Shown here in pieces: positions 1 to 64,000 of a stretch of DNA of 64,000 bases (positions are counted from its first letter, which is position 1; every line of letters starts with the position of its first letter). The DNA is from Pseudomonas kermanshahensis (GTDB taxonomy: Bacteria > Pseudomonadota > Gammaproteobacteria > Pseudomonadales > Pseudomonadaceae). The DNA lies in the NCBI RefSeq assembly GCF_014269205.2, contig NZ_JABWRY020000001.1, positions 2,170,001 through 2,234,000 on the forward strand, in the 5' to 3' direction. The position numbers and the translations under genes are program-made. Below the pieces are notes generated by a model. The model saw nothing but the letters and a program-made list of their open reading frames with translations. It made no database searches and was not told where the DNA came from.

Positions 1-5
1 TCCCA

Positions 6-2093
6 ATGCTGACCGGTAGCTACTCCTCTTCGCTGGTGTTGATTTCGCTGTGCGTGGCGATCCTGGCGTCCTACACCGCCCTTGACCTGACCGGCCGTAT
101 CGCGACGGCCAAGGGCAGGGCTGTGCACCTGTGGATGGGGGGCGGTGCGTTGGCCATGGGGGTCGGCGTGTGGTCGATGCACTTCATCGGCATGCTCGCG
201 TTCAGCCTGCCCATTGACCTGGGCTACGACCTTGGCCTGACTGCGTTCTCGCTGTTGATTGCGGTGCTGTCGTCAGGCTTTGCCTTGTGGCTGGTAAGCC
301 AGCCGAGCCTGCCCTGGCTGCAACTGGGCTTTGGCGCGTTGATTATGGGCGCGGGCATCAGTTGCATGCACTACACCGGTATGGCCGCGCTGCGCATGCT
401 GCCGGGCATCGACTATGACCCTGCGCTGTTCGGCGCCTCGCTGATGATCGCCGTGGGCGCCTCGGCAGCGGCGTTGTGGATCGCGTTCCGCTTGCGCAAG
501 CACACCCCTTACGTCCGGCAGATTCGTGGCCTGGCAGCAGTGATCATGGGCTTGGCCATCGTCGGCATGCACTACACCGGCATGGCCGCAGCCAATTTCC
601 CCGAGGGCAGTTTCTGTGGTGCGCTGGCCGGTGGGCTGCAAGGCGACGGGCTGGTCTACCTGGTGTTGATCACCACCCTGGCAGTGCTGGCGGTAGCTTT
701 GTTGACCTCGGTACTGGACGCACGTCTCGAAGCGCGCACGGCGGAACTGGCCCGCTCGCTGACCCTGGCCAACCAGGAACTGACCCAGCTGGCCCTGCAC
801 GACACGCTCACCGACCTGCCCAACCGCACCTTGTTAGCCGACCGCATCGAGCAAGCCATCGCCAAGGTGGCGGAGCAGGGCGGTTGTTTTGCGCTGATGT
901 TCATCGACCTGGATGGCTTCAAACCGGTCAACGATGCCTTTGGTCACCATGTCGGCGACTTGCTGCTCAAGGCCGTCGCGGCGCGCCTGCGCGGCCATTT
1001 ACACAGCCAGGACACGCTGGCGCGCATTGGTGGCGACGAGTTCGTGCTGCTGGTGGAGCTGCAGGAGCCCAACGATGCCATGGACGTGGCGGTCAAGCAG
1101 GTCAACCTGGTGTCGCGGCCGTTTCGCGTCGCCGAGCATGATTTGCAGCTCACGGCCAGCCTGGGGATCGTCTTGTACCCCGGCAATGGCCAGGATCAGC
1201 ACGAGTTGCTGCGCAATGCCGATGCCGCGATGTACCACGCCAAAAGCGCCGGTAAAAACGGCTACAGCTTCTTCGACGTGTCGATGAACAGCAACGCCCG
1301 GCAGCAATTGCAGTTATTGCAGGACCTGCGCCAGGCCCTGGAGCAGCGCCAGTTCCGCCTGCACTATCAGCCCAAGTTCGATGCCCAGGCCTGCCAGCCA
1401 ATCGGTGCCGAAGCGTTGCTGCGCTGGGAGCACCCACAGCAGGGCCTGCTGCTGCCTGACCGGTTCATCGGCCTGGCGGAAAAAACCGGCCTGATCATCC
1501 CGATTGGCGAGTGGGTGCTTGACGAAGCCTGCCGGCAGATGCGCCAGTGGCTGAACCAGGGCCACCAGGGGTGGCGTATGGCAGTCAACCTGTCGGCCAT
1601 CCAGTTTTGCCATGCGGGGCTGGTCGACAGCGTGGCCCGGGCCCTGCGCGAAAACGGCCTGCCGGCCAACTGCCTGACCCTGGAGATTACCGAGACCACC
1701 GCCATGCATGATGCCGATGCCAGCCTGACAGTGTTGCAGCGCCTGTCCGACATGGGCGTGGACTTGTCCATCGATGACTTCGGCACGGGCTATTCCAGCC
1801 TCATGTACCTGAAGCGACTGCCTGCCAACGAGCTGAAGATCGACCGGGGGTTTGTGCGTGACCTGGAGCAGGACAGCGATGACGCCGCGATCGTCTCGGC
1901 GATTGTCGCACTGGGCCAGGCGCTGGGCTTGCGCATCGTTGCCGAAGGGGTAGAGACGGACAAGCAACAAGACTTCCTCACCCGCCTGGGGTGCGATTCG
2001 CTGCAGGGTTATCTGCTCGGGCAACCGGTGCCAGCCGAGCAATTCATGGGCAAATTGCAGGCCATGCGGGAGACGCCCGAGGTGGCAGTCTAG
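6..2093 (+). CDS. MHYT-GGDEF-EAL membrane protein (c-di-GMP turnover)
   Basis: A 695-residue membrane-anchored c-di-GMP enzyme. The N-terminal ~235 residues are hydrophobic and carry the three repeats of the MHYT sensor family (one MHFIGM and two MHYTGM), thought to bind a diatomic gas or metal. A GGDEF domain follows with the intact signature at residues 342-346 (diguanylate cyclase), then an EAL domain with E469-A470-L471 in the 'EALLRW' context and a 'DDFGTGYSS' motif (phosphodiesterase). Both catalytic signatures are intact, so it could make or break c-di-GMP; the dominant activity cannot be told from sequence. The ATG is five bases from the window edge, so its promoter and ribosome-binding site are not visible. 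Its stop overlaps the stop of the convergent DUF1652 gene by 4 nt. Confidence 0.95.
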   Translation: MLTGSYSSSLVLISLCVAILASYTALDLTGRIATAKGRAVHLWMGGGALAMGVGVWSMHFIGMLAFSLPIDLGYDLGLTAFSLLIAVLSSGFALWLVSQPSLPWLQLGFGALIMGAGISCMHYTGMAALRMLPGIDYDPALFGASLMIAVGASAAALWIAFRLRKHTPYVRQIRGLAAVIMGLAIVGMHYTGMAAANFPEGSFCGALAGGLQGDGLVYLVLITTLAVLAVALLTSVLDARLEARTAELARSLTLANQELTQLALHDTLTDLPNRTLLADRIEQAIAKVAEQGGCFALMFIDLDGFKPVNDAFGHHVGDLLLKAVAARLRGHLHSQDTLARIGGDEFVLLVELQEPNDAMDVAVKQVNLVSRPFRVAEHDLQLTASLGIVLYPGNGQDQHELLRNADAAMYHAKSAGKNGYSFFDVSMNSNARQQLQLLQDLRQALEQRQFRLHYQPKFDAQACQPIGAEALLRWEHPQQGLLLPDRFIGLAEKTGLIIPIGEWVLDEACRQMRQWLNQGHQGWRMAVNLSAIQFCHAGLVDSVARALRENGLPANCLTLEITETTAMHDADASLTVLQRLSDMGVDLSIDDFGTGYSSLMYLKRLPANELKIDRGFVRDLEQDSDDAAIVSAIVALGQALGLRIVAEGVETDKQQDFLTRLGCDSLQGYLLGQPVPAEQFMGKLQAMRETPEVAV

Positions 2094-2350
2094 CCTGCGT
2101 CGCGCAGGGCGAAGACGGGTACGAAGGCGTCCATCTCAGCCTCGACCGCTTCAATAATGCGCTCGACATCCGCAGCGGCCATGATCGCAGCGCAGGGGAT
2201 GCCGGCAATAGCCAGCAAGGTTTCTCCGGTGGCGCGGTCGAATAAGCGCGCGATCATGCTGCGCGGTGCATCCATGCTGGCTTCGAAGCCGAGCGGGTGG
2301 AAATGCCAGCGCATCACCTGGCAGGCGTTCGGGAACGTCATTTTGTTCAT
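2090..2350 (-). CDS. DUF1652 family small protein
   Basis: An 86-residue protein resembling the Pseudomonas DUF1652 family: a 'FHPLGFEASMD' region, then 'LFDRATGETLLAIAGI' and a C-terminal helix rich in Ala and Glu. Function is unknown. The start was placed at the ATG at 2350 because an AAGGAGG ribosome-binding site lies 7 nt upstream; the longer reading frame has no such signal. No signal peptide or membrane segment is seen. It converges on the MHYT gene with a 4-nt overlap. The 252 nt upstream, up to the DUF1345 gene, hold only its promoter region and nothing else I recognise. Confidence 0.8.
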   Translation of the reverse strand: MNKMTFPNACQVMRWHFHPLGFEASMDAPRSMIARLFDRATGETLLAIAGIPCAAIMAAADVERIIEAVEAEMDAFVPVFALRDAG

Positions 2351-2602
2351 GCCAGCCTCCTTGTCCGTACCTGGACGCGGTGAGCGGGAGGCCGCGTGCA
2401 CGGCCGCCGGGAATGTAACCATAGCACCTGCCACGCCATTGCCCAGGGTGGGAATACGCCGGAATCGTGGAGGTTTGACCTAGGTCACAGTGCTGTTAGG
2501 GCCGCTATCCACCGGCAGCTCGCCTGGCAAACGTTTTCCTTGCGGGGTGCCGCAGGTAACGGCCGCCTCTACCGCACTGGGTTTTCGGACGAGCGGTGTG
2601 TG

Positions 2603-3250
2603 CTACCCCAGCAGGCCGGCCGCAATGTTGATGGTGAACCCCAGAATGGCCGTGTTGAACACGAACCCTACCACTGAATGTGCCAGCACCACCCGGCGCA
2701 ACCCCCTGCCAGCGACGCCGACATCGGACGTTTGCACCGCCACACTGATAGTGAACGAGAAGTAGTGAAAGTCCCAGTAATCCGGGTTGCGCTCGCCATC
2801 GGCAAAGCGCAGCGGGGGCTCATGGTTCTGGCCGGTATAGAACAGCCGGGCATAGTGCAGGCTGAAGATGCAGCCGATCAACAGCCAGGAGCCGGCCACG
2901 GTCAACCCGGTGTACAAGTAGTGCAGGGCCAGGGCGCTGCCTTGCAGGCCGCGGCTGGAGACCAGTTGCAAGGTGATTGCGGCCAGGCTGGCGATGGCAG
3001 CGATGCAGACGGTGAGCAGGACCAGGCCGGCGTTCTCATCCTCGACCTGGGCAACGTTGCGGACCTTTTCCGGGTTGGCGCTCCAGGTAAGCCACAGGAC
3101 CAGCAGCAGGTAGAGCCAGACGCCGAGGTTCCAGCCGACCAGAATGTGCTGGACCGTGTCACCGGCAGGGATCAGCCAGGCGCCGATGATGCCGACCAGG
3201 GTGGCGAACGTGAGGCGAGGGTGGGTACGTGTCAGGCGGTGAAAAGCCAT
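2603..3250 (-). CDS. DUF1345 family membrane protein
   Basis: A 215-residue inner-membrane protein with about five hydrophobic segments, matching the DUF1345 family by its overall pattern and the '[16 protein letters not shown]' stretch near residue 165 followed by 'QTSDV'. The family has no assigned function; the end of this motif resembles the ion-channel selectivity region 'F..Y.S..T..T.G..D', which is only a suggestion. The ATG at 3250 was preferred over the longer frame because the protein then starts with '[15 protein letters not shown]', as in family members, and a GAGG sits just upstream. It is divergent from pgm. Confidence 0.8.
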
Positions 3251-3398
3251 GGGGCCTCGTTGCCGGGGAGTGGTGGCTAATACTCTAGACCATCGCCAGG
3301 TGCTGGCGGCTTTCATCGCGTCGCCCGTCGCGCGGCGTTGCAACTCTCAGTACACTGCACGTTCCAACACCAACATTCGTTGAACTCGAGGTTTCTGC

Positions 3399-5036
<1,638 letters not shown>

Positions 5037-5046
5037 TTGTACTCAA

Positions 5047-5156
5047 GGGGCTGCCTTGCAGCCCATCGCCGGCAAGCCGGCTCCCACAGGTTTTTCGCAA
5101 GGTCTGAGCCTGCGCAGTTACCTGTGGGAGCCGGCGATGGGCCGCCGGGCGGCCCC
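5047..5156. repeat. REP pair (inverted) after pgm
   Basis: Two head-to-head copies of a P. putida-type REP unit. The unit around 5061-5090 (core CGCCGGCAAGCCGGCTCCCA) is answered by its reverse complement at 5121-5144. Each outer edge has its own small hairpin: GGGCTGCCTTGCAGCCC at 5048-5064 and GGGCCGCCGGGCGGCCC near 5139-5155. It lies between convergent pgm and a LysR gene and may act as a bidirectional terminator or mRNA stabiliser. Confidence 0.85.
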
Positions 5157-5162
5157 GGTTCA

Positions 5163-6116
5163 TCAAGGGGTTGGCAACGCGAACCCCTCGATCCCCCGCC
5201 CCAGCTTCAGGGCCTGGGCATGCAGCACCTGCATCAGGTGCAGCGCCGAGTGCGAAGGTGGCTCGAAGCGCGAATAGACGAAACTGATGTCGAAGTGGAT
5301 TTCGTCGGCCAGGGGGACCACCGTCAAGCCGCTGTCCTGCGCCACAAATTCGTCGATCAAGCTAATGCCCATGCCTTGCTTGACCAAGGCCACAGCTTCG
5401 TTGGCATTGGTGAACGACAACAGCGACTCCAACTGCAGCCCGCGCTGGTGGATCTGTTCGGCCAGCAATTTGCCGAACGGCATGTCGGGCCTGAACAGCA
5501 GCAGGGCATGGCCTTGCAGTTGCTCCAGCGCCAGTGACGGATGCCGCGCCAAGGCATGCTCCGGCGGCATCACCACCACCATGCGCCCGCGCATGAACGC
5601 GCGTGAATGCAGGTGATCGTGGATCACCGGCAAGGCGGCAATCGACAGGTCGACCTTCTTCGACAGGATCTGGTTCGGCATTTCACCCATCAACGAGGTC
5701 TGCCACTCGATGTTCAGCGAGGGTGACTCACGCTTGAGTTGGGCCAGCGCAATCGGGATGACCACGGTCGACAGCGAGGCGCTGCACGAGATGCGCAGGT
5801 TACGGTGGCCGCCACTGCCCAGTGACAACGCACATTCATTGACCTCCAGCGCGGCCTGATACACCCGCTCGACTTCGCGGTACAGAATCTGCGCTTCGTG
5901 GGTCGGCACCAGGCAGTTGTTGATACGCTCGAACAAGCGGTACGCCAGCCGCCCCTCGATGTACTGGATCAATTTGCTCACGGCCGGCTGCGACACATAG
6001 AGCATCTTCGCCGCCGCGCTGATCGAGCCCGTCAACATCACCGCACGAAACACTTCCATGTGCCGCAGTTTGAACACCAGGTTGCGGGCTTCCGGGCCGT
6101 CATGGTCGAGGGGCAT
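5163..6116 (-). CDS. LysR-family transcriptional regulator (of the adjacent catabolic cluster)
   Basis: A LysR-type regulator of 317 residues: N-terminal winged helix-turn-helix ('MEVFRAVMLTGSISAAAKML', 'SQPAVSKLIQYIE') and a periplasmic-binding-like effector domain. The start at 6116 was chosen because AAAGG lies 9 nt upstream; an ATG six bases earlier (6122) would place that site too close. It is divergent from the amidohydrolase-MFS-SDR-isomerase genes across a 147-nt gap, the classic arrangement for a LysR activator responding to a pathway metabolite. The effector cannot be inferred. Confidence 0.93.
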   Translation of the reverse strand: MPLDHDGPEARNLVFKLRHMEVFRAVMLTGSISAAAKMLYVSQPAVSKLIQYIEGRLAYRLFERINNCLVPTHEAQILYREVERVYQAALEVNECALSLGSGGHRNLRISCSASLSTVVIPIALAQLKRESPSLNIEWQTSLMGEMPNQILSKKVDLSIAALPVIHDHLHSRAFMRGRMVVVMPPEHALARHPSLALEQLQGHALLLFRPDMPFGKLLAEQIHQRGLQLESLLSFTNANEAVALVKQGMGISLIDEFVAQDSGLTVVPLADEIHFDISFVYSRFEPPSHSALHLMQVLHAQALKLGRGIEGFALPTP

Positions 6117-6214
6117 GAGCATTACCTTTGGTTATGGTCTTCGCCATCTGGGTATGAGCGCAGACGCCGGGCACGCAGTATCTTGAAGCCTGCCGAGTCG
6201 CCTTCGCGGCGCAC

Positions 6215-6222
6215 AATAACAA
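6215..6222 (+). promoter_or_regulatory. Candidate Hfq/Crc CA motif upstream of the amidohydrolase
   Basis: AATAACAA matches the AANAANAA pattern bound by Hfq/Crc in Pseudomonas. It lies about 40 nt before the GTG start, farther than in typical targets, so this is a weaker candidate than the motif in front of the downstream MFS gene. Confidence 0.3.
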
Positions 6223-6263
6223 GATCTGCAGGCAAGCGCAGCGGCGCTTGACGGGAGTGTTGC

Positions 6264-7091
6264 GTGAACATCTTCGATGAACCCAAGATCGATTGCCATA
6301 ACCATTTGTTTGACCCTGCGCGCTTTCCCTATCACCCCGACGCGCCTTACGCCCCGTCCGGGCAGGAGGTCGCCACCCTCGAGCAATTCAACCGGGTGAT
6401 GGACGCCTATGGCGTGCAGCATGCCTTGCTGGTGGGGCCGAACAGCGGCTACCACACCGACAATAGCTGCCTGCTGAGCGCGCTCGCCACTGGGCAGGGG
6501 CGTTTCAAGGGGGTGGCAGTGGTTAGCCCTGACATCACCCTGGATGCGCTGGCTACGTTGCAGGCGCAAGGGGTGGTCGGGGTGGCCTTCAACCCGGCGT
6601 TGTACGGTGTGGCGAGCCTGGATGCAGCCGACGGGTTGTTCGGCAAGCTCGCCGAGCTCGACCTGTTTGCGCAGATTCAGGTGTGCGAAGACCAGTTGCT
6701 GGCGCTGCGCGGGCTGCTTGAGCGCACGTCGGCGCGCGTGTTGATCGACCATTGCGGCCGCCCGGAGGTGAGCGCCGGTATTCACCAACCGGGTTTCCAG
6801 GCCTTGCTGCGGTTGGCCGCAAGCGGCCGGGCCAGCGTCAAGCTGTCCGGCATGCAGAAGTTCGCCTCGGCCGATGCGCTGCAGGCGCAGAGCAGTGCCT
6901 ACGTTCATGCCCTGCTCGAAGCGTTTGGCCCACAGGCCTGCGTGTGGGGCTCCGATTGGCCGTTCATTCGTCAGCGCTCGCGGGTGGACTACGGGCCGCT
7001 GCTGAAACTGGCCGAGCAACTGATGCCGGATGCGCAACTGCGCCGCACCGTCATGTGGGACACACCGCGACGTCTGTTCGGGTTTGCCTAG
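6264..7091 (+). CDS. Amidohydrolase-2 family metal-dependent hydrolase/lactonase
   Basis: A 275-residue TIM-barrel hydrolase of the PF04909 type. Visible metal/catalytic features: 'DCHNHLFD' near the N-terminus (H12, H14), 'IDHCGRP' (H163) and 'WGSDWPF' (D231). The family includes 2-pyrone-4,6-dicarboxylate lactonase and fucono-, rhamnono- and sulfomucono-lactonases. Together with the adjacent dehydrogenase this suggests opening a lactone formed by oxidation of a sugar or ring compound, which is inference. The start is GTG with GGGAG 9 nt upstream. It is the first gene of a co-directional cluster with the MFS, SDR and isomerase genes. Confidence 0.88.
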   Translation: MNIFDEPKIDCHNHLFDPARFPYHPDAPYAPSGQEVATLEQFNRVMDAYGVQHALLVGPNSGYHTDNSCLLSALATGQGRFKGVAVVSPDITLDALATLQAQGVVGVAFNPALYGVASLDAADGLFGKLAELDLFAQIQVCEDQLLALRGLLERTSARVLIDHCGRPEVSAGIHQPGFQALLRLAASGRASVKLSGMQKFASADALQAQSSAYVHALLEAFGPQACVWGSDWPFIRQRSRVDYGPLLKLAEQLMPDAQLRRTVMWDTPRRLFGFA

Positions 7092-7112
7092 CGCACCGCC
7101 CTTTGCCATTCC

Positions 7113-7120
7113 AATAACAA
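7113..7120 (+). promoter_or_regulatory. Candidate Hfq/Crc CA motif in the MFS gene leader
   Basis: AATAACAA followed by GAGAG lies 13 nt before the ATG of the MFS transporter, so it abuts the ribosome-binding site. This is the position used by Hfq/Crc for catabolite repression in Pseudomonas. The motif match is seen; function is inferred. Confidence 0.45.
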
Positions 7121-7133
7121 GAGAGCAACCGTC

Positions 7134-8483
7134 ATGAACACTGAACAGAACCTCGGCGTGGGGGCGTTCGACACGCCTGCACGCCTGCAACAACGCACCC
7201 GCACCCGCTTCATGATCCTGGCGCTGATCTCCGGCGGCACGATGATCAACTACCTTGACCGCAGCGTGATGGGCATTGCGGCGCCTAGCATCAGTGCCGA
7301 CCTGGGCCTTAACGCCGCGATGATGGGCGTGATCTTCTCGGCGTTTTCCTGGACCTACGCGGCGGCCCAGATCCCCGGCGGGATCCTCATCGACCGGCTG
7401 GGCACCAAGTTCACGTACTGGCTGGCCTTGACGCTGTGGTCGCTGTTCACTGGCCTGCAAGGGTTGGCCCAGGGCTTTTTGTCGCTGTTGGGCATGCGTT
7501 TTCTGGTAGGGGTGACCGAAGCGCCGTGCTTCCCCACCAACAGCCGCGTGGTGGCGACCTGGTTCCCACAGAGTGAGCGGGCCAGGGCGACCGGCATCTA
7601 CACATTTGCCGAATACACGGGGCTTGCGTTTCTCACGCCGCTGCTGTTCTGGGTACTGCACGCGTACGGCTGGCGTTTTCTGCTGATGGCGGTCGGGCTG
7701 ATGGGCATCCTTTATGGCCTGGTCTGGTGGCGCAAGTACCATGAACCGCACCAGTCCACCACGGCGAACAAGGCCGAACTCGACTACATCGCAGCTGGCG
7801 GTGGCGTGGTCGACGGTGGCCAGAAAGCCACGGTATTCCGCTGGTCGCAGATCCCGGCTCTGCTCAAACACCGCAACATGCTGGGCATCTGCCTGGGGCA
7901 GTTTGCCTGCAACTCGACCAACGTGTTCTTCCTGACCTGGTTCCCGACCTACCTGGTCACCGAGCGGCACATGCCGTGGCTGAAGGTTGGCTGGGTCGCG
8001 GTGCTGCCGTTCATCGCCGCCTCGCTGGGCACCCTGGTCGGTGGCTGGTTGTCCGATGCCTTGCTGCGCCGCGGCTACTCCCTGAACGTGGCGCGCAAGC
8101 TGCCAGTGATTGCCGGCCTGCTCACCGCGTCGGTGATCGTGCTGGCTAACTATGTCGAGTCCGACGCGCTGGTAATCGCCATTCTCTGCATCGCCTACTT
8201 CGCCCAAGGCATGTCGGCGCTGGCCTGGATGATCGTTTCCGACATCGCGCCAAAGGGCCTGCTGGGCTTGAGCGGTGGCCTGTTCAACCTGTTCGCCAAC
8301 GCGGCGGGCATCGTCACCCCGTTGACCATCGGCATCATCGTCTCGATGACCGGGTCGTTCGTCTGGGCCTTGGCCTTCGTGTCGTCGATCACCGTCCTCG
8401 GTGCCCTGTGTTACCTGTTCATGGTGAGCGACCTGCGTCGTCTGCCAGACATCCCTAACCTCGAAAATGGAGCAAAGCAATGA
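7134..8483 (+). CDS. MFS transporter, anion:cation symporter (ACS) family
   Basis: A 449-residue twelve-helix major facilitator. The N-terminal 'INYLDRSVMGIAAPSI' and the cytoplasmic loop 'GGILIDRLGTKFTYW' are typical of ACS-family carriers, which move hexuronates, glucarate, phthalate or other organic anions. Ser/Thr-rich and charged residues near 205-225 form the central loop. It probably imports the pathway's substrate. The leader carries AATAACAA beside GAGAG. Its last four bases (ATGA) overlap the start of the SDR gene, indicating translational coupling. Confidence 0.92.
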   Translation: MNTEQNLGVGAFDTPARLQQRTRTRFMILALISGGTMINYLDRSVMGIAAPSISADLGLNAAMMGVIFSAFSWTYAAAQIPGGILIDRLGTKFTYWLALTLWSLFTGLQGLAQGFLSLLGMRFLVGVTEAPCFPTNSRVVATWFPQSERARATGIYTFAEYTGLAFLTPLLFWVLHAYGWRFLLMAVGLMGILYGLVWWRKYHEPHQSTTANKAELDYIAAGGGVVDGGQKATVFRWSQIPALLKHRNMLGICLGQFACNSTNVFFLTWFPTYLVTERHMPWLKVGWVAVLPFIAASLGTLVGGWLSDALLRRGYSLNVARKLPVIAGLLTASVIVLANYVESDALVIAILCIAYFAQGMSALAWMIVSDIAPKGLLGLSGGLFNLFANAAGIVTPLTIGIIVSMTGSFVWALAFVSSITVLGALCYLFMVSDLRRLPDIPNLENGAKQ

Positions 8484-9220
8484 GCCAATACCTGCAAGGG
8501 CAGACTGCAATCGTGACCGGCGGCATGCGTGGCATCGGCCTGGGGATTGCACAGCGGCTGCACGCCGCAGGTGCCCACGTGGTGATCTGGGACTTGGCGG
8601 TCGATGGCTGGGACACAGCCGAAAACGGCTTTGAGCCGGTGCTGCGCCAGTCTGTCGATGTTTCATCACTGGCGTCGGTGGAAGCGGCATTTGCCGACGT
8701 GCTTGCACACGTCGGGCAGGTCGAGATCCTGGTCAACAACGCCGGTATCAATGGCCCAGTGGTACCCGCCTGGGAATACCCGCCAGCGGCCTGGGACAAG
8801 GTCATCGCCATTGACCTGAACGGAGTGTTCTATTGCTGCCGCACCGCCATCCCGCACATGCGCGAACGCGGCTACGGACGCATCGTCAACGTCGCCTCGA
8901 TGGCGGGCAAGGATGGCGTGCAGTACATCTCGGCGTACTCGGCGGCCAAAGCAGGCGTGATCGCCTTCACCAAGGCCGCAGCCAAGGAGCTGGCGCAGGA
9001 TGGCGTGCTGCTCAACTGCGTGGCGCCGGCGATGGTAGAAACGCCGCTGATGGCCGAAATGACCCCGGAGCACATCGCAGCGAGCAAGGCCAAGATCCCC
9101 ATGGGGCGCTTCCTGAAGGTCGAGGAAATCGCCAACATGGTGAGCTGGATCGCCGGGCCAGAGTGCAGTTTCACCACTGGCTTCGTGTTCGACCTCAGTG
9201 GCGGGAGGGCGACCTATTGA
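8480..9220 (+). CDS. SDR-family NAD(P)-dependent oxidoreductase
   Basis: A 246-residue classical short-chain dehydrogenase. Cofactor motif 'TGGMRGIGLG' (near residue 13), structural 'NNAG' (about residue 88), the catalytic Ser in 'NVASMAG' and 'YSAAK' as YxxxK are all present; the C-terminus 'FDLSGGRATY' is typical. An Asp at the end of the second strand ('VVIWDLA') suggests NAD rather than NADP. It likely oxidises a hydroxyl of the compound imported by the preceding MFS protein. Coupled by ATGA to the MFS gene and by a 4-nt TTGA overlap to the next gene. Confidence 0.93.
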   Translation: MSQYLQGQTAIVTGGMRGIGLGIAQRLHAAGAHVVIWDLAVDGWDTAENGFEPVLRQSVDVSSLASVEAAFADVLAHVGQVEILVNNAGINGPVVPAWEYPPAAWDKVIAIDLNGVFYCCRTAIPHMRERGYGRIVNVASMAGKDGVQYISAYSAAKAGVIAFTKAAAKELAQDGVLLNCVAPAMVETPLMAEMTPEHIAASKAKIPMGRFLKVEEIANMVSWIAGPECSFTTGFVFDLSGGRATY

Positions 9221-10023
9221 GGGGCCTGGGCGTCGCTCACCTGACGGCACTGGACCTGGCGCCAGCCGTGCTGGTGCGCGAGGCGAGCCGTGCCGGCTTC
9301 AGCGCGGTGGGGCTGCGCCTGCATCCAGTGATGCCGGGTGCGCTGGCCTACCCTGTAACGGCGGGCAGCCTGGCGCTGCGTGAGCTCAAGGCGGTGATGG
9401 TGGGTGAGGGCGTACGGGTCGCTGATATCGAGTTCGTGTCATTGACGCCCGAGGTGGTGGTCGCCGATTACGAGCCTTTGCTGGCGGCAGGTGCGGAGCT
9501 GGGGGCGGTAAGCCTGACGGTGTCGGGCGATGATGCCGATGTCGCGCGGCTGACCGGGCATTTCGCGGCCTTGTGCGAGCTGGCAGGGGGTTATGGCGTG
9601 CGCGTGGACCTTGAATTCATGCGCTGGCGGCCGGTGGCGAACGTGCACCAGGCCTATACCGTGGTGGCAGGGGCGGGGCAGGACAACAGCAGCGTGCTGG
9701 TCGATGCCCTGCACTTGTTTCGTGCTGGCGCAGCGGTAGCGGACCTTGCCGGAATCGACCCGCGTTACTTGCGCGCCGTGCAGTTGTGCGATGCCCCGCT
9801 GCAGGCACCACCCGACAACGGCATCATCCAGGAAGCGCGGGAGGGCAGGCAGTTGCCTGGCCACGGGCAGCTGCCGTTGGCGCAGTTGCTCGCAGCCTTG
9901 CCCCACGACGTCAGCCTCAGCGTCGAGGTGCCGTCTGCCCACTTGCAGGGGGCAGAGCGGCTAACGGCAGCTGCGCGAGTCACGCAGGCCTGGCTGAGCG
10001 GGGTGCCGGCAGGTCAGGCCTGA
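9217..10023 (+). CDS. Sugar phosphate isomerase/epimerase-like TIM-barrel protein
   Basis: A 268-residue protein resembling the AP endonuclease 2/xylose isomerase-like TIM-barrel family (IolE/hydroxypyruvate isomerase-like): 'GFSAVGLRLHP' early, 'VDLEFMRWRPV' (metal-ligand Glu candidate) in the middle, 'VQLCDAP' and 'VSLSVEVPS' late. The start is a TTG overlapping the SDR stop codon (TTGA) with GGGAGG 8 nt upstream; no ATG fits. It ends the catabolic cluster and probably acts on the product of the dehydrogenase or lactonase. Its last 10 nt overlap the convergent RidA gene. The exact reaction is unknown. Confidence 0.82.
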   Translation: MRGLGVAHLTALDLAPAVLVREASRAGFSAVGLRLHPVMPGALAYPVTAGSLALRELKAVMVGEGVRVADIEFVSLTPEVVVADYEPLLAAGAELGAVSLTVSGDDADVARLTGHFAALCELAGGYGVRVDLEFMRWRPVANVHQAYTVVAGAGQDNSSVLVDALHLFRAGAAVADLAGIDPRYLRAVQLCDAPLQAPPDNGIIQEAREGRQLPGHGQLPLAQLLAALPHDVSLSVEVPSAHLQGAERLTAAARVTQAWLSGVPAGQA

Positions 10024-10430
10024 TCCGGCACCACGGCGATCACATCGATTTCCATCAACCACTCGGCCTGGGCCAGGCCCGCCACCACCAGCCCGGTGGA
10101 GATCGGGAACACGCCTTTGAGCCACTTGCCGACTTCCTTGTACACCGGCTCGCGGAAGCGCGGGTCGGTGATGTAGGTGGTGGTCTTGACGATGTGCGAC
10201 AGGTCCGAGCCGGCCTCTTCAAGCAGTTGCTTGACGTTTTTCATCGCCTGTTCGGCTTGTGCCCGAGGGTCGCCCAGGCCTACCAGGCGCCCTTCGAAGT
10301 CGGTGCCCACCTGGCCGCGTACGTAGATGGTGTTGCCGGCACGCACCGCCTGGCACAGGTCGTTGTCCAGGGTCTGGTTAGGGTAGGTGACCTTGGTGTT
10401 GAACATGCGGATACGGGTATGGGTTGGCAT
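10014..10430 (-). CDS. RidA (YjgF/YER057c/UK114) family protein lacking the deaminase arginine
   Basis: A 138-residue RidA-superfamily protein: 'AGNTIYVRGQVGTDFEG', 'QAEQAMKNVKQLLEEAG' and the C-terminal 'EIDVIAVVPDQA' define the fold. In active imine deaminases the segment before the last strand reads 'FPARS'; here it reads 'FPISTG', so the catalytic Arg (R105 of the classical subfamily) is replaced. This places it with Rid subgroups that lack 2-imine deaminase activity and often serve oxidative catabolic pathways. GGAG lies upstream. It is translationally coupled to the flavin monooxygenase (TGATG junction). Confidence 0.9.
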   Translation of the reverse strand: MPTHTRIRMFNTKVTYPNQTLDNDLCQAVRAGNTIYVRGQVGTDFEGRLVGLGDPRAQAEQAMKNVKQLLEEAGSDLSHIVKTTTYITDPRFREPVYKEVGKWLKGVFPISTGLVVAGLAQAEWLMEIDVIAVVPDQA

Positions 10431-11749
10431 CAGTGGGCTCCGAGGGTGCTGACGTTGCTGATCGTGGGTTGTTGCTGCTCATCCGCGGCGCGTTGTTCGC
10501 TGTCGCGGTAGGCCAGGTAGGTCCGTTGCGTGGCGATGTGCCCGGCGACGTGCTTGGCGTCGTGCCACACGCCCCAGATGAACGACGAGCCGCGGCGTGA
10601 CAGCCAAGGCAGGCCGAGGAAGTACACGCCAGGCTCGCGGGCAACACCGCGTTGGTGTTGTGGCTTGCCGTTGCTGTCGAAGGTGTCGACCTGCAACCAG
10701 CTGAAGTCCACGCCGTAGCCGGTGGCCCAGATGATGGTGCTGACACCGGCCTGGGCCAGGTCGAGTGTGTGCAGCGGGTTGCTCAGGCACTCAGGGTCGG
10801 GCAGTTGCTTGCGCGCCTCCGGCTCTTCAGGCAGGTCCAGGCCGTTGCGTTCGATGTAGGCATCGGCGGCATCGAGCAGGGCCAGGTAGTTTTCGTCGCC
10901 ACGGCGGATGTTGTCTGCCAGGTTGTCCTGGAAGGTGGCAATGCCATCGGCGAACGATTGGGTCAGGCCGACCAGGGTCATGCCTTGGTGGGCGAGGGCG
11001 CGGAAGTCCACGGTGTGGCCGCCGCGTGCGCCGCTGACAGCAATGGTCACGTGCTCGCGGCCAGGCTTGGCGATTTCTGCGTCCCACTCGCCCAGCACAC
11101 CCAGCCACCAGCAGAAGTCGCGGTTGCGGTAGGCACGCGGCGGCCGGTCATGGGCACCGACCGACAGGTATACCTGGCGCCCGGCGCGCATCAGTTCTTC
11201 GGCAATCTGCACGCCCGAAGAACCGGCGCCCACCACCAGCACGGCACCGGCGGGCAGCTGCTCAGGGTTGTAGTAGGCGGCGGAGTGGATCTGGTGCAGG
11301 CGCTCGTCCTTTGGCGCGATGGCCGGGATCACCGGGCGCTGGAACGGGCCAGTGGCGGCAACCACGCGGTTGGCGCGGATCACGCCCTCGTTGGTTTCGA
11401 TGGTGAAGCCTGGGCGATCGCTGTTGCGCACCACCTTCTTCACCTCGATGCCGGTGCGCACCGGCAGGTTGTACTTGCGCACGTATTGTTCGAAGTAGTC
11501 GGCAACCTGATCCTTGCCAGCGAAGGCATCGGCGTCGAGGTTGAATTCCAGCCCAGGGAAGCGGTCGTGCCAGACCGGGCCGTTGGCGACCAACGAGTCC
11601 CAGCGGCCCGTACGCCAGGCTTCGGCGATGCGCTTGCGCTCCAGCACCAGGTGCGGCACGCCGAGCTTGTTCAGGTGTTCGCTCATGGCCACGCCGGCTT
11701 GGCCGGCGCCGACGACGAGGGTGTCGATTTCGAGGTTGTTCAAAGTCAT
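10430..11749 (-). CDS. FAD/NAD(P)H-dependent flavin monooxygenase (FMO/CzcO-like)
   Basis: A 439-residue two-dinucleotide-fold flavoprotein. The N-terminal FAD motif is 'VVGAGQAGVAMSEHL', the internal NADPH motif 'VVGAGSSGVQIAEEL' (around residue 170), with 'ATGPFQRP' and 'IIWATGYGVDFSW' as further family hallmarks. Such enzymes oxygenate N, S or carbonyl groups of soft nucleophiles or are misannotated as potassium-transport flavoproteins. AAGGG lies 8 nt before the ATG. It is first in an operon with the RidA protein and divergent from the DUF1028/M20 genes. Substrate unknown. Confidence 0.9.
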   Translation of the reverse strand: MTLNNLEIDTLVVGAGQAGVAMSEHLNKLGVPHLVLERKRIAEAWRTGRWDSLVANGPVWHDRFPGLEFNLDADAFAGKDQVADYFEQYVRKYNLPVRTGIEVKKVVRNSDRPGFTIETNEGVIRANRVVAATGPFQRPVIPAIAPKDERLHQIHSAAYYNPEQLPAGAVLVVGAGSSGVQIAEELMRAGRQVYLSVGAHDRPPRAYRNRDFCWWLGVLGEWDAEIAKPGREHVTIAVSGARGGHTVDFRALAHQGMTLVGLTQSFADGIATFQDNLADNIRRGDENYLALLDAADAYIERNGLDLPEEPEARKQLPDPECLSNPLHTLDLAQAGVSTIIWATGYGVDFSWLQVDTFDSNGKPQHQRGVAREPGVYFLGLPWLSRRGSSFIWGVWHDAKHVAGHIATQRTYLAYRDSEQRAADEQQQPTISNVSTLGAH

Positions 11750-11853
11750 GTCCGAGCCCTTTATCAGGCGGTTTTTGTCAGGTCGGTTGGAGGACCGCCG
11801 TTGCCTGGGGCCAGACTAGGGACGCTGCGCAAATGGCGAAAATAGTATTTAGC

Positions 11854-11902
11854 TAGGGCTTGCCGATAAAACGGCGAAGGCCTTGATTCATAGGGCTTGC
11901 CG
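11854..11902. promoter_or_regulatory. Direct repeat in the divergent FMO/DUF1028 promoter region
   Basis: TAGGGCTTGCCG occurs at 11854-11865 and again at 11891-11902, 37 nt apart, inside the 303-nt gap between the two divergent transcription units. Such a pair is a plausible operator for a regulator shared by both, but no regulator gene is adjacent. The rest of the gap holds AT-richer promoter DNA (for example around 11838-11852) and no coding sequence I can support. Confidence 0.4.
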
Positions 11903-12052
11903 CGGTGCTTGAGGGGGATTTTTCATGCCGTTCGGGGTGGTGCGGGCGGCCTTAGTTTTTTCCTCTTCAAGCCCTCGGAAAAAGGTGGTTTCGCGCGCTG
12001 GAGGGTTCCACCCAGAATGCCCTGCATCGGACAGAACAACAGGAACCATGAC

Positions 12053-12730
12053 ATGACTTTCTCCATCATCGGTCGTTGCCAGGAAACCGGCCAAGTCGGT
12101 ATCGCCATCAGCTCGTCGAGCATCGCGGTCGGGGCGCGTTGCCCCTGGGTGCGCGCAGGTGTGGGGGCGGTCGCAACGCAGAACATCACCTTGCCGGCAT
12201 TGGGGCCGCAGCTGCTCGATGTGCTGGAGCAGGGCCAGTTGCCGCCGGCAGCTGCACTAGACAGGGTGCTCAACGCCAATGGCTGGAGCGAATACCGCCA
12301 GGTCACCGTGATCGACAGCCAGGGCCAGGTCGCGTTGTTTACTGGCAAGCAGGCACTTGGGGTGCACAATGCCGTGGCCGGCGAGCAGTGCGCTGCTGCG
12401 GGTAACTTGCTGGCGTCCAAGCAGGTGATCGAGGCCATGGTGCACGCGTTTGAACAGGCCGGCGGGCACCTGGCCGATCGCTTGTTGGCGGCCATGCAGG
12501 CGGCGATGGCGGCCGGGGGCGAGGCCGGGCCGGTGCATTCCGCAGCGCTGAAGATTGCCGGCGAGCTGACCTGGCCGCTGGTGGACCTGCGCGTCGACTG
12601 GGCCGATGAAGACCCGATCGGCCAGCTCGATGGCCTGTGGCAAGCCTATCGCCCGCAGATGCAGGACTACGTGACCCGCGCCCTCGACCCGACCGCCGCG
12701 CCAAGCTATGGAGTGCCGGGCAATGAATGA
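12053..12730 (+). CDS. DUF1028 family Ntn-hydrolase-like protein
   Basis: A 225-residue protein of the DUF1028 family: it opens 'MTFSIIGRCQETGQVGIAISSSS' in two halves around the GQVG turn, then 'VRAGVGAVATQ', as in these putative N-terminal-nucleophile hydrolases. The N-terminal layout resembles peptidase and amidase relatives, but no reaction is firmly assigned. The start was taken at 12053, where the conserved N-terminus begins and AGGAA lies about 7 nt upstream. It overlaps the next gene (M20 deacylase) by 8 nt, so the two probably act together on an N-acyl or ureido compound, which is inference from context. Confidence 0.85.
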   Translation: MTFSIIGRCQETGQVGIAISSSSIAVGARCPWVRAGVGAVATQNITLPALGPQLLDVLEQGQLPPAAALDRVLNANGWSEYRQVTVIDSQGQVALFTGKQALGVHNAVAGEQCAAAGNLLASKQVIEAMVHAFEQAGGHLADRLLAAMQAAMAAGGEAGPVHSAALKIAGELTWPLVDLRVDWADEDPIGQLDGLWQAYRPQMQDYVTRALDPTAAPSYGVPGNE

Positions 12731-13883
12731 GCGCACCAGCCGCGCGTTGCTTGCCCGGCTGATCGGTTTTGCCACGGTCAGCCGCGATTCGAACCTGGCG
12801 CTGATCGGTTTCATCCGTGACTACCTGGCGGACCTTGGCGTGGAATGCGAGTTGTTCCATAACGCTGAGGGCACCAAGGCCAACCTGTTTGCCACCCTCG
12901 GCCCGCTGGACGTTGGCGGTGTAGTGCTTTCGGGGCACACCGATGTGGTGCCGGTTGACGGCCAGGCCTGGACGGTCGAGCCGTTTGCCTTGAGTGAGCG
13001 GGAGGGGCGCCTGTATGGGCGGGGTACTGCGGACATGAAGGGCTTCATCGCCTCTGTCCTGGCAGCGGTCCCCGCGTTTCTCGCGCAGCCTTTGCGTATT
13101 CCGCTGCACCTCGCGTTCTCCTATGACGAAGAAGTGGGTTGCCTGGGCGTACGCTCGATGCTTGCGGCGCTTGCGCAGCGCCCACACAAGCCGCGGTTGT
13201 GCCTGATCGGCGAGCCGACCGAGCTCAAGCCAGTGCTGGGGCACAAGGGTAAGTTGGCAATGCGTTGCCAGGTGCACGGTGCCGCCTGTCACTCGGCTTA
13301 TGCGCCTTATGGGGTGAACGCCATCGAGTACGCCGCGCGATTGATCGGCAAGCTAGGTGAGATCGGTAATGGTTTGGCACAGCCTGAGCACCATGACACG
13401 CGTTTCGATCCGCCGTTTTCCACGGTACAGACCGGCGTGATCAAAGGTGGCAGGGCGTTGAACATCGTGCCCGAGGAATGCGAATTCGACTTCGAGGTGC
13501 GCGCATTGCCAGGGTTCGATGCTCAGGGGGTGGCTGACCAGTTGCAGGGCTACGCCGAGGCTGAGTTGCTGCCGCGCATGCGCGCCGTCAACCAGGGCGC
13601 CGATATTCGCCTTGAGGCGCTGAGTGCTTACCCGGGGCTGGCCACGCCGGCTGACAGCGAAGCGGCACGTTTGGTCGCCTTGCTCAGTGGTTCAGCGGCG
13701 TTCGGCACGGTCGCGTTTGGTACTGAAGGCGGCTTGTTCGACCAGGCCGGAATCCCGACGGTGGTCTGCGGGCCGGGGAGCATGGAGCAGGGGCACAAGC
13801 CGGACGAGTTTGTCAGTGCCGAGCAGTTGCAGGGGTGCGATGAGATGCTGCTGCGGCTGGTGGATTACCTGCGCGAAGGTTGA
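12723..13883 (+). CDS. M20 family deacylase, acetylornithine deacetylase (ArgE)-like
   Basis: A 386-residue M20 zinc amidohydrolase. Visible: 'LSGHTDVVPVDG' (metal His and Asp), 'YGRGTADMKG' (bridging Asp), 'DEEVGCLG' (catalytic and metal Glu pair) and 'GEPTELKP'; a central dimerisation domain follows with 'HSAYAPYGVNAIEYA'. It aligns with ArgE-type enzymes that remove N-acyl groups from amino acids. Because it is coupled to a DUF1028 gene and far from arginine genes, a catabolic N-deacylase is more likely than arginine synthesis. Start: the ATG at 12723, with GGAG upstream and an 8-nt overlap with the preceding gene. Confidence 0.9.
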   Translation: MNERTSRALLARLIGFATVSRDSNLALIGFIRDYLADLGVECELFHNAEGTKANLFATLGPLDVGGVVLSGHTDVVPVDGQAWTVEPFALSEREGRLYGRGTADMKGFIASVLAAVPAFLAQPLRIPLHLAFSYDEEVGCLGVRSMLAALAQRPHKPRLCLIGEPTELKPVLGHKGKLAMRCQVHGAACHSAYAPYGVNAIEYAARLIGKLGEIGNGLAQPEHHDTRFDPPFSTVQTGVIKGGRALNIVPEECEFDFEVRALPGFDAQGVADQLQGYAEAELLPRMRAVNQGADIRLEALSAYPGLATPADSEAARLVALLSGSAAFGTVAFGTEGGLFDQAGIPTVVCGPGSMEQGHKPDEFVSAEQLQGCDEMLLRLVDYLREG

Positions 13884-13910
13884 GTCATTTTTGCCGGTAG
13901 GCATTCCTGA

Positions 13911-14004
13911 CAGGAGCAGCCTTGTGCTGCGAAGAGGCCCGTGGCAGCAGAGAAAATTCACTGTGCTGTCACGGGCCTCTTCGCAGCACAAGGCTCCTCC
14001 TACA
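13911..14004. repeat. REP pair (inverted), 'cttgtgctgcgaagaggc' type
   Basis: A near-perfect inverted repeat with arms of about 33 nt (13911-13943 and 13971-14004) separated by a 27-nt loop. The arm core CTTGTGCTGCGAAGAGGC recurs in the repeat at 25816-25911. It lies between the convergent M20 and oprB genes and can fold into one long hairpin. Confidence 0.9.
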
Positions 14005-14028
14005 GGATGCGGGCAATGCCGTGATGAA

Positions 14029-15297
14029 TCAGAACGTGGCCTTGACCTGTAGGCCCACTACCAGCGCATTGTCGATAGCTTTGCCCGAGAACGCACCCGG
14101 CTCGATGATGTACTGCACATCCGGGCGCAGGTTCAGCCATGGCGTGGCCTGGTAGCCGTAGCTCAGTTCAATCAACTGCTCGGCGCTGTCGATGTTCGGG
14201 AACTGTTGCCCTGCGTTGAACGCAGCGTCTTCCAGCACATCGCGGCTGCGTGGGTTTGGCACGGCACGGCCATAGCCCAGCGACAGGGTATCGCGCGGGC
14301 GGCCTTCGAACGGCTTGTACAGCACAACGCCGGTACCATACCACTTGGTGAACGGCGAAGCGGCCTCGCTCGATGCCGAGTACTGGCCAAAGGCGTGCAG
14401 GCTGCGGCCTGGCGAACGTGGGTCATTCCACACGGCTTGGTCGATCAGCAGGTAATGGCCGCCGCGGCCGGACACTTCCTTGTCGCTGCCAATGCGTTTC
14501 ACATCGGAGCTGTCGTAGTAGTAGCCCAGCTTGTACTCACCTGGCAGCTCGCCTTGCAGTTTGTACACCAGCTCAACCGGTACCACGGTACCTGTGGTGT
14601 GCTTGGGCCCCAGGTGCCAGGCACGGCTGGAATTGCCGTTGCTCTCGGGGTCGACGTTGAAGGCCGCGACACGCAGCTGCCAGGACGGCGACAGGTCGTA
14701 TTTCACCCGCACGCCCAGGTGGGCGTTGGGGTAGTTGGTCCAGCCGCTGCCGCCCGACATGTTCAGTGGGTGGCCACAGAAGCCGGCGTTCATGAAGTTG
14801 CACAGGATGCCACTGTCCAAGCCGCCGAGGTCGTTGCCCATGGCCATGTAGCCGAGCTTGACGTTCAAGGCCGGGGTGAACAGGGTCCGCTCGTAGCTCA
14901 GTTCAGTCAGGCGGGTGTACAGGCCACCGTAGTTTTCCTGGATCGGCAAGCGGTTGCCCACCAGGTCTTCCGAGGCGCTGTTGCCGCGACGGTCATTGAT
15001 GGTCAACTGCACCTTGCCGCCGTTTTCCAGGCCGTACAGTTTCGACAGGTCGAACTGCACGCCCAGCTTGAGGTTCTGCGAGTAGCGGGCCGAACGGTGC
15101 AGGCCACCGTGGGTGTTGTAGGCGGTTTCACCGCTGTAGTCGCCGGTGAACTTGACGCCGTCTTCTTCCAGCTGATGGCGCAGACCGCCCCAGTCACCGG
15201 TCAGGGTGTTGCGGGTCATCAGGTCGCCGTCGGCGAGGGCGGTGGTGCTGGCCAGGGCGAGCAGGAGGGGAGAAGTGATGCGAATTGCGGATGGCAT
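14029..15297 (-). CDS. oprB: OprB-family carbohydrate-selective porin
   Basis: A 422-residue outer-membrane porin. The N-terminus is a short signal peptide ending '...ALA-DGD', followed by the OprB-type opening 'NTLTGDWGGLRHQLEEDGV'. The rest alternates as beta-strands and closes with an aromatic C-terminal residue ('VGLQVKATF'), the outer-membrane assembly signal. It forms the glucose/sugar entry pore into the periplasm. It sits downstream of gcd on the same strand with a REP pair between them, matching a role in feeding glucose to the periplasmic dehydrogenase. P. putida strains carry more than one OprB paralogue, so the paralogue number is not assigned. Confidence 0.92.
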   Translation of the reverse strand: MPSAIRITSPLLLALASTTALADGDLMTRNTLTGDWGGLRHQLEEDGVKFTGDYSGETAYNTHGGLHRSARYSQNLKLGVQFDLSKLYGLENGGKVQLTINDRRGNSASEDLVGNRLPIQENYGGLYTRLTELSYERTLFTPALNVKLGYMAMGNDLGGLDSGILCNFMNAGFCGHPLNMSGGSGWTNYPNAHLGVRVKYDLSPSWQLRVAAFNVDPESNGNSSRAWHLGPKHTTGTVVPVELVYKLQGELPGEYKLGYYYDSSDVKRIGSDKEVSGRGGHYLLIDQAVWNDPRSPGRSLHAFGQYSASSEAASPFTKWYGTGVVLYKPFEGRPRDTLSLGYGRAVPNPRSRDVLEDAAFNAGQQFPNIDSAEQLIELSYGYQATPWLNLRPDVQYIIEPGAFSGKAIDNALVVGLQVKATF

Positions 15298-15322
15298 TGC
15301 GGGGTCTCGGGTAGTGTTCTAG

Positions 15323-15416
15323 GGCCTCTTCGCGGGTGAACCCGCTCCTACAGGGCCTGCACCCTTTGCAAGTGCAGTGATCATCCTGTGGGAGCGGGTT
15401 CACCCGCGAAGCAGGC
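15323..15416. repeat. REP pair (inverted), 'cgcgggtgaacccgctcc' type
   Basis: Arms at 15323-15353 and 15385-15416 are inverted copies around the core TTCGCGGGTGAACCCGCTCC, with a 31-nt spacer. It lies between gcd (upstream on the minus strand) and oprB, and may attenuate or stabilise transcripts between them. The same family occurs at 39179-39270. Confidence 0.88.
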
Positions 15417-15425
15417 GACGCAGTC

Positions 15426-17843
15426 TTACGGCAGGGCGTAAGAAATCACATAGTCGCCACGGTCAGTCGACTGACGCGCGCCACCGGCGGTGATAACCAC
15501 ATACTGCTTGCCGGTTTTCGGCGAAACGTAGGTCATCGGGCCGCCCTGGCTGCCAACCGGCAGACGGGCCTTCCAGATTTCATTACCGTTGCTGCTGTCG
15601 TAGGCGCGCAAGTAGAAGTCCTGGGTGCCGGCGATGAACACCAGGCCACCTTGGGTGGACAGTGTGCCGCCCAGGGTTGGCAGGCCGACCTTGATCGGCA
15701 GGTGCATGCGGATACCCAGCGGGCCGGTGTCCTCGACGGTGCCGACCGGGACCTGCCAGGCGATTTGGCGGGTCTTCATGTCAACCGCGGTCAGGGTGCC
15801 GAACGGCGGAGCCTGGCAAGGGATACCGGCAACCGACAGGAAGCGGTTCTTGTTCACTGCATACGGCGTGCCCTTGAGCGGTACGGCGCCCATGCCAGTG
15901 TTCAAGGCTTCGCCACCGGAGGCCGCGTTGCCTTTGTTCTGCGAAGGGATCATCTGGATCCATAGGCCCAGACGCATGTCGTTGACGAAGATGAAGCCAT
16001 GCACCGGGTCGGTGGAAATGCTGCCCCAGTTCATGCCGCCCAGCGAGCCTGGGAAACTCAGCGACAGGTCGGTGCCCGGCGCGGTGTACAGGCCGTCGTA
16101 GCGCATTTTCTTGAAGTCGATGCGGCACAGCAGCTGGTCATACGGGGTGGCGCCCCACATGTCCGACTCGGTCAGGGTCTGCGCGCCGATCTGTGGCATG
16201 CCCACCGATTTTGGTTGGGTCGGGGAGTACGGCTCGTTCGGGATGTTGCCCGGTTTTACCGGAACTTCGTCGACCTGGGTCAGCGGCTTGCCGGTTGCAC
16301 GGTCAAGCACGTAGATCTGCCCGGCCTTGGTGCCGATCACCACCGCAGGTACGGTCTTGCCATCATCCTTGGTGAAGTCGATCAGGCTTGGCTGCATTGG
16401 CAGGTCGAAGTCCCAGAGGTCGTTGTGAACAGTCTGGTACACCCACTTCTGGTTGCCGGTTGTGGCGTCCAGTGCCAAGACCGAAGCACCGTAGGTGTGG
16501 TCCAGCTTGTTGCGTTCTACGCCATAGATGTCGGTGGACGACGAACCCATCGGCAGGAACACGGTGTTCATTGCCGGGTCGTACGACATCGGGGCCCAGC
16601 TGTTCGGGGTGCTGCGCACGTAGGTGCTGCCGTCGGCCGGGGCGTTGCGGTCTTCCGGGTTGCCTGGGTCGAAGGCCCAGCGCATGGCGCCGGTGATGAC
16701 GTCGAAGCCGCGGATGACGCCGCCTGGCATGTCGGTCTGAACGTTATCGGCAACGCGACCGCCAACCACCACGGTGGTACCGGCCATCAGCGGCGCGGAC
16801 GACAGTTGGTAGAAGGAGTCCGGCACATCGCCCAGGCCAGCCATGAGGTTGACCTGGCCGTTGTTGCCGAAGCCTTGGCAGAACTCACCGGTGTCGGCGT
16901 CGACGGCGATCAGGCGGCCGTCGATGGTATTGGTCAGCAGACGGCGCTGGCAGTTGGCACCGGCCGGGACAGTGGCCATGGCGATGGGCGAACTGTTCGG
17001 CTGGGTTGGCTGGGCCAACGGCGCGGTGGCGTCGAAGTAGGCCATGCCGCGGCAACGCTGCCAGACCTTGGACTGGGCGTTGATCTCGTTTTTCCACAGC
17101 TCTTTGCCGGTGTCGGCATCGAGGGCGATCAGGTTGTTGTGCGGGGTGCAGATGAACACCTTGTTGCCAACCTGCAGTGGAGTGAGTTGGTCCTCGGCAC
17201 CGTTGCCGTCGCTGATGGCGACGTCACCGGTGTGGTAGGTCCAGGCCACCTTGAGCTTGTTGACGTTGTCGCGGTTGATCTGGTCCAGCGCGGCGAAGCG
17301 GCTGCCACCTTCGGTGTTGCCGTAGTGGGCCCAGTCTTTCTGCTCTTTGCCGGCTTCGACCGGGGTCATGCCAGGGCCTTTGCCGGTCGGAGCGACGCTT
17401 GGGTGAGCAACGAACATGTTGCCTGCGGCAATGACCAATGCCACCGCCATCACACCTGCGAGGCCGTACGCGCCACGGCCAGCGGTGCCGCCGTTGGCAC
17501 GTACCAGCAGGGGGTAGACCAGCGCCACGACCATGCCGATTGCGCCGAACATGAACACGCGCGAGAACAGCGGCCAGAACACCAGGCCGGTGTCGATCAC
17601 GGCCCAGATTGCGGTACCGATCAGGAACAGGGCATACAGCCAGGCACCGGCGACCTTGCGGCGTGCGATGAGGATACCGGCGATGGCCATGGCCAGGCCG
17701 CCGATCAGGAAGTACCAGGAGCCGCCGAGGCCGGCCAGCTTGATACCGCCGGCGGCCAGGAGCAGGCCGAGCAGGGCGACGATAACGCCTAGGCCGACCA
17801 GAATGAGGTTTGTGGCGCCAGAGGCGCGCGGTGTTTCTTTCAT
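15426..17843 (-). CDS. gcd: PQQ-dependent membrane glucose dehydrogenase
   Basis: An 805-residue quinoprotein that oxidises periplasmic glucose to gluconolactone and passes electrons to ubiquinone. The N-terminal ~140 residues hold about five membrane helices; the remainder is the periplasmic PQQ propeller. Visible signatures: 'DWAHYGNTEGGSRFAALDQIN' split by the GG turn, 'TPLQVGNKVFICTPHN', the repeated tryptophan-docking-like motifs (for example 'LDATTGNQKWVYQTV', 'NDLWDFDLP') and 'GGPMTYVSPKTGKQYVVI' near the end. Length matches Gcd. It is followed by oprB. PQQ synthesis genes are not in the window. Confidence 0.97.
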   Translation of the reverse strand: MKETPRASGATNLILVGLGVIVALLGLLLAAGGIKLAGLGGSWYFLIGGLAMAIAGILIARRKVAGAWLYALFLIGTAIWAVIDTGLVFWPLFSRVFMFGAIGMVVALVYPLLVRANGGTAGRGAYGLAGVMAVALVIAAGNMFVAHPSVAPTGKGPGMTPVEAGKEQKDWAHYGNTEGGSRFAALDQINRDNVNKLKVAWTYHTGDVAISDGNGAEDQLTPLQVGNKVFICTPHNNLIALDADTGKELWKNEINAQSKVWQRCRGMAYFDATAPLAQPTQPNSSPIAMATVPAGANCQRRLLTNTIDGRLIAVDADTGEFCQGFGNNGQVNLMAGLGDVPDSFYQLSSAPLMAGTTVVVGGRVADNVQTDMPGGVIRGFDVITGAMRWAFDPGNPEDRNAPADGSTYVRSTPNSWAPMSYDPAMNTVFLPMGSSSTDIYGVERNKLDHTYGASVLALDATTGNQKWVYQTVHNDLWDFDLPMQPSLIDFTKDDGKTVPAVVIGTKAGQIYVLDRATGKPLTQVDEVPVKPGNIPNEPYSPTQPKSVGMPQIGAQTLTESDMWGATPYDQLLCRIDFKKMRYDGLYTAPGTDLSLSFPGSLGGMNWGSISTDPVHGFIFVNDMRLGLWIQMIPSQNKGNAASGGEALNTGMGAVPLKGTPYAVNKNRFLSVAGIPCQAPPFGTLTAVDMKTRQIAWQVPVGTVEDTGPLGIRMHLPIKVGLPTLGGTLSTQGGLVFIAGTQDFYLRAYDSSNGNEIWKARLPVGSQGGPMTYVSPKTGKQYVVITAGGARQSTDRGDYVISYALP

Positions 17844-17946
17844 GCCAGGGATCTCAGCAGGTGGAATGGGCGCAGTTTAAGCCCTTAGCAAGCTAATTAA
17901 CAAGTTAGTACAAAGTTTTGTGAGGCTGATTGTCGCAGGGTTGAAC

Positions 17947-17964
17947 TTGCCAAGGTGTTGGCAA
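17947..17964. promoter_or_regulatory. Perfect inverted repeat upstream of gcd
   Basis: TTGCCAA-GGTG-TTGGCAA, arms of 7 nt, lies 104 nt before the gcd start within a 268-nt AT-richer gap. It could be an operator for gcd. No regulator is identified, and a chance occurrence or a weak terminator for the cupin gene transcribed toward it are alternatives. Confidence 0.35.
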
Positions 17965-18111
17965 AAGTCTAGATCAGGCAGCGAAAAATGCAGTAAACAA
18001 AGCGTTCATGACAGATATGGAATCAGTACTCATACTTTGGTCGAGTCGTCGAAAAGCAATGTGTGCAGGGGCCACGCTGCGCCAGCAGGCCCCGATTGGA
18101 CGGTTCGACAC

Positions 18112-18462
18112 CTATTCCGGCCAAGGGCTAGCGCTGCTGTAGAACACGGCCAGCCATACTGTCGCGATGCCCGGCGCGGTCCATTCCACGCGGTGGCGAT
18201 AATGCGCTGGTATATCGACGCAGTCGCCGGGCTGAAGGAGCCGCGTATGGTTTTCATGCTCGAAGCGTAGGCCCGCGGCACCGCTGAGCAGCACGATCCA
18301 CTCACCTTCGGCCTGGTCGTACCAGTACCCGGGCGGGCTGGATTGGCCGCTGGAAACAATGCGCTCGATGCGCACACCGGGGCGGCTGAGCAGTTCGTCG
18401 ACGCGCTCGGCAGCGGTCGGGTCGCAGGGAGGCAAGGTATTCAGCATGTTGAAGGGGGCCAT
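18112..18462 (-). CDS. Cupin-domain protein
   Basis: A 116-residue single-domain cupin. The beta-barrel motifs are visible: 'QAEGEWIVLLSGAAGLRFE' (motif 1, with Glu in place of the usual first histidine pair) and 'LQPGDCVDIPAHYRHRVEW' (motif 2 with PGD and the His of the metal site). Small cupins of this type are found as epimerases, dioxygenases or sugar-binding proteins, so no reaction is assigned. It is divergent from a LysR gene (117-nt gap), which may control it. Confidence 0.82.
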   Translation of the reverse strand: MAPFNMLNTLPPCDPTAAERVDELLSRPGVRIERIVSSGQSSPPGYWYDQAEGEWIVLLSGAAGLRFEHENHTRLLQPGDCVDIPAHYRHRVEWTAPGIATVWLAVFYSSASPWPE

Positions 18463-18579
18463 CTGAAATCTCGTTCAAAGGGAGGTGCTTCCACTATGGA
18501 CGTGATTGCGGGGGCGTGCGCTTCTTGACCATCCCTGCGGTTTGTAGGACTGTTCCGAGCTTTAAAAGACGGAAGACAC

Positions 18580-19479
18580 ATGGACAAGCTGCTGGCCATG
18601 AAGATGTTCGCGGCGACGGTCGATGCCCAGGGGTTTTCCGCGGCCGCGCGCAAGCTTGGCGTGGCGACCTCGTCGGTGACCCGCCTGGTCGATGCACTGG
18701 AGGCCGAGCTGGGGGCCACCTTGTTGAACCGCTCGACGCGCCAGGTCAGCCTGACCGAGGCGGGTGCCCGTTACTACGCGCGGGCCCGGGGCATTTTCGA
18801 AGCGCTGGATGAAGCCGATGCCAGTGTCGCTGACCGGGGCGAGGAGCCGGTCGGTGTGCTGCGGCTGTGCCTGCCGGTGGAATTCGGCCGGCGGGTGATT
18901 GCGCCGCACCTGGGGCCCTTTCTGGCCAAGCACCCGGCGCTTGAACTGGACATCGATCTGAGCGACCGCCTGGACGACTTGCTCGATGGCCGTTACGACC
19001 TGTCGATCCGGCTGGGTGACCCAGCGCCCAATGACGAACTGGTGTGCCGCCCACTGGGCCGGTTCGAGCGTTGGCTGGTGGCCAGCCCGGGCTACCTGGC
19101 CGGTCGTGCAGCACTGGAGCACCCGCAGCAATTGCTGGAGCACGCCTGCTTGCGTTTTCGCTATGGGCAGAAGGCGCGCCCCTGGTGCATGACGCGGGGC
19201 CAGGAGGTGCTGGAACTGGACGTGAGCGGGCCGTTGCGCAGCGCCAATGCCGACCTGTTGCGCGAAACCGCGTTGGCTGGCAGCGGCATTGCCCTGCTGG
19301 CCGACTGGCTGGTGCGTGAGGACGTGGCCGATGGCACGCTGCAGCGCGTGTTCGGCGACTGGCAGGTCAGCCCCGGTACTGCCAACGACAGGATCAACGC
19401 GCTGTACTTGCCCAACCATCGCGGGTCGCGCCGCGTGAACGCCTTCATCACCTTTTGCGAAGGCCTGTTGGCGCACTGA
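18580..19479 (+). CDS. LysR-family transcriptional regulator
   Basis: A 299-residue LysR regulator. The helix-turn-helix is at residues ~15-60 ('GFSAAARKLGVATSSVTRLV'), followed by the linker and a two-lobed effector domain ('LLDGRYDLSIRLGDPAPND'). It resembles the large DsdC/CrgA-like group that repress neighbouring transport or quinone-related genes. GGAAG lies 6 nt before the ATG. It diverges from the cupin gene and is followed after 113 nt by an MFS exporter on the same strand; either or both may be targets. Confidence 0.93.
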   Translation: MDKLLAMKMFAATVDAQGFSAAARKLGVATSSVTRLVDALEAELGATLLNRSTRQVSLTEAGARYYARARGIFEALDEADASVADRGEEPVGVLRLCLPVEFGRRVIAPHLGPFLAKHPALELDIDLSDRLDDLLDGRYDLSIRLGDPAPNDELVCRPLGRFERWLVASPGYLAGRAALEHPQQLLEHACLRFRYGQKARPWCMTRGQEVLELDVSGPLRSANADLLRETALAGSGIALLADWLVREDVADGTLQRVFGDWQVSPGTANDRINALYLPNHRGSRRVNAFITFCEGLLAH

Positions 19480-19592
19480 GCCGTCAGCGTTGCGCAGGGT
19501 GCAAAGCCCTGTTGCGCGCCCGCCGGATTCTCGCCTGCGGCACGTCTGGGTAAGGTGTGTGGCATATTCCGTCCCTTCTTGAGGAACATCGC

Positions 19593-20792
19593 ATGAACCC
19601 CTCCCTAGCCGCAGAGCAGCCGTCGGCCACTGGCCTGAGCCGGGCCTTGGTGACCCTGCTGGCGTTCTGCTGCGGCGCCATCGTTGCCAATATCTACTAT
19701 GCCCAGCCCATCGTTGGGCTGATCGCCCCCGACCTGGGCCTGTCCACTGAACGGGCGAGCCTGATCGTTTCCCTGACCCAACTGGGCTATGCCTTAGGCC
19801 TGCTGTTACTGGTTCCGCTGGCCGACCTGCTGGAAAACCGCCGCCTGATGATCGCTACCGCGGTGCTGGCCTGCGTCAGCCTGCTGTTGGCTGGTACCAG
19901 TAGCAGTGGCCAAGGGCAGCTGTTTCTGGGCTATGCACTGTTGATCGGGTTCAGTTCGGTCGCGGTGCAGATGCTGATCCCCCTGGCAGCGCACCTGGCC
20001 CCTGAGCAACAGCGTGGCCGTGTGGTCGGCAACATCATGGGTGGTCTGCTGTTGGGCATTCTGCTGGCGCGGCCGGTGTCGAGCCTGGTGGCCGATCACT
20101 TCGGCTGGCGCACCGTGTTCATCGGCGCGGCGGGCGTGATGCTGGCGATCATCCTGTTGTTGGCGTTGACCCTGCCACGCCGGGTCCCGGAGCACAAAGC
20201 CAGCTATGCCGGGCTGATGCTGTCGCTGGTCGCGTTGCTGCGCCGTTACCCGGTGCTGCGTCAACGGTCGCTGTACCAGGCGTTGATGTTCGCTGCGTTC
20301 AGCCTGTACTGGACGGCTGTACCCCTCGCGTTGGCGGAGGCGCATGGCCTGTCGCAGAGCCAGATCGCGCTGTTCGCCCTGGTAGGGGCGGTAGGGGCCG
20401 TGGCCGCGCCCATCGCCGGCCGCCTGGCCGATGCCGGGCATGCCCGTGCAGGTTCCCTGGCGGCGTTGGTACTGGCGCCTGTGGCGCTACTGGTCGGGCT
20501 GACGGCACCGGGCTTCAGTGTGATCGGCCTTGGGCTGACCGGTGTGTTGCTGGACTTCGCGGTGCAGATGAACATGGTGATTGGCCAGCGCGAAGTCTAT
20601 GCGCTGGACCCGGCAAGCCGCGGGCGCCTGAACGCGGTGTACATGACCAGTATCTTCCTGGGCGGGGCGCTGGGTTCGTCGGTGGCCAGTGCCGTGTTTG
20701 CCCAGTATGGTTGGCAGGGGGTTGCGCTGGTGGGTGCCGGGCTGCCGGGTTTGGCGCTGTTGGTGTTCCTCCTGCAAGGGCGCCGCGGCTGA
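19593..20792 (+). CDS. MFS transporter (drug/metabolite exporter-like)
   Basis: A 399-residue twelve-helix MFS protein. 'NIYYAQPIVGLIAPDLGLS' near the N-terminus and the helix 2-3 loop 'LVPLADLLENRRLM' match the YnfM/arabinose-efflux-like exporters. The start at 19593 has GAGGA 8 nt upstream; the longer frame lacks a ribosome-binding site. Substrate is not predictable. It follows a LysR gene on the same strand and converges on the LysE gene with only 6 nt between stops. Confidence 0.9.
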   Translation: MNPSLAAEQPSATGLSRALVTLLAFCCGAIVANIYYAQPIVGLIAPDLGLSTERASLIVSLTQLGYALGLLLLVPLADLLENRRLMIATAVLACVSLLLAGTSSSGQGQLFLGYALLIGFSSVAVQMLIPLAAHLAPEQQRGRVVGNIMGGLLLGILLARPVSSLVADHFGWRTVFIGAAGVMLAIILLLALTLPRRVPEHKASYAGLMLSLVALLRRYPVLRQRSLYQALMFAAFSLYWTAVPLALAEAHGLSQSQIALFALVGAVGAVAAPIAGRLADAGHARAGSLAALVLAPVALLVGLTAPGFSVIGLGLTGVLLDFAVQMNMVIGQREVYALDPASRGRLNAVYMTSIFLGGALGSSVASAVFAQYGWQGVALVGAGLPGLALLVFLLQGRRG

Positions 20793-20798
20793 GCTGAA

Positions 20799-21410
20799 TC
20801 AGCGCCCCAGTGGCAACGCGACGCCGATCACTGCGAACAAGCTGCCACAGCAGCGGTTGAACCCTTTGCCACCCTTGGCCAGCCAGGGCCGGATGCGAAA
20901 CGCCAAACGCGCGAGCCAGTATTCGACCAGGAATTCCACGCTGGCAAAGGTCGCCGCCATCACCACGAACTGCATCAACAGCCCACGCTGAGGGTCGAGG
21001 AACTGCGGCAGAAACGCACCGTAGAACAGCAACACCTTGGGGTTGGCCATGGCCGACAGCAGGCCCTGACGAAACAGGCCCGCATTGCCCAGGCTGCGGG
21101 CCCGCTGCGTCACTTCAAGGTGCAGCGCCGGGCTGCGCCACAGCTGGATACCCAGCCAGACCAGGTAAGCGCCGCCCACCCATTTGAGTATGCCAAGCAC
21201 TGCTGCAGAGGTTTGCAGCAGGGCACTGAGGCCGAACATTGCCAGGGCGATCAAGGCACTGAAGCCAACTACCCCGCCAACGATGGTGAACAGCGTACGG
21301 CGTGCGCCATACAGCGCGCCGTGGGTCAACGCGAGCAAGCTGTTGGGGCCTGGAGTCAGCGACAGGCCGATGCTGGCCAGCAGGTAGATAAGCCAGGTGT
21401 CGAGTGCCAT
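20799..21410 (-). CDS. LysE/RhtB-family amino-acid exporter
   Basis: A 203-residue inner-membrane protein with about six hydrophobic helices. 'LTPGPNSLLALTHGALYGARR' (the LysE family PGP-N signature, here read in its 'SLTPGPN' form) and 'LLSAMANPKVLLFYGAFLPQF' are diagnostic. Such proteins export amino acids or related metabolites. The ATG at 21410 was chosen because the conserved N-terminus 'MALDTWLIYLLA' starts there. It is divergent from a GlxA-type AraC regulator, which probably controls it. Confidence 0.9.
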   Translation of the reverse strand: MALDTWLIYLLASIGLSLTPGPNSLLALTHGALYGARRTLFTIVGGVVGFSALIALAMFGLSALLQTSAAVLGILKWVGGAYLVWLGIQLWRSPALHLEVTQRARSLGNAGLFRQGLLSAMANPKVLLFYGAFLPQFLDPQRGLLMQFVVMAATFASVEFLVEYWLARLAFRIRPWLAKGGKGFNRCCGSLFAVIGVALPLGR

Positions 21411-21473
21411 GGGGGAGTGCCTGATAGGGTTGGAGAGCGCCAGTCTAGGGCACAACGCGTTTTTTCGAAGGTA

Positions 21474-21504
21474 TGATCTAGACATTCGATAGTCTGATCT
21501 GGAC
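21474..21504. promoter_or_regulatory. Direct repeat between lysE-like and AraC genes
   Basis: TGATCTAGAC (21474-21483) and TGATCTGGAC (21495-21504) are spaced 21 nt apart start to start, two helical turns. This suits binding by an AraC-type protein, and the repeat ends just before the start codon of the AraC gene. Autoregulation and control of the lysE-like gene are inferred. Confidence 0.45.
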
Positions 21505-21512
21505 GTGCTCTC

Positions 21513-22487
21513 ATGCCCCCTGATATCCGCCTGCTGATCCTGCCCCTGCCGGCGTTTGCCCTGCTGCCGTTCGGTGCATTTCTCGACAAGCTGCGTTTCA
21601 GCGCCGATGACGAAGACTACAGCCAGCAGCGCTATTGCAGCTGGACCCTGGCAGGCTTGACCCTAGACCCGGTGCCCGCGAGCAGTGGTGCGGTGGTGCA
21701 GGTGGAAGCCATTGCCGAACAGCTCGACATGGCCCACTACGACTACCTAGTGCTGTTCGGCGGCCGCAACGCCATGGCCACCGCTGAACTGGCTCCGCGC
21801 TACAAGGCGTTGCTGAAGCGGGCTGCCAAGGCGGGTGTGAAGCTGGTGGCCGTCGACAACGCCGCCTTCCTCTTGGCCGCTTGCGGCCTGTTGGACGGGC
21901 ATGACGTAGTGGTCCATTGGCGGCATGAAGCCGAGTTTCGAGCGACGTTCCCTCATCTGAAGGTACTGCGCGACCAGCTCTATCACATTCAAGGTGGGCG
22001 CATTACCTGCGCGGGAGGGACCGCGGCAATCGACCTAGCGGTGGAACTGCTGTCGCGTGCCTGTGGCCGGGCTCGGGCGCTGAAGGGCTTGGCCGACATG
22101 TTGGTGGACGAGACGCGCGACAGCCGCCATGCCTTGCGTTCGTTGGAGCCGGGGGTGGGGCACGGGCGAGCGGTGCAGCGGGCCCTGGCGTTGATGCGGC
22201 ATCACCTGGGTTCACCGTTGTCGGTCGAACACCTGGCGGCGGAGCTGTGCATCAGCCGGCGTCAGCTTGACCGTCAATTCCAGGCCAGCCACGGGATGAG
22301 CGCCAAGGCCTGGTGGTTGGAAATGCGCTTGCAGCAAGCGCGCTGGCGGTTGCTCAATTCCAGCCACGGCCTGGCGCAGATTGCCGATGAAGTGGGGTTG
22401 GGGGATGCCAGCCACCTGGGTAAATGCGTGCGGCGGCGCTTTGGCTGTACGGCACTGCAACTGCGCGAAGGTGCCGCTGTTGCCTGA
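21513..22487 (+). CDS. GlxA-type AraC-family regulator (DJ-1/PfpI-like sensor domain)
   Basis: A 324-residue regulator with an N-terminal class I glutamine amidotransferase-like (DJ-1/PfpI) domain, residues ~1-190 ('YDYLVLFGGRNAMA', 'AAFLLAACGLLDGHDVVVHWRHE'), and a C-terminal AraC DNA-binding domain with two helix-turn-helix units ('SVEHLAAELCISRRQLDRQF', 'LAQIADEVGLGDASHLGKC'). Relatives such as ArgR, CdhR and GbdR of Pseudomonas sense amino acids or quaternary amines. Divergence from a LysE-type exporter suggests an amino-acid-related effector. Confidence 0.92.
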   Translation: MPPDIRLLILPLPAFALLPFGAFLDKLRFSADDEDYSQQRYCSWTLAGLTLDPVPASSGAVVQVEAIAEQLDMAHYDYLVLFGGRNAMATAELAPRYKALLKRAAKAGVKLVAVDNAAFLLAACGLLDGHDVVVHWRHEAEFRATFPHLKVLRDQLYHIQGGRITCAGGTAAIDLAVELLSRACGRARALKGLADMLVDETRDSRHALRSLEPGVGHGRAVQRALALMRHHLGSPLSVEHLAAELCISRRQLDRQFQASHGMSAKAWWLEMRLQQARWRLLNSSHGLAQIADEVGLGDASHLGKCVRRRFGCTALQLREGAAVA

Positions 22488-22521
22488 GCGGCCGCATCGC
22501 CCGCCCAGGCTGTTCTGGCTT

Positions 22522-23373
22522 TTACTGCGGTGTGCCAAACATCCCCGTCCAGTAGATCCCCGCATCACTCTTCGGGTCGACGGCATAGGCCGCCCCTAGC
22601 TCGCGAAAATCCGGGTTCATCAGGGTCGCGCAATGCCCAGGGCTGGCCAGCCAGCCGTCGACCACCTTATGCGCGGTGTCGCGGCCTGCAGCGATGTTCT
22701 CGCCGATCTGCTGATACAAGTAACCGGCCAGCTCGGCCCGATCGCCAGGGGTGCGGCCGTCGCGGTCGATATGGTCGAAAAAGTTCTGGTTGGCCATGGC
22801 CCGCGTATGGGTGGCGGCAACGCCGGCCAATACGGTGCTCCAGCTCAGCGCGGGCGCGGCGGCAAACGGCTGGCCGCCGCATTGGCGTGGCACCTTGCGC
22901 GCAGCGTTGATTTCTTGCAGCACTTTCTGCCCTTCAGCCTGCCAATCCCCTAGGCGGCTGCTGAGCAGGGGGCGAGCAAGGACGATGCGCCAGTCGCGGC
23001 CTTCCTGGCTGACACCGATGTCGACGAACTGCGGGTCGAGCACCACCTGGCAGAAGCTCTCCTCGATGGCATGCATGGCCGCGCGCGCATCGCGCGGGCC
23101 CGAGAGGCTGATGGCCTGCACGTTCACCATCGGGTAGGCCGCGCGGGACATGGCCTGTTGCAAATCGCGCGTGCCCTCGGGCGACAGCGCCAGACGGGTG
23201 TCGCTGTTGAGTGGCGGTAGTTCCAGCGACGCCTCGCCACCACAGGGCTGGGCCTTACTGCGGTAGACGTTGATCGATTCGATCAGTTGCGCCTCCTCGC
23301 CGGTGACGGCCAAGGCCCCGGTCGCGATGACCAGGCCCAGCGACAAGGCGGCAACAGATGACAGGACGCGCAT
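22522..23373 (-). CDS. CAP-domain (SCP/PR-1-like) secreted protein
   Basis: A 283-residue exported protein. 'MRVLSSVAALSLGLVIATGA' plus 'LA' is a signal peptide. The C-terminal half is a CAP domain with 'THTRAMANQNFFDHIDRDG' (the HTxxM and FxHxxxDG signature), 'GENIAAG' and 'VDGWLASPGHCATLMNPDF'. The N-terminal half (residues ~25-150) is an extra domain with paired Cys. Function of bacterial CAP proteins is poorly known. The start at 23373 has GGGAG upstream. It diverges from the TonB receptor gene across 269 nt. Confidence 0.88.
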   Translation of the reverse strand: MRVLSSVAALSLGLVIATGALAVTGEEAQLIESINVYRSKAQPCGGEASLELPPLNSDTRLALSPEGTRDLQQAMSRAAYPMVNVQAISLSGPRDARAAMHAIEESFCQVVLDPQFVDIGVSQEGRDWRIVLARPLLSSRLGDWQAEGQKVLQEINAARKVPRQCGGQPFAAAPALSWSTVLAGVAATHTRAMANQNFFDHIDRDGRTPGDRAELAGYLYQQIGENIAAGRDTAHKVVDGWLASPGHCATLMNPDFRELGAAYAVDPKSDAGIYWTGMFGTPQ

Positions 23374-23642
23374 GTGAATCTCCCTATGACTGGCAGCGTC
23401 GTGGTAAGCGCTGCTCATCCTACACAAGCACAGGGTTTTTGGCCCAGTCCCGTGCAAAGCAATACAAACGACGGCAATCGTTGCAGGCGGCATAAGAGGA
23501 AGTAGACCACTGGACGCGCAAAAAGTGCGATCACTTGGTAATTATTCGTAACTTCAGCTGGAAACTATTCGCAATCGCGATTAATTTATGCCCTCCACCC
23601 ACGTTGCCAGGAAGGCGTCCATCCGATACCCAGGAGCCTTTC

Positions 23643-25808
23643 ATGGCACGACCCCGTCATTATCAATCGACCTTTCTCGCTGTCTGCTGTTCCGTTGCGG
23701 TTACTGCACAGGCGGCTGATGGCGTGATCCAGCTGGATGCCACTGCTATCGACGCCGAGTCTGCCAAGGTCAAGGGCGAACTCCCGCAAGCCTTTGCCGG
23801 TGGGCAGGTCGCGCGGGGCGGGCAGATGGGCGTGCTGGGCAATCAGGACATGATGGACGTGCCGTTCACCATGACCAGCTACACCGCGCAATTGATCGAG
23901 GACCAGCAGGCCGAGGATATCGGCGATGTGCTGCTCAACGACCCGTCCGTGCGCCAGTCGTTTGGCTTCGGCAACCAGTCGCAGGTGTTCGTCATCCGCG
24001 GGTTGCCACTCAGCGGTGATGATGTGGCGTTCAATGGCCTGTACGGCGTGTTGCCCAGGCAGATGATATCAACCGACGCGGTAGAGCGGGTCGAGGTATT
24101 CAAGGGGCCCAACGCCTTCCTTAACGGCGCCAGCCCGACCGGAACCGGCCTTGGCGGCAACGTCAACTTGCAGCCCAAGCGTGCCGGCGATGTCCCCACG
24201 CGTCGCTACACCCAAGACATCAGCAGCGACGGCCGCGTTGGCGAACACCTGGACATCGGCCAGCGTTTCGGTGAGGACAACCGCTTTGGCGTGCGCCTGA
24301 ACCTGTCGCAACGTGAAGGCGAAACCGCAGTCGACGACCAGGATCAACGTAGCAAGCTGTTCATTGCCGGCCTTGACTACCGGGGCGACAACTTCCGCCT
24401 GTCTACCGACTTCGGCTACCAGAAGCAGCGCGTCAACCACCTGCGTAACTCGGTGCGCCTGGGGGCCGGCCTCACCGATATCCCACGCGCGCCAGATGCC
24501 GACCACAACTATGGCCAGGACTGGGCCTGGACTGAAACCGAAGACACGTTCGGCATGGCCCGGGGCGACTACGACTTCAACGACAATTGGAGCGGCTACC
24601 TGGCCGGTGGCGTCAAGCACACCCATGAGAACGGCTTCTACGGCACGCCGATCCTGACCAACGCCGCCACGGGCGACGCCACCATCGCCGGTTCGAAAAT
24701 CCCCCACAATGAAGACAACACCACCTTCATGGGGGGCATCAACGGCCGCATGCAGACCGGCCCGGTCAGCCATCAGCTGAACATTGGTGCGGCCAGCATC
24801 TGGACCCAGCAAGAAAATGCGTTCGTCTTCTACAACGCGCAGGCCACCAACCTCTATCACACTGACCCGTTGCCCAAGCCCACCACCCCAACCTTTACCG
24901 GTGGCAAGTTGGATGACCCTGGGGTGACCGGCAAGACGCGCAACCGCAGCATTGCCGTGTCCGATACGCTGGGCCTGTTCGACGATAGCCTGCTGGTCAC
25001 GGTGGGGGTGAGGCGCCAGCAATTGCGGGTCGAAGGGTATGCCTATGACGGCGAGGGCGCAGACCTTGGGCGCAACGCGTTCTACGACGAGTCGGTGACC
25101 ACGCCTGTGTACGGCATCGTCTACAAGCTCAACCCGTCGATCTCGCTGTATGCCAACCGCATCGAGGGCCTGGCGCAGGGCGCGACGGCGTCGGGGCAGG
25201 TCATCAACGCCGGGGAAGTGTTCCCACCCGCCAAGACCAAACAGATCGAAGCAGGGGTCAAGCTCGACTACCAGACCTTCGGTGCCAACCTGGCGCTGTT
25301 CCGTATCGAGCGGCCCACCGATGGCTTCGTGCAGGGCAATGTATTCGTCCAGGACGGCGAGCAGGTAAACAAGGGCGTTGAGCTGAGCGTGTTCGGCGAG
25401 CCGCTGCAGGGGCTGCGCCTGATGGCCGGCGGCACCCGCATGGACACAGAACTGAAAAACACCCAGAACGGTACCAATGATGGCAACCATGCGGTCGGTG
25501 TACCGACCTTCCAGCTCAACGCTAGCGTCGACTGGGACGTGCCTGGCCTGCAAGGCGTAGCGCTTAATGCCCGCATGCTGCGCACCGGTGGCCAGTACGC
25601 CAACCCGGCCAACACGCTCACCCTGCCAACCTGGAACCGCTTCGATGTAGGCGCACGTTACCGGTTCAAGGTGCAGCAGAAAGAGGTCACCTTGCGGGTG
25701 AACGTGGAGAACCTCACCGACAAGAACTACTGGGCCTCGGCCAACGGCGGCTACCTGACCCAAGGCGACCCGCGCCTGGTCAAGTTCTCCGGCTCGATAG
25801 ACTTCTGA
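23643..25808 (+). CDS. TonB-dependent siderophore receptor
   Basis: A 721-residue outer-membrane receptor. After a signal peptide ending near 'AQAA', the plug domain shows 'DVPFTMTSYTAQLIEDQQA', 'FVIRGLPLSGDDVAFNGLYG' and 'VERVEVFKGPNAFLNGASP'; the rest is a 22-strand barrel closing with 'KFSGSIDF', with terminal Phe. It lacks the extra N-terminal signalling domain that works with FecI/FecR pairs, so it is a transport-only receptor. The ferric-siderophore ligand cannot be named. The ATG at 23643 has AGGAG 7 nt upstream. An AT-rich leader (23535-23590) may hold a degenerate Fur site, not convincing by eye. Confidence 0.93.
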   Translation: MARPRHYQSTFLAVCCSVAVTAQAADGVIQLDATAIDAESAKVKGELPQAFAGGQVARGGQMGVLGNQDMMDVPFTMTSYTAQLIEDQQAEDIGDVLLNDPSVRQSFGFGNQSQVFVIRGLPLSGDDVAFNGLYGVLPRQMISTDAVERVEVFKGPNAFLNGASPTGTGLGGNVNLQPKRAGDVPTRRYTQDISSDGRVGEHLDIGQRFGEDNRFGVRLNLSQREGETAVDDQDQRSKLFIAGLDYRGDNFRLSTDFGYQKQRVNHLRNSVRLGAGLTDIPRAPDADHNYGQDWAWTETEDTFGMARGDYDFNDNWSGYLAGGVKHTHENGFYGTPILTNAATGDATIAGSKIPHNEDNTTFMGGINGRMQTGPVSHQLNIGAASIWTQQENAFVFYNAQATNLYHTDPLPKPTTPTFTGGKLDDPGVTGKTRNRSIAVSDTLGLFDDSLLVTVGVRRQQLRVEGYAYDGEGADLGRNAFYDESVTTPVYGIVYKLNPSISLYANRIEGLAQGATASGQVINAGEVFPPAKTKQIEAGVKLDYQTFGANLALFRIERPTDGFVQGNVFVQDGEQVNKGVELSVFGEPLQGLRLMAGGTRMDTELKNTQNGTNDGNHAVGVPTFQLNASVDWDVPGLQGVALNARMLRTGGQYANPANTLTLPTWNRFDVGARYRFKVQQKEVTLRVNVENLTDKNYWASANGGYLTQGDPRLVKFSGSIDF

Positions 25809-25815
25809 CCCTCAT

Positions 25816-25911
25816 TGTAGGAGCAGCCTTGTGCTGCGAAGAGGCCGGTGAAAGCACAGTGAATCTTCGCTGCTTTCACCGGCCTCTTCGCAGCACAAGG
25901 CTGCTCCTACA
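25816..25911. repeat. REP pair forming a perfect 41-nt inverted repeat
   Basis: Arms 25816-25856 and 25871-25911 are exact reverse complements (41 nt each) with a 14-nt loop. The core is CTTGTGCTGCGAAGAGGC, shared with 13911-14004. It lies between the convergent TonB receptor and SleB genes, where the hairpin would end or protect both transcripts. Confidence 0.93.
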
Positions 25912-25923
25912 CCCACACACACG

Positions 25924-26535
25924 TCAGCGGGCCTGCGCCTGCTTAGGCTTGTAGAACAGAAAATGTGTGGTTACCGCAGTCTTGCGGTAGGCCTTGGCCC
26001 AATCCGGGTGCACATTGCGGTCGTGGAAGTACAGCGCACCGCCGGTAGGGTCTTTGAGCTGCTGGTTGAGCGCCTTGCGCGCAATCTCTTTGGCGATGTC
26101 GTAACGCTGCGCTTCCTCGACCTGGTCCGAGCGCCCGTCACACCACCAGGAAAACTGGCAGGCCTTGGTTTCCACGCCCTGTTTGACGACGCCACAAATG
26201 GTGTCCGGGAAGCCATCATGGCCCAGGCGGTTGAGCACGACACTGGCCACCGCCGTCATGTCCTTTTCGTTGGCCCCCTTGGCTTCCCAATAGATGGTGC
26301 GGGCTAGGCAGGTGATGCTGTCGTCTAGCGGCGATTGGCCTGCCGGGTCGACTGCTTTTACTTCGCCTGGGGTGATGGTTTCGGCCTTTTTCGGCGGCGG
26401 GGCGTCCTCGACCACCTTTTCTTCAAGGACTTCGGCCTTGTCCTCGGCGACCGCGGCCTTGGCCGTGTCGGCGGCGTGCAATGGGCCTGCAAGCAGGGCC
26501 GAGGTCAAGCCGATTACCATCCACGAGAGGCGCAT
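25924..26535 (-). CDS. SleB-family cell-wall hydrolase
   Basis: A 203-residue exported protein: signal peptide 'MRLSWMVIGLTSALLAGPLHA', a low-complexity Ala/Glu/Lys/Pro linker (residues ~22-65), then a Hydrolase_2/SleB domain with 'CLARTIYWEAKGANEKDMTA', which carries the family's catalytic Glu, then 'VVLNRLGHDGFPDTICGVV', 'CQFSWWCDG' and 'GALYFHD'. Relatives are lytic transglycosylase-like peptidoglycan enzymes; in Gram-negatives they are periplasmic and of unclear role. It is transcribed on its own, 34 nt downstream of the AEC transporter gene. Confidence 0.88.
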   Translation of the reverse strand: MRLSWMVIGLTSALLAGPLHAADTAKAAVAEDKAEVLEEKVVEDAPPPKKAETITPGEVKAVDPAGQSPLDDSITCLARTIYWEAKGANEKDMTAVASVVLNRLGHDGFPDTICGVVKQGVETKACQFSWWCDGRSDQVEEAQRYDIAKEIARKALNQQLKDPTGGALYFHDRNVHPDWAKAYRKTAVTTHFLFYKPKQAQAR

Positions 26536-26569
26536 GGCCGAGCTTCCGATCGCTGGGTTGATTCAGAGT

Positions 26570-27487
26570 CTAGCCAAGCGTAAGCATTAGCACCAAAGGA
26601 AGGGTTGCGGCGGCTACCACGGTCTGCAGAGCGATGATGGTGGCCATCAGCGGTGCGTTGCCGCCCATCTGCCGGGCCATCACATAGGACGAGGACGCCG
26701 TAGGCAAGGCCTGGAACAGCACGGCCACGACTGCCGCCTGTCCACCCAGGCCGAGCACACGGCACAGGCCCCAGGTAGTCAGCGGCATGACCAGGAACTT
26801 GAACGCCGAGGCGGCCATCAACGGGCGCACCTGGTGGCCGACGCTGGCACCGCCCAAGGCTGCGCCTACGCACAGCAGGCCCAAGGGCAGGGCGGCCTGG
26901 CCGAGCGCCTTGACCGTCGGTTCAAGCCCTGCCGGCAAGCCCAGCCCTGTGACCCGCAGCAGCAGGCCAGCCGCGCAGCCAACGATCAGCGGGTTGGCGA
27001 AGATCGCCCGCAGTACCGTGGCCGGTGAGCTGTGGCGTGCGCTGAAACGGGCGAACACCAGTACGCACAGCAGGTTGACCAAGGGTACGATGGCGGCGTT
27101 GGCAACGGCCGCCAAGGCAATGCCAGCACTGCCATAGATGCCCGCCGCCAGGGTTGCGCCGATGTAGTTGTTGAAGCGAATGCCACCCTGGAACACCGAG
27201 GTGAAATCGGCACCGTCGTGGTTCACCGCGCCTTGGTACAGCACCAGCAGCAGGGCGCCGAGCAGGGTCGACAGCATCAGCACTGCGACCATGCCCAGTA
27301 TCGGTACCCCGTCGAGGTTGGCGGTGGCCAGGCCATGCAGGAACAGCGACGGCAGCAGCACGTAATAGCTCAGGCGTTCGGCACCGGGCCAGAAGGTTTC
27401 GGCCAGAAAGCCGCGCACACGCAGAAAGGTGCCCAGGGCAATCAGCAGGATGATGGGTAGCAGTGTGGTCAGCAGAAGGTGGAGCAT
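26570..27487 (-). CDS. AEC-family transporter (auxin efflux carrier-like)
   Basis: A 305-residue membrane protein with about ten helices in two halves, matching the Mem_trans/AEC family: 'PIILLIALGTFLRVRGF', the internal 'GGIRFNNYIGATLA', and 'ANPLIVGCAAGLLLR' followed by 'LPLGLLCVGAALG'. Bacterial members export or import malonate, malate or other organic anions; the substrate here is unknown. A LysR gene lies 109 nt upstream on the same strand and may regulate it. The run between them is AT-richer promoter DNA. Confidence 0.88.
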   Translation of the reverse strand: MLHLLLTTLLPIILLIALGTFLRVRGFLAETFWPGAERLSYYVLLPSLFLHGLATANLDGVPILGMVAVLMLSTLLGALLLVLYQGAVNHDGADFTSVFQGGIRFNNYIGATLAAGIYGSAGIALAAVANAAIVPLVNLLCVLVFARFSARHSSPATVLRAIFANPLIVGCAAGLLLRVTGLGLPAGLEPTVKALGQAALPLGLLCVGAALGGASVGHQVRPLMAASAFKFLVMPLTTWGLCRVLGLGGQAAVVAVLFQALPTASSSYVMARQMGGNAPLMATIIALQTVVAAATLPLVLMLTLG

Positions 27488-27596
27488 GGTCGGCGTTCCG
27501 TCGTCGGGTACCGCTACAGACTACGGGGGCGCTTTGGTTTGTAAAAACGTTGTTTTCTTCAGTGACCGTTGAGAATAACTGCACGGTTGCCGCGGT

Positions 27597-28460
27597 TCAG
27601 GCATCCAGGGCCGTCTTTAGCACCGCACTCAGGTGGCGCCGCTGGCTTTTCTCATGCTCCAGCAGCACCACCCGGCGCGTCAGTTGCGGCTCGCCAAACG
27701 GCAGGCAGGTTGCCGGCGGCAAGCGCTGCAGGTCCGCGTCGGCCATGGGGATGATGGCCACGCCCAGGCCCATCACCGCCATGGTGGCCAGGGCTTCCTG
27801 GCTGTCCAGCTCCATTTGTTCGCTGACTTGCAGGTGCTGGCGGCGCAGCTCCTGTTCGATTTGCCGTCCGGCCCAGGCGCGTTTGTCGAAGCGCAGAAAC
27901 GGTTGGCTGGCCAGTAGCTCGGGCACGCTCTGGCTAGCCAGGTCGGGGCTGGCGATGGCCCAGAAGCGGTCAGCGAACAGCGGGGTGAAGACCAGGCTCT
28001 GCGGGTAGGGGCTGACCGGCTCGGTGGTGATCGCCGCATCGAGTTCGCCGTCTTCGACGCGCCGCGCCAATTCTGCCGACATGCCCGAGGCGACACTGAT
28101 GTGCAACTGCGGGTGGTGGGTCTTGATCCACAGCAGGGCCTTGGGCAAGCGCCGGGCCAGCACCGTGTGGATCGCCCCCAGGCGTAAGCGGCCACGCAGG
28201 CTCGGGCCACTGGCCAAGGCATCAGCCAGCTCGTCATAGGCGCCGAGGATGCTCTCGGCGCGCGCAACCGCCAACTGCCCGGCTTCAGTCAGCACGACTT
28301 GCCGTCGGCTGCGGTCGAACAGGGTGACCTGCAGTTCGTCTTCGAGGGTCTTGATGTGCAGGCTCACGGCCGAAGGGGTGAGGCTGAGCAGGTCGGCGGC
28401 ACGGGCGAAGGTGCCGTGGCGGGCGATGGTCACCAGGGTGCGCAGGGCTTTGAGGGACAC
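27597..28460 (-). CDS. LysR-family transcriptional regulator
   Basis: A 287-residue LysR regulator with 'GTFARAADLLSLTPSAVSLHI' as the helix-turn-helix and a CysB-type effector fold. The start is GTG at 28460 with GGAG 9 nt upstream. The same-strand neighbour downstream is the AEC transporter; the upstream neighbour is an ABC permease gene, separated by 81 nt with a REP half-site. The AEC transporter is the more likely target. No distinctive effector motif is seen. Confidence 0.92.
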   Translation of the reverse strand: MSLKALRTLVTIARHGTFARAADLLSLTPSAVSLHIKTLEDELQVTLFDRSRRQVVLTEAGQLAVARAESILGAYDELADALASGPSLRGRLRLGAIHTVLARRLPKALLWIKTHHPQLHISVASGMSAELARRVEDGELDAAITTEPVSPYPQSLVFTPLFADRFWAIASPDLASQSVPELLASQPFLRFDKRAWAGRQIEQELRRQHLQVSEQMELDSQEALATMAVMGLGVAIIPMADADLQRLPPATCLPFGEPQLTRRVVLLEHEKSQRRHLSAVLKTALDA

Positions 28461-28512
28461 GCGAAGGGGCTCCAGGGCTGAGCGGGCAGGCGTGCATTGT
28501 CAGTGCGGGGCC

Positions 28513-28530
28513 GGTCGCCGGCAAGCCGGC
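28513..28530. repeat. Single REP half-element
   Basis: GGTCGCCGGCAAGCCGGC, the same core as the REP unit after pgm (5061-5090), in the 81-nt gap between the ABC permease and LysR genes. It is palindromic (GCCGGC-AA-GCCGGC) and could terminate the permease transcript. Confidence 0.6.
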
Positions 28531-28541
28531 ATCTGCGTACT

Positions 28542-29390
28542 TCAACGCCCCGTGCGCCCATACGCCTGGCTGATGCGGTCAATCACCATGGCCAGCGCCA
28601 CGATCGCCAACCCCGCCTCGACGCCCTGGCCGACGTTAAGGGTCTGGATCCCCGCCAGCACATCCTCACCCAGCCCGCGGGCGCCAATCATCGAAGCCAC
28701 CACCACCATCGACAACGCCATCATCACCGACTGGTTGAGCCCGGCCATGATGCTGGGCAGGGCCAGTGGCAGGGCGATGCGACGTAGCCGCTGCCAGCGG
28801 CTGGCACCCAGGCCGTGCGCAGCCTGCAACAAGGACGGGTCGATCTGCCGCAAGCCCAGTTCGGTCAGCCGCACCAGTGGCGGTAAGGCGTAGATCAGGG
28901 TGGCGAACACCGCTGGCACCTTGCCAAGGCCAAACAGCATCAGCACCGGGATCAGGTAGACGAAGGCCGGGAGTGTCTGCATCACATCCAGCACCGGCAT
29001 CAACAGCCGTCGAGCCAGCGGGCGGGACGCCAGCAGAATGCCCAGCGGTACGCCGACCATCACGCACAAGCCCGTGCTGATCAGGACCAAGGCCAAGGTT
29101 TGCAACAGCTTGTCCCACAGCCCGAGCACACCGATCAAGGCCAGCAGGGCCACCATCATCAGGCTGCGCAACAGGCTGCGGCTGGCGTGCCAGGCGAGCA
29201 GCCCGACCACCAGCAACAGTGCCCACCAGGGCAACAGACGCAGCAGGTTTTCCAGCCCCACCAGCAGTTGCAGCAGTTGATCCGAGAGGCTGCGCAAGTG
29301 GTCGCCGTAGTTCAACACCAGCCAGTCGACTAGCTGGTTGACGCGACCCGCGAAGGAAAATTGCAGGGCTTCGGGAAAGCCGCCGCTCAT
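28542..29390 (-). CDS. Glycine betaine/proline-type ABC transporter permease (ProW-like)
   Basis: A 282-residue inner-membrane permease with the BPD_transp_1 fold. The coupling-loop motif 'ASRWQRLRRIALPLALPSIMAG' (EAA-like loop) is visible, preceded by 'LPAFVYLIPVLMLFGLGKVP', diagnostic of the ProW/OpuA family. The N-terminus holds extra helices. Its ATGA start overlaps the stop of the binding-protein gene, so the two are cotranslated. No ATP-binding subunit is encoded in this operon, so it must borrow one or be an incomplete system. Confidence 0.92.
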   Translation of the reverse strand: MSGGFPEALQFSFAGRVNQLVDWLVLNYGDHLRSLSDQLLQLLVGLENLLRLLPWWALLLVVGLLAWHASRSLLRSLMMVALLALIGVLGLWDKLLQTLALVLISTGLCVMVGVPLGILLASRPLARRLLMPVLDVMQTLPAFVYLIPVLMLFGLGKVPAVFATLIYALPPLVRLTELGLRQIDPSLLQAAHGLGASRWQRLRRIALPLALPSIMAGLNQSVMMALSMVVVASMIGARGLGEDVLAGIQTLNVGQGVEAGLAIVALAMVIDRISQAYGRTGR

Positions 29391-30403
29391 AGGCTGCCCT
29401 CGACCTTGGCTGCGACCTGCGCAGGCAACCAGGCTTTCCACACATCGCGGTTATCGCGCAAAAAGGCGAGGGCAGCCTGGTTGGGCGAGATGCGCTTTTC
29501 GCTCATCTCGGCCAGGGCGCTGTTGAGCCGATCGATCGGTAGGTCGACTTTTTCGAACACCGCCACCAGGTCCGGGTAGCCTTCTTTGAACGCCTTGGAA
29601 ACGCCAATCGACAATTTGGCTGGCAGTGACTGGCTACCTTGCGGGTTGGGGTTGCTGGCATCTGTCAGGGTGGCCCAGGCCTTTTCATTGAAGGGTGGCT
29701 CTTGCAAGCGGATCAGCTTGTAGCGCCCCATGAGCGGGGTTGGGTTCCAGTAATAGAACAGCACTGGCTGGCCGCGGCGGATGGACGAGCTGATCTCGGC
29801 ATCCAGCGCTGCGCCAGAGCCACTGCGGAAGTTGTTGTACAGCGCATCCAGCCCATAGGCCTTGAGTTTTTGGCTGTTGACCGTCTCGGAAGTCCAGCCA
29901 CTGGGGCTGTTGAGGAAGCGCCCTTTGTCCGGTATTTCAGGGTCCCTGAACACCTTGGGGTAACGCTTGAGGTCGTCGACACTGTGCAGGTCAGGTGCCA
30001 AGGGCTTGAGGTTGCGCGATGGGTCGCCCTGGATCACGTAGGCCGGCACCCACCAGCCTTCTTCAGCGTGCTTGACCGTGTCGCCTAGGGCGAACACCTG
30101 GCCGGCCTGCTCGGCCTTGATCCACGCGGGGCTACGCCCGGCCCATTCCTCGGCGATCACCTGCAGGTCGTTGCGGGCCAAGGCCACTTCCATGCTCACG
30201 GTGCTGCCGGGCAGTGTGTCGGTGGGGTAGCCGTAACCCCGTTCGACGATCAGGCGCAGGATCTCGGTGGTGAGTGCACCGCTTTCCCAACCAATTGCGC
30301 CAAAGTGAATCGGTGCGTTGCGTTCCGCTGAGGCGGCGCTGTCGGTGCTGGCCAAGCCAGCAGCCAGCAGCAGGCCGGCCAGCAGCGTTGGAATTCTCTT
30401 CAT
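29387..30403 (-). CDS. Glycine betaine/proline-type ABC transporter substrate-binding protein
   Basis: A 338-residue periplasmic binding protein of the OpuAC type. The N-terminus 'MKRIPTLLAGLLLAAGLAS' is a signal peptide, and the mature part shows 'HFGAIGWESGALTTEILRLI', 'EEWAGRSPAWIKAEQ' and 'FYYWNPTPLMGRYKL', with aromatic residues expected to cage a quaternary amine. The start at 30403 was chosen over a longer frame because GAGGA lies 8 nt upstream and the signal peptide starts there. It leads the operon with the permease and is divergent from the subtilase gene. Confidence 0.92.
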   Translation of the reverse strand: MKRIPTLLAGLLLAAGLASTDSAASAERNAPIHFGAIGWESGALTTEILRLIVERGYGYPTDTLPGSTVSMEVALARNDLQVIAEEWAGRSPAWIKAEQAGQVFALGDTVKHAEEGWWVPAYVIQGDPSRNLKPLAPDLHSVDDLKRYPKVFRDPEIPDKGRFLNSPSGWTSETVNSQKLKAYGLDALYNNFRSGSGAALDAEISSSIRRGQPVLFYYWNPTPLMGRYKLIRLQEPPFNEKAWATLTDASNPNPQGSQSLPAKLSIGVSKAFKEGYPDLVAVFEKVDLPIDRLNSALAEMSEKRISPNQAALAFLRDNRDVWKAWLPAQVAAKVEGSL

Positions 30404-30577
30404 CGGGGCCTCCTCGGTAGCTGCTGAGTCAGTGCCGGCAAGTGTAGACGACCTCTTTGTCTGCTTTGCCTGGCGGGGGCAGGGAAGGCGCTCTCTCTGT
30501 GCTCCGTGGCGCGCGGTTGCAAGAGTGTGCGCTGCCATTTCGGCAGCCCATTTGGCCCACGGCGCGAGGCATTCCTG

Positions 30578-32494
30578 ATGACCCTTGATTTGAGTTTTGT
30601 CTATTACCGCAACTTCTGTTTCGACGGAAAATTTCACGTTCGGTGCATGGGTGCAGACCTGCACAAAATCAGAAGCATTCGCTACGAGCTGGAGCGGGCC
30701 GGGCCTGAGGGTGCGGTTTCGTTCAGAGGCGTTTCGGTACAGTCACAGGCGCACAGTGGTCGCTTGAATGACCACGGATGCCCAGCCACGTTGATCGCCG
30801 AAGAAGCGGTAGGTGTCTACAGCATCCGGCCAAGGGTCGTCCTGCTAGATGAATATGCCCGGGCTGCGAACCGGCCTACCGGGGCTGCCGGGATCATTGA
30901 CTTGCCGCCTTTGGTGCTCGAAATCAAGGCCGAGGAGTTGAACCGAAGCGTGCTCGAAAAAATACCGCTGCCGGCCGCGGGCGGGCGAGGCAAGCGTGAG
31001 GTGGACCAGAGCAGCCGCGAATACGAACCTCGTGAGCAGCCCGCGCAAAGCCTTGCGGCAGTAGCGCCAGGTGCCGCGTACCCCACGCTGGTTATCGCGT
31101 TCGAAGCGGGTGGCTACCAACGGCTGCTTGATGATCTGCAACCCGATTCAGGCTCGGTACTGGTTCGTTATTGGCCGAATCTGATTACCGTGCTTACCCC
31201 CCGGCCTGTTCTGGATGAGCAGGAGCAGCATGACGATCGGCTTCAGGCATTACGCACGTTCTGCTACCTGGAGCAGCCGCCGAGCATGCTCAACGACACT
31301 TACCTCGCACTGCTCAAGACCCTGGCCGCGCTGGAGTACGTGCAGTCCATGCACTTTCTGCAAGCCAGCGCTGAGCCAAACCTGATCTTGCTTGGCGCGG
31401 CGGCGGTGGTAGCCACGCTGTTGACCGGCACCGCCGTGGTGGCGGGCAATCGAGCCCACGAAAATGCCCAGCCCACGCCCGACTTCGAGCATCGCCAGCA
31501 TTACCTCGACGCACCAGGGCCAAGATGGAAAGGATTGAACGTGCGCAAGGCCTGGGCCGGGGGGGTAACTGGGCGAGGCTCGCGGATCCATTTCAGTGAC
31601 GGTGGGTTGTTTCCTGACCATGAAGACCTGCGGGACAATCCTGACCTGAAGATAGTCTCGCTAAAGCCAAACGATGACCCCAAGCACGGAACTGCGTCTG
31701 TGGGGGGCATTCTGGCGGCGCGCAATGGCCTCGGGGCTACGGGTGTCAGCCATGACAGCGAATTGTACCTCTACCACAACCGCTTGATGGACACTCACGG
31801 TAGCTATCAGGTGCTCAAAGACCTGCTGCGCAATGTTGAGCCAGGGGATATCGTCGCTATCAACCGTCAGACCGCGAACCCGTCCGTGCTGAGTACGATG
31901 TTGCCGTCCGTGCACGACAAGGCCTGGTGGACAGTGATGCAGCAACTGACCCAGCGAGGCGCCGTGGTGATCAATGCGGCTGCCAATGGCAGCAGTAAGA
32001 CCTTGGCGCAAAAAGGGACCCAGGCTAGCCAGGGCGTCGATCTTGCCAATTGGCCCTACTTCAACGATTACGGCGATGCTGGGGTCATCTTGATTGGTGC
32101 TTGTCAATCGTACAGCGGCAAGCCCCACGCGTACTCCAACTACCGCTACCGCCATCGCATGCTCAACGCCTGGGGCGATAGCGTCGTGACGTTGTCCAGA
32201 GGCGACTTGCAGGACCTGCCCGGTGAAAACAGGGACTACTCCGAGAACTACGCCGGCACCTCCAGTGCAACTCCCATGGTGACGGGCGCACTTAGCCTGA
32301 TCCAGTCGTATGCCATGGAGCACCATCACGTCTACCTGAATGCCGACCAGATGCACCTGCTGGTCATGGCGTCCGGATACGAAGACGCCACCGTGCCGGG
32401 TACCGATGTCCTGCCGATGGGGGCCAGGCCCAACGTGCACGGTGCGCTGGTGATGCTTGATCGCATACTCGGCAACGGCCGCTTCGAACCTTGA
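30578..32494 (+). CDS. Subtilisin-family (S8) serine protease with internal membrane helix
   Basis: A 638-residue protease. The C-terminal part is a subtilase with all catalytic residues: Asp341 ('HFSDGG'), His370 ('KHGTASVGG'), the oxyanion Asn470 ('AANGS') and Ser562 ('GTSSATPM'). The ~265 residues before a hydrophobic stretch at ~268-290 ('LILLGAAAVVATLLTGTAVV') match no family I know, and there is no N-terminal signal peptide, so the protein may be membrane-anchored with the protease domain on one side. A Glu/Lys/Arg-rich linker lies at ~130-160. The start at 30578 has GAGG about 10 nt upstream. Substrate and role are unknown. Confidence 0.87.
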   Translation: MTLDLSFVYYRNFCFDGKFHVRCMGADLHKIRSIRYELERAGPEGAVSFRGVSVQSQAHSGRLNDHGCPATLIAEEAVGVYSIRPRVVLLDEYARAANRPTGAAGIIDLPPLVLEIKAEELNRSVLEKIPLPAAGGRGKREVDQSSREYEPREQPAQSLAAVAPGAAYPTLVIAFEAGGYQRLLDDLQPDSGSVLVRYWPNLITVLTPRPVLDEQEQHDDRLQALRTFCYLEQPPSMLNDTYLALLKTLAALEYVQSMHFLQASAEPNLILLGAAAVVATLLTGTAVVAGNRAHENAQPTPDFEHRQHYLDAPGPRWKGLNVRKAWAGGVTGRGSRIHFSDGGLFPDHEDLRDNPDLKIVSLKPNDDPKHGTASVGGILAARNGLGATGVSHDSELYLYHNRLMDTHGSYQVLKDLLRNVEPGDIVAINRQTANPSVLSTMLPSVHDKAWWTVMQQLTQRGAVVINAAANGSSKTLAQKGTQASQGVDLANWPYFNDYGDAGVILIGACQSYSGKPHAYSNYRYRHRMLNAWGDSVVTLSRGDLQDLPGENRDYSENYAGTSSATPMVTGALSLIQSYAMEHHHVYLNADQMHLLVMASGYEDATVPGTDVLPMGARPNVHGALVMLDRILGNGRFEP

Positions 32495-32497
32495 GGT

Positions 32498-32519
32498 GAG
32501 GCCGGCAAGCGCCGGCCTC
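32498..32519. terminator. Bidirectional hairpin between subtilase and chemoreceptor
   Basis: GAGGCCGGC-AAGC-GCCGGCCTC, a perfect 9-bp stem with a 4-nt loop, right after the subtilase stop and before the convergent chemoreceptor's stop. There is no strong T-run on either side, so termination may be weak or Rho-assisted. Confidence 0.6.
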
Positions 32520-32526
32520 TAACGCT

Positions 32527-34671
32527 TCAGACGCGGAACTGATCCATCAGCGCCTGTTGTTGATTGGCCAGGCTGTTGAGCGACTGGCTGACCCGCGCCG
32601 ACTCGTTGGCTTGCCCTGACAGCGATTCGGTGACGTCGCGAATGGTTGCGACATTGCTGTTGATCTCTTCGGCCACCGCGCTTTGTTCTTCGGCGGCCGA
32701 AGCAATCTGCAGGTTCATGTCGGTGATCACCGTCACTGCCTGGCCGATGCGCTGCAGTGCAGTAACGGCCTGGCCGACCTGCTCCACGCCACCCTGGGCC
32801 TGGCGATGGCTGTTGTCCATGGCACCGACCACTTCGCGGGTACCGGCCTGCAAGGCCTCGATCACCTGGCGGGTTTCTTCCACCGACTCCTGGGTGCGCC
32901 GGGCGAGGTTGCGCACTTCATCGGCGACCACGGCAAAGCCACGGCCGGCCTCACCGGCGCGGGCGGCTTCGATGGCGGCGTTGAGTGCCAACAGGTTGGT
33001 CTGCTCTGCAATCGAGCGGATCACTTCCAGCACCGAGCCGATCTTCTCGCTGTTCTGCGCCAGGCCCTCGACTTCGGCCATGGCGTTGTTCATGTCGGCG
33101 GCCAAGGCATCGATGCTGTGGGTGGTGCGGTCGATCACGGCCAGGCCCTCGCGGGTGGCCTGGTCGGCCTCGCGGGCTGCCTGCGCAGCCTGGGCAGCGC
33201 TGCGGGCAACGTCCTGGGCGGTGGCGCTCATTTCGTGCGAGGCGGTCGCCACCTGGTCAACCTGGCGGTACTGCTGCTCCATGCCAGCGCTGGTCTCGCT
33301 AGCGATCGCCGAGGACTGGTCAGCCGTGCCACGGGCGGCCTGCACCGAACGTTTGACCTCGGCAATGGTGGGCTGCAGCTTGTCGAGGAAGCGGTTGAAC
33401 CAACCGGCCAACTCGCCCAGTTCGTCCTGCTTCTGGTAGGCCAGGCGGCGGGTCAGGTCACCTTCGCCACTGGCGATGTCCTTGAGCATCGCCGCCACGC
33501 CCAGAATCGGCCGGGTCACACCACGTGCCATCAGCCACACCAGCAGCAGGCCGGCGATTGCAGCGGCCAGGCCCAGGCCCAGCTCCAGCAAGGTGCCACT
33601 GGTGTTCAGTGTATCGAGTTCCTGTTTCAACGTTTCGGCGGGCCCGGTCAGGGCGTTTTCCGGCACGTCCAGAAGCACGCCCCAGGGCTGGGCGCCGGGG
33701 ATCGGCTCGAAGGCCGCCAGCACCTTGAGGCGTTGCTGGTCGTGCAGGATGCTCAGCTTGCCCTCGGCCAGCTTGCGCACCAGTTCGGCGCCCTTGGCCG
33801 TGTCGACCTGGTCGAAGCGCTGAGCCAGCTTGCCGGCATCGGCGCTGTAACCGGCCAACAGGCCCGCCGGGCTGAGAATGCCCACGGTGGTGCGGCCTTC
33901 GTACAGGCCGCGGCTGGCGTTCTGGGTCAAGGCCTGCAGGCTGTTGAGGTTGATGTCGATCGACAGGGTGGCGATCACCTTGCCGTTGACGGCCAGGGGG
34001 AAGACGATGCTGGTCATCAGCACCCGCTGGCCATCGATGTCATAGAAGTAGGGCTCCACCACGCAGACCTTGCCGCTGCTGCGTGGGCACACCCACCACG
34101 TGTTCGCGGGCTGGCCGCTGGGGCCGATCTCGGTGTTGGCCATGTCATGCTCGGGCAGGGCCATGGCGGTCAGCTGACCGGCACGTGGTTGCGACCAGTA
34201 CAGCGCGAAACGCCCGGTTTCGTTGCTGCCCAGCGCTGGCTTGGCGGTGAACAGGTTGTCCTTGTGGTCCAGGGCGTTGGGCTCGAACACCAGCGACATG
34301 CCGAGCAGGTCGGGGTTGGCCTGCAACGCGGCGCGCACTTGGCGGGTCATGTCCTCGCGCAGGTCGTAAGCGTCGAGAAAGCGCTTTTCAGCCTGCTCGC
34401 GCAGGAACAGCACCTGGCGGGCGAAGCCGGCGCCGTACTGATAGGCGTCCATGAATTGACGGCGAATGTTCAAGGCCTGCACTTCACCTTGCGACTCGAT
34501 GCGCCCCTGGGCCGCATCGGTGAGCATCTGCATGCTGCTCGCCTTGACCAGGTCCGAGCTGTGGTCCATGCGGTACAGCGAAAGGCCGACGAGCAGGGTG
34601 ACGATGCCGGCCAGGCACAGACCGGCGAGCAGGGTGATCTTCCACTGGATGGAAAGTTGTCGCAAAGGCAT
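32527..34671 (-). CDS. Methyl-accepting chemotaxis protein (dCache type)
   Basis: A 714-residue chemoreceptor. Helix 1 (~residues 10-32), a large periplasmic double-Cache domain (~33-365, including '[15 protein letters not shown]' and '[21 protein letters not shown]'), a second helix ('[21 protein letters not shown]', in two pieces across ~370), HAMP ('[24 protein letters not shown]') and the signalling tip '[21 protein letters not shown]' leading to '[12 protein letters not shown]'. dCache receptors of this length sense amino acids, GABA or polyamines; the ligand here is not assigned. Monocistronic; divergent from the antiporter gene across 187 AT-rich nt. Confidence 0.95.
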
Positions 34672-34858
34672 GGGGCGAATCCCTTGTAATAGTTCTGGCT
34701 GTCGACTGTGTCGGCCATCGCGCTTTTTTCTTTATTCAAACGTTCAATTTAAATTAAGGCGGGGCTGAGTAATGCGCCGCACCATGGCGCTTTTGACATC
34801 TGCCGCCCACTGCTTCAGAGTGCGCGCTTTTTTTCTGTCCTTATGAGGTAAGCCAACC

Positions 34859-36178
34859 ATGAATGCAGTGATCGCCGCGGTCGGCATCATGCTGATACTC
34901 AGCCTGTCGCGGGTACACGTGGTCATCGCCCTGATCATTGGTGCCTTGGTCGGCGGCCTGGTCGGCGGCTTGGGCATCGAGGGCACGCTGAAGGCCTTCA
35001 ATGGCGGACTGGGTGGCGGCGCCACCGTGGCATTGTCGTATGCGCTGCTGGGCGCCTTTGCCGTGGCCATCGCCAAGTCAGGGCTGGCGCACGCCCTGGC
35101 CGATCGGGCCTTGGCCATGATCGACCGCCAGGGCCATGCCAATGGCGGCAAAGTGAAGTGGATGATGATCGGCCTGATGCTGGTGGTGGCGGTGTCGTCG
35201 CAGAACATCCTGCCCATTCACATCGCCTTCATCCCGCTGCTGGTGCCGCCGCTGCTGTATGTGTTGACGCGTCTGCGCATCGACCGTCGGCTGATCGCCT
35301 GCGTGATCACCTTTGGCCTGATCACCCCGTACATGTTTCTGCCGGTGGGCTTTGGCAACATCTTCCTCAACGAAATCCTGTTGGCCAACGTCGCCCGCGC
35401 CGGGGTCGATGTGAGCGGCGTCAATGTCACCCATGCCATGGCCATTCCGGCGGCGGGCATGCTCGCCGGCCTGTTGCTGGCGGTGTTCTTCAGCTACCGC
35501 AAGAAGCGCGACTACGACCTGGCGCGTATCGAGCAGGTCGAGCAGGTCAGCGTGCAATACAACCCGTTGACCCTGATGGTCGCTGGCCTGGCGATCGCGG
35601 CGGCGTTTATCGTCCAGCTGTTGCTGGACTCGATGATCATTGGCGCCATGGTCGGGTTCCTGATCTTCTCGCTGTCGGGCATCGTGCGCTGGAAAGACAC
35701 TGACGACCTGTTCACCGAAGGCATGAAGATGATGGCCATGATCGGCTTCATCATGATTGCAGCATCGGGTTTTGCCGACGTGATGAAGGCCACCGGCGAG
35801 GTCAAGAGCCTGGTCGAGACATCGGCGCAGTGGATCGACCACAGCAAGGGCGTTGGCGCCTTGCTCATGCTGCTGGTGGGATTGCTGGTGACCATGGGCA
35901 TCGGCTCGTCGTTCTCCACCGTGCCGATTCTGGCCGCGATCTTCGTACCGCTGTGCGTGCAACTGGGCTTCGACCCCGTGGCCACGGTGTGCATCGTGGG
36001 TACCGCCGGGGCATTGGGGGATGCAGGTTCGCCCGCGTCGGACTCGACCTTGGGCCCGACCTCGGGCCTGAACGTGGACGGCCAGCACCACCACATCTGG
36101 GACACGGTGGTGCCGACCTTCATCCACTACAACCTGCCGCTGCTGGCGTTTGGCTGGTTGGCGGCGATGACGCTGTAA
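34859..36178 (+). CDS. Na+/H+ antiporter family membrane protein
   Basis: A 439-residue protein with about eleven membrane helices of the Na+/H+ antiporter family, related to YuiF-type carriers. Signatures: '[20 protein letters not shown]'-like glycine-rich start ('[18 protein letters not shown]'), '[20 protein letters not shown]', and the C-terminal '[20 protein letters not shown]' motif conserved in the family. Some relatives carry amino acids rather than ions. GAGG lies 7 nt before the ATG. It is transcribed alone and converges on the fecR gene. Confidence 0.88.
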
Positions 36179-36191
36179 GGCGGGGAGGGCG

Positions 36192-37199
36192 TCAGCCCTT
36201 GTCGGGCGGCGGCGAGATCCTGTTGAGGACTGTGCTGCCGTCCTTGCTGCGGGTCAGGTAGACCGGCAGCACCTTGGGCAGGTTGTTGACCAGGCGCCCG
36301 ACTTCGCGGGTGTTATAGATGCCGCTGATGCGGATCCGCCCGGTGCTGGCATCGGCCAGCAGCAGCGGGGCGTCGAGGTAGCGGTTGATCACTGGCAACG
36401 CCTGTTCCAGGCTCAGGTTATCGAGCACCAGCTTGCCATTGCGCCAAGCCAAGGCATTGCCGTAATCGTCGCTTTGCGCCAGTTGCGGCTCGAAATCGCC
36501 CTTGTGATAGCTGGCCTGCATCCCAGGGCCTAGGCGGTAGCCACCGGCACTGCCGTCGCTGGACACCAGCACCGAACCTTCCACCAAGGTGACTTTGACC
36601 TGGTCCTGGTACTTCCAGACGTTGAACTGGGTGCCGGTTACCCGGGTCTGGCCGCGGCCAGCGTGGACGATGAAGGGGTGCGCACTGTCGTGCTGGACCT
36701 TGAAGAACGCCTCGCCGCGCTTGAGGGTAACCTGGCGCTGGTCCTTGAAGTTGAGGTATGTCAGCTCGGTATTGAGGTTGAGCTGCACCGTGCTGCCGTC
36801 GCTCAGCTCTACTGTCTGCATCCGGTCGCTGGCTTCGAAGTGCTGGTAATGGTTGGGCAGCCAACCTTGTTCCCAGCCCATCCAGCCTGCCAATGGCAGT
36901 ACCGCCAGGGCGATGGCCGCAGCCGAGGCCAGCGGGCGCCAGTTGCGCACGCGTGCGGCCTGGCGTGACGGCGGGTTGAAGTCGACCACGGTCGCGTTGC
37001 GCGGCAGCAGGTCGGCAGTCTGCCAGATTTCCAGCATCGCCTGGTATTCCTCAGCGTGCCGTGGGTCAGCCGCTAGCCAGCGGGCGAACGCCTCGCGCTC
37101 TGCCGCCGTGCAATCATCGGCGTGCAGGCGCATGCACCACTGCGCGGCGGCGTCGGTAATGGCATCGTCTGGGCTGGGATTGAGGCGGTCGTGATTCAT
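36192..37199 (-). CDS. FecR-family anti-sigma/regulator protein (no FecI partner nearby)
   Basis: A 335-residue FecR protein: an N-terminal cytoplasmic domain (residues ~10-80) with the conserved 'AAQWCMRLHADDCTAAEREAF' and 'WLAADPRHAEEY' of DUF4880, one membrane helix (~88-106), then the periplasmic FecR domain ('SDGSTVQLNLNTELTY', 'VTGTQFNVWKY', 'VLVSSDGS') and a secretin/TonB-short N domain ('ISGIYNTREV') at the end. FecR normally sits beside a FecI sigma factor and a transducing TonB receptor, but neither is adjacent. The TonB receptor at 23.6 kb lacks the signalling domain. Confidence 0.92.
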   Translation of the reverse strand: MNHDRLNPSPDDAITDAAAQWCMRLHADDCTAAEREAFARWLAADPRHAEEYQAMLEIWQTADLLPRNATVVDFNPPSRQAARVRNWRPLASAAAIALAVLPLAGWMGWEQGWLPNHYQHFEASDRMQTVELSDGSTVQLNLNTELTYLNFKDQRQVTLKRGEAFFKVQHDSAHPFIVHAGRGQTRVTGTQFNVWKYQDQVKVTLVEGSVLVSSDGSAGGYRLGPGMQASYHKGDFEPQLAQSDDYGNALAWRNGKLVLDNLSLEQALPVINRYLDAPLLLADASTGRIRISGIYNTREVGRLVNNLPKVLPVYLTRSKDGSTVLNRISPPPDKG

Positions 37200-37343
37200 T
37201 GCGGCTCCGGGTTTTGCGCATTCTACCCTTGCTAGAGGGTTCCCGAGAACCGAGGTAATGGCGAATGACTATCAGTTGTGCCGGTTTTTCGTCGGATTTG
37301 CAATGGAATTTCAGCGTTTGAGAACCCTTCGCGGGCAGTGCCT

Positions 37344-37362
37344 GGGGGCGCTTTACGCCCCC
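37344..37362. terminator. Hairpin downstream of the acyl-CoA dehydrogenase
   Basis: GGGGGCG-CTTTA-CGCCCCC, a 7-bp GC stem 8 nt past the dehydrogenase stop on the minus strand. The T-tract is poor, so it may stabilise the 3' end rather than terminate. Confidence 0.4.
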
Positions 37363-37369
37363 ACGCTGA

Positions 37370-39139
37370 TCAGAACTGTTCCGCGGTCAACCCGTACAGG
37401 CTCGCGCTGCCGGCCTGGATACTGGCTTCCAGCCCCAGGCTGCGTGGTAACACGCGCTGGAAGAAGAACGCTGCACACGCCAGTTTCGCCTCATGGAAGG
37501 ACGGGTCTTGTTCGCGCTTGGCCTGCGCCACGGCGGCCATGCGCGCCCACATGTAGGCGTAGGCGGTGAGGCCGAACAGGTGCAAATACTCCACGGCCAC
37601 GCTGCTGACCAGGTTGGCGTCCTGGCTTGCGCGTGCCCGCAGCCAGGCGCTGGTGGCTTCCAGGCGCGCAACACTGGCTTGCAGGGCTTCGCGGTACAGT
37701 GGCGCGGCAACGCTGAAGGCGCGCACTTCGGCGGTGAAACTGGCCAGCGCCTGGCCACCGTCTGCCAGCACCTTGCGCCCGAGCAGGTCGAGGGCCTGGA
37801 TGCCGTTGGTGCCCTCATAGATCTGTGCGATACGCACGTCGCGCACGCGTTGTTCCTGGCCCCATTCGCGGATGTAGCCATGGCCGCCATACACCTGCTG
37901 GCCGAGCACGCAGCTTTCCAGGCCATTGTCGGTGAAAAACGCCTTGGCCACGGGCGTCAGCAGTGCCACCAGACGCTGGGCATGTTCGCGTTCTCCGGCG
38001 TCTTCGGCATAGCGGGCCAGGTCCAGCTGTTGCCCCACGTAGGCCGCAAAGGCCCGGCCACCTTCGGTAAGCGTGCGCATGGTCAGCAGCATGCGCCGCA
38101 CATCGCCATGCTGGATGATCGGGTCGGCCCCCTTGTCCTTCGCCTGCGGGCCCGTGGCGGCACGGCTTTGCAGGCGTTCGTTGGCGTAGCGTGCGGCGCT
38201 CTGGTACGACGCTTCGGCGCAGCCGATACCCTGGATGCCAATGGACAGCCGCTCGTAGTTCATCATGGTGAACATGGCCGCCAGACCCTTGTTCGCATCG
38301 CCGACCAGGTGGCCGATGGCGCCATCGAAGTTCATCACGCAGGTGGCCGAGGCCTTGATGCCCATCTTGTGCTCGATCGACCCGCATTGCACGGCGTTGC
38401 GTTCGCCCAGGCTGCCATCGGCATTGACGTGGTACTTAGGCACCAGGAATAGCGAGATGCCTTTAGCCCCCGCCGGTGCGTCCGGCAACTTGGCCAACAC
38501 CAGGTGGACGATGTTTTCGGTCAGGTCCTGCTCGCCGCCGGTGATGAAAAGCTTGCTGCCACTGATGCGGTATCTGCCATCGGCCTGGGGTTCTGCGCGG
38601 GTGCGGATCAACCCCAGGTCAGTGCCGGCGTGGGGTTCGGTCAGGCACATGGTGCCGGCCCAACGGCCTTCATAGAGCGGCGGCAGGTAGGTGGCCTTGA
38701 GTGTTTCGCTCGCGTGGGCGTCGATTGCCAGGCAACTGCCGGCACTCAAGGCTGAATACAGGCTGAAACTGCAGTCGGCGGCGTAGAGCATTTCTTCGAA
38801 CAGCACGCCCAGCATCTTCGGCATGCCCATGCCGCCATGCTCGGGGTTGCCGCCCAGGCCAACCCAGCCACCTTCCCGGTAGGTGCGCCAAGCGTCGCGA
38901 AAGCCATCCGGGGTGGTGACCTGGCCGGCTTCGAAGTGCACACCCTGCTCGTCACCGTTGCGGCTGAGCGGGGCGATCAGCTGGCTGGTGACCTTGGCCG
39001 CTTCTTCGAGGATGGCGTCGGCGGTGTCGGCGTCGATGCGCTCGGCCAGGGCAGGGAGGCGTGCCCACAGGGCAGGGCCCTGCAACACATCGTGGAGAAT
39101 GAAGCGCATGTCGCGCAGTGGGGCGGTGTAGTGGGGCAT
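37370..39139 (-). CDS. Acyl-CoA dehydrogenase with C-terminal extension (DmdC-like)
   Basis: A 589-residue flavoprotein of the long acyl-CoA dehydrogenase group that includes 3-methylmercaptopropionyl-CoA dehydrogenase (DmdC) and medium/long-chain enzymes. 'MCLTEPHAGTDLGLIRT' (FAD/substrate), 'ISGSKLFITGGEQDL' and 'IAQIYEGTNGIQALDLLGRK' (catalytic Glu in EGT) are present, and residues ~470-589 form the extra C-terminal domain. It probably oxidises the acyl-CoA made by the ligase gene just upstream. The start at 39139 begins the conserved 'MPHYTAPLRDMRF'; the ribosome-binding site is weak. Confidence 0.93.
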   Translation of the reverse strand: MPHYTAPLRDMRFILHDVLQGPALWARLPALAERIDADTADAILEEAAKVTSQLIAPLSRNGDEQGVHFEAGQVTTPDGFRDAWRTYREGGWVGLGGNPEHGGMGMPKMLGVLFEEMLYAADCSFSLYSALSAGSCLAIDAHASETLKATYLPPLYEGRWAGTMCLTEPHAGTDLGLIRTRAEPQADGRYRISGSKLFITGGEQDLTENIVHLVLAKLPDAPAGAKGISLFLVPKYHVNADGSLGERNAVQCGSIEHKMGIKASATCVMNFDGAIGHLVGDANKGLAAMFTMMNYERLSIGIQGIGCAEASYQSAARYANERLQSRAATGPQAKDKGADPIIQHGDVRRMLLTMRTLTEGGRAFAAYVGQQLDLARYAEDAGEREHAQRLVALLTPVAKAFFTDNGLESCVLGQQVYGGHGYIREWGQEQRVRDVRIAQIYEGTNGIQALDLLGRKVLADGGQALASFTAEVRAFSVAAPLYREALQASVARLEATSAWLRARASQDANLVSSVAVEYLHLFGLTAYAYMWARMAAVAQAKREQDPSFHEAKLACAAFFFQRVLPRSLGLEASIQAGSASLYGLTAEQF

Positions 39140-39178
39140 CGTCGGCTCGAGGAAGTGAGTAATAAGTTGTCTGGCCGG

Positions 39179-39270
39179 GCCTCTTCGCGGGTAAACCCGC
39201 TCCCACCGGTTTAATGCAGTTCCCAAGAACGGCGCTGTTCTTGTGGGAGCGGGTTTACCCGCGAAGAGGC
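39179..39270. repeat. REP pair, perfect 28-nt inverted repeat
   Basis: Arms 39179-39206 and 39243-39270 are exact reverse complements around TTCGCGGGTAAACCCGCTCC. The loop contains a second small hairpin near 39224-39243 (CAAGAAC...GTTCTTG). It lies between the ligase and dehydrogenase genes, which are otherwise an operon, and could attenuate transcription between them. Related to 15323-15416. Confidence 0.9.
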
Positions 39271-39280
39271 AGTTACAGCC

Positions 39281-40903
39281 TTAAAGGGCTTTGGCGCGGT
39301 CGCGCAGGACGTACTTCTGGATCTTGCCGGTGGAGGTCTTGGGCAGCTCGCCAAAAATCACGGTCTTCGGCACTTTGAACCCGGCCAAGTGCTCACGGCA
39401 CCAGTGGGTGATGTCGGCTTCGCGGGTGTCTTCCCGGCCAGGCTTGAGTGCCACGAAGGCGCAGGGCGTTTCGCCCCATTTGTCGTCGGGGCGCGCCACC
39501 ACGGCGGCTTCCAGCACCGCTGGGTGTTTGTAGAGGGCGTCTTCGACTTCGATGGTGGAGATGTTTTCGCCACCGGAAATGATGATGTCCTTGAGCCGGT
39601 CCTTGATCTCGACATAGCCATCGGCATGCCAGACTGCCAGGTCGCCAGTGTGGAACCAGCCGCCGCGGAAGGCTTCGGCCGTGGCCTCAGGGTTTTTCAG
39701 GTAACCCTTCATCACCGTGTTGCCGCGCATGAAGATCTCGCCCAGGGTGTTGCCGTCGCGCGGCACCGGGGCGAGGGTTTGCGGGTCGGCGACCATCAGG
39801 CCGTCGAGCGTCGGGTAGCGCACGCCCTGGCGGGACTTGATGCGCGCGCGCGCTTCCAGCGGCAGCGCGTCCCATTCCTCATGCCAGGCGCAGACCGTCA
39901 CCGGGCCGTACACCTCGGTCAGGCCGTAGGTGTGGGTCACCTGAATGCCCATTTCTTCCACCGCGCCAATCACCTTGGCGGGTGGTGCGGCGCCTGCGAC
40001 CATGGCCTGCACCGGGTGCTCGATGGCAGCTTTGGCGGCCTCAGGCATGTTGACCAGGGCGTTGAGCACGATGGGCGCGCCGCACAGGTGGGTGACCCGG
40101 TGTTCGCGGATCAGGGTGAGGATCTTTTGCGGGTCGACCCGGCGCAGGAACACGTGGGTCCCGGCCAAGGCGGTGATGGTCCAGGGGTAGCACCAGCCGT
40201 TGCAGTGGAACATGGGCAGGGTCCACAGGTACACCGGGCGGTGGCCCATGGCCCAGGTCATCTGGTTGCCCAGCGCGTTGAGGTAGGCACCGCGATGGTG
40301 GTAGACCACGCCCTTGGGGTTGCCGGTGGTGCCGGAGGTGTAGTTGAGCGAAATGGCCTGCCATTCGTCATCGGGCCATTCCCAGGCAAATTGCGGGTCG
40401 CCCTCGGCCAGCAGGGCTTCGTAGTCAAGCGCGCTGACCGCGCGGCCTTCGCCGTACTCCGGGTCATCGACGTCGACCACCAGGGGCGGGTGTTCGAGCA
40501 AGGCCAGGGCGGCTTCGATGACCGTGTGGAACTCGCGATCGGTGATCAGCACCTTGGCCTCGCCGTGCTGCAGCATGAAGGCGATGGCTTCGGCGTCCAG
40601 GCGAACGTTGAGGGTGTTGAGCACTGCACCGGTCATGGGCACGCCGAAGTGCGCTTCGAGCATGGCCGGGGTGTTTGGCAGCATCACCGCGACCGTGTCG
40701 CCACGGCCGATGCCGCGCCCCACCAGGGCGCTGGCCAGGCGCCGGCAGCGTTGGTAGGTTTCCTGCCAGTTACGGCGGATGGCGCCATGGATGACAGCCG
40801 GGTAGTTGCCATACACCGCAGCGGTGCGTTCGATGAAGCTCAATGGGGTGAGGGCGACATGGTTGACGGCAGCGGGCATCAGGCCCTGGGCATAGATCGA
40901 CAT
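39281..40903 (-). CDS. AMP-binding acyl-CoA ligase
   Basis: A 540-residue acyl-CoA synthetase of the ANL superfamily. Core motifs: 'LNYTSGTTGNPKGVVYHHRG' (P-loop region), 'HTYGLTEVYGPVTVC', 'GWFHTGDLAVWHADGYVEIK' and 'SGGENISTIEVEDAL', and the C-terminal catalytic Lys in 'PKTSTGKIQKYVLR'. Related to medium-chain and DmdB-type ligases. With the following dehydrogenase it would activate and oxidise a carboxylic acid, identity unknown. It diverges from the sensor kinase gene across ~195 nt. Confidence 0.94.
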   Translation of the reverse strand: MSIYAQGLMPAAVNHVALTPLSFIERTAAVYGNYPAVIHGAIRRNWQETYQRCRRLASALVGRGIGRGDTVAVMLPNTPAMLEAHFGVPMTGAVLNTLNVRLDAEAIAFMLQHGEAKVLITDREFHTVIEAALALLEHPPLVVDVDDPEYGEGRAVSALDYEALLAEGDPQFAWEWPDDEWQAISLNYTSGTTGNPKGVVYHHRGAYLNALGNQMTWAMGHRPVYLWTLPMFHCNGWCYPWTITALAGTHVFLRRVDPQKILTLIREHRVTHLCGAPIVLNALVNMPEAAKAAIEHPVQAMVAGAAPPAKVIGAVEEMGIQVTHTYGLTEVYGPVTVCAWHEEWDALPLEARARIKSRQGVRYPTLDGLMVADPQTLAPVPRDGNTLGEIFMRGNTVMKGYLKNPEATAEAFRGGWFHTGDLAVWHADGYVEIKDRLKDIIISGGENISTIEVEDALYKHPAVLEAAVVARPDDKWGETPCAFVALKPGREDTREADITHWCREHLAGFKVPKTVIFGELPKTSTGKIQKYVLRDRAKAL

Positions 40904-41053
40904 GCGGTAATCCTGTAGGGGAGGCAGGCGCAGCCTGTGCGCGTGACCCCCGGTGGCTGATTGTTAGCTCTGTTCAGGGTGTGGAAAAGCGTACGGTTGG
41001 CCGCTTTCCCCTGTCGCAGTTTTACGCGAGTCGCTATGGTAGATAGAATATCG

Positions 41054-41085
41054 ACTATAGCAATATAGTAAAACTACTATAGCAA
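41054..41085. promoter_or_regulatory. Direct repeat upstream of the two-component genes
   Basis: ACTATAGCAA at 41054-41063 recurs exactly at 41076-41085, 22 nt apart (two helical turns), in an AT-rich block unlike its surroundings. Each copy contains the palindrome CTATAG. It lies directly before the kinase start and in the divergent promoter region of the ligase, so it may be the response-regulator binding site. Confidence 0.5.
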
Positions 41086-41098
41086 CGAGTTGCACGCC

Positions 41099-42505
41099 GT
41101 GGACAAGACCCTGTCTCCCTTGCTTGCCAAAGACCCGCAGCCCAGCCTGTTGCTGGCCGCCGATGCCAGGCCGCTGGCCACCAACCCGGCCTTGCAGGCC
41201 TTGCTGCAGGAAGGCCCGCCGCTGGCGGCCTGGCTACCGGCCAACTGCGCCGCGCTGGTGCGGGCCTGCCTGCGGCAGCACCGGGCAATTGCCGACGTGG
41301 AGGTACAGGTTGGCGAGCACATCGTGCTGTGGACGTTCATCCCAGATGACCGGGGCCAGCAGGTGCTTGGCCGCTGCCGTGACGCCAGCGCCGAACGCCA
41401 GGGTGCACGCGAAGCCAGCCGCGCCCGGCGCCTGTACCGTTTGATCATCGAGAACACCACGGACCTGATCTCCCGGCACAGCCCTGACGGGCGCTTCCTC
41501 GACGCCTCGCCGGCGGCCTTCCGCCTGTTGGGCCGGTGGCCCGAGCAACTGCGGGGCATGGCCGTGCGGACCTTGCTGCACCCGCGTGAACGCCGCCAGG
41601 TGCTGGCCCAGGCTGCTGCTGCCCTGGACCAGGACGGCTACCACACCATGACCTGCCGGGTGCGCCAGGCGGCGGGCGGCTACCGCTGGTTCGAGATTGC
41701 CAGCCGCGCCATCCGCGAGACCTACACCGGGGCAGTGGTGGAAATCGTCAGTGTTTCCCGTGATATCACCTTGCGCATCGAAGCCCAGGAGAGCCTGGCC
41801 CACAGCGCGCGGCTGGCTACCTTGGGCGAGTTGGCGTCCGGCATCGCCCACGAGATCAATCAGCCGTTGGCGGCGGTGGTCAACTATGCCAACGCCAGCC
41901 AGCGTTACCTGCAAGGCCTGGAGCGCGACCCGCAGGCGCGTGAGCGGGTCGGGCAGGGGCTGCAGCGCATCACCGAGCAGGCTACCCACGCCGCGCAGGT
42001 GATCCGCCGGCTACGCGTGTTCCTGCGTAAAGGGCCGCGCCGGCTGCAGGCGCTCGACATGCTCGATGTGGCCAATGAAGCCATGCGCCTGTGTGCCTGG
42101 GAGGCGGCGCGCGACCAGGTCAGCATCGAACTGCGCATGAGCGCGCAATTGCCGGCGGTGTATGCCGACCGGGTGTTGCTGGAGCAGGTGCTGCTGAACC
42201 TGCTGCGCAATGCCATCGATGCCAATCGCGAGCAGCAGGGCGCACGGCCCTCACGTATCCTGCTGGGCGCCGTGCGCGAAGGCGACGGCGTGTTGGTCGA
42301 AGTGACGGACCAAGGGCCGGGCGTGGCGGCCGAGCGCCTGGATGAAATCTTTACCCCGTTCACCACCAGCAAGGCCGATGGCCTGGGGCTGGGCCTGAGC
42401 ATGAGCCGCAGCCTCATCGAAGGCTTTGGTGGCAGCTTATGGGCGCGTGCGGGCGCGAACGGTGGGTTGGTGTTGTGCTGCCGCTTGGCAGTGAGCAGGG
42501 AATAA
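41099..42505 (+). CDS. PAS-domain sensor histidine kinase (FixL-like)
   Basis: A 468-residue soluble sensor kinase. A PAS-like N-terminal region (~1-105) with a Leu/Ala-rich start, a PAS domain (~115-235: 'IIENTTDLISRHSPDGRFLDASP', 'GYRWFEIASRAI', 'VVEIVSVSRDITLRI'), then 'LGELASGIAHEINQPLAAVV' with the phospho-acceptor His and an HATPase domain ('LLNLLRNAIDANRE', 'VTDQGPGV', 'GLGLGLSMSRSLIEGFGG'). No membrane helix. The GTG at 41099 was preferred to the TTG at 41090 because of the spacing from ACGAG. It pairs with the LuxR-type regulator just downstream. Confidence 0.9.
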   Translation: MDKTLSPLLAKDPQPSLLLAADARPLATNPALQALLQEGPPLAAWLPANCAALVRACLRQHRAIADVEVQVGEHIVLWTFIPDDRGQQVLGRCRDASAERQGAREASRARRLYRLIIENTTDLISRHSPDGRFLDASPAAFRLLGRWPEQLRGMAVRTLLHPRERRQVLAQAAAALDQDGYHTMTCRVRQAAGGYRWFEIASRAIRETYTGAVVEIVSVSRDITLRIEAQESLAHSARLATLGELASGIAHEINQPLAAVVNYANASQRYLQGLERDPQARERVGQGLQRITEQATHAAQVIRRLRVFLRKGPRRLQALDMLDVANEAMRLCAWEAARDQVSIELRMSAQLPAVYADRVLLEQVLLNLLRNAIDANREQQGARPSRILLGAVREGDGVLVEVTDQGPGVAAERLDEIFTPFTTSKADGLGLGLSMSRSLIEGFGGSLWARAGANGGLVLCCRLAVSRE

Positions 42506-42517
42506 CGGGAGGTCAGG

Positions 42518-43135
42518 GTGCAAGCGAAGGTGTATGTGGTCGACGACGACCAGGGCATGCGTGATTCCACGGTCTGGCTGCTGCAGTCGGTGGGGCTCGA
42601 GGCCCTGTCGTTTGCCAGTGGGCAGGCGTTTCTGGACGCGTGCATCGATGACGGCCCGGCCTGTGTGCTGTTGGATGTGCGCATGCCTGGGCTGGGCGGG
42701 CTCGCGGTGCAGCAGTTGATGAAGGAACGGGGCCTGGACCTGCCGGTGATCTTTGTCAGTGGCCATGCCGACGTGCCGATCGTGGTTAGGGCGTTCAAGG
42801 CGGGTGCCTGCGATTTCATCGAGAAACCCTATAGCGACCAGTTGCTGCTCGACAGTGTGCAGGCGGCATTGGAGCGGGCAGGGCGCGCGCGTCAGAGCGA
42901 CCAGGCGTTGGCCCAGGTTCAGGCGCGGGTCGATGGCCTGACGCCGCGTGAGCGCGATGTGTTCGTGCCGTTGGCCCAAGGCTTGAACAACCGTGAGATC
43001 GCCGAGCGCCTCGGGGTTAGCGTGAAGACCGTTGACCTGTACCGGGGGCGGGTGATGAAACGGCTGCAAGCAGGAAGCCTGGCGGAACTGGTAGGCATGG
43101 CGATCGCCTGCGGCGTGGTGCCAGCATTGATGTAG
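42518..43135 (+). CDS. LuxR-type response regulator (FixJ/NarL class)
   Basis: A 205-residue response regulator. Receiver domain (~1-120) with the acidic pocket 'VVDDDQGM', phospho-Asp53 in 'LLDVRMPG' and Lys in 'FIEKPYS'; C-terminal LuxR helix-turn-helix ('LTPRERDVFVPLAQGLNNREIA', 'LGVSVKTVDLYRGRVMKRL' in sequence). Start is GTG with GGGAGG 6 nt upstream, 12 nt after the kinase stop. The divergent ligase/dehydrogenase operon is the most likely target. Confidence 0.94.
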   Translation: MQAKVYVVDDDQGMRDSTVWLLQSVGLEALSFASGQAFLDACIDDGPACVLLDVRMPGLGGLAVQQLMKERGLDLPVIFVSGHADVPIVVRAFKAGACDFIEKPYSDQLLLDSVQAALERAGRARQSDQALAQVQARVDGLTPRERDVFVPLAQGLNNREIAERLGVSVKTVDLYRGRVMKRLQAGSLAELVGMAIACGVVPALM

Positions 43136-43154
43136 GCGCGGCCCACAAAGGTCC

Positions 43155-43188
43155 GTGCTATGCAAATTCATGAAATTTTGCATAGCAC
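43155..43188. terminator. Inverted repeat after the two-component genes
   Basis: Perfect 12-nt arms GTGCTATGCAAA and TTTGCATAGCAC separated by 10 nt, 19 nt after the response-regulator stop. It is AT-richer than a usual terminator and lacks a T-run, so it may instead be an operator site before the marR promoter. Confidence 0.5.
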
Positions 43189-43201
43189 CCTAATCAAAGC
43201 T

Positions 43202-43230
43202 TTGACATTCACTGCCTAGGCAGTAATATT
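43202..43230 (+). promoter_or_regulatory. marR-emrAB promoter with MarR-type palindrome in the spacer
   Basis: A textbook sigma-70 promoter: TTGACA at 43202-43207, a 17-nt spacer, then AATATT at 43225-43230. The spacer carries the perfect 14-nt palindrome ACTGCCTAGGCAGT (43211-43224), where a bound MarR dimer would block RNA polymerase. It lies 26 nt before the MarR start, which supports autorepression of the efflux operon. Confidence 0.8.
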
Positions 43231-43256
43231 TTTAAACAATTAACCGGGCAGACTCC

Positions 43257-43730
43257 ATGGCGCATTTCTCTCCAGAAAACTTCCAGACCTGTGCCATCGG
43301 CATGCTGCTGGGCCGCGCGGCGATCCTCAAGGACCGCATTCTCGACTGGCACCTCGAATCAGAGGGCGTCACCGCCGCGCAGTTCAAGGTGTTGATCATC
43401 GTCACCCAGTACCAGGTGGACACCCCGGCCGAACTGTGCCGCTACCTGGGCCTGGACAGCGGTTCGATGACCCGCATGCTCGACCGCCTCGAGCAGAAGG
43501 GCCTGATCCTGCGCAACCGCTGCGCCGATGACCGACGCCAGGTGCGCCTGGCCTTGACCGCCGATGGCCAGCGCTTGGCGGACCGGCTGCCAGAAATCGG
43601 TGCGGCAGCGATGAACGAATTGTGCGGCGCACTGGAACCCGAAGAGCTCAAAACGCTCGAGCGCTTGTTGGCCAAGGTGCTGCTCAGCGCTGGCGACCCT
43701 TTGACGATCCGCCGCTTTGGCGATCGTTGA
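43257..43730 (+). CDS. MarR-family repressor of the EmrAB efflux operon
   Basis: A 157-residue MarR protein. Winged helix with 'TPAELCRYLGLDSGSMTRMLDRLEQKG' (recognition helix) and the wing 'LRNRCADDRRQVRLALTADG', helices at both ends for dimerisation. 30 nt ahead of the emrA-like gene on the same strand. Its own promoter contains the palindrome at 43211-43224. Ligands of such regulators are usually aromatic acids or uncouplers; the ligand here is unknown. Confidence 0.93.
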   Translation: MAHFSPENFQTCAIGMLLGRAAILKDRILDWHLESEGVTAAQFKVLIIVTQYQVDTPAELCRYLGLDSGSMTRMLDRLEQKGLILRNRCADDRRQVRLALTADGQRLADRLPEIGAAAMNELCGALEPEELKTLERLLAKVLLSAGDPLTIRRFGDR

Positions 43731-43760
43731 CCCCTGTTACGCATTATCCAAGGTATTGTC

Positions 43761-44954
43761 ATGGCCACTTCCACAGACACCCCAACCCCTGCCGACCCAC
43801 CTGCGCCGTCGCGCAAACGCAAGGCCTGGCTGCTTGGCCTGCTTCTGCTGCTGATCCTTGGCGGTGTCGGCGCCTGGGCCTGGTATTCCCTGGTCGGGCG
43901 CTGGCACGAAAGCACCGATGACGCCTACGTCAATGGCAACGTGGTGGAGATCACCCCGCTGGTGACCGGCACCGTCACCAGCATTGGTGCCGATGACGGC
44001 GACCTGGTTCACGCCGGCCAAGTGCTGCTGCAGTTCGACCCGTCCGACAGCGAGGTGGCGCTGCAGTCTGCCGAAGCCAAGCTGGCGCGCACGGTGCGCC
44101 AGGTGCGTGGCCTGTACAGTAACGTCGATGGGCTCAAGGCCCAGTTGCAGACGCGCCAGGCCGAATTGCAAAAGGCCCAGGACAACTACAACCGGCGCAA
44201 GGTGCTGGCCGACAGCGGTGCGATTGCTGCAGAAGAAATCTCCCACGCCCGTGACGACCTGAGTGTGGCCCAGAGCGCCCTGGCCAGTGCCCGTCAGCAG
44301 CTCAACACCAGCACCGCGCTGGTCGACGACACCGTGGTCTCCTCGCACCCTGAAGTGATGGCAGCCGCTGCCGACCTGCGCCAGGCTTACCTCGACAACG
44401 CCCGCACCACCTTGGTAGCGCCGGTGACCGGGTATGTCGCCAAGCGCACCGTGCAACTGGGCCAGCGCCTGCAGCCGGGCACCGCGACGATGGCGGTAAT
44501 CCCCCTGGACCAGGTGTGGATCGATGCCAACTTCAAAGAAACCCAGCTGCGCGACATGCGTATCGGCCAGCCGGTGGAAATCAGCGCCGACCTGTACGGC
44601 AGCGCGGTCAAGTACAGCGGCACGGTCGACAGCCTCGGTGCAGGCACTGGCAGCGCGTTCGCTCTGCTGCCGGCGCAAAATGCCACCGGCAACTGGATCA
44701 AGATCGTGCAGCGGGTGCCGGTGCGTATTCACCTAAGCCCGGACCAGCTCAAGGACCATCCGCTGCGTATTGGCCTGTCGACGCTGGTGGAGGTCGACTT
44801 GCACGACCAGAGCGGCCCGACCCTGGCCCAGCAACCGCCACAGCAGGCCAGCTACACCACCCAGGTGTACGACCGCCAACTGGTCGATGCCGATAACTTG
44901 ATCGCCCGGCTGATTCACGAGAACAGCGCATCCGGCAAGACGGCGCAGCGATGA
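43761..44954 (+). CDS. EmrA-type membrane fusion protein of a multidrug efflux pump
   Basis: A 397-residue periplasmic adaptor. A short cytoplasmic start, one membrane anchor (~residues 27-48, 'WLLGLLLLLILGGVGAWAWY'), 'STDDAYVNGNVVEITPLVTG' (biotinyl-lipoyl half), a coiled-coil hairpin (~95-195) and the beta-barrel 'VWIDANFKETQLRDMRIGQ'. It links the DHA2 transporter to an outer-membrane channel; no TolC-like gene is adjacent. Coupled to the next gene by an ATGA overlap. Confidence 0.94.
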   Translation: MATSTDTPTPADPPAPSRKRKAWLLGLLLLLILGGVGAWAWYSLVGRWHESTDDAYVNGNVVEITPLVTGTVTSIGADDGDLVHAGQVLLQFDPSDSEVALQSAEAKLARTVRQVRGLYSNVDGLKAQLQTRQAELQKAQDNYNRRKVLADSGAIAAEEISHARDDLSVAQSALASARQQLNTSTALVDDTVVSSHPEVMAAAADLRQAYLDNARTTLVAPVTGYVAKRTVQLGQRLQPGTATMAVIPLDQVWIDANFKETQLRDMRIGQPVEISADLYGSAVKYSGTVDSLGAGTGSAFALLPAQNATGNWIKIVQRVPVRIHLSPDQLKDHPLRIGLSTLVEVDLHDQSGPTLAQQPPQQASYTTQVYDRQLVDADNLIARLIHENSASGKTAQR

Positions 44955-46486
44955 GCAACCAGGCTGCCGCCCAGTTCACGCCGCCGAGCCTGTTGCTGAC
45001 CACCATCGGTCTGTCGCTGGCAACGTTCATGCAGGTGCTCGACACCACCATCGCCAACGTGGCCTTGCCGACTATTTCCGGCAACCTGGGGGTGAGCTAT
45101 GAGCAGGGCACCTGGGTGATCACCTCGTTCGCCGTGAGCAACGCCATCGCCTTGCCGCTTACAGGCTGGCTGAGCCGGCGCTTTGGCGAGGTGAAGTTGT
45201 TCATCTGGGCCACGTTGCTGTTCGTGCTGGCATCGTTCTTGTGTGGCATCGCCCAGTCGATGCCGGAGCTGGTGGGCTTTCGTGTGTTGCAGGGCGTGGT
45301 GGCAGGGCCGTTGTACCCGATGACCCAGACCTTGCTGATAGCAGTGTACCCGCCGGCGAAACGGGGGATGGCCCTGGCGTTGTTGGCGATGGTCACGGTG
45401 GTGGCGCCGATCGCCGGGCCGATACTAGGGGGCTGGATCACCGACAGTTACAGCTGGCCGTGGATCTTCTTCATCAACGTGCCGATCGGCCTGTTCGCCG
45501 CTGCTGTTGTACGCCAACAGATGCGCTCGCGGCCGGTGGTAACCAGCCGCCAGCCGATGGACTACATCGGCCTTTTGACGCTGATCGTGGGGGTGGGGGC
45601 GTTGCAGGTGGTGCTCGACAAGGGCAATGACCTGGACTGGTTCGAGTCGTCGTTCATCATCATGGGCAGCTTGATCTCGGTGGTGTTCCTGGCGGTGTTC
45701 GTGATCTGGGAGCTGACCGATCGGCATCCGGTGGTCAACCTGCGGCTGTTCGTGCACCGCAACTTCCGGGTCGGCACCATCGTGTTGGTCGGGGGCTATG
45801 CGGGGTTCTTCGGTATCAACCTGATCCTGCCGCAGTGGTTGCAGACGCAGATGGGTTATACGGCGACTTGGGCGGGGTTGGCGGTTGCGCCGATCGGGCT
45901 GTTGCCGGTGATCATGTCGCCCTTTGTCGGCAAGTACGCGCATCGGTTCGACTTGCGGCTGCTGGCGGGGTTGGCGTTTCTGGCGATTGGCACGAGCTGC
46001 TTCATGCGGGCTGGGTTTACCAGTGAGGTGGACTTCCAGCATGTGGCGTTGGTGCAATTGTTCATGGGGATTGGCGTGGCGCTGTTCTTCATGCCGACGT
46101 TGAGCATTTTGCTGTCGGACTTGCCGCCGCATCAGATTGCCGATGGCTCGGGGCTGGCGACCTTTCTGCGTACGCTGGGGGGGAGTTTTGCGGCGTCGCT
46201 GACGACGTGGATCTGGATACGGCGGGCGGATCAGCATCATGCGTATCTGAGTGAGAATATCAGCCAGTTTGATCCGGCGACGCGGCATACGCTGGAGCAG
46301 CTTGGGGGGGCCAGTGTGCAGAACTATGCGCGGTTGGAGCAGATCGTGAATGCGCAGGCTTACATGATGTCTACGGTGGACTATTTCATGATGATGACCT
46401 GGGTGTTTGCGGGGTTGATTTTGTTGGTTTGGTTTGCGCGGCCGCCGTTTACGGCTAAGGCTGGGCCGGCTTCTGCGGGGCATTGA
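44951..46486 (+). CDS. EmrB-type DHA2 family multidrug transporter
   Basis: A 511-residue MFS pump with fourteen helices. 'LDTTIANVALPTISGNLG' (motif D1), 'WLSRRFGEVKLFIWATLLFVL' as the A-loop (in two parts), 'GPILGGWITDSYSWPWIFFIN' (motif C, GPxLGG) and the C-terminal half are all typical of EmrB. The first two-thirds use the Pseudomonas C-ending codons; the last ~600 nt shift to T- and G-ending codons (TTT, CAT, GAT, GCG, GGG). The protein itself stays a normal EmrB to the end. Confidence 0.94.
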   Translation: MSNQAAAQFTPPSLLLTTIGLSLATFMQVLDTTIANVALPTISGNLGVSYEQGTWVITSFAVSNAIALPLTGWLSRRFGEVKLFIWATLLFVLASFLCGIAQSMPELVGFRVLQGVVAGPLYPMTQTLLIAVYPPAKRGMALALLAMVTVVAPIAGPILGGWITDSYSWPWIFFINVPIGLFAAAVVRQQMRSRPVVTSRQPMDYIGLLTLIVGVGALQVVLDKGNDLDWFESSFIIMGSLISVVFLAVFVIWELTDRHPVVNLRLFVHRNFRVGTIVLVGGYAGFFGINLILPQWLQTQMGYTATWAGLAVAPIGLLPVIMSPFVGKYAHRFDLRLLAGLAFLAIGTSCFMRAGFTSEVDFQHVALVQLFMGIGVALFFMPTLSILLSDLPPHQIADGSGLATFLRTLGGSFAASLTTWIWIRRADQHHAYLSENISQFDPATRHTLEQLGGASVQNYARLEQIVNAQAYMMSTVDYFMMMTWVFAGLILLVWFARPPFTAKAGPASAGH

Positions 46487-46565
46487 TTCTTTGGCTAGAG
46501 ATGGGGCCTTCGCTGGTATTGAGAGATAGGCAGGGGCCAGTTGCCGGGGCGACGCTTAGTCACCT

Positions 46566-46859
46566 TTCCGCCCTTACGGCGGGTCACTTTTTGGCAAACG
46601 CCCCAAAAAGTAACCAAAAAGGGCTGCGCTCCATAATACGGCCCCTACGCTGCGCTTCGGGGTCCCCTCGCTACGGCCTTGCTCCCGGGAGGACCGCGCT
46701 GCAGGGCCCATCCTGGGCCCCAGCGCTTGACGGGCATCCTTGCCCGTCACCTCCCTCCGCAAGGCCTGCGCTCGGCCTCCTGAGTCGCTGAAGGTCAAAA
46801 GCCAGATCAAGATCAAGATCAAGAGCTGGATCAAGGGCCGGATCAAGAGCTGGGTCAAC
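46566..46859. repeat. Multi-hairpin intergenic repeat with ATCAAG tandem tract
   Basis: Covers most of the 472-nt gap between emrB and the SDR gene. In order: CCGCC-CTTAC-GGCGG; the long hairpin at 46583-46614; a GC block with GGGCCCATCCTGGGCCC; GACGGGCATCCTTGCCCGTC near 46728-46747; then a degenerate tandem tract at 46804-46859 built on GATCAAG (seven copies interrupted by AGCTG and GGGCCG). Similar elements occur after genes in many Pseudomonas genomes and are often mistaken for small ORFs. I see no real coding sequence in the gap; 46487-46565 and 46860-46958 hold only spacer and promoter DNA. Confidence 0.75.
46583..46614 (+). terminator. Probable terminator of the marR-emrAB operon
   Basis: GTCACTTTTTGG and CCAAAAAGTAAC form a 12-nt stem (one mismatch) with an 8-nt loop, about 97 nt after the emrB stop. 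The T/A runs in the stem could support termination in either direction. Confidence 0.5.
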
Positions 46860-46958
46860 GTTGCGTGCGATTGTGCGCTTTGGGGAAGGGGTGGCATTCC
46901 CATGCGTTGGCATTTGTCCTATTGTCGAAAGCCCACTTTCAACAGCATTGGCAGGCCC

Positions 46959-47705
46959 ATGGAGAATGTCATCGTCATTACTGGCGCCAGCCGAGGTATC
47001 GGCGCGGCGACAGCCCTGCTGGCCGCTCGGCAGGGGTATCGTATCTGCATCAATTACCACGCGGATGACCAGGCTGCCGAGCGCGTCCTTGGGCAGGTTC
47101 GCGCGCTTGGCGCCGAAGCGATTGCGGTGCGGGCCGATGTCAGTGTCGAGGATGAAATCATTCAGCTGTTCCAACGTGTCGATGAGGCGCTTGGCCCGGT
47201 GACTGCGCTGGTCAACAACGCGGGCACCATCGGTCAGCAGAGCCGTGTCGAGGAGATGTCCGAGTTTCGCTTGCTCAAGATGATGAAGACCAATGTCGTT
47301 GGGCCCATGCTTTGCGCCAAACATGCGCTGTTGCGCATGGCGCGTCGGCATGGCGGGCAGGGCGGGGCGATCGTCAACGTCTCTTCAGTGGCTGCGCGCC
47401 TGGGCTCGCCCAACGAATACGTCGACTACGCGGCCTCCAAGGGCGCGTTGGATACCTTTACCCTTGGCTTGGCCAAGGAAGTGGCAGGCGAGGGCGTGCG
47501 GGTCAATGGCGTGCGCCCAGGCTATATACACACCGGCTTCCATGCGCTTTCCGGTGACCCGGACCGGGTCGCCAAGCTCGAACCCGGCTTGCCCATGGGC
47601 CGCGGCGGCCGGCCAGAAGAAGTTGCCGAGGCCATTGTCTGGTTGCTCTCGGACAAGGCCTCGTATTCCACCGGCAGCTTCGTCGATTTGGGCGGCGGGC
47701 GCTGA
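46959..47705 (+). CDS. SDR-family oxidoreductase
   Basis: A 248-residue classical short-chain dehydrogenase: 'TGASRGIGAATALLAARQGY', 'NNAG' (near residue 90), the catalytic Ser in 'NVSSVAA' and 'YVDYAASKGALDTF' (YxxxK). It resembles the FabG/glucose 1-dehydrogenase-like group; substrate unknown. The conserved 'MENVIVITGASRG' starts at the ATG at 46959, although no clear ribosome-binding site precedes it. It stands alone between the intergenic repeat and the convergent kinase cluster, 6 nt from the kinase stop. Confidence 0.9.
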   Translation: MENVIVITGASRGIGAATALLAARQGYRICINYHADDQAAERVLGQVRALGAEAIAVRADVSVEDEIIQLFQRVDEALGPVTALVNNAGTIGQQSRVEEMSEFRLLKMMKTNVVGPMLCAKHALLRMARRHGGQGGAIVNVSSVAARLGSPNEYVDYAASKGALDTFTLGLAKEVAGEGVRVNGVRPGYIHTGFHALSGDPDRVAKLEPGLPMGRGGRPEEVAEAIVWLLSDKASYSTGSFVDLGGGR

Positions 47706-47711
47706 GGCGCC

Positions 47712-49433
47712 TTATCCTTCCAGTAACTGGCCGACCTGCTCGGCCAGTGCCTCGAGGCTGAAGGGCTTGGTCAGCACGCGCATGTCGGTTTCCAGGTTGC
47801 CGTTAGCCAGCGCTGCACTTTCGTCGTAGCCCGTGACGAAGAGCACCTTGAGCCCGGTGTAACGCCCGCGCAACGTGTCGGCCAACTGGCGCCCGTTGAT
47901 CCCGCCCGGCAAGCCCACGTCGCTGATCAGCAGGTCGGGCGCGGGTTGCTCTGCCAAGCCTGCAAGCGCTTGGGGGCCATCTTCGAACATCATCACGTCG
48001 TGGCCCAGGTCATGCAGCACTTCAGCAATCACCAGGCGCATGGCGCTTACATCTTCGACCACGGCGATTCGCTTTGTCGCGCTTGTATTGGAGCGCGGTG
48101 CCGGTGCAACGGGTTTGAGTACGGCAGGCGCAGGCTGCGCGTGGTGTCTCGGCAGCAGCAAGCGCACCGTGGTGCCCTGGCCCAGGGACGATGCGATGTG
48201 CAGTTGCCCACCGGACTGGCGCACAAAACCGAAGACCATCGACAACCCCAGGCCCGTGCCGCGGCCAAGCGGTTTGGTGGTGAAGAACGGGTCGACGGCG
48301 CGGGTCAGGGTCTCATCCGTCATGCCACTGCCGTTGTCTTCGACGCTGAGGCAGAGGTAGTCGCCAGGCGTCAGCTCAAGCTGCGCAGCTTGCTCGCTGG
48401 TCAACGAGACATTGCACAGGGCGATACGGACCCTGCCCCCGTCGGGCAGGGCATCGCGTGCGTTGATGCACAAGTTGAGCAGGCTGCTCTCAAGTTGAGG
48501 AGGGTCGATATGCACCGTCCAGCAAGCGTCGCTGCACTGGTAGTCGAGTTCGATGTGGGGGCCGGTGCTGCGGCTGATCAGGTCTAGCATGCCGGTGACC
48601 AGCACCGCGACGTCGGTGGCGCGTGGCTGCAAGGTCTGTTGACGGGAGAACGCGAGTAATCGATGAACAAGCGCCGCAGCCCGTTGTGCCGCGCTATGGG
48701 CGCTTTCCAGCAAGGGGGTGATGGTTGCCTTGGGCTGGTCGATGGCCACCCTGTCCCTGGCCAGCTCCAGTGCGCCGAGTATGCCGCCGAGCAAGTTGTT
48801 GAAGTCGTGCGCAACGCCCCCTGTCAGCTGACCTACAGCCTCGACTTTCTGCGCTTGGCGCAAAGCCTCTTCGGCCTTCTGGCTCTGCGCCACGGCTTGT
48901 TCGACACGCTGCTCAAGCTCTGCGTTGAGGTCTTGAAGGGCACTCTCAGCGCGCTTGCGCGCTGTCACATCACGAAAGATCACCGCCACCTGATGGTTGT
49001 GGGCCGGTTCGATACGGATTGCCGCCAGCCCAAGGCAGCGGCCGGTGGCAAGCAACTCATGCTCGAAGTACAGCGGATTGCCAGTCCGCTCCACGGTGCC
49101 GAAGTAGTCCAGCCAGACATGGGCCTCGTCGGGTATCACTTCCCGCAGGGTACGGCCCACGACATTGGGCAGCCCGGCATGCCTGCAGTAGGCCGGGTTG
49201 GCCATCAGGTGTACGTAATCGCTCAATGGCCCAAGCGGTCCATCGATGAACTGGATGATGCAGAAGCCTTCTTCCATGTTCTCGAACAGAAAGCGGTAGC
49301 CTTCCGACGCCTGCGCGCGTGCGTTCAAGCGCAACAGTTCGCTGTTCAACTGGCTGTTTTGCTGTTCGAGCTGATCGATTCGCTGGCGTAAACCCTCCAG
49401 CTCATCGGTTGTATTCAAGCATTCACCGGGCAT
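47712..49433 (-). CDS. Hybrid sensor histidine kinase with receiver (paralogue 3 of 3)
   Basis: A 573-residue cytoplasmic hybrid kinase. Coiled coil (~10-45), PAS (~45-160: 'MEEGFCIIQFIDGPLGPLSDYV', 'NVVGRTLREVIPDE', 'VAVIFRDVTARKRAE'), HisKA with '[21 protein letters not shown]', an HATPase ('[14 protein letters not shown]', 'VEDNGSGM', '[18 protein letters not shown]'), then a receiver ('VVEDVSAMR', Asp in 'LLISDVGLPGG', 'TKPFSLE'). Start ATG at 49433 has GGAG 9 nt upstream. It shares the whole layout with its two upstream paralogues and lies 31 nt after the second. Confidence 0.92.
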   Translation of the reverse strand: MPGECLNTTDELEGLRQRIDQLEQQNSQLNSELLRLNARAQASEGYRFLFENMEEGFCIIQFIDGPLGPLSDYVHLMANPAYCRHAGLPNVVGRTLREVIPDEAHVWLDYFGTVERTGNPLYFEHELLATGRCLGLAAIRIEPAHNHQVAVIFRDVTARKRAESALQDLNAELEQRVEQAVAQSQKAEEALRQAQKVEAVGQLTGGVAHDFNNLLGGILGALELARDRVAIDQPKATITPLLESAHSAAQRAAALVHRLLAFSRQQTLQPRATDVAVLVTGMLDLISRSTGPHIELDYQCSDACWTVHIDPPQLESSLLNLCINARDALPDGGRVRIALCNVSLTSEQAAQLELTPGDYLCLSVEDNGSGMTDETLTRAVDPFFTTKPLGRGTGLGLSMVFGFVRQSGGQLHIASSLGQGTTVRLLLPRHHAQPAPAVLKPVAPAPRSNTSATKRIAVVEDVSAMRLVIAEVLHDLGHDVMMFEDGPQALAGLAEQPAPDLLISDVGLPGGINGRQLADTLRGRYTGLKVLFVTGYDESAALANGNLETDMRVLTKPFSLEALAEQVGQLLEG

Positions 49434-49464
49434 TCATTTCGCTCCATCGATAAACCACAGGCCG

Positions 49465-51534
49465 CTAATGCATCAGCAGCTGTGCGACCCTTTCCACGAG
49501 TGCCGCCAGGTCAAAGGGTTTGGTCAATACACTGGATGCTTCCAGGGTTTGGCCGTGGCTGAGTACAGCGCTTTCATCGTAACCGGTGATGAACAGCACT
49601 TTTATGTGCGGGTGCCGTACGCGGCATCGGTCGGCGACCTGCCGACCGTTCAGGCCCCCGGGCAGGCCGATATCGCTGATCAGCAGGTGCGGCGGCGGGC
49701 AGCGCTCGAGATACGCCAGCGCGCTTGGGCCGTCGGCGAATGCCTGGACGTCATGGCCGAGCTCTTCGAGTACTTCGTGGATGACCAAGCGCAGGGGCTC
49801 CTGGTCTTCTACCAGCACGATTTGCCCAGCCTGCACGGTGTTGCAACTCGCCGGGCGCTGAGCCGGGGTTTGGAAGCTGTTCATCGCTTGCCACGCAAGG
49901 TGGCGGGGCAGATACAGTTCGACCAGCGTGCCTTCATCGGGCTTGGACAGGATACGCATCTGCCCCCCTGACTGGCGCACGAAGCCGTAAACCATGGAAA
50001 GCCCAAGGCCAGTGCCCTGGCCCATCGGCTTGGTGGTGAAGAACGGATCCACGGCGCGCGCCGCGACCTCTGCCGACATGCCTCGCCCGTTGTCCTTGAC
50101 CCCAAGGCGCAGGTAATCGCCTGCAGCCAGGTCGAGCCCTTGGGCACGCTGCAGGTCAAGGGTCAGGTTGTCGCCGCTGAGGGTAATCGCGCCACCTTCT
50201 GGCAGTGCGTCTCGGGCGTTGATGCACAAGTTGAGCAGGGCGTTTTCCAGCTGTGGCGGGTCGATGAACGTTGGCCACAGGTGCTGCGGGAAGTGGCTGT
50301 GCAACTGGATGGACGGACCGATGCTGCCACGGACCAGCTGCTCCATGTCATTGACCAATTGGGTGACATCGGTGGGCTGGGGTTGCAGCGTCTGCTGGCG
50401 CGAGAACGCCAGCAGGCGATGCACGACGGCGGCGGCACGCTGCGCCGCGCCACTGGCAACGTCCAGCAGGCTGCCGAGTTGGTCGTGACGCGCCTGTTGC
50501 AAGCGTTGCTGCATCAATTCCTGGGCCGCCAGAATGCTACCCAGCAGGTTGTTGAAGTCATGGGCGATGCCACCACTCAAGTGCCCCACGGCCTCCATTT
50601 TCTGCGCATGCCGCAGTGCCTCTTCAGCGCTGAGCAGGCGCTGCTGGGCGGCGACGCGTTCGCTGATGTCATACGCGAATAAGTAGGCACCAAGAATCGC
50701 ACCATCAGGGTCGCGCAGGCAGTTGAAGCGCAGCTCGTAATGCCGTTGTGTAGCCCCCTTGCCGAAACGCTGAGTTATTGTGAACTGCTCGCCCCCCAGC
50801 GCACGTTGCCACATCGGCATGATCACGTTCAGGTCGGTGAGGTTGTCGCCCATCAGCGTGCTCACAGAGTCGCCCACTTCCGGGGTGGCGCCGTACAGGT
50901 AATGAAATTCCAGCTTGGCCTGCCGGTTGATCGCCAGCCAGCGCATGTTGCTATCGATCATGTGCACGTTAGCCAGGCTGTGCTCGACCACTTCGGCAAA
51001 CAACCGGCGCTCTGCCAGCGCCGCATTGACCCGTTCTTCGAGCTCTTCGTTCATGCGCTGCAAGGCCAGCTCTGCACGACGCCGTGCGGTGACATCCTTG
51101 AACAGCACCGCCACCTGGCGCCGCTCGGCGGGTTCGACGCGAAAGGTCGTGACGGACAGGACATGGCCAGTGGCAACCAGCTCCTGTTCGAAGTGCAGCG
51201 GCTCGCCGGTGCGCAGCACTTCACCGTAGCGGGCTACCCAATCGTCGGCCTCATCGGGGACCATCTCGCGCAGTTTTTGCCCGACCACATTGGGGATGCC
51301 GGCATGTTTCGCATACGCCGCATTGGCCACGACATGCACGTAGTCACTCAATGGGCCATGTGGCCCATCGAAGAATTCAATGATGCAGAACCCTTCGTCC
51401 ATGGTGTCAAACAACGAACGATAGAGGATCTGATCGTGCTCCTGGTGGCTCGCCAACTGCGACTCCAGCAGCGCGTTACGGCGCTCCAGGTCTTCGACAT
51501 GTTGGCGCAGGGAAAGCAGGTCGCGGGAAGGCAT
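49465..51534 (-). CDS. Hybrid sensor histidine kinase with receiver (paralogue 2 of 3)
   Basis: A 689-residue hybrid kinase with two PAS domains. PAS1 (~residues 30-150: 'MDEGFCIIEFFDGPHGPLSDYV', 'NVVGQKLREMVPDE') is a close match to PAS of paralogue 3; PAS2 (~170-290: 'VVEHSLANVHMIDSNMRWLAI', 'HYELRFNCLRDPDGAILGAY') is a close match to the PAS of paralogue 1. Then HisKA ('[21 protein letters not shown]'), HATPase and receiver ('VLVEDQEPLR', 'LLISDIGLPGGLNG', 'TKPFDL'). The start at 51534 is a choice; a GTG at 51579 is possible, and neither has a strong ribosome-binding site. Confidence 0.9.
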   Translation of the reverse strand: MPSRDLLSLRQHVEDLERRNALLESQLASHQEHDQILYRSLFDTMDEGFCIIEFFDGPHGPLSDYVHVVANAAYAKHAGIPNVVGQKLREMVPDEADDWVARYGEVLRTGEPLHFEQELVATGHVLSVTTFRVEPAERRQVAVLFKDVTARRRAELALQRMNEELEERVNAALAERRLFAEVVEHSLANVHMIDSNMRWLAINRQAKLEFHYLYGATPEVGDSVSTLMGDNLTDLNVIMPMWQRALGGEQFTITQRFGKGATQRHYELRFNCLRDPDGAILGAYLFAYDISERVAAQQRLLSAEEALRHAQKMEAVGHLSGGIAHDFNNLLGSILAAQELMQQRLQQARHDQLGSLLDVASGAAQRAAAVVHRLLAFSRQQTLQPQPTDVTQLVNDMEQLVRGSIGPSIQLHSHFPQHLWPTFIDPPQLENALLNLCINARDALPEGGAITLSGDNLTLDLQRAQGLDLAAGDYLRLGVKDNGRGMSAEVAARAVDPFFTTKPMGQGTGLGLSMVYGFVRQSGGQMRILSKPDEGTLVELYLPRHLAWQAMNSFQTPAQRPASCNTVQAGQIVLVEDQEPLRLVIHEVLEELGHDVQAFADGPSALAYLERCPPPHLLISDIGLPGGLNGRQVADRCRVRHPHIKVLFITGYDESAVLSHGQTLEASSVLTKPFDLAALVERVAQLLMH

Positions 51535-51598
51535 GCCGACGTCCGACGAAATTAAAGGCCCAAACTCTAACGTGTTCACCCCAAGGGCGAGAACACCC

Positions 51599-53254
51599 TT
51601 AACGCAAATGCGCGTCCACGCCCAGCAAGCGATCGATCCGCTCACCCAGTGCCTTGAGCTCGAAGGGCTTGGACAGCACCTCGGTGCGCTCTGCAGGCCA
51701 GCCTCGGGCCATGCTGCTGGCAATGTCGTAGCCGGTGATCAGTATCACCGGTGCTTCGTTGGCAAGGCCCCGATAGGCCTCTGCGAGCTGGTTGCCGTCG
51801 ATGCCGCCGGGCAGGCCAACATCGGTGATCAACAAGTCAGGCAATGGGCTGTGCTGCAACGCCTGGAGTGCGCTGCGGCCGTCCTCGAAAACCTGGACCT
51901 CGTGGCCCAGCTCTTTTAGCACTTCGCCGAGTACCAGGCGCAGGGTCGCTTGGTCTTCTACCAGCATGATCCGGTGTGGCCTGTGAACCGGCCTGGCGTC
52001 AGTATTTTCAGGCGCAGCGCAAGGATGCTCGGGGGTGGTGCTTTCGTTCCGGGGCAGATACAGGTGGACGCTGGTGCCTTGCCCAGGCGTGCTGTCAATG
52101 CGTAATTGCCCGCCAGACTGGCGCACGAAGCCATAGACCATCGACAGCCCCAGGCCAGTACCCTGGCCCATGGGTTTGGTTGTGAAGAACGGGTCGAGGG
52201 CACGCTGCATCACGTCCTTGCTCATGCCCATGCCAGTGTCGTCCACCCGTATGTGCAAAAATTGCCCTGGCGGCACGTCCAGGCGGCGGGCCTGCTCGTC
52301 GTCGAGCTCGGCATTCTCACAGCCAATGCGCAGGGTGCCGCCCAGGGGCATGGCATCGCGGGCGTTGATGCACAGGTTCAGCAGGGCGTTTTCTAACTGT
52401 TGGGGGTCGATGCGGATCGACCACTGACCGGCCAGTGTCCGGTCCTGCAAGTCGATGTGCGCATCGATCGAACTGCGGATCAGGTCGTGCATGCCGGCCA
52501 CCAACCGCTGTACATCGACGGGTTGCGGCAGCAGTGTCTGCTGGCGGGAAAAAGCCAACAGGCGCTGCACCAGCGAGGCTGCACGCAGCGCGCTGTTCTT
52601 GCCGACTTCGAGCAGCCTGGCGGTGTCGGACACACGATGCTGCCTCAGGCGTTGCTCGGCCAGCTCCAGTGCGCCGAGGATGCTGCCAAGCAGGTTGTTG
52701 AAGTCATGGGCAATGCCACCGGTCAATTGGCCGACCGCTTCCATTTTCTGTGATTGGCGCAGCGCCTCTTCGGTTTGGTGCAGGCGTTCCTGCTCGGCAA
52801 TGCGCTCGGTAATGTCGTAGGCGAACATATAGCCGCCCTGGATGCGCTGCTGCGCGTCGAGCAGCGGGTGGTAGCGGATTTCATAGTGGCGCAGGGCGTC
52901 AGGTGGCCCGAGGGCGATGGTGTCGATGAACGCTTCGCCGGCCAGCAGGCGCGGCCACACCGGGGCCAAGCGGCCCATGATGTCCGGTTGGTTGGCCAGA
53001 AACTGCGGGATGTAATCGCCGATCTGCGGCACAAAACCGCGCCACCGCTGGAAGGTTTCGCGGGCTGTGCGATTGATCGCCAACAGGCGCATTTTGCGGT
53101 CGGCTGCAAATACGTTGGCCAAGCTGTTATCGACCAGTTCGCCGAGCAGATTGTTGTTTGCCTGCGCAATGTCACCGCGCTGGGCCAGCAGGGTTTCAAG
53201 CTCTGCGACACGTGCCTGCAGTTGCTCGTAGGAAGCTTGCGTGACTGGCTGCAT
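51599..53254 (-). CDS. Hybrid sensor histidine kinase with receiver (paralogue 1 of 3)
   Basis: A 551-residue hybrid kinase: a short coiled coil, one PAS domain (~35-155: '[21 protein letters not shown]', '[20 protein letters not shown]'), HisKA ('[21 protein letters not shown]'), HATPase ('[14 protein letters not shown]', 'VDDTGMGM', '[19 protein letters not shown]') and receiver ('LVEDQATLR', '[14 protein letters not shown]', 'SKPFEL'). First of the three kinase genes on the minus strand, 57 nt after the mocR gene. No helix-turn-helix output domain is encoded in any of the three. Confidence 0.92.
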
Positions 53255-53311
53255 GGTGGCGAACCGGTGAGCGGATCGGGCAACTATAGACGCGGCGCAG
53301 GCTGACAGCTA

Positions 53312-54721
53312 TCAAAATGAACGAATGATTCGCCCCAGGGTTTCCATGGCCTTTTCGGCGCCGTCATGCCAGGGGCTGCCGTAGTTCAGGCGGATGCAAT
53401 TACCGAAGCGACGGGTCGGTGAAAAGATGGGGCCGGGCGCGATGCTGATGCCCTGGGCCAAGGCCATGTGGAACAGCTTGAGCGCATCCATCTGCTCTGG
53501 CAGTTCAAGCCACAGGAAGTAGCCCCCAGACGGTTGGCTGACCCGCGTCTGCGCCGGGAAGTGGCGGGAGATGGCGGCGAGCATGTTGGCTTGCTGGCCT
53601 TCCAGCGCGTAGCGCAGCTTGCGCAAGTGGCGGTCATAGCCGCCGTGTTGCAGGTAGTCGGCGATGGCCGCCTGTGCCGGCATCGATGCGCAGAGCGAAG
53701 TCATCAACTTGAGGCGTTCGATCTTCTGCGCGAAACGCCCGGCGGCCACCCAGCCGATGCGGTAGCCGGGCGCCAGGCTCTTGGCGAACGAACCGCAGTG
53801 CATCACCAGGCCTTGGGTGTCGAAGGCCTTGGCGGGTTTGGGTGCCTGTTGCGCGTAATACAGTTCGGCGTAGACGTCGTCTTCGATCAGCGGCACCTGA
53901 TGGCGTGCCAGCAACTCCACCAGCGCCTGCTTCTTGGCCTCCGGCATGCTGGCGCCTACCGGGTTCTGGAAGTTGGTCATGCACCATACGGCCTTGACCG
54001 GGTGCTTCTCCAGGGTCTGCGCCAGCACGCTCAGGTCCATGCCTTCGCGGGGGTGAACGGGAATTTCCACAGCTTTGAGTTTGAGCCGCTCCAACACTTG
54101 TAGGCAGGCATAGAAGGCCGGCGCTTCGATCGCCACCAGGTCGCCGGGTTCGGTCACGGCTTGCAGGCACAGGTTCAGGGCTTCCAGCGCGCCATTGGTG
54201 ATCAGCAGCTCTTCCATCGGCAACATCAGCCCGCCGACCATGTAGCGCAGGGCAATCTGCCGGCGCAATTGAGGGTTGCCGGGCGACAGGTCGGTGACCA
54301 CCATGCGCGGGTCCATCGCACGGCTGGCACTGGCCAGCGAGCGCGACAAACGCTGCAGCGGGAACAGTTCGGGGCTTGGGAAGGCCGAACCGAACGGCAC
54401 GGTGTTGGGGTCCTTTATCGAGTCGAGGATGGAGAACACCAGCGCGCTGACGTCGACATCGGTGGACTCGCTGACCGGCTGCAAGGCCTGCGGCTCGCAG
54501 AACTGGCGCGGTGCATGGGCGTTGACGAAGTACCCCGAACGCGGGCGCGCGCGGATCAACCCGCGCCGTTCCAGCAGGTAATAGGCCTGGAACACCGTGG
54601 ATGGGCTGACCCCGTGGGTCTGGCTGGCATAGCGCACCGAGGGCACCCGCTGGCCAGGGCCTAGCACACCCGAGCGGATCAGTTCGGCAATGTCATCGGC
54701 GAATCGTTCGTAGCGTTTCAT
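53312..54721 (-). CDS. MocR/PdxR-type GntR regulator with aminotransferase-like domain
   Basis: A 469-residue regulator: an N-terminal GntR winged helix ('LGPGQRVPSVRYASQTHGVSPSTVFQAY', in two parts) and a C-terminal class I aminotransferase-like domain (~110-469). The PLP-binding Lys lies in 'GSFAKSLAPGYRIGW', with 'NFQNPVGAS' and 'EDDVYAELYY' also conserved. Such proteins sense PLP or an amine and act on adjacent genes. Start at 54721 ('MKRYERFADD') has AAGG 6 nt upstream. It follows ccoG and precedes the kinase genes on the same strand; its target is not obvious. Confidence 0.93.
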   Translation of the reverse strand: MKRYERFADDIAELIRSGVLGPGQRVPSVRYASQTHGVSPSTVFQAYYLLERRGLIRARPRSGYFVNAHAPRQFCEPQALQPVSESTDVDVSALVFSILDSIKDPNTVPFGSAFPSPELFPLQRLSRSLASASRAMDPRMVVTDLSPGNPQLRRQIALRYMVGGLMLPMEELLITNGALEALNLCLQAVTEPGDLVAIEAPAFYACLQVLERLKLKAVEIPVHPREGMDLSVLAQTLEKHPVKAVWCMTNFQNPVGASMPEAKKQALVELLARHQVPLIEDDVYAELYYAQQAPKPAKAFDTQGLVMHCGSFAKSLAPGYRIGWVAAGRFAQKIERLKLMTSLCASMPAQAAIADYLQHGGYDRHLRKLRYALEGQQANMLAAISRHFPAQTRVSQPSGGYFLWLELPEQMDALKLFHMALAQGISIAPGPIFSPTRRFGNCIRLNYGSPWHDGAEKAMETLGRIIRSF

Positions 54722-54773
54722 TCTGGCCTTCTGTCGAAGCCTGGCAGGCAAGGTGGAAAAACAGTGTAAGGGA

Positions 54774-56177
54774 TCAGCGGTTCATCGGTGCGACGAAGCG
54801 GCTTTGTGCCACGCTGCGCACGGCAGGTTCGTCACTGTCCTGCACTTCGAAACTCAAGGTTTGCGAACTGCTGGTTGGGCGTTCTGCAAGCATCGCCACC
54901 GAGACCGGCAGTTCGCTCATTTCGCCAGCCGGGATGATGAACTCTGTTTTGCCCTGCAGGGTGAAGCCGTCAGCGTCCAGCAGGCGTAGGTGATAACGTT
55001 GGGTGCTTTCAGTCTTGTTGATGACCTTGAGCAGGTAGATGTTCTCGATTTGGCCTTGGGCGTTCTCGCGGAACAGGCCGCGGTCCTTGATCACGTCCAG
55101 CGACACCATCGGGCGCTGTTGCAAGGCAACTACCAACGCGCCGATCATCACCACCAGTGCCGCGGCGTAGCCCAACAGGCGCGGGCGCAGCCAGTGGGTG
55201 GTGCCGCCCTGCAGGCTGTGTTCAGACTTGTAACCGATCAGGCCGCGGGCATACCCCATCTTGTCCATGACCCCGTCACAGGCGTCGATGCAGGCCGCGC
55301 AGCCAATGCAGGCCATTTGCAGGCCATCGCGGATGTCGATGCCGGTGGGGCAGACCTGCACGCACATCGTGCAGTCGATGCAGTCGCCCAGGCCTTGGGC
55401 GTGGGCGTCGCTGCCTTTCTTGCGTGGGCCACGGGTTTCGCCGCGGCGCGGGTCGTAGGCCACCGCCAGGGTGTCCTTGTCGAACATCACGCTTTGGAAG
55501 CGGGCATAGGGGCACATGTGCAGGCACACTGCCTCGCGCAGCAAGCCGGCATTGATGTAAGTGGCGGCAGTGAAGAACAACACCCAAAACAGCGCGACGC
55601 CACCCAACTGCAAGGTCAACAGTTCTGCCGCCAGGGGCCGTATCGGGGTGAAGTAGCCGACGAAGGTCAGCCCGGTGAGCAAGCCGATGGCCAGCCACAG
55701 GCTGTGCTTGAGCGCCCGGCGGGCCAGTTTTTCCAGGCTCCAGGGGGCAGCGGCAAGCTTGATGCGCTGGTTGCGGTCACCCTCGCTGACCTTTTCGCAC
55801 CACATGAACAACCAGGTCCAGGTACTTTGTGGGCAACTGTACCCGCACCACACGCGGCCGGCGTAGACCGTGATGGCGAACAGGCCAAAGGCGCAGATGA
55901 TCAACAGCGCAGACAGCAGGATGAAATCCTGCGGCCAGAACGTTGCGCCGAAGATGTGGAACTTGCTGCTGCCCAAGTCCCAGAGCACTGCCTGGCGGCC
56001 GTTCCAGGTAAGCCAGGCAGTGCCAAAGAACAGTGCGAACAAGGCCCCCGCGAAACCGATCCGCAGGTTGCGGTACAGCCCGGTGAAACTGCGGGTGTGA
56101 AGGCCGCTGTCAACGTGGCGTTTGGCGGCTGAACTTGCGGGCGCGGCGATCTCGGTAAAGGGGATTCTATCGTTCAT
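54774..56177 (-). CDS. ccoG: CcoG (RdxA/FixG) cytochrome oxidase copper-maturation ferredoxin protein
   Basis: A 467-residue membrane iron-sulfur protein required for assembly of cbb3-type oxidases, where it reduces Cu(II) to Cu(I). About five membrane helices; polyferredoxin motifs 'CIDCTMCVQVCPTG' and 'CIGCAACIDACDGV' around residues 265-310 (two 4Fe-4S clusters), a 'WCGYSCPQSTW' motif near residue 110, and the C-terminal Ig-like domain (~350-467). Normally it follows ccoNOQP, but here it stands alone. No Anr box of the TTGAT-N4-ATCAA type is evident in the upstream 120 nt. Confidence 0.95.
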   Translation of the reverse strand: MNDRIPFTEIAAPASSAAKRHVDSGLHTRSFTGLYRNLRIGFAGALFALFFGTAWLTWNGRQAVLWDLGSSKFHIFGATFWPQDFILLSALLIICAFGLFAITVYAGRVWCGYSCPQSTWTWLFMWCEKVSEGDRNQRIKLAAAPWSLEKLARRALKHSLWLAIGLLTGLTFVGYFTPIRPLAAELLTLQLGGVALFWVLFFTAATYINAGLLREAVCLHMCPYARFQSVMFDKDTLAVAYDPRRGETRGPRKKGSDAHAQGLGDCIDCTMCVQVCPTGIDIRDGLQMACIGCAACIDACDGVMDKMGYARGLIGYKSEHSLQGGTTHWLRPRLLGYAAALVVMIGALVVALQQRPMVSLDVIKDRGLFRENAQGQIENIYLLKVINKTESTQRYHLRLLDADGFTLQGKTEFIIPAGEMSELPVSVAMLAERPTSSSQTLSFEVQDSDEPAVRSVAQSRFVAPMNR

Positions 56178-56298
56178 GGCTCGGTGCTCATCAGGCCTCG
56201 ATCAGGCATGAGCACTATGGCCCCCGAGCTGTTATCAGCACAGGCTCAGGTTTGGCGATAAAAACCGTATCAGATGATCAGCAAAACCACGCCAGGCC

Positions 56299-56538
56299 TT
56301 AGATTACCGAGCCTGGCACGCTGGTCTTCAGATGCCTGCGGCTATCCACCGCACCCGCTACGGTGAGGGCATCAGCTTCTGCTTCGGTGATCGGCACCCG
56401 TTCCCCCGCCAGCACCGCCACCGACATGCGCAGCTGTTCATCGGTGATGATTTCAATGGCAGGGCCATCGCCTTCGAGGTGCACATGGTCGCCGATGAGC
56501 GTGCAACGGCGGGTGCTTTCGTCGATTTCAACCGGCAT
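56299..56538 (-). CDS. DUF3203 family small protein
   Basis: A 79-residue protein matching the Pseudomonas DUF3203 family: 'MPVEIDESTRRCTLIGD' start, then 'ITDEQLRMSVAVLAGERVPI' and 'EAEADALTVAGAVDSRRHL'. No known function. It has no signal peptide and reads as a small soluble protein. The start at 56538 has AGAGGA 8 nt upstream; the longer frame is unsupported. It diverges from the mgtC-like gene. Confidence 0.78.
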   Translation of the reverse strand: MPVEIDESTRRCTLIGDHVHLEGDGPAIEIITDEQLRMSVAVLAGERVPITEAEADALTVAGAVDSRRHLKTSVPGSVI

Positions 56539-56692
56539 GGGAATGTCCTCTTGGTGGCGGTTACAGCTGTGACCACTGTGCAGAGGTGGTTGCTGCATCG
56601 ATCCGCTGGGCGGGATGTATCGCACTTGCTGGCGCTGCGCGAGTCAACTCTCACAGAGGCAGCCCCAGCGCATTTTGATCAGGAGCGTCACG

Positions 56693-57223
56693 ATGAACCC
56701 TTGGTGGCATCCGATTTGGCAAACCATTCAGGCCGAGTTCGCCGACCTCGGCGACGAGCGCGAAGTCACGCGGGTGCTGGTGCGCCTGCTGATGGCGGCC
56801 GTGCTGGGTGCGGTGCTGGGTTTCGAGCGTGAGCACAAAGGCAAGTCTGCCGGCGTGCGCACCCACATGCTGGTCTCACTGGGCGCTGCGCTGTTCGTGT
56901 TGGCGCCAAGCATGGCCGGGGCCGACGAGCAGGCGCTAAGCCGGGTGATCCAGGGCATTGTCGCCGGGATCGGTTTTCTGGGGGCGGGTACCATTCTCAA
57001 GGGTAACGGCCAGGACGCCAGCCATGTGAAAGGGCTGACTACCGCAGCAGGGCTGTGGATGACTGCCGCGATCGGTACGGCCGCCGGCATGGGGCGCGAA
57101 GCCACGGCATTGATCAGCACGGTGCTGGCACTGTTGGTGCTGGGCACGATGCCTATGTTGGTGGACAAGGTCGAGAAACAGGATGAGGAGAAACAGAGCG
57201 AGGAGGAGGGCAGGAAGCACTGA
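56693..57223 (+). CDS. MgtC/SapB family membrane protein
   Basis: A 176-residue inner-membrane protein of the MgtC/SapB family. 'LLMAAVLGAVLGFEREHKGKSAG' (in two parts), 'GVRTHMLVSLGAALFVL', 'VIQGIVAGIGFLGAGTIL' and 'GLTTAAGLWMTAAIGTAAGMG' are family hallmarks; the C-terminus is a charged Glu/Lys tail without the ACT-like domain of full-length MgtC. Linked to Mg2+ homeostasis or ATP synthase control in relatives. ATG at 56693 has AGGAG 7 nt upstream. crcY lies just downstream, on the opposite strand. Confidence 0.9.
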   Translation: MNPWWHPIWQTIQAEFADLGDEREVTRVLVRLLMAAVLGAVLGFEREHKGKSAGVRTHMLVSLGAALFVLAPSMAGADEQALSRVIQGIVAGIGFLGAGTILKGNGQDASHVKGLTTAAGLWMTAAIGTAAGMGREATALISTVLALLVLGTMPMLVDKVEKQDEEKQSEEEGRKH

Positions 57224-57571
57224 GGGGAGCCGAAGCTCCCCCCAAAGCGTTGTTGCCTGCTCTTTTTATTATTGAAGACGGCCTTTTGTTGTTTTTGTCA
57301 GCCAGTCTTTGTGTCGCGGGCGACCCCCATGCGGGGTCAAGAACAAACGTATTTTTTTGAGCGCTGACCTGCTTTCATCCTGACTGATCCGATGCTGACT
57401 GCCGCTACCTTGAGGTAGTTTTATTGTTCTGTGTCAGACCGCGGGGCGTACCCCTGAAAAGCGTGTCTACTCCAAAAAAATCTGCTTGCTACGCCTCTGC
57501 CGTGTTGTTCTTGTTATGTCAGAGCCGTTACCTGTTGTTTTTATTGGGTGTCACATTTTTATTGTTCTTGT
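57221..57571 (-). ncRNA. crcY: CrcY-like small RNA (Hfq/Crc-sequestering)
   Basis: An untranslated minus-strand RNA of about 350 nt in the 529-nt mgtC-mvaB gap. Read on the minus strand it is studded with A-rich AANAANAA-type motifs, such as ACAAGAACAA, AAAAACAA, AACAAGAACAA, AACAATAA, ACAAAAACAACAAAA and AATAATAAAAA (plus-strand TTNTTNTT at 57505-57515, 57535-57542, 57562-57569, 57421-57428, 57284-57298, 57264-57273). Such RNAs titrate Hfq/Crc and relieve catabolite repression. A sigma-54 promoter lies 11 nt upstream, which fits CbrB control. In P. putida, crcY lies between an HMG-CoA lyase and an MgtC gene, as here. Ends are estimated from promoter and hairpin. ORFs in the gap are spurious. 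Confidence 0.82.
57224..57241 (-). terminator. Hairpin at the crcY/mgtC 3' ends
   Basis: GGGGAGC-CGAA-GCTCCCC on the plus strand; on the minus strand it reads as a 7-bp stem capped by a stable UUCG tetraloop, the usual intrinsic-terminator form. The following T-tract is weak. It serves crcY and may also end mgtC transcripts. Confidence 0.6.
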
Positions 57572-57581
57572 ACCAAAGATA

Positions 57582-57599
57582 TAGCATGGCCCGTGCCAA
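57582..57599 (-). promoter_or_regulatory. Sigma-54 promoter of crcY
   Basis: On the minus strand TTGGCACGGGCCATGCTA matches the -24/-12 consensus (TGGCACG-N4-TTGC), with the GG and GC doublets exactly 10 nt apart. Transcription would start about 12 nt downstream at ~57571, where the A-rich motif ACAAGAACAA begins. Confidence 0.85.
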
Positions 57600-57680
57600 C
57601 TTTTTCAAATCCTTTAAAATCAAGCACTTAGGTGTTTTGGTGGAAAACGCTCGACCTGAAATTTTGTCGATTTGTTTCCC

Positions 57681-57721
57681 TGTTACCCGATTTTTTGCTG
57701 CGAAACGTGGGGGAGGTAACA
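57681..57721. promoter_or_regulatory. Inverted repeat upstream of crcY, candidate CbrB activator site
   Basis: TGTTAC (57681-57686) and GTAACA (57716-57721) form a 6-nt inverted repeat with a 29-nt spacer, about 110-150 nt upstream of the predicted crcY start, the distance expected for an enhancer-binding activator such as CbrB. Function is inferred from position and from the GTAACA-type motifs associated with CbrB. Confidence 0.5.
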
Positions 57722-57752
57722 CTCCACCCACATTCATGTGACACCCGTGTGA

Positions 57753-58652
57753 CTAGTGCGCGCTGCGTGCGCGCGCCACTCGCGACCCATTGGCGCGGCC
57801 CAGCACCGTGCTGATGCGTTGCCCTGCGGCGATCAGGCGGTCCAGGTCGATGCCCGTCTCGATGCCCAGCCCCTGTAGCAGGTACACCACGTCTTCGGTT
57901 GCGATATTGCCGGTGGCGCCCTTGGCATAGGGGCAGCCACCCAGCCCGGCCACCGAGCTGTCGAACACATTGATACCTTCAAGCAGGCTGGCATAGACGT
58001 TGGCCAAGGCCTGGCCATAGGTGTCGTGGAAGTGCCCGGCCAACTGCTGGCGCGGCACCTGGGCCGACACCACGTCGAACAGCCGGCGGGTATCGCCTGC
58101 AGTGCCGGTACCGATGGTGTCGCCCAGCGATACCTCGTAGCAGCCCATGTCATGCAGGGCGCGGGCGACCGGGGCGACCTGTTCGGCGCTGACCTTGCCT
58201 TCATAAGGGCAGCCCAAGACGCACGACACATAGCCACGCACGCGCACGCCGTGGCTGCGCGCAGCCTCCATGATCGGCTCGAAGCGCTTGAGGCTGTCGC
58301 TGATCGAGCAGTTGATGTTGCGCTGCGAGAACGCCTCGGACGCTGCGGCAAACACCGCCACCTCTTTCACCCCGGCAGCCAGCGCATCTTCGAAGCCGCG
58401 CAGGTTCGGCGCCAAGGCGGCATAGGTAACACCGGGGCGCTGCACGATGCCTGCGAACACCTCTGCGGAACCAGCCATCTGCGGTACCCACTTGGGCGAG
58501 ACAAAGCTGCCGACTTCGATGTAGGCAAGGCCTGCTTCGGTAAGGTCGTCAACCAGGCGCACCTTGTCGGCGACGCTGATGGGCTGAGCTTCGTTCTGCA
58601 GACCGTCGCGGGGGCCTACTTCGACCAGACGGACTTCTTTAGGCAAGGGCAT
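57753..58652 (-). CDS. mvaB: Hydroxymethylglutaryl-CoA lyase
   Basis: A 299-residue TIM-barrel lyase that splits HMG-CoA into acetyl-CoA and acetoacetate, ending leucine and isoprenoid-unit catabolism. Motifs: 'VEVGPRDGLQNE' (residues ~10-21, catalytic Arg, Asp and Glu), 'GHFHDTYGQALANVYAS' (metal-binding His) and 'GLGGCPYAKGATGN' (catalytic Cys loop). ATG at 58652 has AGGAAA 8 nt upstream. It lies 20 nt after a MerR gene on the same strand and is followed by crcY; the liu genes that usually accompany it are not in the window. Confidence 0.95.
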   Translation of the reverse strand: MPLPKEVRLVEVGPRDGLQNEAQPISVADKVRLVDDLTEAGLAYIEVGSFVSPKWVPQMAGSAEVFAGIVQRPGVTYAALAPNLRGFEDALAAGVKEVAVFAAASEAFSQRNINCSISDSLKRFEPIMEAARSHGVRVRGYVSCVLGCPYEGKVSAEQVAPVARALHDMGCYEVSLGDTIGTGTAGDTRRLFDVVSAQVPRQQLAGHFHDTYGQALANVYASLLEGINVFDSSVAGLGGCPYAKGATGNIATEDVVYLLQGLGIETGIDLDRLIAAGQRISTVLGRANGSRVARARSAH

Positions 58653-58672
58653 GGCGGGTTTCCTGTGGCGGG

Positions 58673-59071
58673 TCAACGGTTGTCTTTATTGTTCAAGGTC
58701 GCGGCAAGGGCCTGCTCGCAGCGCTCCTGGGCGGTGTCGAGCTCCAGTTGCATCTGGTGGATGTCGAGCATCTGCTGCTCCAACTGGGCACGTCGTTCGG
58801 CGATTTTCACCAGCATGCTGTTGAGCTGTTTCAGGTTGCCGCTGGTGGGGTCATACAGCTCGATCAGTTCACGGCATTCGGCGAGGGAAAAACCAATGCG
58901 CTTGCCGCGCAGGATGAGCTTCAGGCTGACTTTGTCACGCGCCGAGTAGATGCGTTCCAGGCCACGTCGCTCGGGGCTCAGCAAGCCCTGTTCCTCGTAG
59001 AAGCGGATGGCACGGGTGGTGATGTCCAGCTCGCGGGACAGGTCGGAGATGCTGTAGGTCTGCAGGCTCAT
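58673..59071 (-). CDS. MerR-family regulator (LiuR-like)
   Basis: A 132-residue MerR protein: helix-turn-helix ('YSISDLSRELDITTRAIRFYEEQ', in two pieces), 'LLSPERRGLERIYSARD' wing and a long dimerisation helix (~80-125). Effector-domain length and the absence of metal-binding Cys match LiuR-type regulators of branched-chain amino-acid and acyclic-terpene catabolism. It is cotranscribed with mvaB, which supports that role. Confidence 0.88.
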   Translation of the reverse strand: MSLQTYSISDLSRELDITTRAIRFYEEQGLLSPERRGLERIYSARDKVSLKLILRGKRIGFSLAECRELIELYDPTSGNLKQLNSMLVKIAERRAQLEQQMLDIHQMQLELDTAQERCEQALAATLNNKDNR

Positions 59072-59138
59072 GCGGGGGCTCGGCGTGGGGTATGGGGCTA
59101 TCCTGAATGCAGGTTGACGTTTACGTCAAGCAGGGGCG

Positions 59139-60017
59139 CTATTCAGGCACCCCCACCCGGCGATAGCCATTGGGCGTCTGCCCGCTCAGCCGCTTGAAAA
59201 ACCGCGCGAAGTAGGTGGGGTCGGTAAACCCGAGACTATCCGACAATTGCCCAATGCTCATGCGCGTATAAAGAAGGTTGCGCCGCGCCTCCAGCAGCAG
59301 CCGCTGATGCACCACCTGCAAAGCCGTTTGCCCGCTCAGTGCCCGGCACAGCTGGTTGAGCTGCAGGCTCGAGACGTTCAGGCGCGCGGCGAAGTCCTCC
59401 ACGGACAAATGCTCGCGGTAATGCGCCTCGACCAGGCGCAGGTATTGCCCGAGCAACTGCCGGTCCCGTTCGTCACGGTTACGGGGCGCCTGGCCCAGTT
59501 GCTGCCGGCGGCTGATCCAGACCATCAACGCGGTCACCAGCGCCTGCAGCATCGTCGCCCGTGCCGGGGCATTGCCCTGGTATTCCTGCTGCAGTGTGTC
59601 GATCAGGCTGCGTAAACGCTGGCGGTCCTTGCCCAACGCATAGCACGCCGGCGTGGCCAGCATGCCCACGGGCGCGCCCAGTTGCTGTTCCAGTTCGGCC
59701 ACCAGCGCGGTGCCGAAGGTCAGTACATGCCCCTGGATGTCGGCACTGAAGCGAAAGCCGTGCACGGTCAGTGGCGGTACCACCTGGATGGCGGCCTGGC
59801 TGATCGAGCTGCGGACACCTTCGATCTCCACCTCGGCCTGGCCACGCTGCACATACAGCAACTGGAACAGCTCGGCATGCTGGTGCGGCTTGATCTCCCA
59901 GTGGTGCAAGCGGCTGCGTGCCGGGATCGACTCGCAGTGCAACAGGTCGGTGCCAGGCCACGCCTGGTTTTCGCCGTACAGCTGGAACAACGGAATGCCG
60001 GGGAGGGTGGATTTCAT
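59139..60017 (-). CDS. pobC: AraC-family regulator of pobA
   Basis: A 292-residue AraC/XylS-type regulator: an N-terminal cupin-like effector domain (~residues 15-165, 'HQHAELFQLLYVQRGQAEVEI', in two parts) and the C-terminal double helix-turn-helix ('SVEDFAARLNVSSLQLNQLCR', 'SIGQLSDSLGFTDPTYFARFFKR', each in family position). Divergent from pobA across 172 nt, so it most likely activates pobA with 4-hydroxybenzoate; the symbol pobC rests on this context. Confidence 0.85.
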   Translation of the reverse strand: MKSTLPGIPLFQLYGENQAWPGTDLLHCESIPARSRLHHWEIKPHQHAELFQLLYVQRGQAEVEIEGVRSSISQAAIQVVPPLTVHGFRFSADIQGHVLTFGTALVAELEQQLGAPVGMLATPACYALGKDRQRLRSLIDTLQQEYQGNAPARATMLQALVTALMVWISRRQQLGQAPRNRDERDRQLLGQYLRLVEAHYREHLSVEDFAARLNVSSLQLNQLCRALSGQTALQVVHQRLLLEARRNLLYTRMSIGQLSDSLGFTDPTYFARFFKRLSGQTPNGYRRVGVPE

Positions 60018-60129
60018 GCGGTTTTGCCTGTCCGTTAATCGAACGTTTTTTGTAAAAGTGCAGGTTTTGCATGGAATAGCACACTTAACCGGCAGCCTTT
60101 GCCAGTAAAAATGCAGGTGTAAACCCTAA

Positions 60130-61377
<1,248 letters not shown>

Positions 61378-61409
61378 GGGTAGGGCTGGAGAATTTCAGC
61401 GCCTGCAAA

Positions 61410-61629
61410 ATCGAGCGCCGCCCGCGCGGTGCATCGCGAGCAACGCTCGCTCCTACGGTTGTTTCGGGCCAGTGAGTCCTATGGCATGGGCGCGCGCGCC
61501 CCTTGGTGCCCGCCTCGATATCGAGTTGGAAAAACAAGGCGGTCGCGCGCCGCCATCACAGGCATAATTGGCCCGAAACAAACGTAGGAGCGAGCGTTGC
61601 TCCGATGCGCCGCGCGGGCGGTGCTCGAT
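61410..61629. repeat. Long imperfect inverted repeat between pobA and ggt
   Basis: Arms 61410-61471 and 61569-61629, about 62 nt each with a handful of mismatches, share cores CGCGCGG and CAACGCTCGCTCCTACG. The 97-nt middle has smaller GC palindromes. It is another P. putida-type extragenic repeat of a different family from the REPs above. It fills most of the 278-nt gap and separates pobA from ggt. Confidence 0.85.
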
Positions 61630-61655
61630 CTCAAAAGCGAAATCAATCCATCGCC

Positions 61656-63461
61656 ATGCACTCAAGCCTCTCATCACGCCCCCGGCAACTGATTGCCGCC
61701 CTAAGCCTGGCCACCACCGCTGGCCCAGCCTGGGCCGACCAGGTACTACCCCCACCCCCAGAATTGCAGTCCGGCTACCGCAGCGCCTTGCAACCCGTCC
61801 ACGCCAGCCGGCACATGGCCGCAGCTGCCAACCCGCTGGCCAGCGAGGCGGGGCGTGCGATGCTGCGCGCCGGTGGCAGTGCCATCGATGCGGCGATCGC
61901 CATGCAGATGGTGCTCACCCTGGTCGAGCCGCAATCCAGTGGCATAGGTGGTGGGGCCTTCATCCTCTATTGGGACGGCAAGCGTGTGCAGGCGTTCGAC
62001 GGCCGTGAGGCAGCACCTGCAACGGCCACGGAATCACTCTTCCTGCAAGCCGACGGAACGCCGATGCCATTCAGGGCGGCGCAAATCGGTGGGCGTGCGG
62101 TCGGCGTTCCTGGCGTGCTGCGGGCGCTTAAACTGGCCCATGAACAGCATGGCAAGCTGGCGTGGCAGGATTTGTTCGCACCTGCGATAGCGCTGGCGCA
62201 AAAGGGCTTTCCAGTCTCTGAGCGTCTACACACCTTGCTGGCAGCTGACCCTTATGTCGCACGCTCACCCAGCATGGCCCGCTACTTCCTCGGCGAAAAC
62301 GGCAAGCCAGTGCCGGTCGGCACGTTGCTGCGCAACCCCGAGCTTGCGCAGACCCTGGCGCGCATCGCCGCGCAGGGGCCTGATGCGTTCTACACCGGTG
62401 AAGTGGCCGAAGCGATCGTTGCCCAGGTGCGTGGGCATGCCAATGCCGGGCAACTGTCATTGCAGGACCTGAGCCAGTACCGGGCGCGCGAGCGGGAGCC
62501 GGTCTGTGGCCCGTACAAACTGTGGCGTATCTGTGGCATGCCGCCGCCTTCTTCGGGCGGGGTCGCTGTACTGCAGACACTGGGCATCCTTGAAGCGCTA
62601 CAGCGCGCTTCGCCGCACTTTGACCTGGCGAAACTTGCGCCACGCGCAACGTCATCGCCCGCCGGCCTGGAGCCCACGCCGCTGGCGGTCCACGTGATCG
62701 CCGAGGCCGAACGCCTGGCCTATGCCGACCGTGCCCAATACCTGGCCGACAGCGACTACGTGCCGGTGCCGGTCAAAGCCCTCATCGACCCTGCCTACCT
62801 CGCTGGGCGTGCCGCCCAGATCGGCACCTACAGCATGAAGCGCGCCGGCCCCGGTACCCCGCAGGGCGCCGACCTGGCCATGGCCCCCGACCGTTCGCCG
62901 CTGCGTATTTCCACGTCGCACCTCTCTGCCGTGGACGACAGTGGCCAGGCCTTGGCCATGACCACGTCAGTGGAGGCGGCGTTCGGGGCGCATTTGATGG
63001 TCAAAGGTTTTTTGCTGAACAACCACCTGACCGATTTCTCGTTTCTGCCACAGGAGCAAGGTAAGCCCGTGGCGAACCGGGTCGAGCCGGGCAAGCGCCC
63101 CTTGTCGGCCATGGCGCCGACCTTGGTGTTTTCGCGGTCATCGGGTGAACTGGTGGCCAGCCTCGGTTCCCCCGGCGGCTCGCAGATCATCGGCTACGTG
63201 AACAAAGCGCTGGTCGGCCTGCTGGACTGGCAACTAAACCCGCAACAAGCCAGCAACCTGCCCAATTTCGGCAGTCGCAATGCCGGTACCGAGGTGGAAG
63301 CGGGGCTGACCAGCCCGGCGCTGATCCGGCAACTGGCGGCCTGGGGGCACGAGGTCACGCCCATGACCATGACCAGCGGCATGCAGATCATCCAGCGCAC
63401 TGGCGCTGGCTGGTCCGGGGGGGCTGACCCGCGACGCGAAGGCGCGGCACTCGGCGATTGA
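61656..63461 (+). CDS. ggt: Gamma-glutamyltransferase
   Basis: A 601-residue periplasmic Ntn-hydrolase that splits gamma-glutamyl bonds of glutathione and related peptides. Signal peptide (~1-30, 'IAALSLATTAGPAWA'), 'GIGGGAFILYWDGK' (oxyanion loop), 'MPPPSSGGVAVLQTLGIL', and the autocleavage nucleophile Thr420 in 'STSHLSAVDDSGQALAM', which generates the small subunit; 'GSPGGSQIIGYV' completes the site. The residue after the nucleophile is Ser instead of the usual Thr. Start ATG at 61656 follows a weak ribosome-binding site. Confidence 0.93.
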   Translation: MHSSLSSRPRQLIAALSLATTAGPAWADQVLPPPPELQSGYRSALQPVHASRHMAAAANPLASEAGRAMLRAGGSAIDAAIAMQMVLTLVEPQSSGIGGGAFILYWDGKRVQAFDGREAAPATATESLFLQADGTPMPFRAAQIGGRAVGVPGVLRALKLAHEQHGKLAWQDLFAPAIALAQKGFPVSERLHTLLAADPYVARSPSMARYFLGENGKPVPVGTLLRNPELAQTLARIAAQGPDAFYTGEVAEAIVAQVRGHANAGQLSLQDLSQYRAREREPVCGPYKLWRICGMPPPSSGGVAVLQTLGILEALQRASPHFDLAKLAPRATSSPAGLEPTPLAVHVIAEAERLAYADRAQYLADSDYVPVPVKALIDPAYLAGRAAQIGTYSMKRAGPGTPQGADLAMAPDRSPLRISTSHLSAVDDSGQALAMTTSVEAAFGAHLMVKGFLLNNHLTDFSFLPQEQGKPVANRVEPGKRPLSAMAPTLVFSRSSGELVASLGSPGGSQIIGYVNKALVGLLDWQLNPQQASNLPNFGSRNAGTEVEAGLTSPALIRQLAAWGHEVTPMTMTSGMQIIQRTGAGWSGGADPRREGAALGD

Positions 63462-63531
63462 GCAAGCGCGTTGCGGGGTATGAGGTGGCGTGATAGAACG
63501 CTACCTTGCCATTCAGAAGTTGAATACCCAG

Positions 63532-64000
63532 ATGTCTATCAGCGTGAAATCGAATAGAGCACTGTTCGACCTCGACTTGCTGCGCGCGATCGTCGTGGTG
63601 GCCGATTGCGGCAGTTTCACCACCGCCGCCGCACGCCTGCACTCGACCCAGTCCACCATCAGCCAGAAGGTGCGGCGACTCGAAGAAATGGTCGGCCACC
63701 GTTTGCTGTTGCGCGGCAACCGTGACGTGCTGCCCACCGACGCTGGGCAGACCTTGCTCGGCTATGCCCGCCATATGCTGGCCTTGAACGACCAGATGCT
63801 CGAAGCGCTGGCAGGGGCGATGGTCGGTGTCACCGTGCGCCTTGGCGTGCCCGAGGATTTCGTCGGTGGGCGCACCACCAACGCCCTGTCGGCGTTCAGC
63901 CGGCTGCACCCGCAGGTCAAACTGGAAGTGACCAGCGGGCTGTGCCGTGACCTCAGCCAAGCCTACGACAATGGCGAGCTCGACTTGGTGCTGCTGAAGC
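63532..64000 (+). CDS. LysR-family regulator, truncated at the window end
   Basis: The first 156 codons of a LysR regulator, running off the window. 'LDLLRAIVVVADCGSFTTAAARL' (split here only by this description), 'HSTQSTISQKVRRLEEMVG' and 'LLLRGNRDVLPTDAGQTLLGY' form the winged helix, and the effector domain begins at 'VTVRLGVPEDFVGG'. Start chosen at the ATG at 63532 with the conserved N-terminal helix 15 residues downstream. It is oriented like ggt, 70 nt downstream. Confidence 0.9.
   Translation, partial: MSISVKSNRALFDLDLLRAIVVVADCGSFTTAAARLHSTQSTISQKVRRLEEMVGHRLLLRGNRDVLPTDAGQTLLGYARHMLALNDQMLEALAGAMVGVTVRLGVPEDFVGGRTTNALSAFSRLHPQVKLEVTSGLCRDLSQAYDNGELDLVLLK

Follow-up and report, generated by a model that had tools for sequence, protein, structure and literature searches.

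A predicted CrcY small RNA downstream of mvaB in Pseudomonas kermanshahensis and a conserved half-site block in its promoter

In Pseudomonas, CrcY serves as a central switch of carbon catabolite repression, and it escapes protein-only annotation. In P. putida, a transcript is named PP3539-mvaB-crcY (PMC6292655), and Barroso et al. 2018 define the CbrB subsites F1, R1 and R2 (PMC6296734). The crcY gene has an extra perfect subsite, R′ (GTAACA), which is centred at -112, "from the start codon" as worded (PMC6296734). Substitution of F1 caused the largest drop in P. putida crcY expression and abolished CbrB binding (PMC6296734). Expression was unaffected by substitution of R1 or R′, and the effect of R2 substitution was milder than that of F1 (PMC6296734). 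CbrB binding was slightly lower upon substitution of R1 and did not change significantly upon substitution of R′ or R2 (PMC6296734).

The window, the whole 64-kb stretch of DNA that was analysed, contains a single match to RF01675 (CrcZ) at or above the gathering score. In the Rfam covariance search, positions 57571..57189 of the minus strand align to the complete model (1-398 of 398) with 324.8 bits, compared with a gathering score of 95, and an E value of 2.6e-90. The match lies directly 3′ of mvaB, which is identified by PF00682 and NF004283. The locus is composed of the following genes.

57189..57571, minus strand: CrcY small RNA (RF01675); 5′ end predicted at 57571, 3′ end approximate
57753..58676, minus strand: mvaB (hydroxymethylglutaryl-CoA lyase), the upstream neighbour; PF00682; NF004283 at 495.8 bits with a cut-off of 246
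58673..59071, minus strand: MerR-family regulator in the PP3539 position; PF13411 over cut-off
56615..57223, plus strand: MgtC-family gene, convergent and downstream; PF02308 over cut-off

The segment very probably encodes CrcY, a small RNA of the CrcZ/Y/X family, with a probability of about 0.97. Given the published order PP3539-mvaB-crcY, the RNA downstream of mvaB corresponds to crcY. The RF01675 match, the location after mvaB as in P. putida and the genus-wide presence of the family mark it as an already known small RNA gene of P. putida-type bacteria, ordinary save for a puzzling, strictly conserved promoter half-site. CrcY of P. putida KT2440, compared by its published description, shares the post-mvaB place, the RNA family and the extra perfect GTAACA at about -112, and no difference was found. 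The MerR-family gene is probably the PP3539 orthologue, as judged from its position. Neither the MerR-family gene nor the MgtC-family gene reaches the cut-off of an NCBIfam model.

The evidence for crcY is drawn from sequence and comprises the family, the locus, promoter parts, motif excess, conservation, the crcZ paralogue and partner genes. An earlier, sequence-only reading of this DNA had proposed an intact crcY-type regulator locus and suggested a covariance search with CrcY/CrcZ models. The search returned the full-length RF01675 match, which supports the proposal together with the post-mvaB position and the conserved promoter sites, CA motifs and hairpin. The extent given to the RNA agrees with the predicted start, 57571, but fell short at the 3′ boundary, 57221, as the Rfam alignment continues to about 57189.

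The RNA of 383 nt begins with ACAAGAACAA at 57571, the predicted start, where the sequence-only reading had placed it. It carries six separate clusters of the CA (AANAANAA) motif and a 3′ hairpin.

57556..57569, minus strand: CA motif cluster 1
57535..57545, minus strand: CA motif cluster 2
57505..57515, minus strand: CA motif cluster 3; occupies the loop of a hairpin that is predicted and nearly invariant
57421..57428, minus strand: CA motif cluster 4
57286..57296, minus strand: CA motif cluster 5; occupies the loop of a predicted short hairpin, one pair of which covaries strongly
57263..57273, minus strand: CA motif cluster 6
57224..57241, minus strand: 3′ hairpin GGGGAGC-UUCG-GCUCCCC; stem core nearly invariant and foot pairs covarying in 21 sequences

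The previous count of at least six CA-type motifs is borne out. Dinucleotide-preserving shuffles contain 0.72 clusters on average and at most four, and none of 2000 reaches six. Away from the locus, 383-nt stretches taken at 10-nt steps along both strands contain at most one cluster.

A consensus fold was computed with RNAalifold from 21 crcY sequences, namely the window and 20 mvaB-linked loci. It contains 67 pairs; for 17 of them, two-sided change preserves the pairing in at least one sequence, a count made without a shuffled control. Several stems, such as a long-range helix between A-rich and U-rich strands, hardly vary and are uninformative either way. The CA motifs are largely unpaired in the predicted fold. 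A nearly invariant stretch at 57338..57367 of the minus strand, TCAGCGCTCAAAAAAATACGTTTG(C/T)TCTTG, is not a CA motif; in the predicted fold, part of it pairs with a U-rich stretch, likewise nearly invariant, that lies about 110 nt towards the 5′ end.

The UUCG-capped terminal hairpin that had been described is present at 57241..57224. The window sequence shows no clear or strong U-run after this hairpin, and the stop codon of the MgtC-family gene (57221..57223) sits at its foot. The 3′ end of crcY is thus only approximate. Because of the location of the stop codon, the 3′ ends of the crcY and MgtC-family transcripts may overlap.

The source genome has one other RF01675 match, of 343.5 bits, between cbrB and pcnB; judged by these neighbours, it is crcZ. 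The cbrB protein upstream of crcZ (394 aa) reaches no NCBIfam cut-off among the matches listed (25 of 33), so it is named by its position and its homology to sigma-54 activators. Also present in this genome are rpoN, hfq and ihfA, all above curated cut-offs. The Crc protein adjoins pyrE and matches the solved chain 4jg3 (catabolite repression control protein) with 533.7 bits; its top match is 2myi, named exodeoxyribonuclease III, with 565.2 bits.

Each of the 199 genomes sampled across the genus, the source genome included, has the RF01675 family above cut-off. By hand count, 22 genomes have one match, 153 have two, 22 have three and two have four; these are lower bounds, as the genus search used stricter filters, and a match is not always a whole gene, since two of the four in genome G082 are adjacent pieces. 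Among the best 80 of 592 mvaB protein matches, 20 loci have crcY just downstream of mvaB, and all 20 are titled Pseudomonas. With a two-sequence DNA profile, crcY was unseen in the fetched flanks of the other 60 of these 80 loci, and distant copies could be missed by such a search. Thirteen of the 60 are titled Pseudomonas, Halopseudomonas or Stutzerimonas. Among the named loci of the best 80 of 592, Pseudomonas hunanensis has the closest mvaB, with 96% identity. In other Pseudomonas species, mvaB-linked copies widely retain the sigma-54, IHF and CbrB-type sites, the CA motifs and the terminal hairpin.

The predicted crcY promoter contains a sigma-54 element, an IHF site and upstream CbrB-type subsites, all of which are present.

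57583..57599, minus strand: sigma-54 (RpoN) -24/-12 element TTGGCACGGGCCATGCT; one mismatch to the pattern used
57618..57630, plus strand: IHF-type site AATCAAGCACTTA, between the activator sites and the promoter
57673..57678, minus strand: subsite R2, GAAACA; GAAACA in 19 and GGAACA in 2 of 21 aligned promoters
57681..57686, minus strand: extra subsite R′, GTAACA; centre at -112.5 relative to 57571; identical in 21 of 21
57693..57698, minus strand: candidate weak subsite R1, GCAAAA; assigned from published spacing
57716..57721, minus strand: CbrB subsite F1, TGTTAC; centre at -147.5; aligned in 20 of 21

Promoters were surveyed for 50 crcY loci, which consist of 30 loci (source genome included) and 20 further loci. 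The 30 are mostly top-scoring RF01675 matches, not a random draw, and at least one genome is represented twice among the crcY promoters (L016, L043). The six crcX-like promoters belong to third copies; of the 24 genomes with at least three matches, 8 were inspected and 6 of these supplied one. As the sequences are related, the promoter counts are not independent events.

The bare sigma-54 consensus has 10 matches in the window with at most two mismatches, versus 14.8 expected, and is no rarer than chance. It was therefore rejected as stand-alone evidence. The support for TTGGCACGGGCCATGCT is its position and conservation: TGGCAC-N6-TGC occurs at -27 in all 21 aligned crcY promoters, and 48/50 crcY, 6/6 crcX-like and 17/17 crcZ promoters carry the strict sigma-54 pattern. 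The sigma-54 promoter (GG-N10-GC) that the sequence alone had indicated is located at 57599..57583 of the minus strand and is conserved in position. The IHF-type site exactly matches the IHF consensus WATCAANNNNTTR. Two matches to WATCAANNNNTTR occur in the window versus 0.33 expected, and at least two are present in 3 of 100 shuffles. A strict match is located at -59 in 18 of the 21 aligned crcY promoters. Across the survey, the strict IHF pattern is present in 37/50 crcY, 2/6 crcX-like and 1/17 crcZ promoters, and absent from 13/50 crcY and 16/17 crcZ promoters examined.

An inverted repeat, TGTTAC-N29-GTAACA, had been proposed as an activator site. It is present at 57721..57681 and is the sole TGTTAC-N(9-32)-GTAACA in the window; none of 100 shuffles has one. 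It is not a simple activator dyad: F1 matters most and R′ substitution is without effect, and the reading as a plain CbrB palindrome was rejected because the two halves behave differently (PMC6296734). By the published definitions and the unequal substitution effects, the repeat consists of F1 and R′. In addition, R′ and R2 form an 8-bp direct repeat, GGGTAACA-GGGAAACA. Which exact hexamers are called R1 and R2 was judged from spacing, and these assignments are probable. The 21 aligned promoters show no conservation at the position expected for R1 from the published 20-25 bp spacing.

A block of the form GTAACA-NN-G(A/G)AACA, which spans R′ and R2, is present in 50/50 crcY, 5/6 crcX-like and 0/17 crcZ promoters. 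F1 precedes this R′R2 block by 28-30 bp in 47 of the 50 crcY promoters. All 17 crcZ promoters contain TGTTAC-N13-15-GTAACA followed by GTAACG. CrcZ shares the RNA family and the sigma-54 promoter (17/17) with crcY but differs in its locus (cbrB/pcnB), its CbrB-site spacing and the lack of the R′R2 block. The third copies (L130-L135), for which CrcX is a likely name, share the RNA family and, in five of six, the crcY-type block; they differ from crcY in their neighbours, and the source genome has none. The split in the presence of the block argues for two promoter layouts, one of crcY and crcX and one of crcZ. The split was not found in the available portion of PMC6296734.

The fresh point is that the half-site R′ occurs in 50/50 crcY promoters examined, yet is reported as dispensable (PMC6296734). 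It is possible, if somewhat doubtful, that crcY and crcX promoters form their own class of CbrB site, made up of F1 and a composite tandem half-site GTAACA-NN-GAAACA, in which R2 partly backs up R′ and the R1 place of the crcZ layout is unselected. Such backing up would let substitution of R′ alone look harmless and keep the R2 effect mild. The reported dispensability of R′ may reflect compensation by R2, which lies 8 bp away. Against this stand the mild but real effect of R2 on expression and the slight effect of R1 on binding (PMC6296734). Alternatively, the invariant block could be bound by a second, unrecognised regulator.

Two other explanations of the locus were weighed against an intact crcY. 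The genome holds two RF01675 copies, so that loss of one might be tolerated, and some of these RNAs are called genetically redundant in a review (PMC8871633). The locus could accordingly be a decayed or silent copy, its function supplied entirely by crcZ. This is very improbable, as the RF01675 match is full-length, six CA clusters are retained, and F1, R′, R2, the IHF site and the sigma-54 site are all present in the promoter.

An overlapping reading frame, of 69 aa on the minus strand or 105 aa on the plus strand, could instead be a real protein gene, with the RNA features incidental. Each frame is uninterrupted in the window. In 15 of the other 20 rows of the alignment, the 105-aa frame also stays open, antisense to the RNA, for at least its first 50 codons, which the conservation of the RNA itself explains. 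A Pfam search matched neither ORF. The 69-aa ORF lacks ATG, GTG or TTG at its start position in all 20 other rows. The 105-aa frame meets a stop before residue 76 in 18/20 rows, while L061 stops at 107 and L033 is without a stop, and the length of the region is not divisible by three in 17/20 rows. A protein gene is therefore hardly credible. Both ORFs look spurious, in agreement with the sequence-only reading, since neither is conserved as a reading frame across the 20 other rows.

In the proposed mechanism for crcY, scarcity of good carbon would lead CbrB to bind half-sites about 105-148 bp upstream of the crcY start. IHF would bend the DNA between these half-sites and the promoter, and RNA polymerase with sigma-54 would start an untranslated RNA at about 57571. 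The CA motifs of CrcY would then bind Hfq with Crc. With Hfq/Crc drawn off target mRNAs, catabolite repression would be relieved and less favoured foods would become usable. By analogy with studies in P. putida and Azotobacter, crcY probably depends on CbrB, IHF and RpoN, CrcY probably sequesters Hfq/Crc, and additional CrcY is probably processed from mvaB read-through.

Several further copies were observed in the genus. On contig 16 of genome G082, two adjacent pieces (L136 and L138, 87.4 + 51.3 bits) make up a weaker RF01675 match that is split, possibly a diverged or truncated copy. Another copy there (L128, 261.9 bits) lies in an unassigned neighbourhood. Genome G151 contains two extra crcY-like genes (L121 and L137), 95% and 92% identical to its mvaB-linked copy, with fetched flanks that lack mvaB, mgtC, cbrB and pcnB. 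Both have the crcY-type activator block, and only one has the strict sigma-54 pattern. They may be an assembly or contamination artefact, as the G151 assembly is in about 210 contigs. In the source genome, the crcZ promoter contains an extra GTAACA (L001:1325-1330), located upstream of F1, about 174 bp 5′ of the RNA start.
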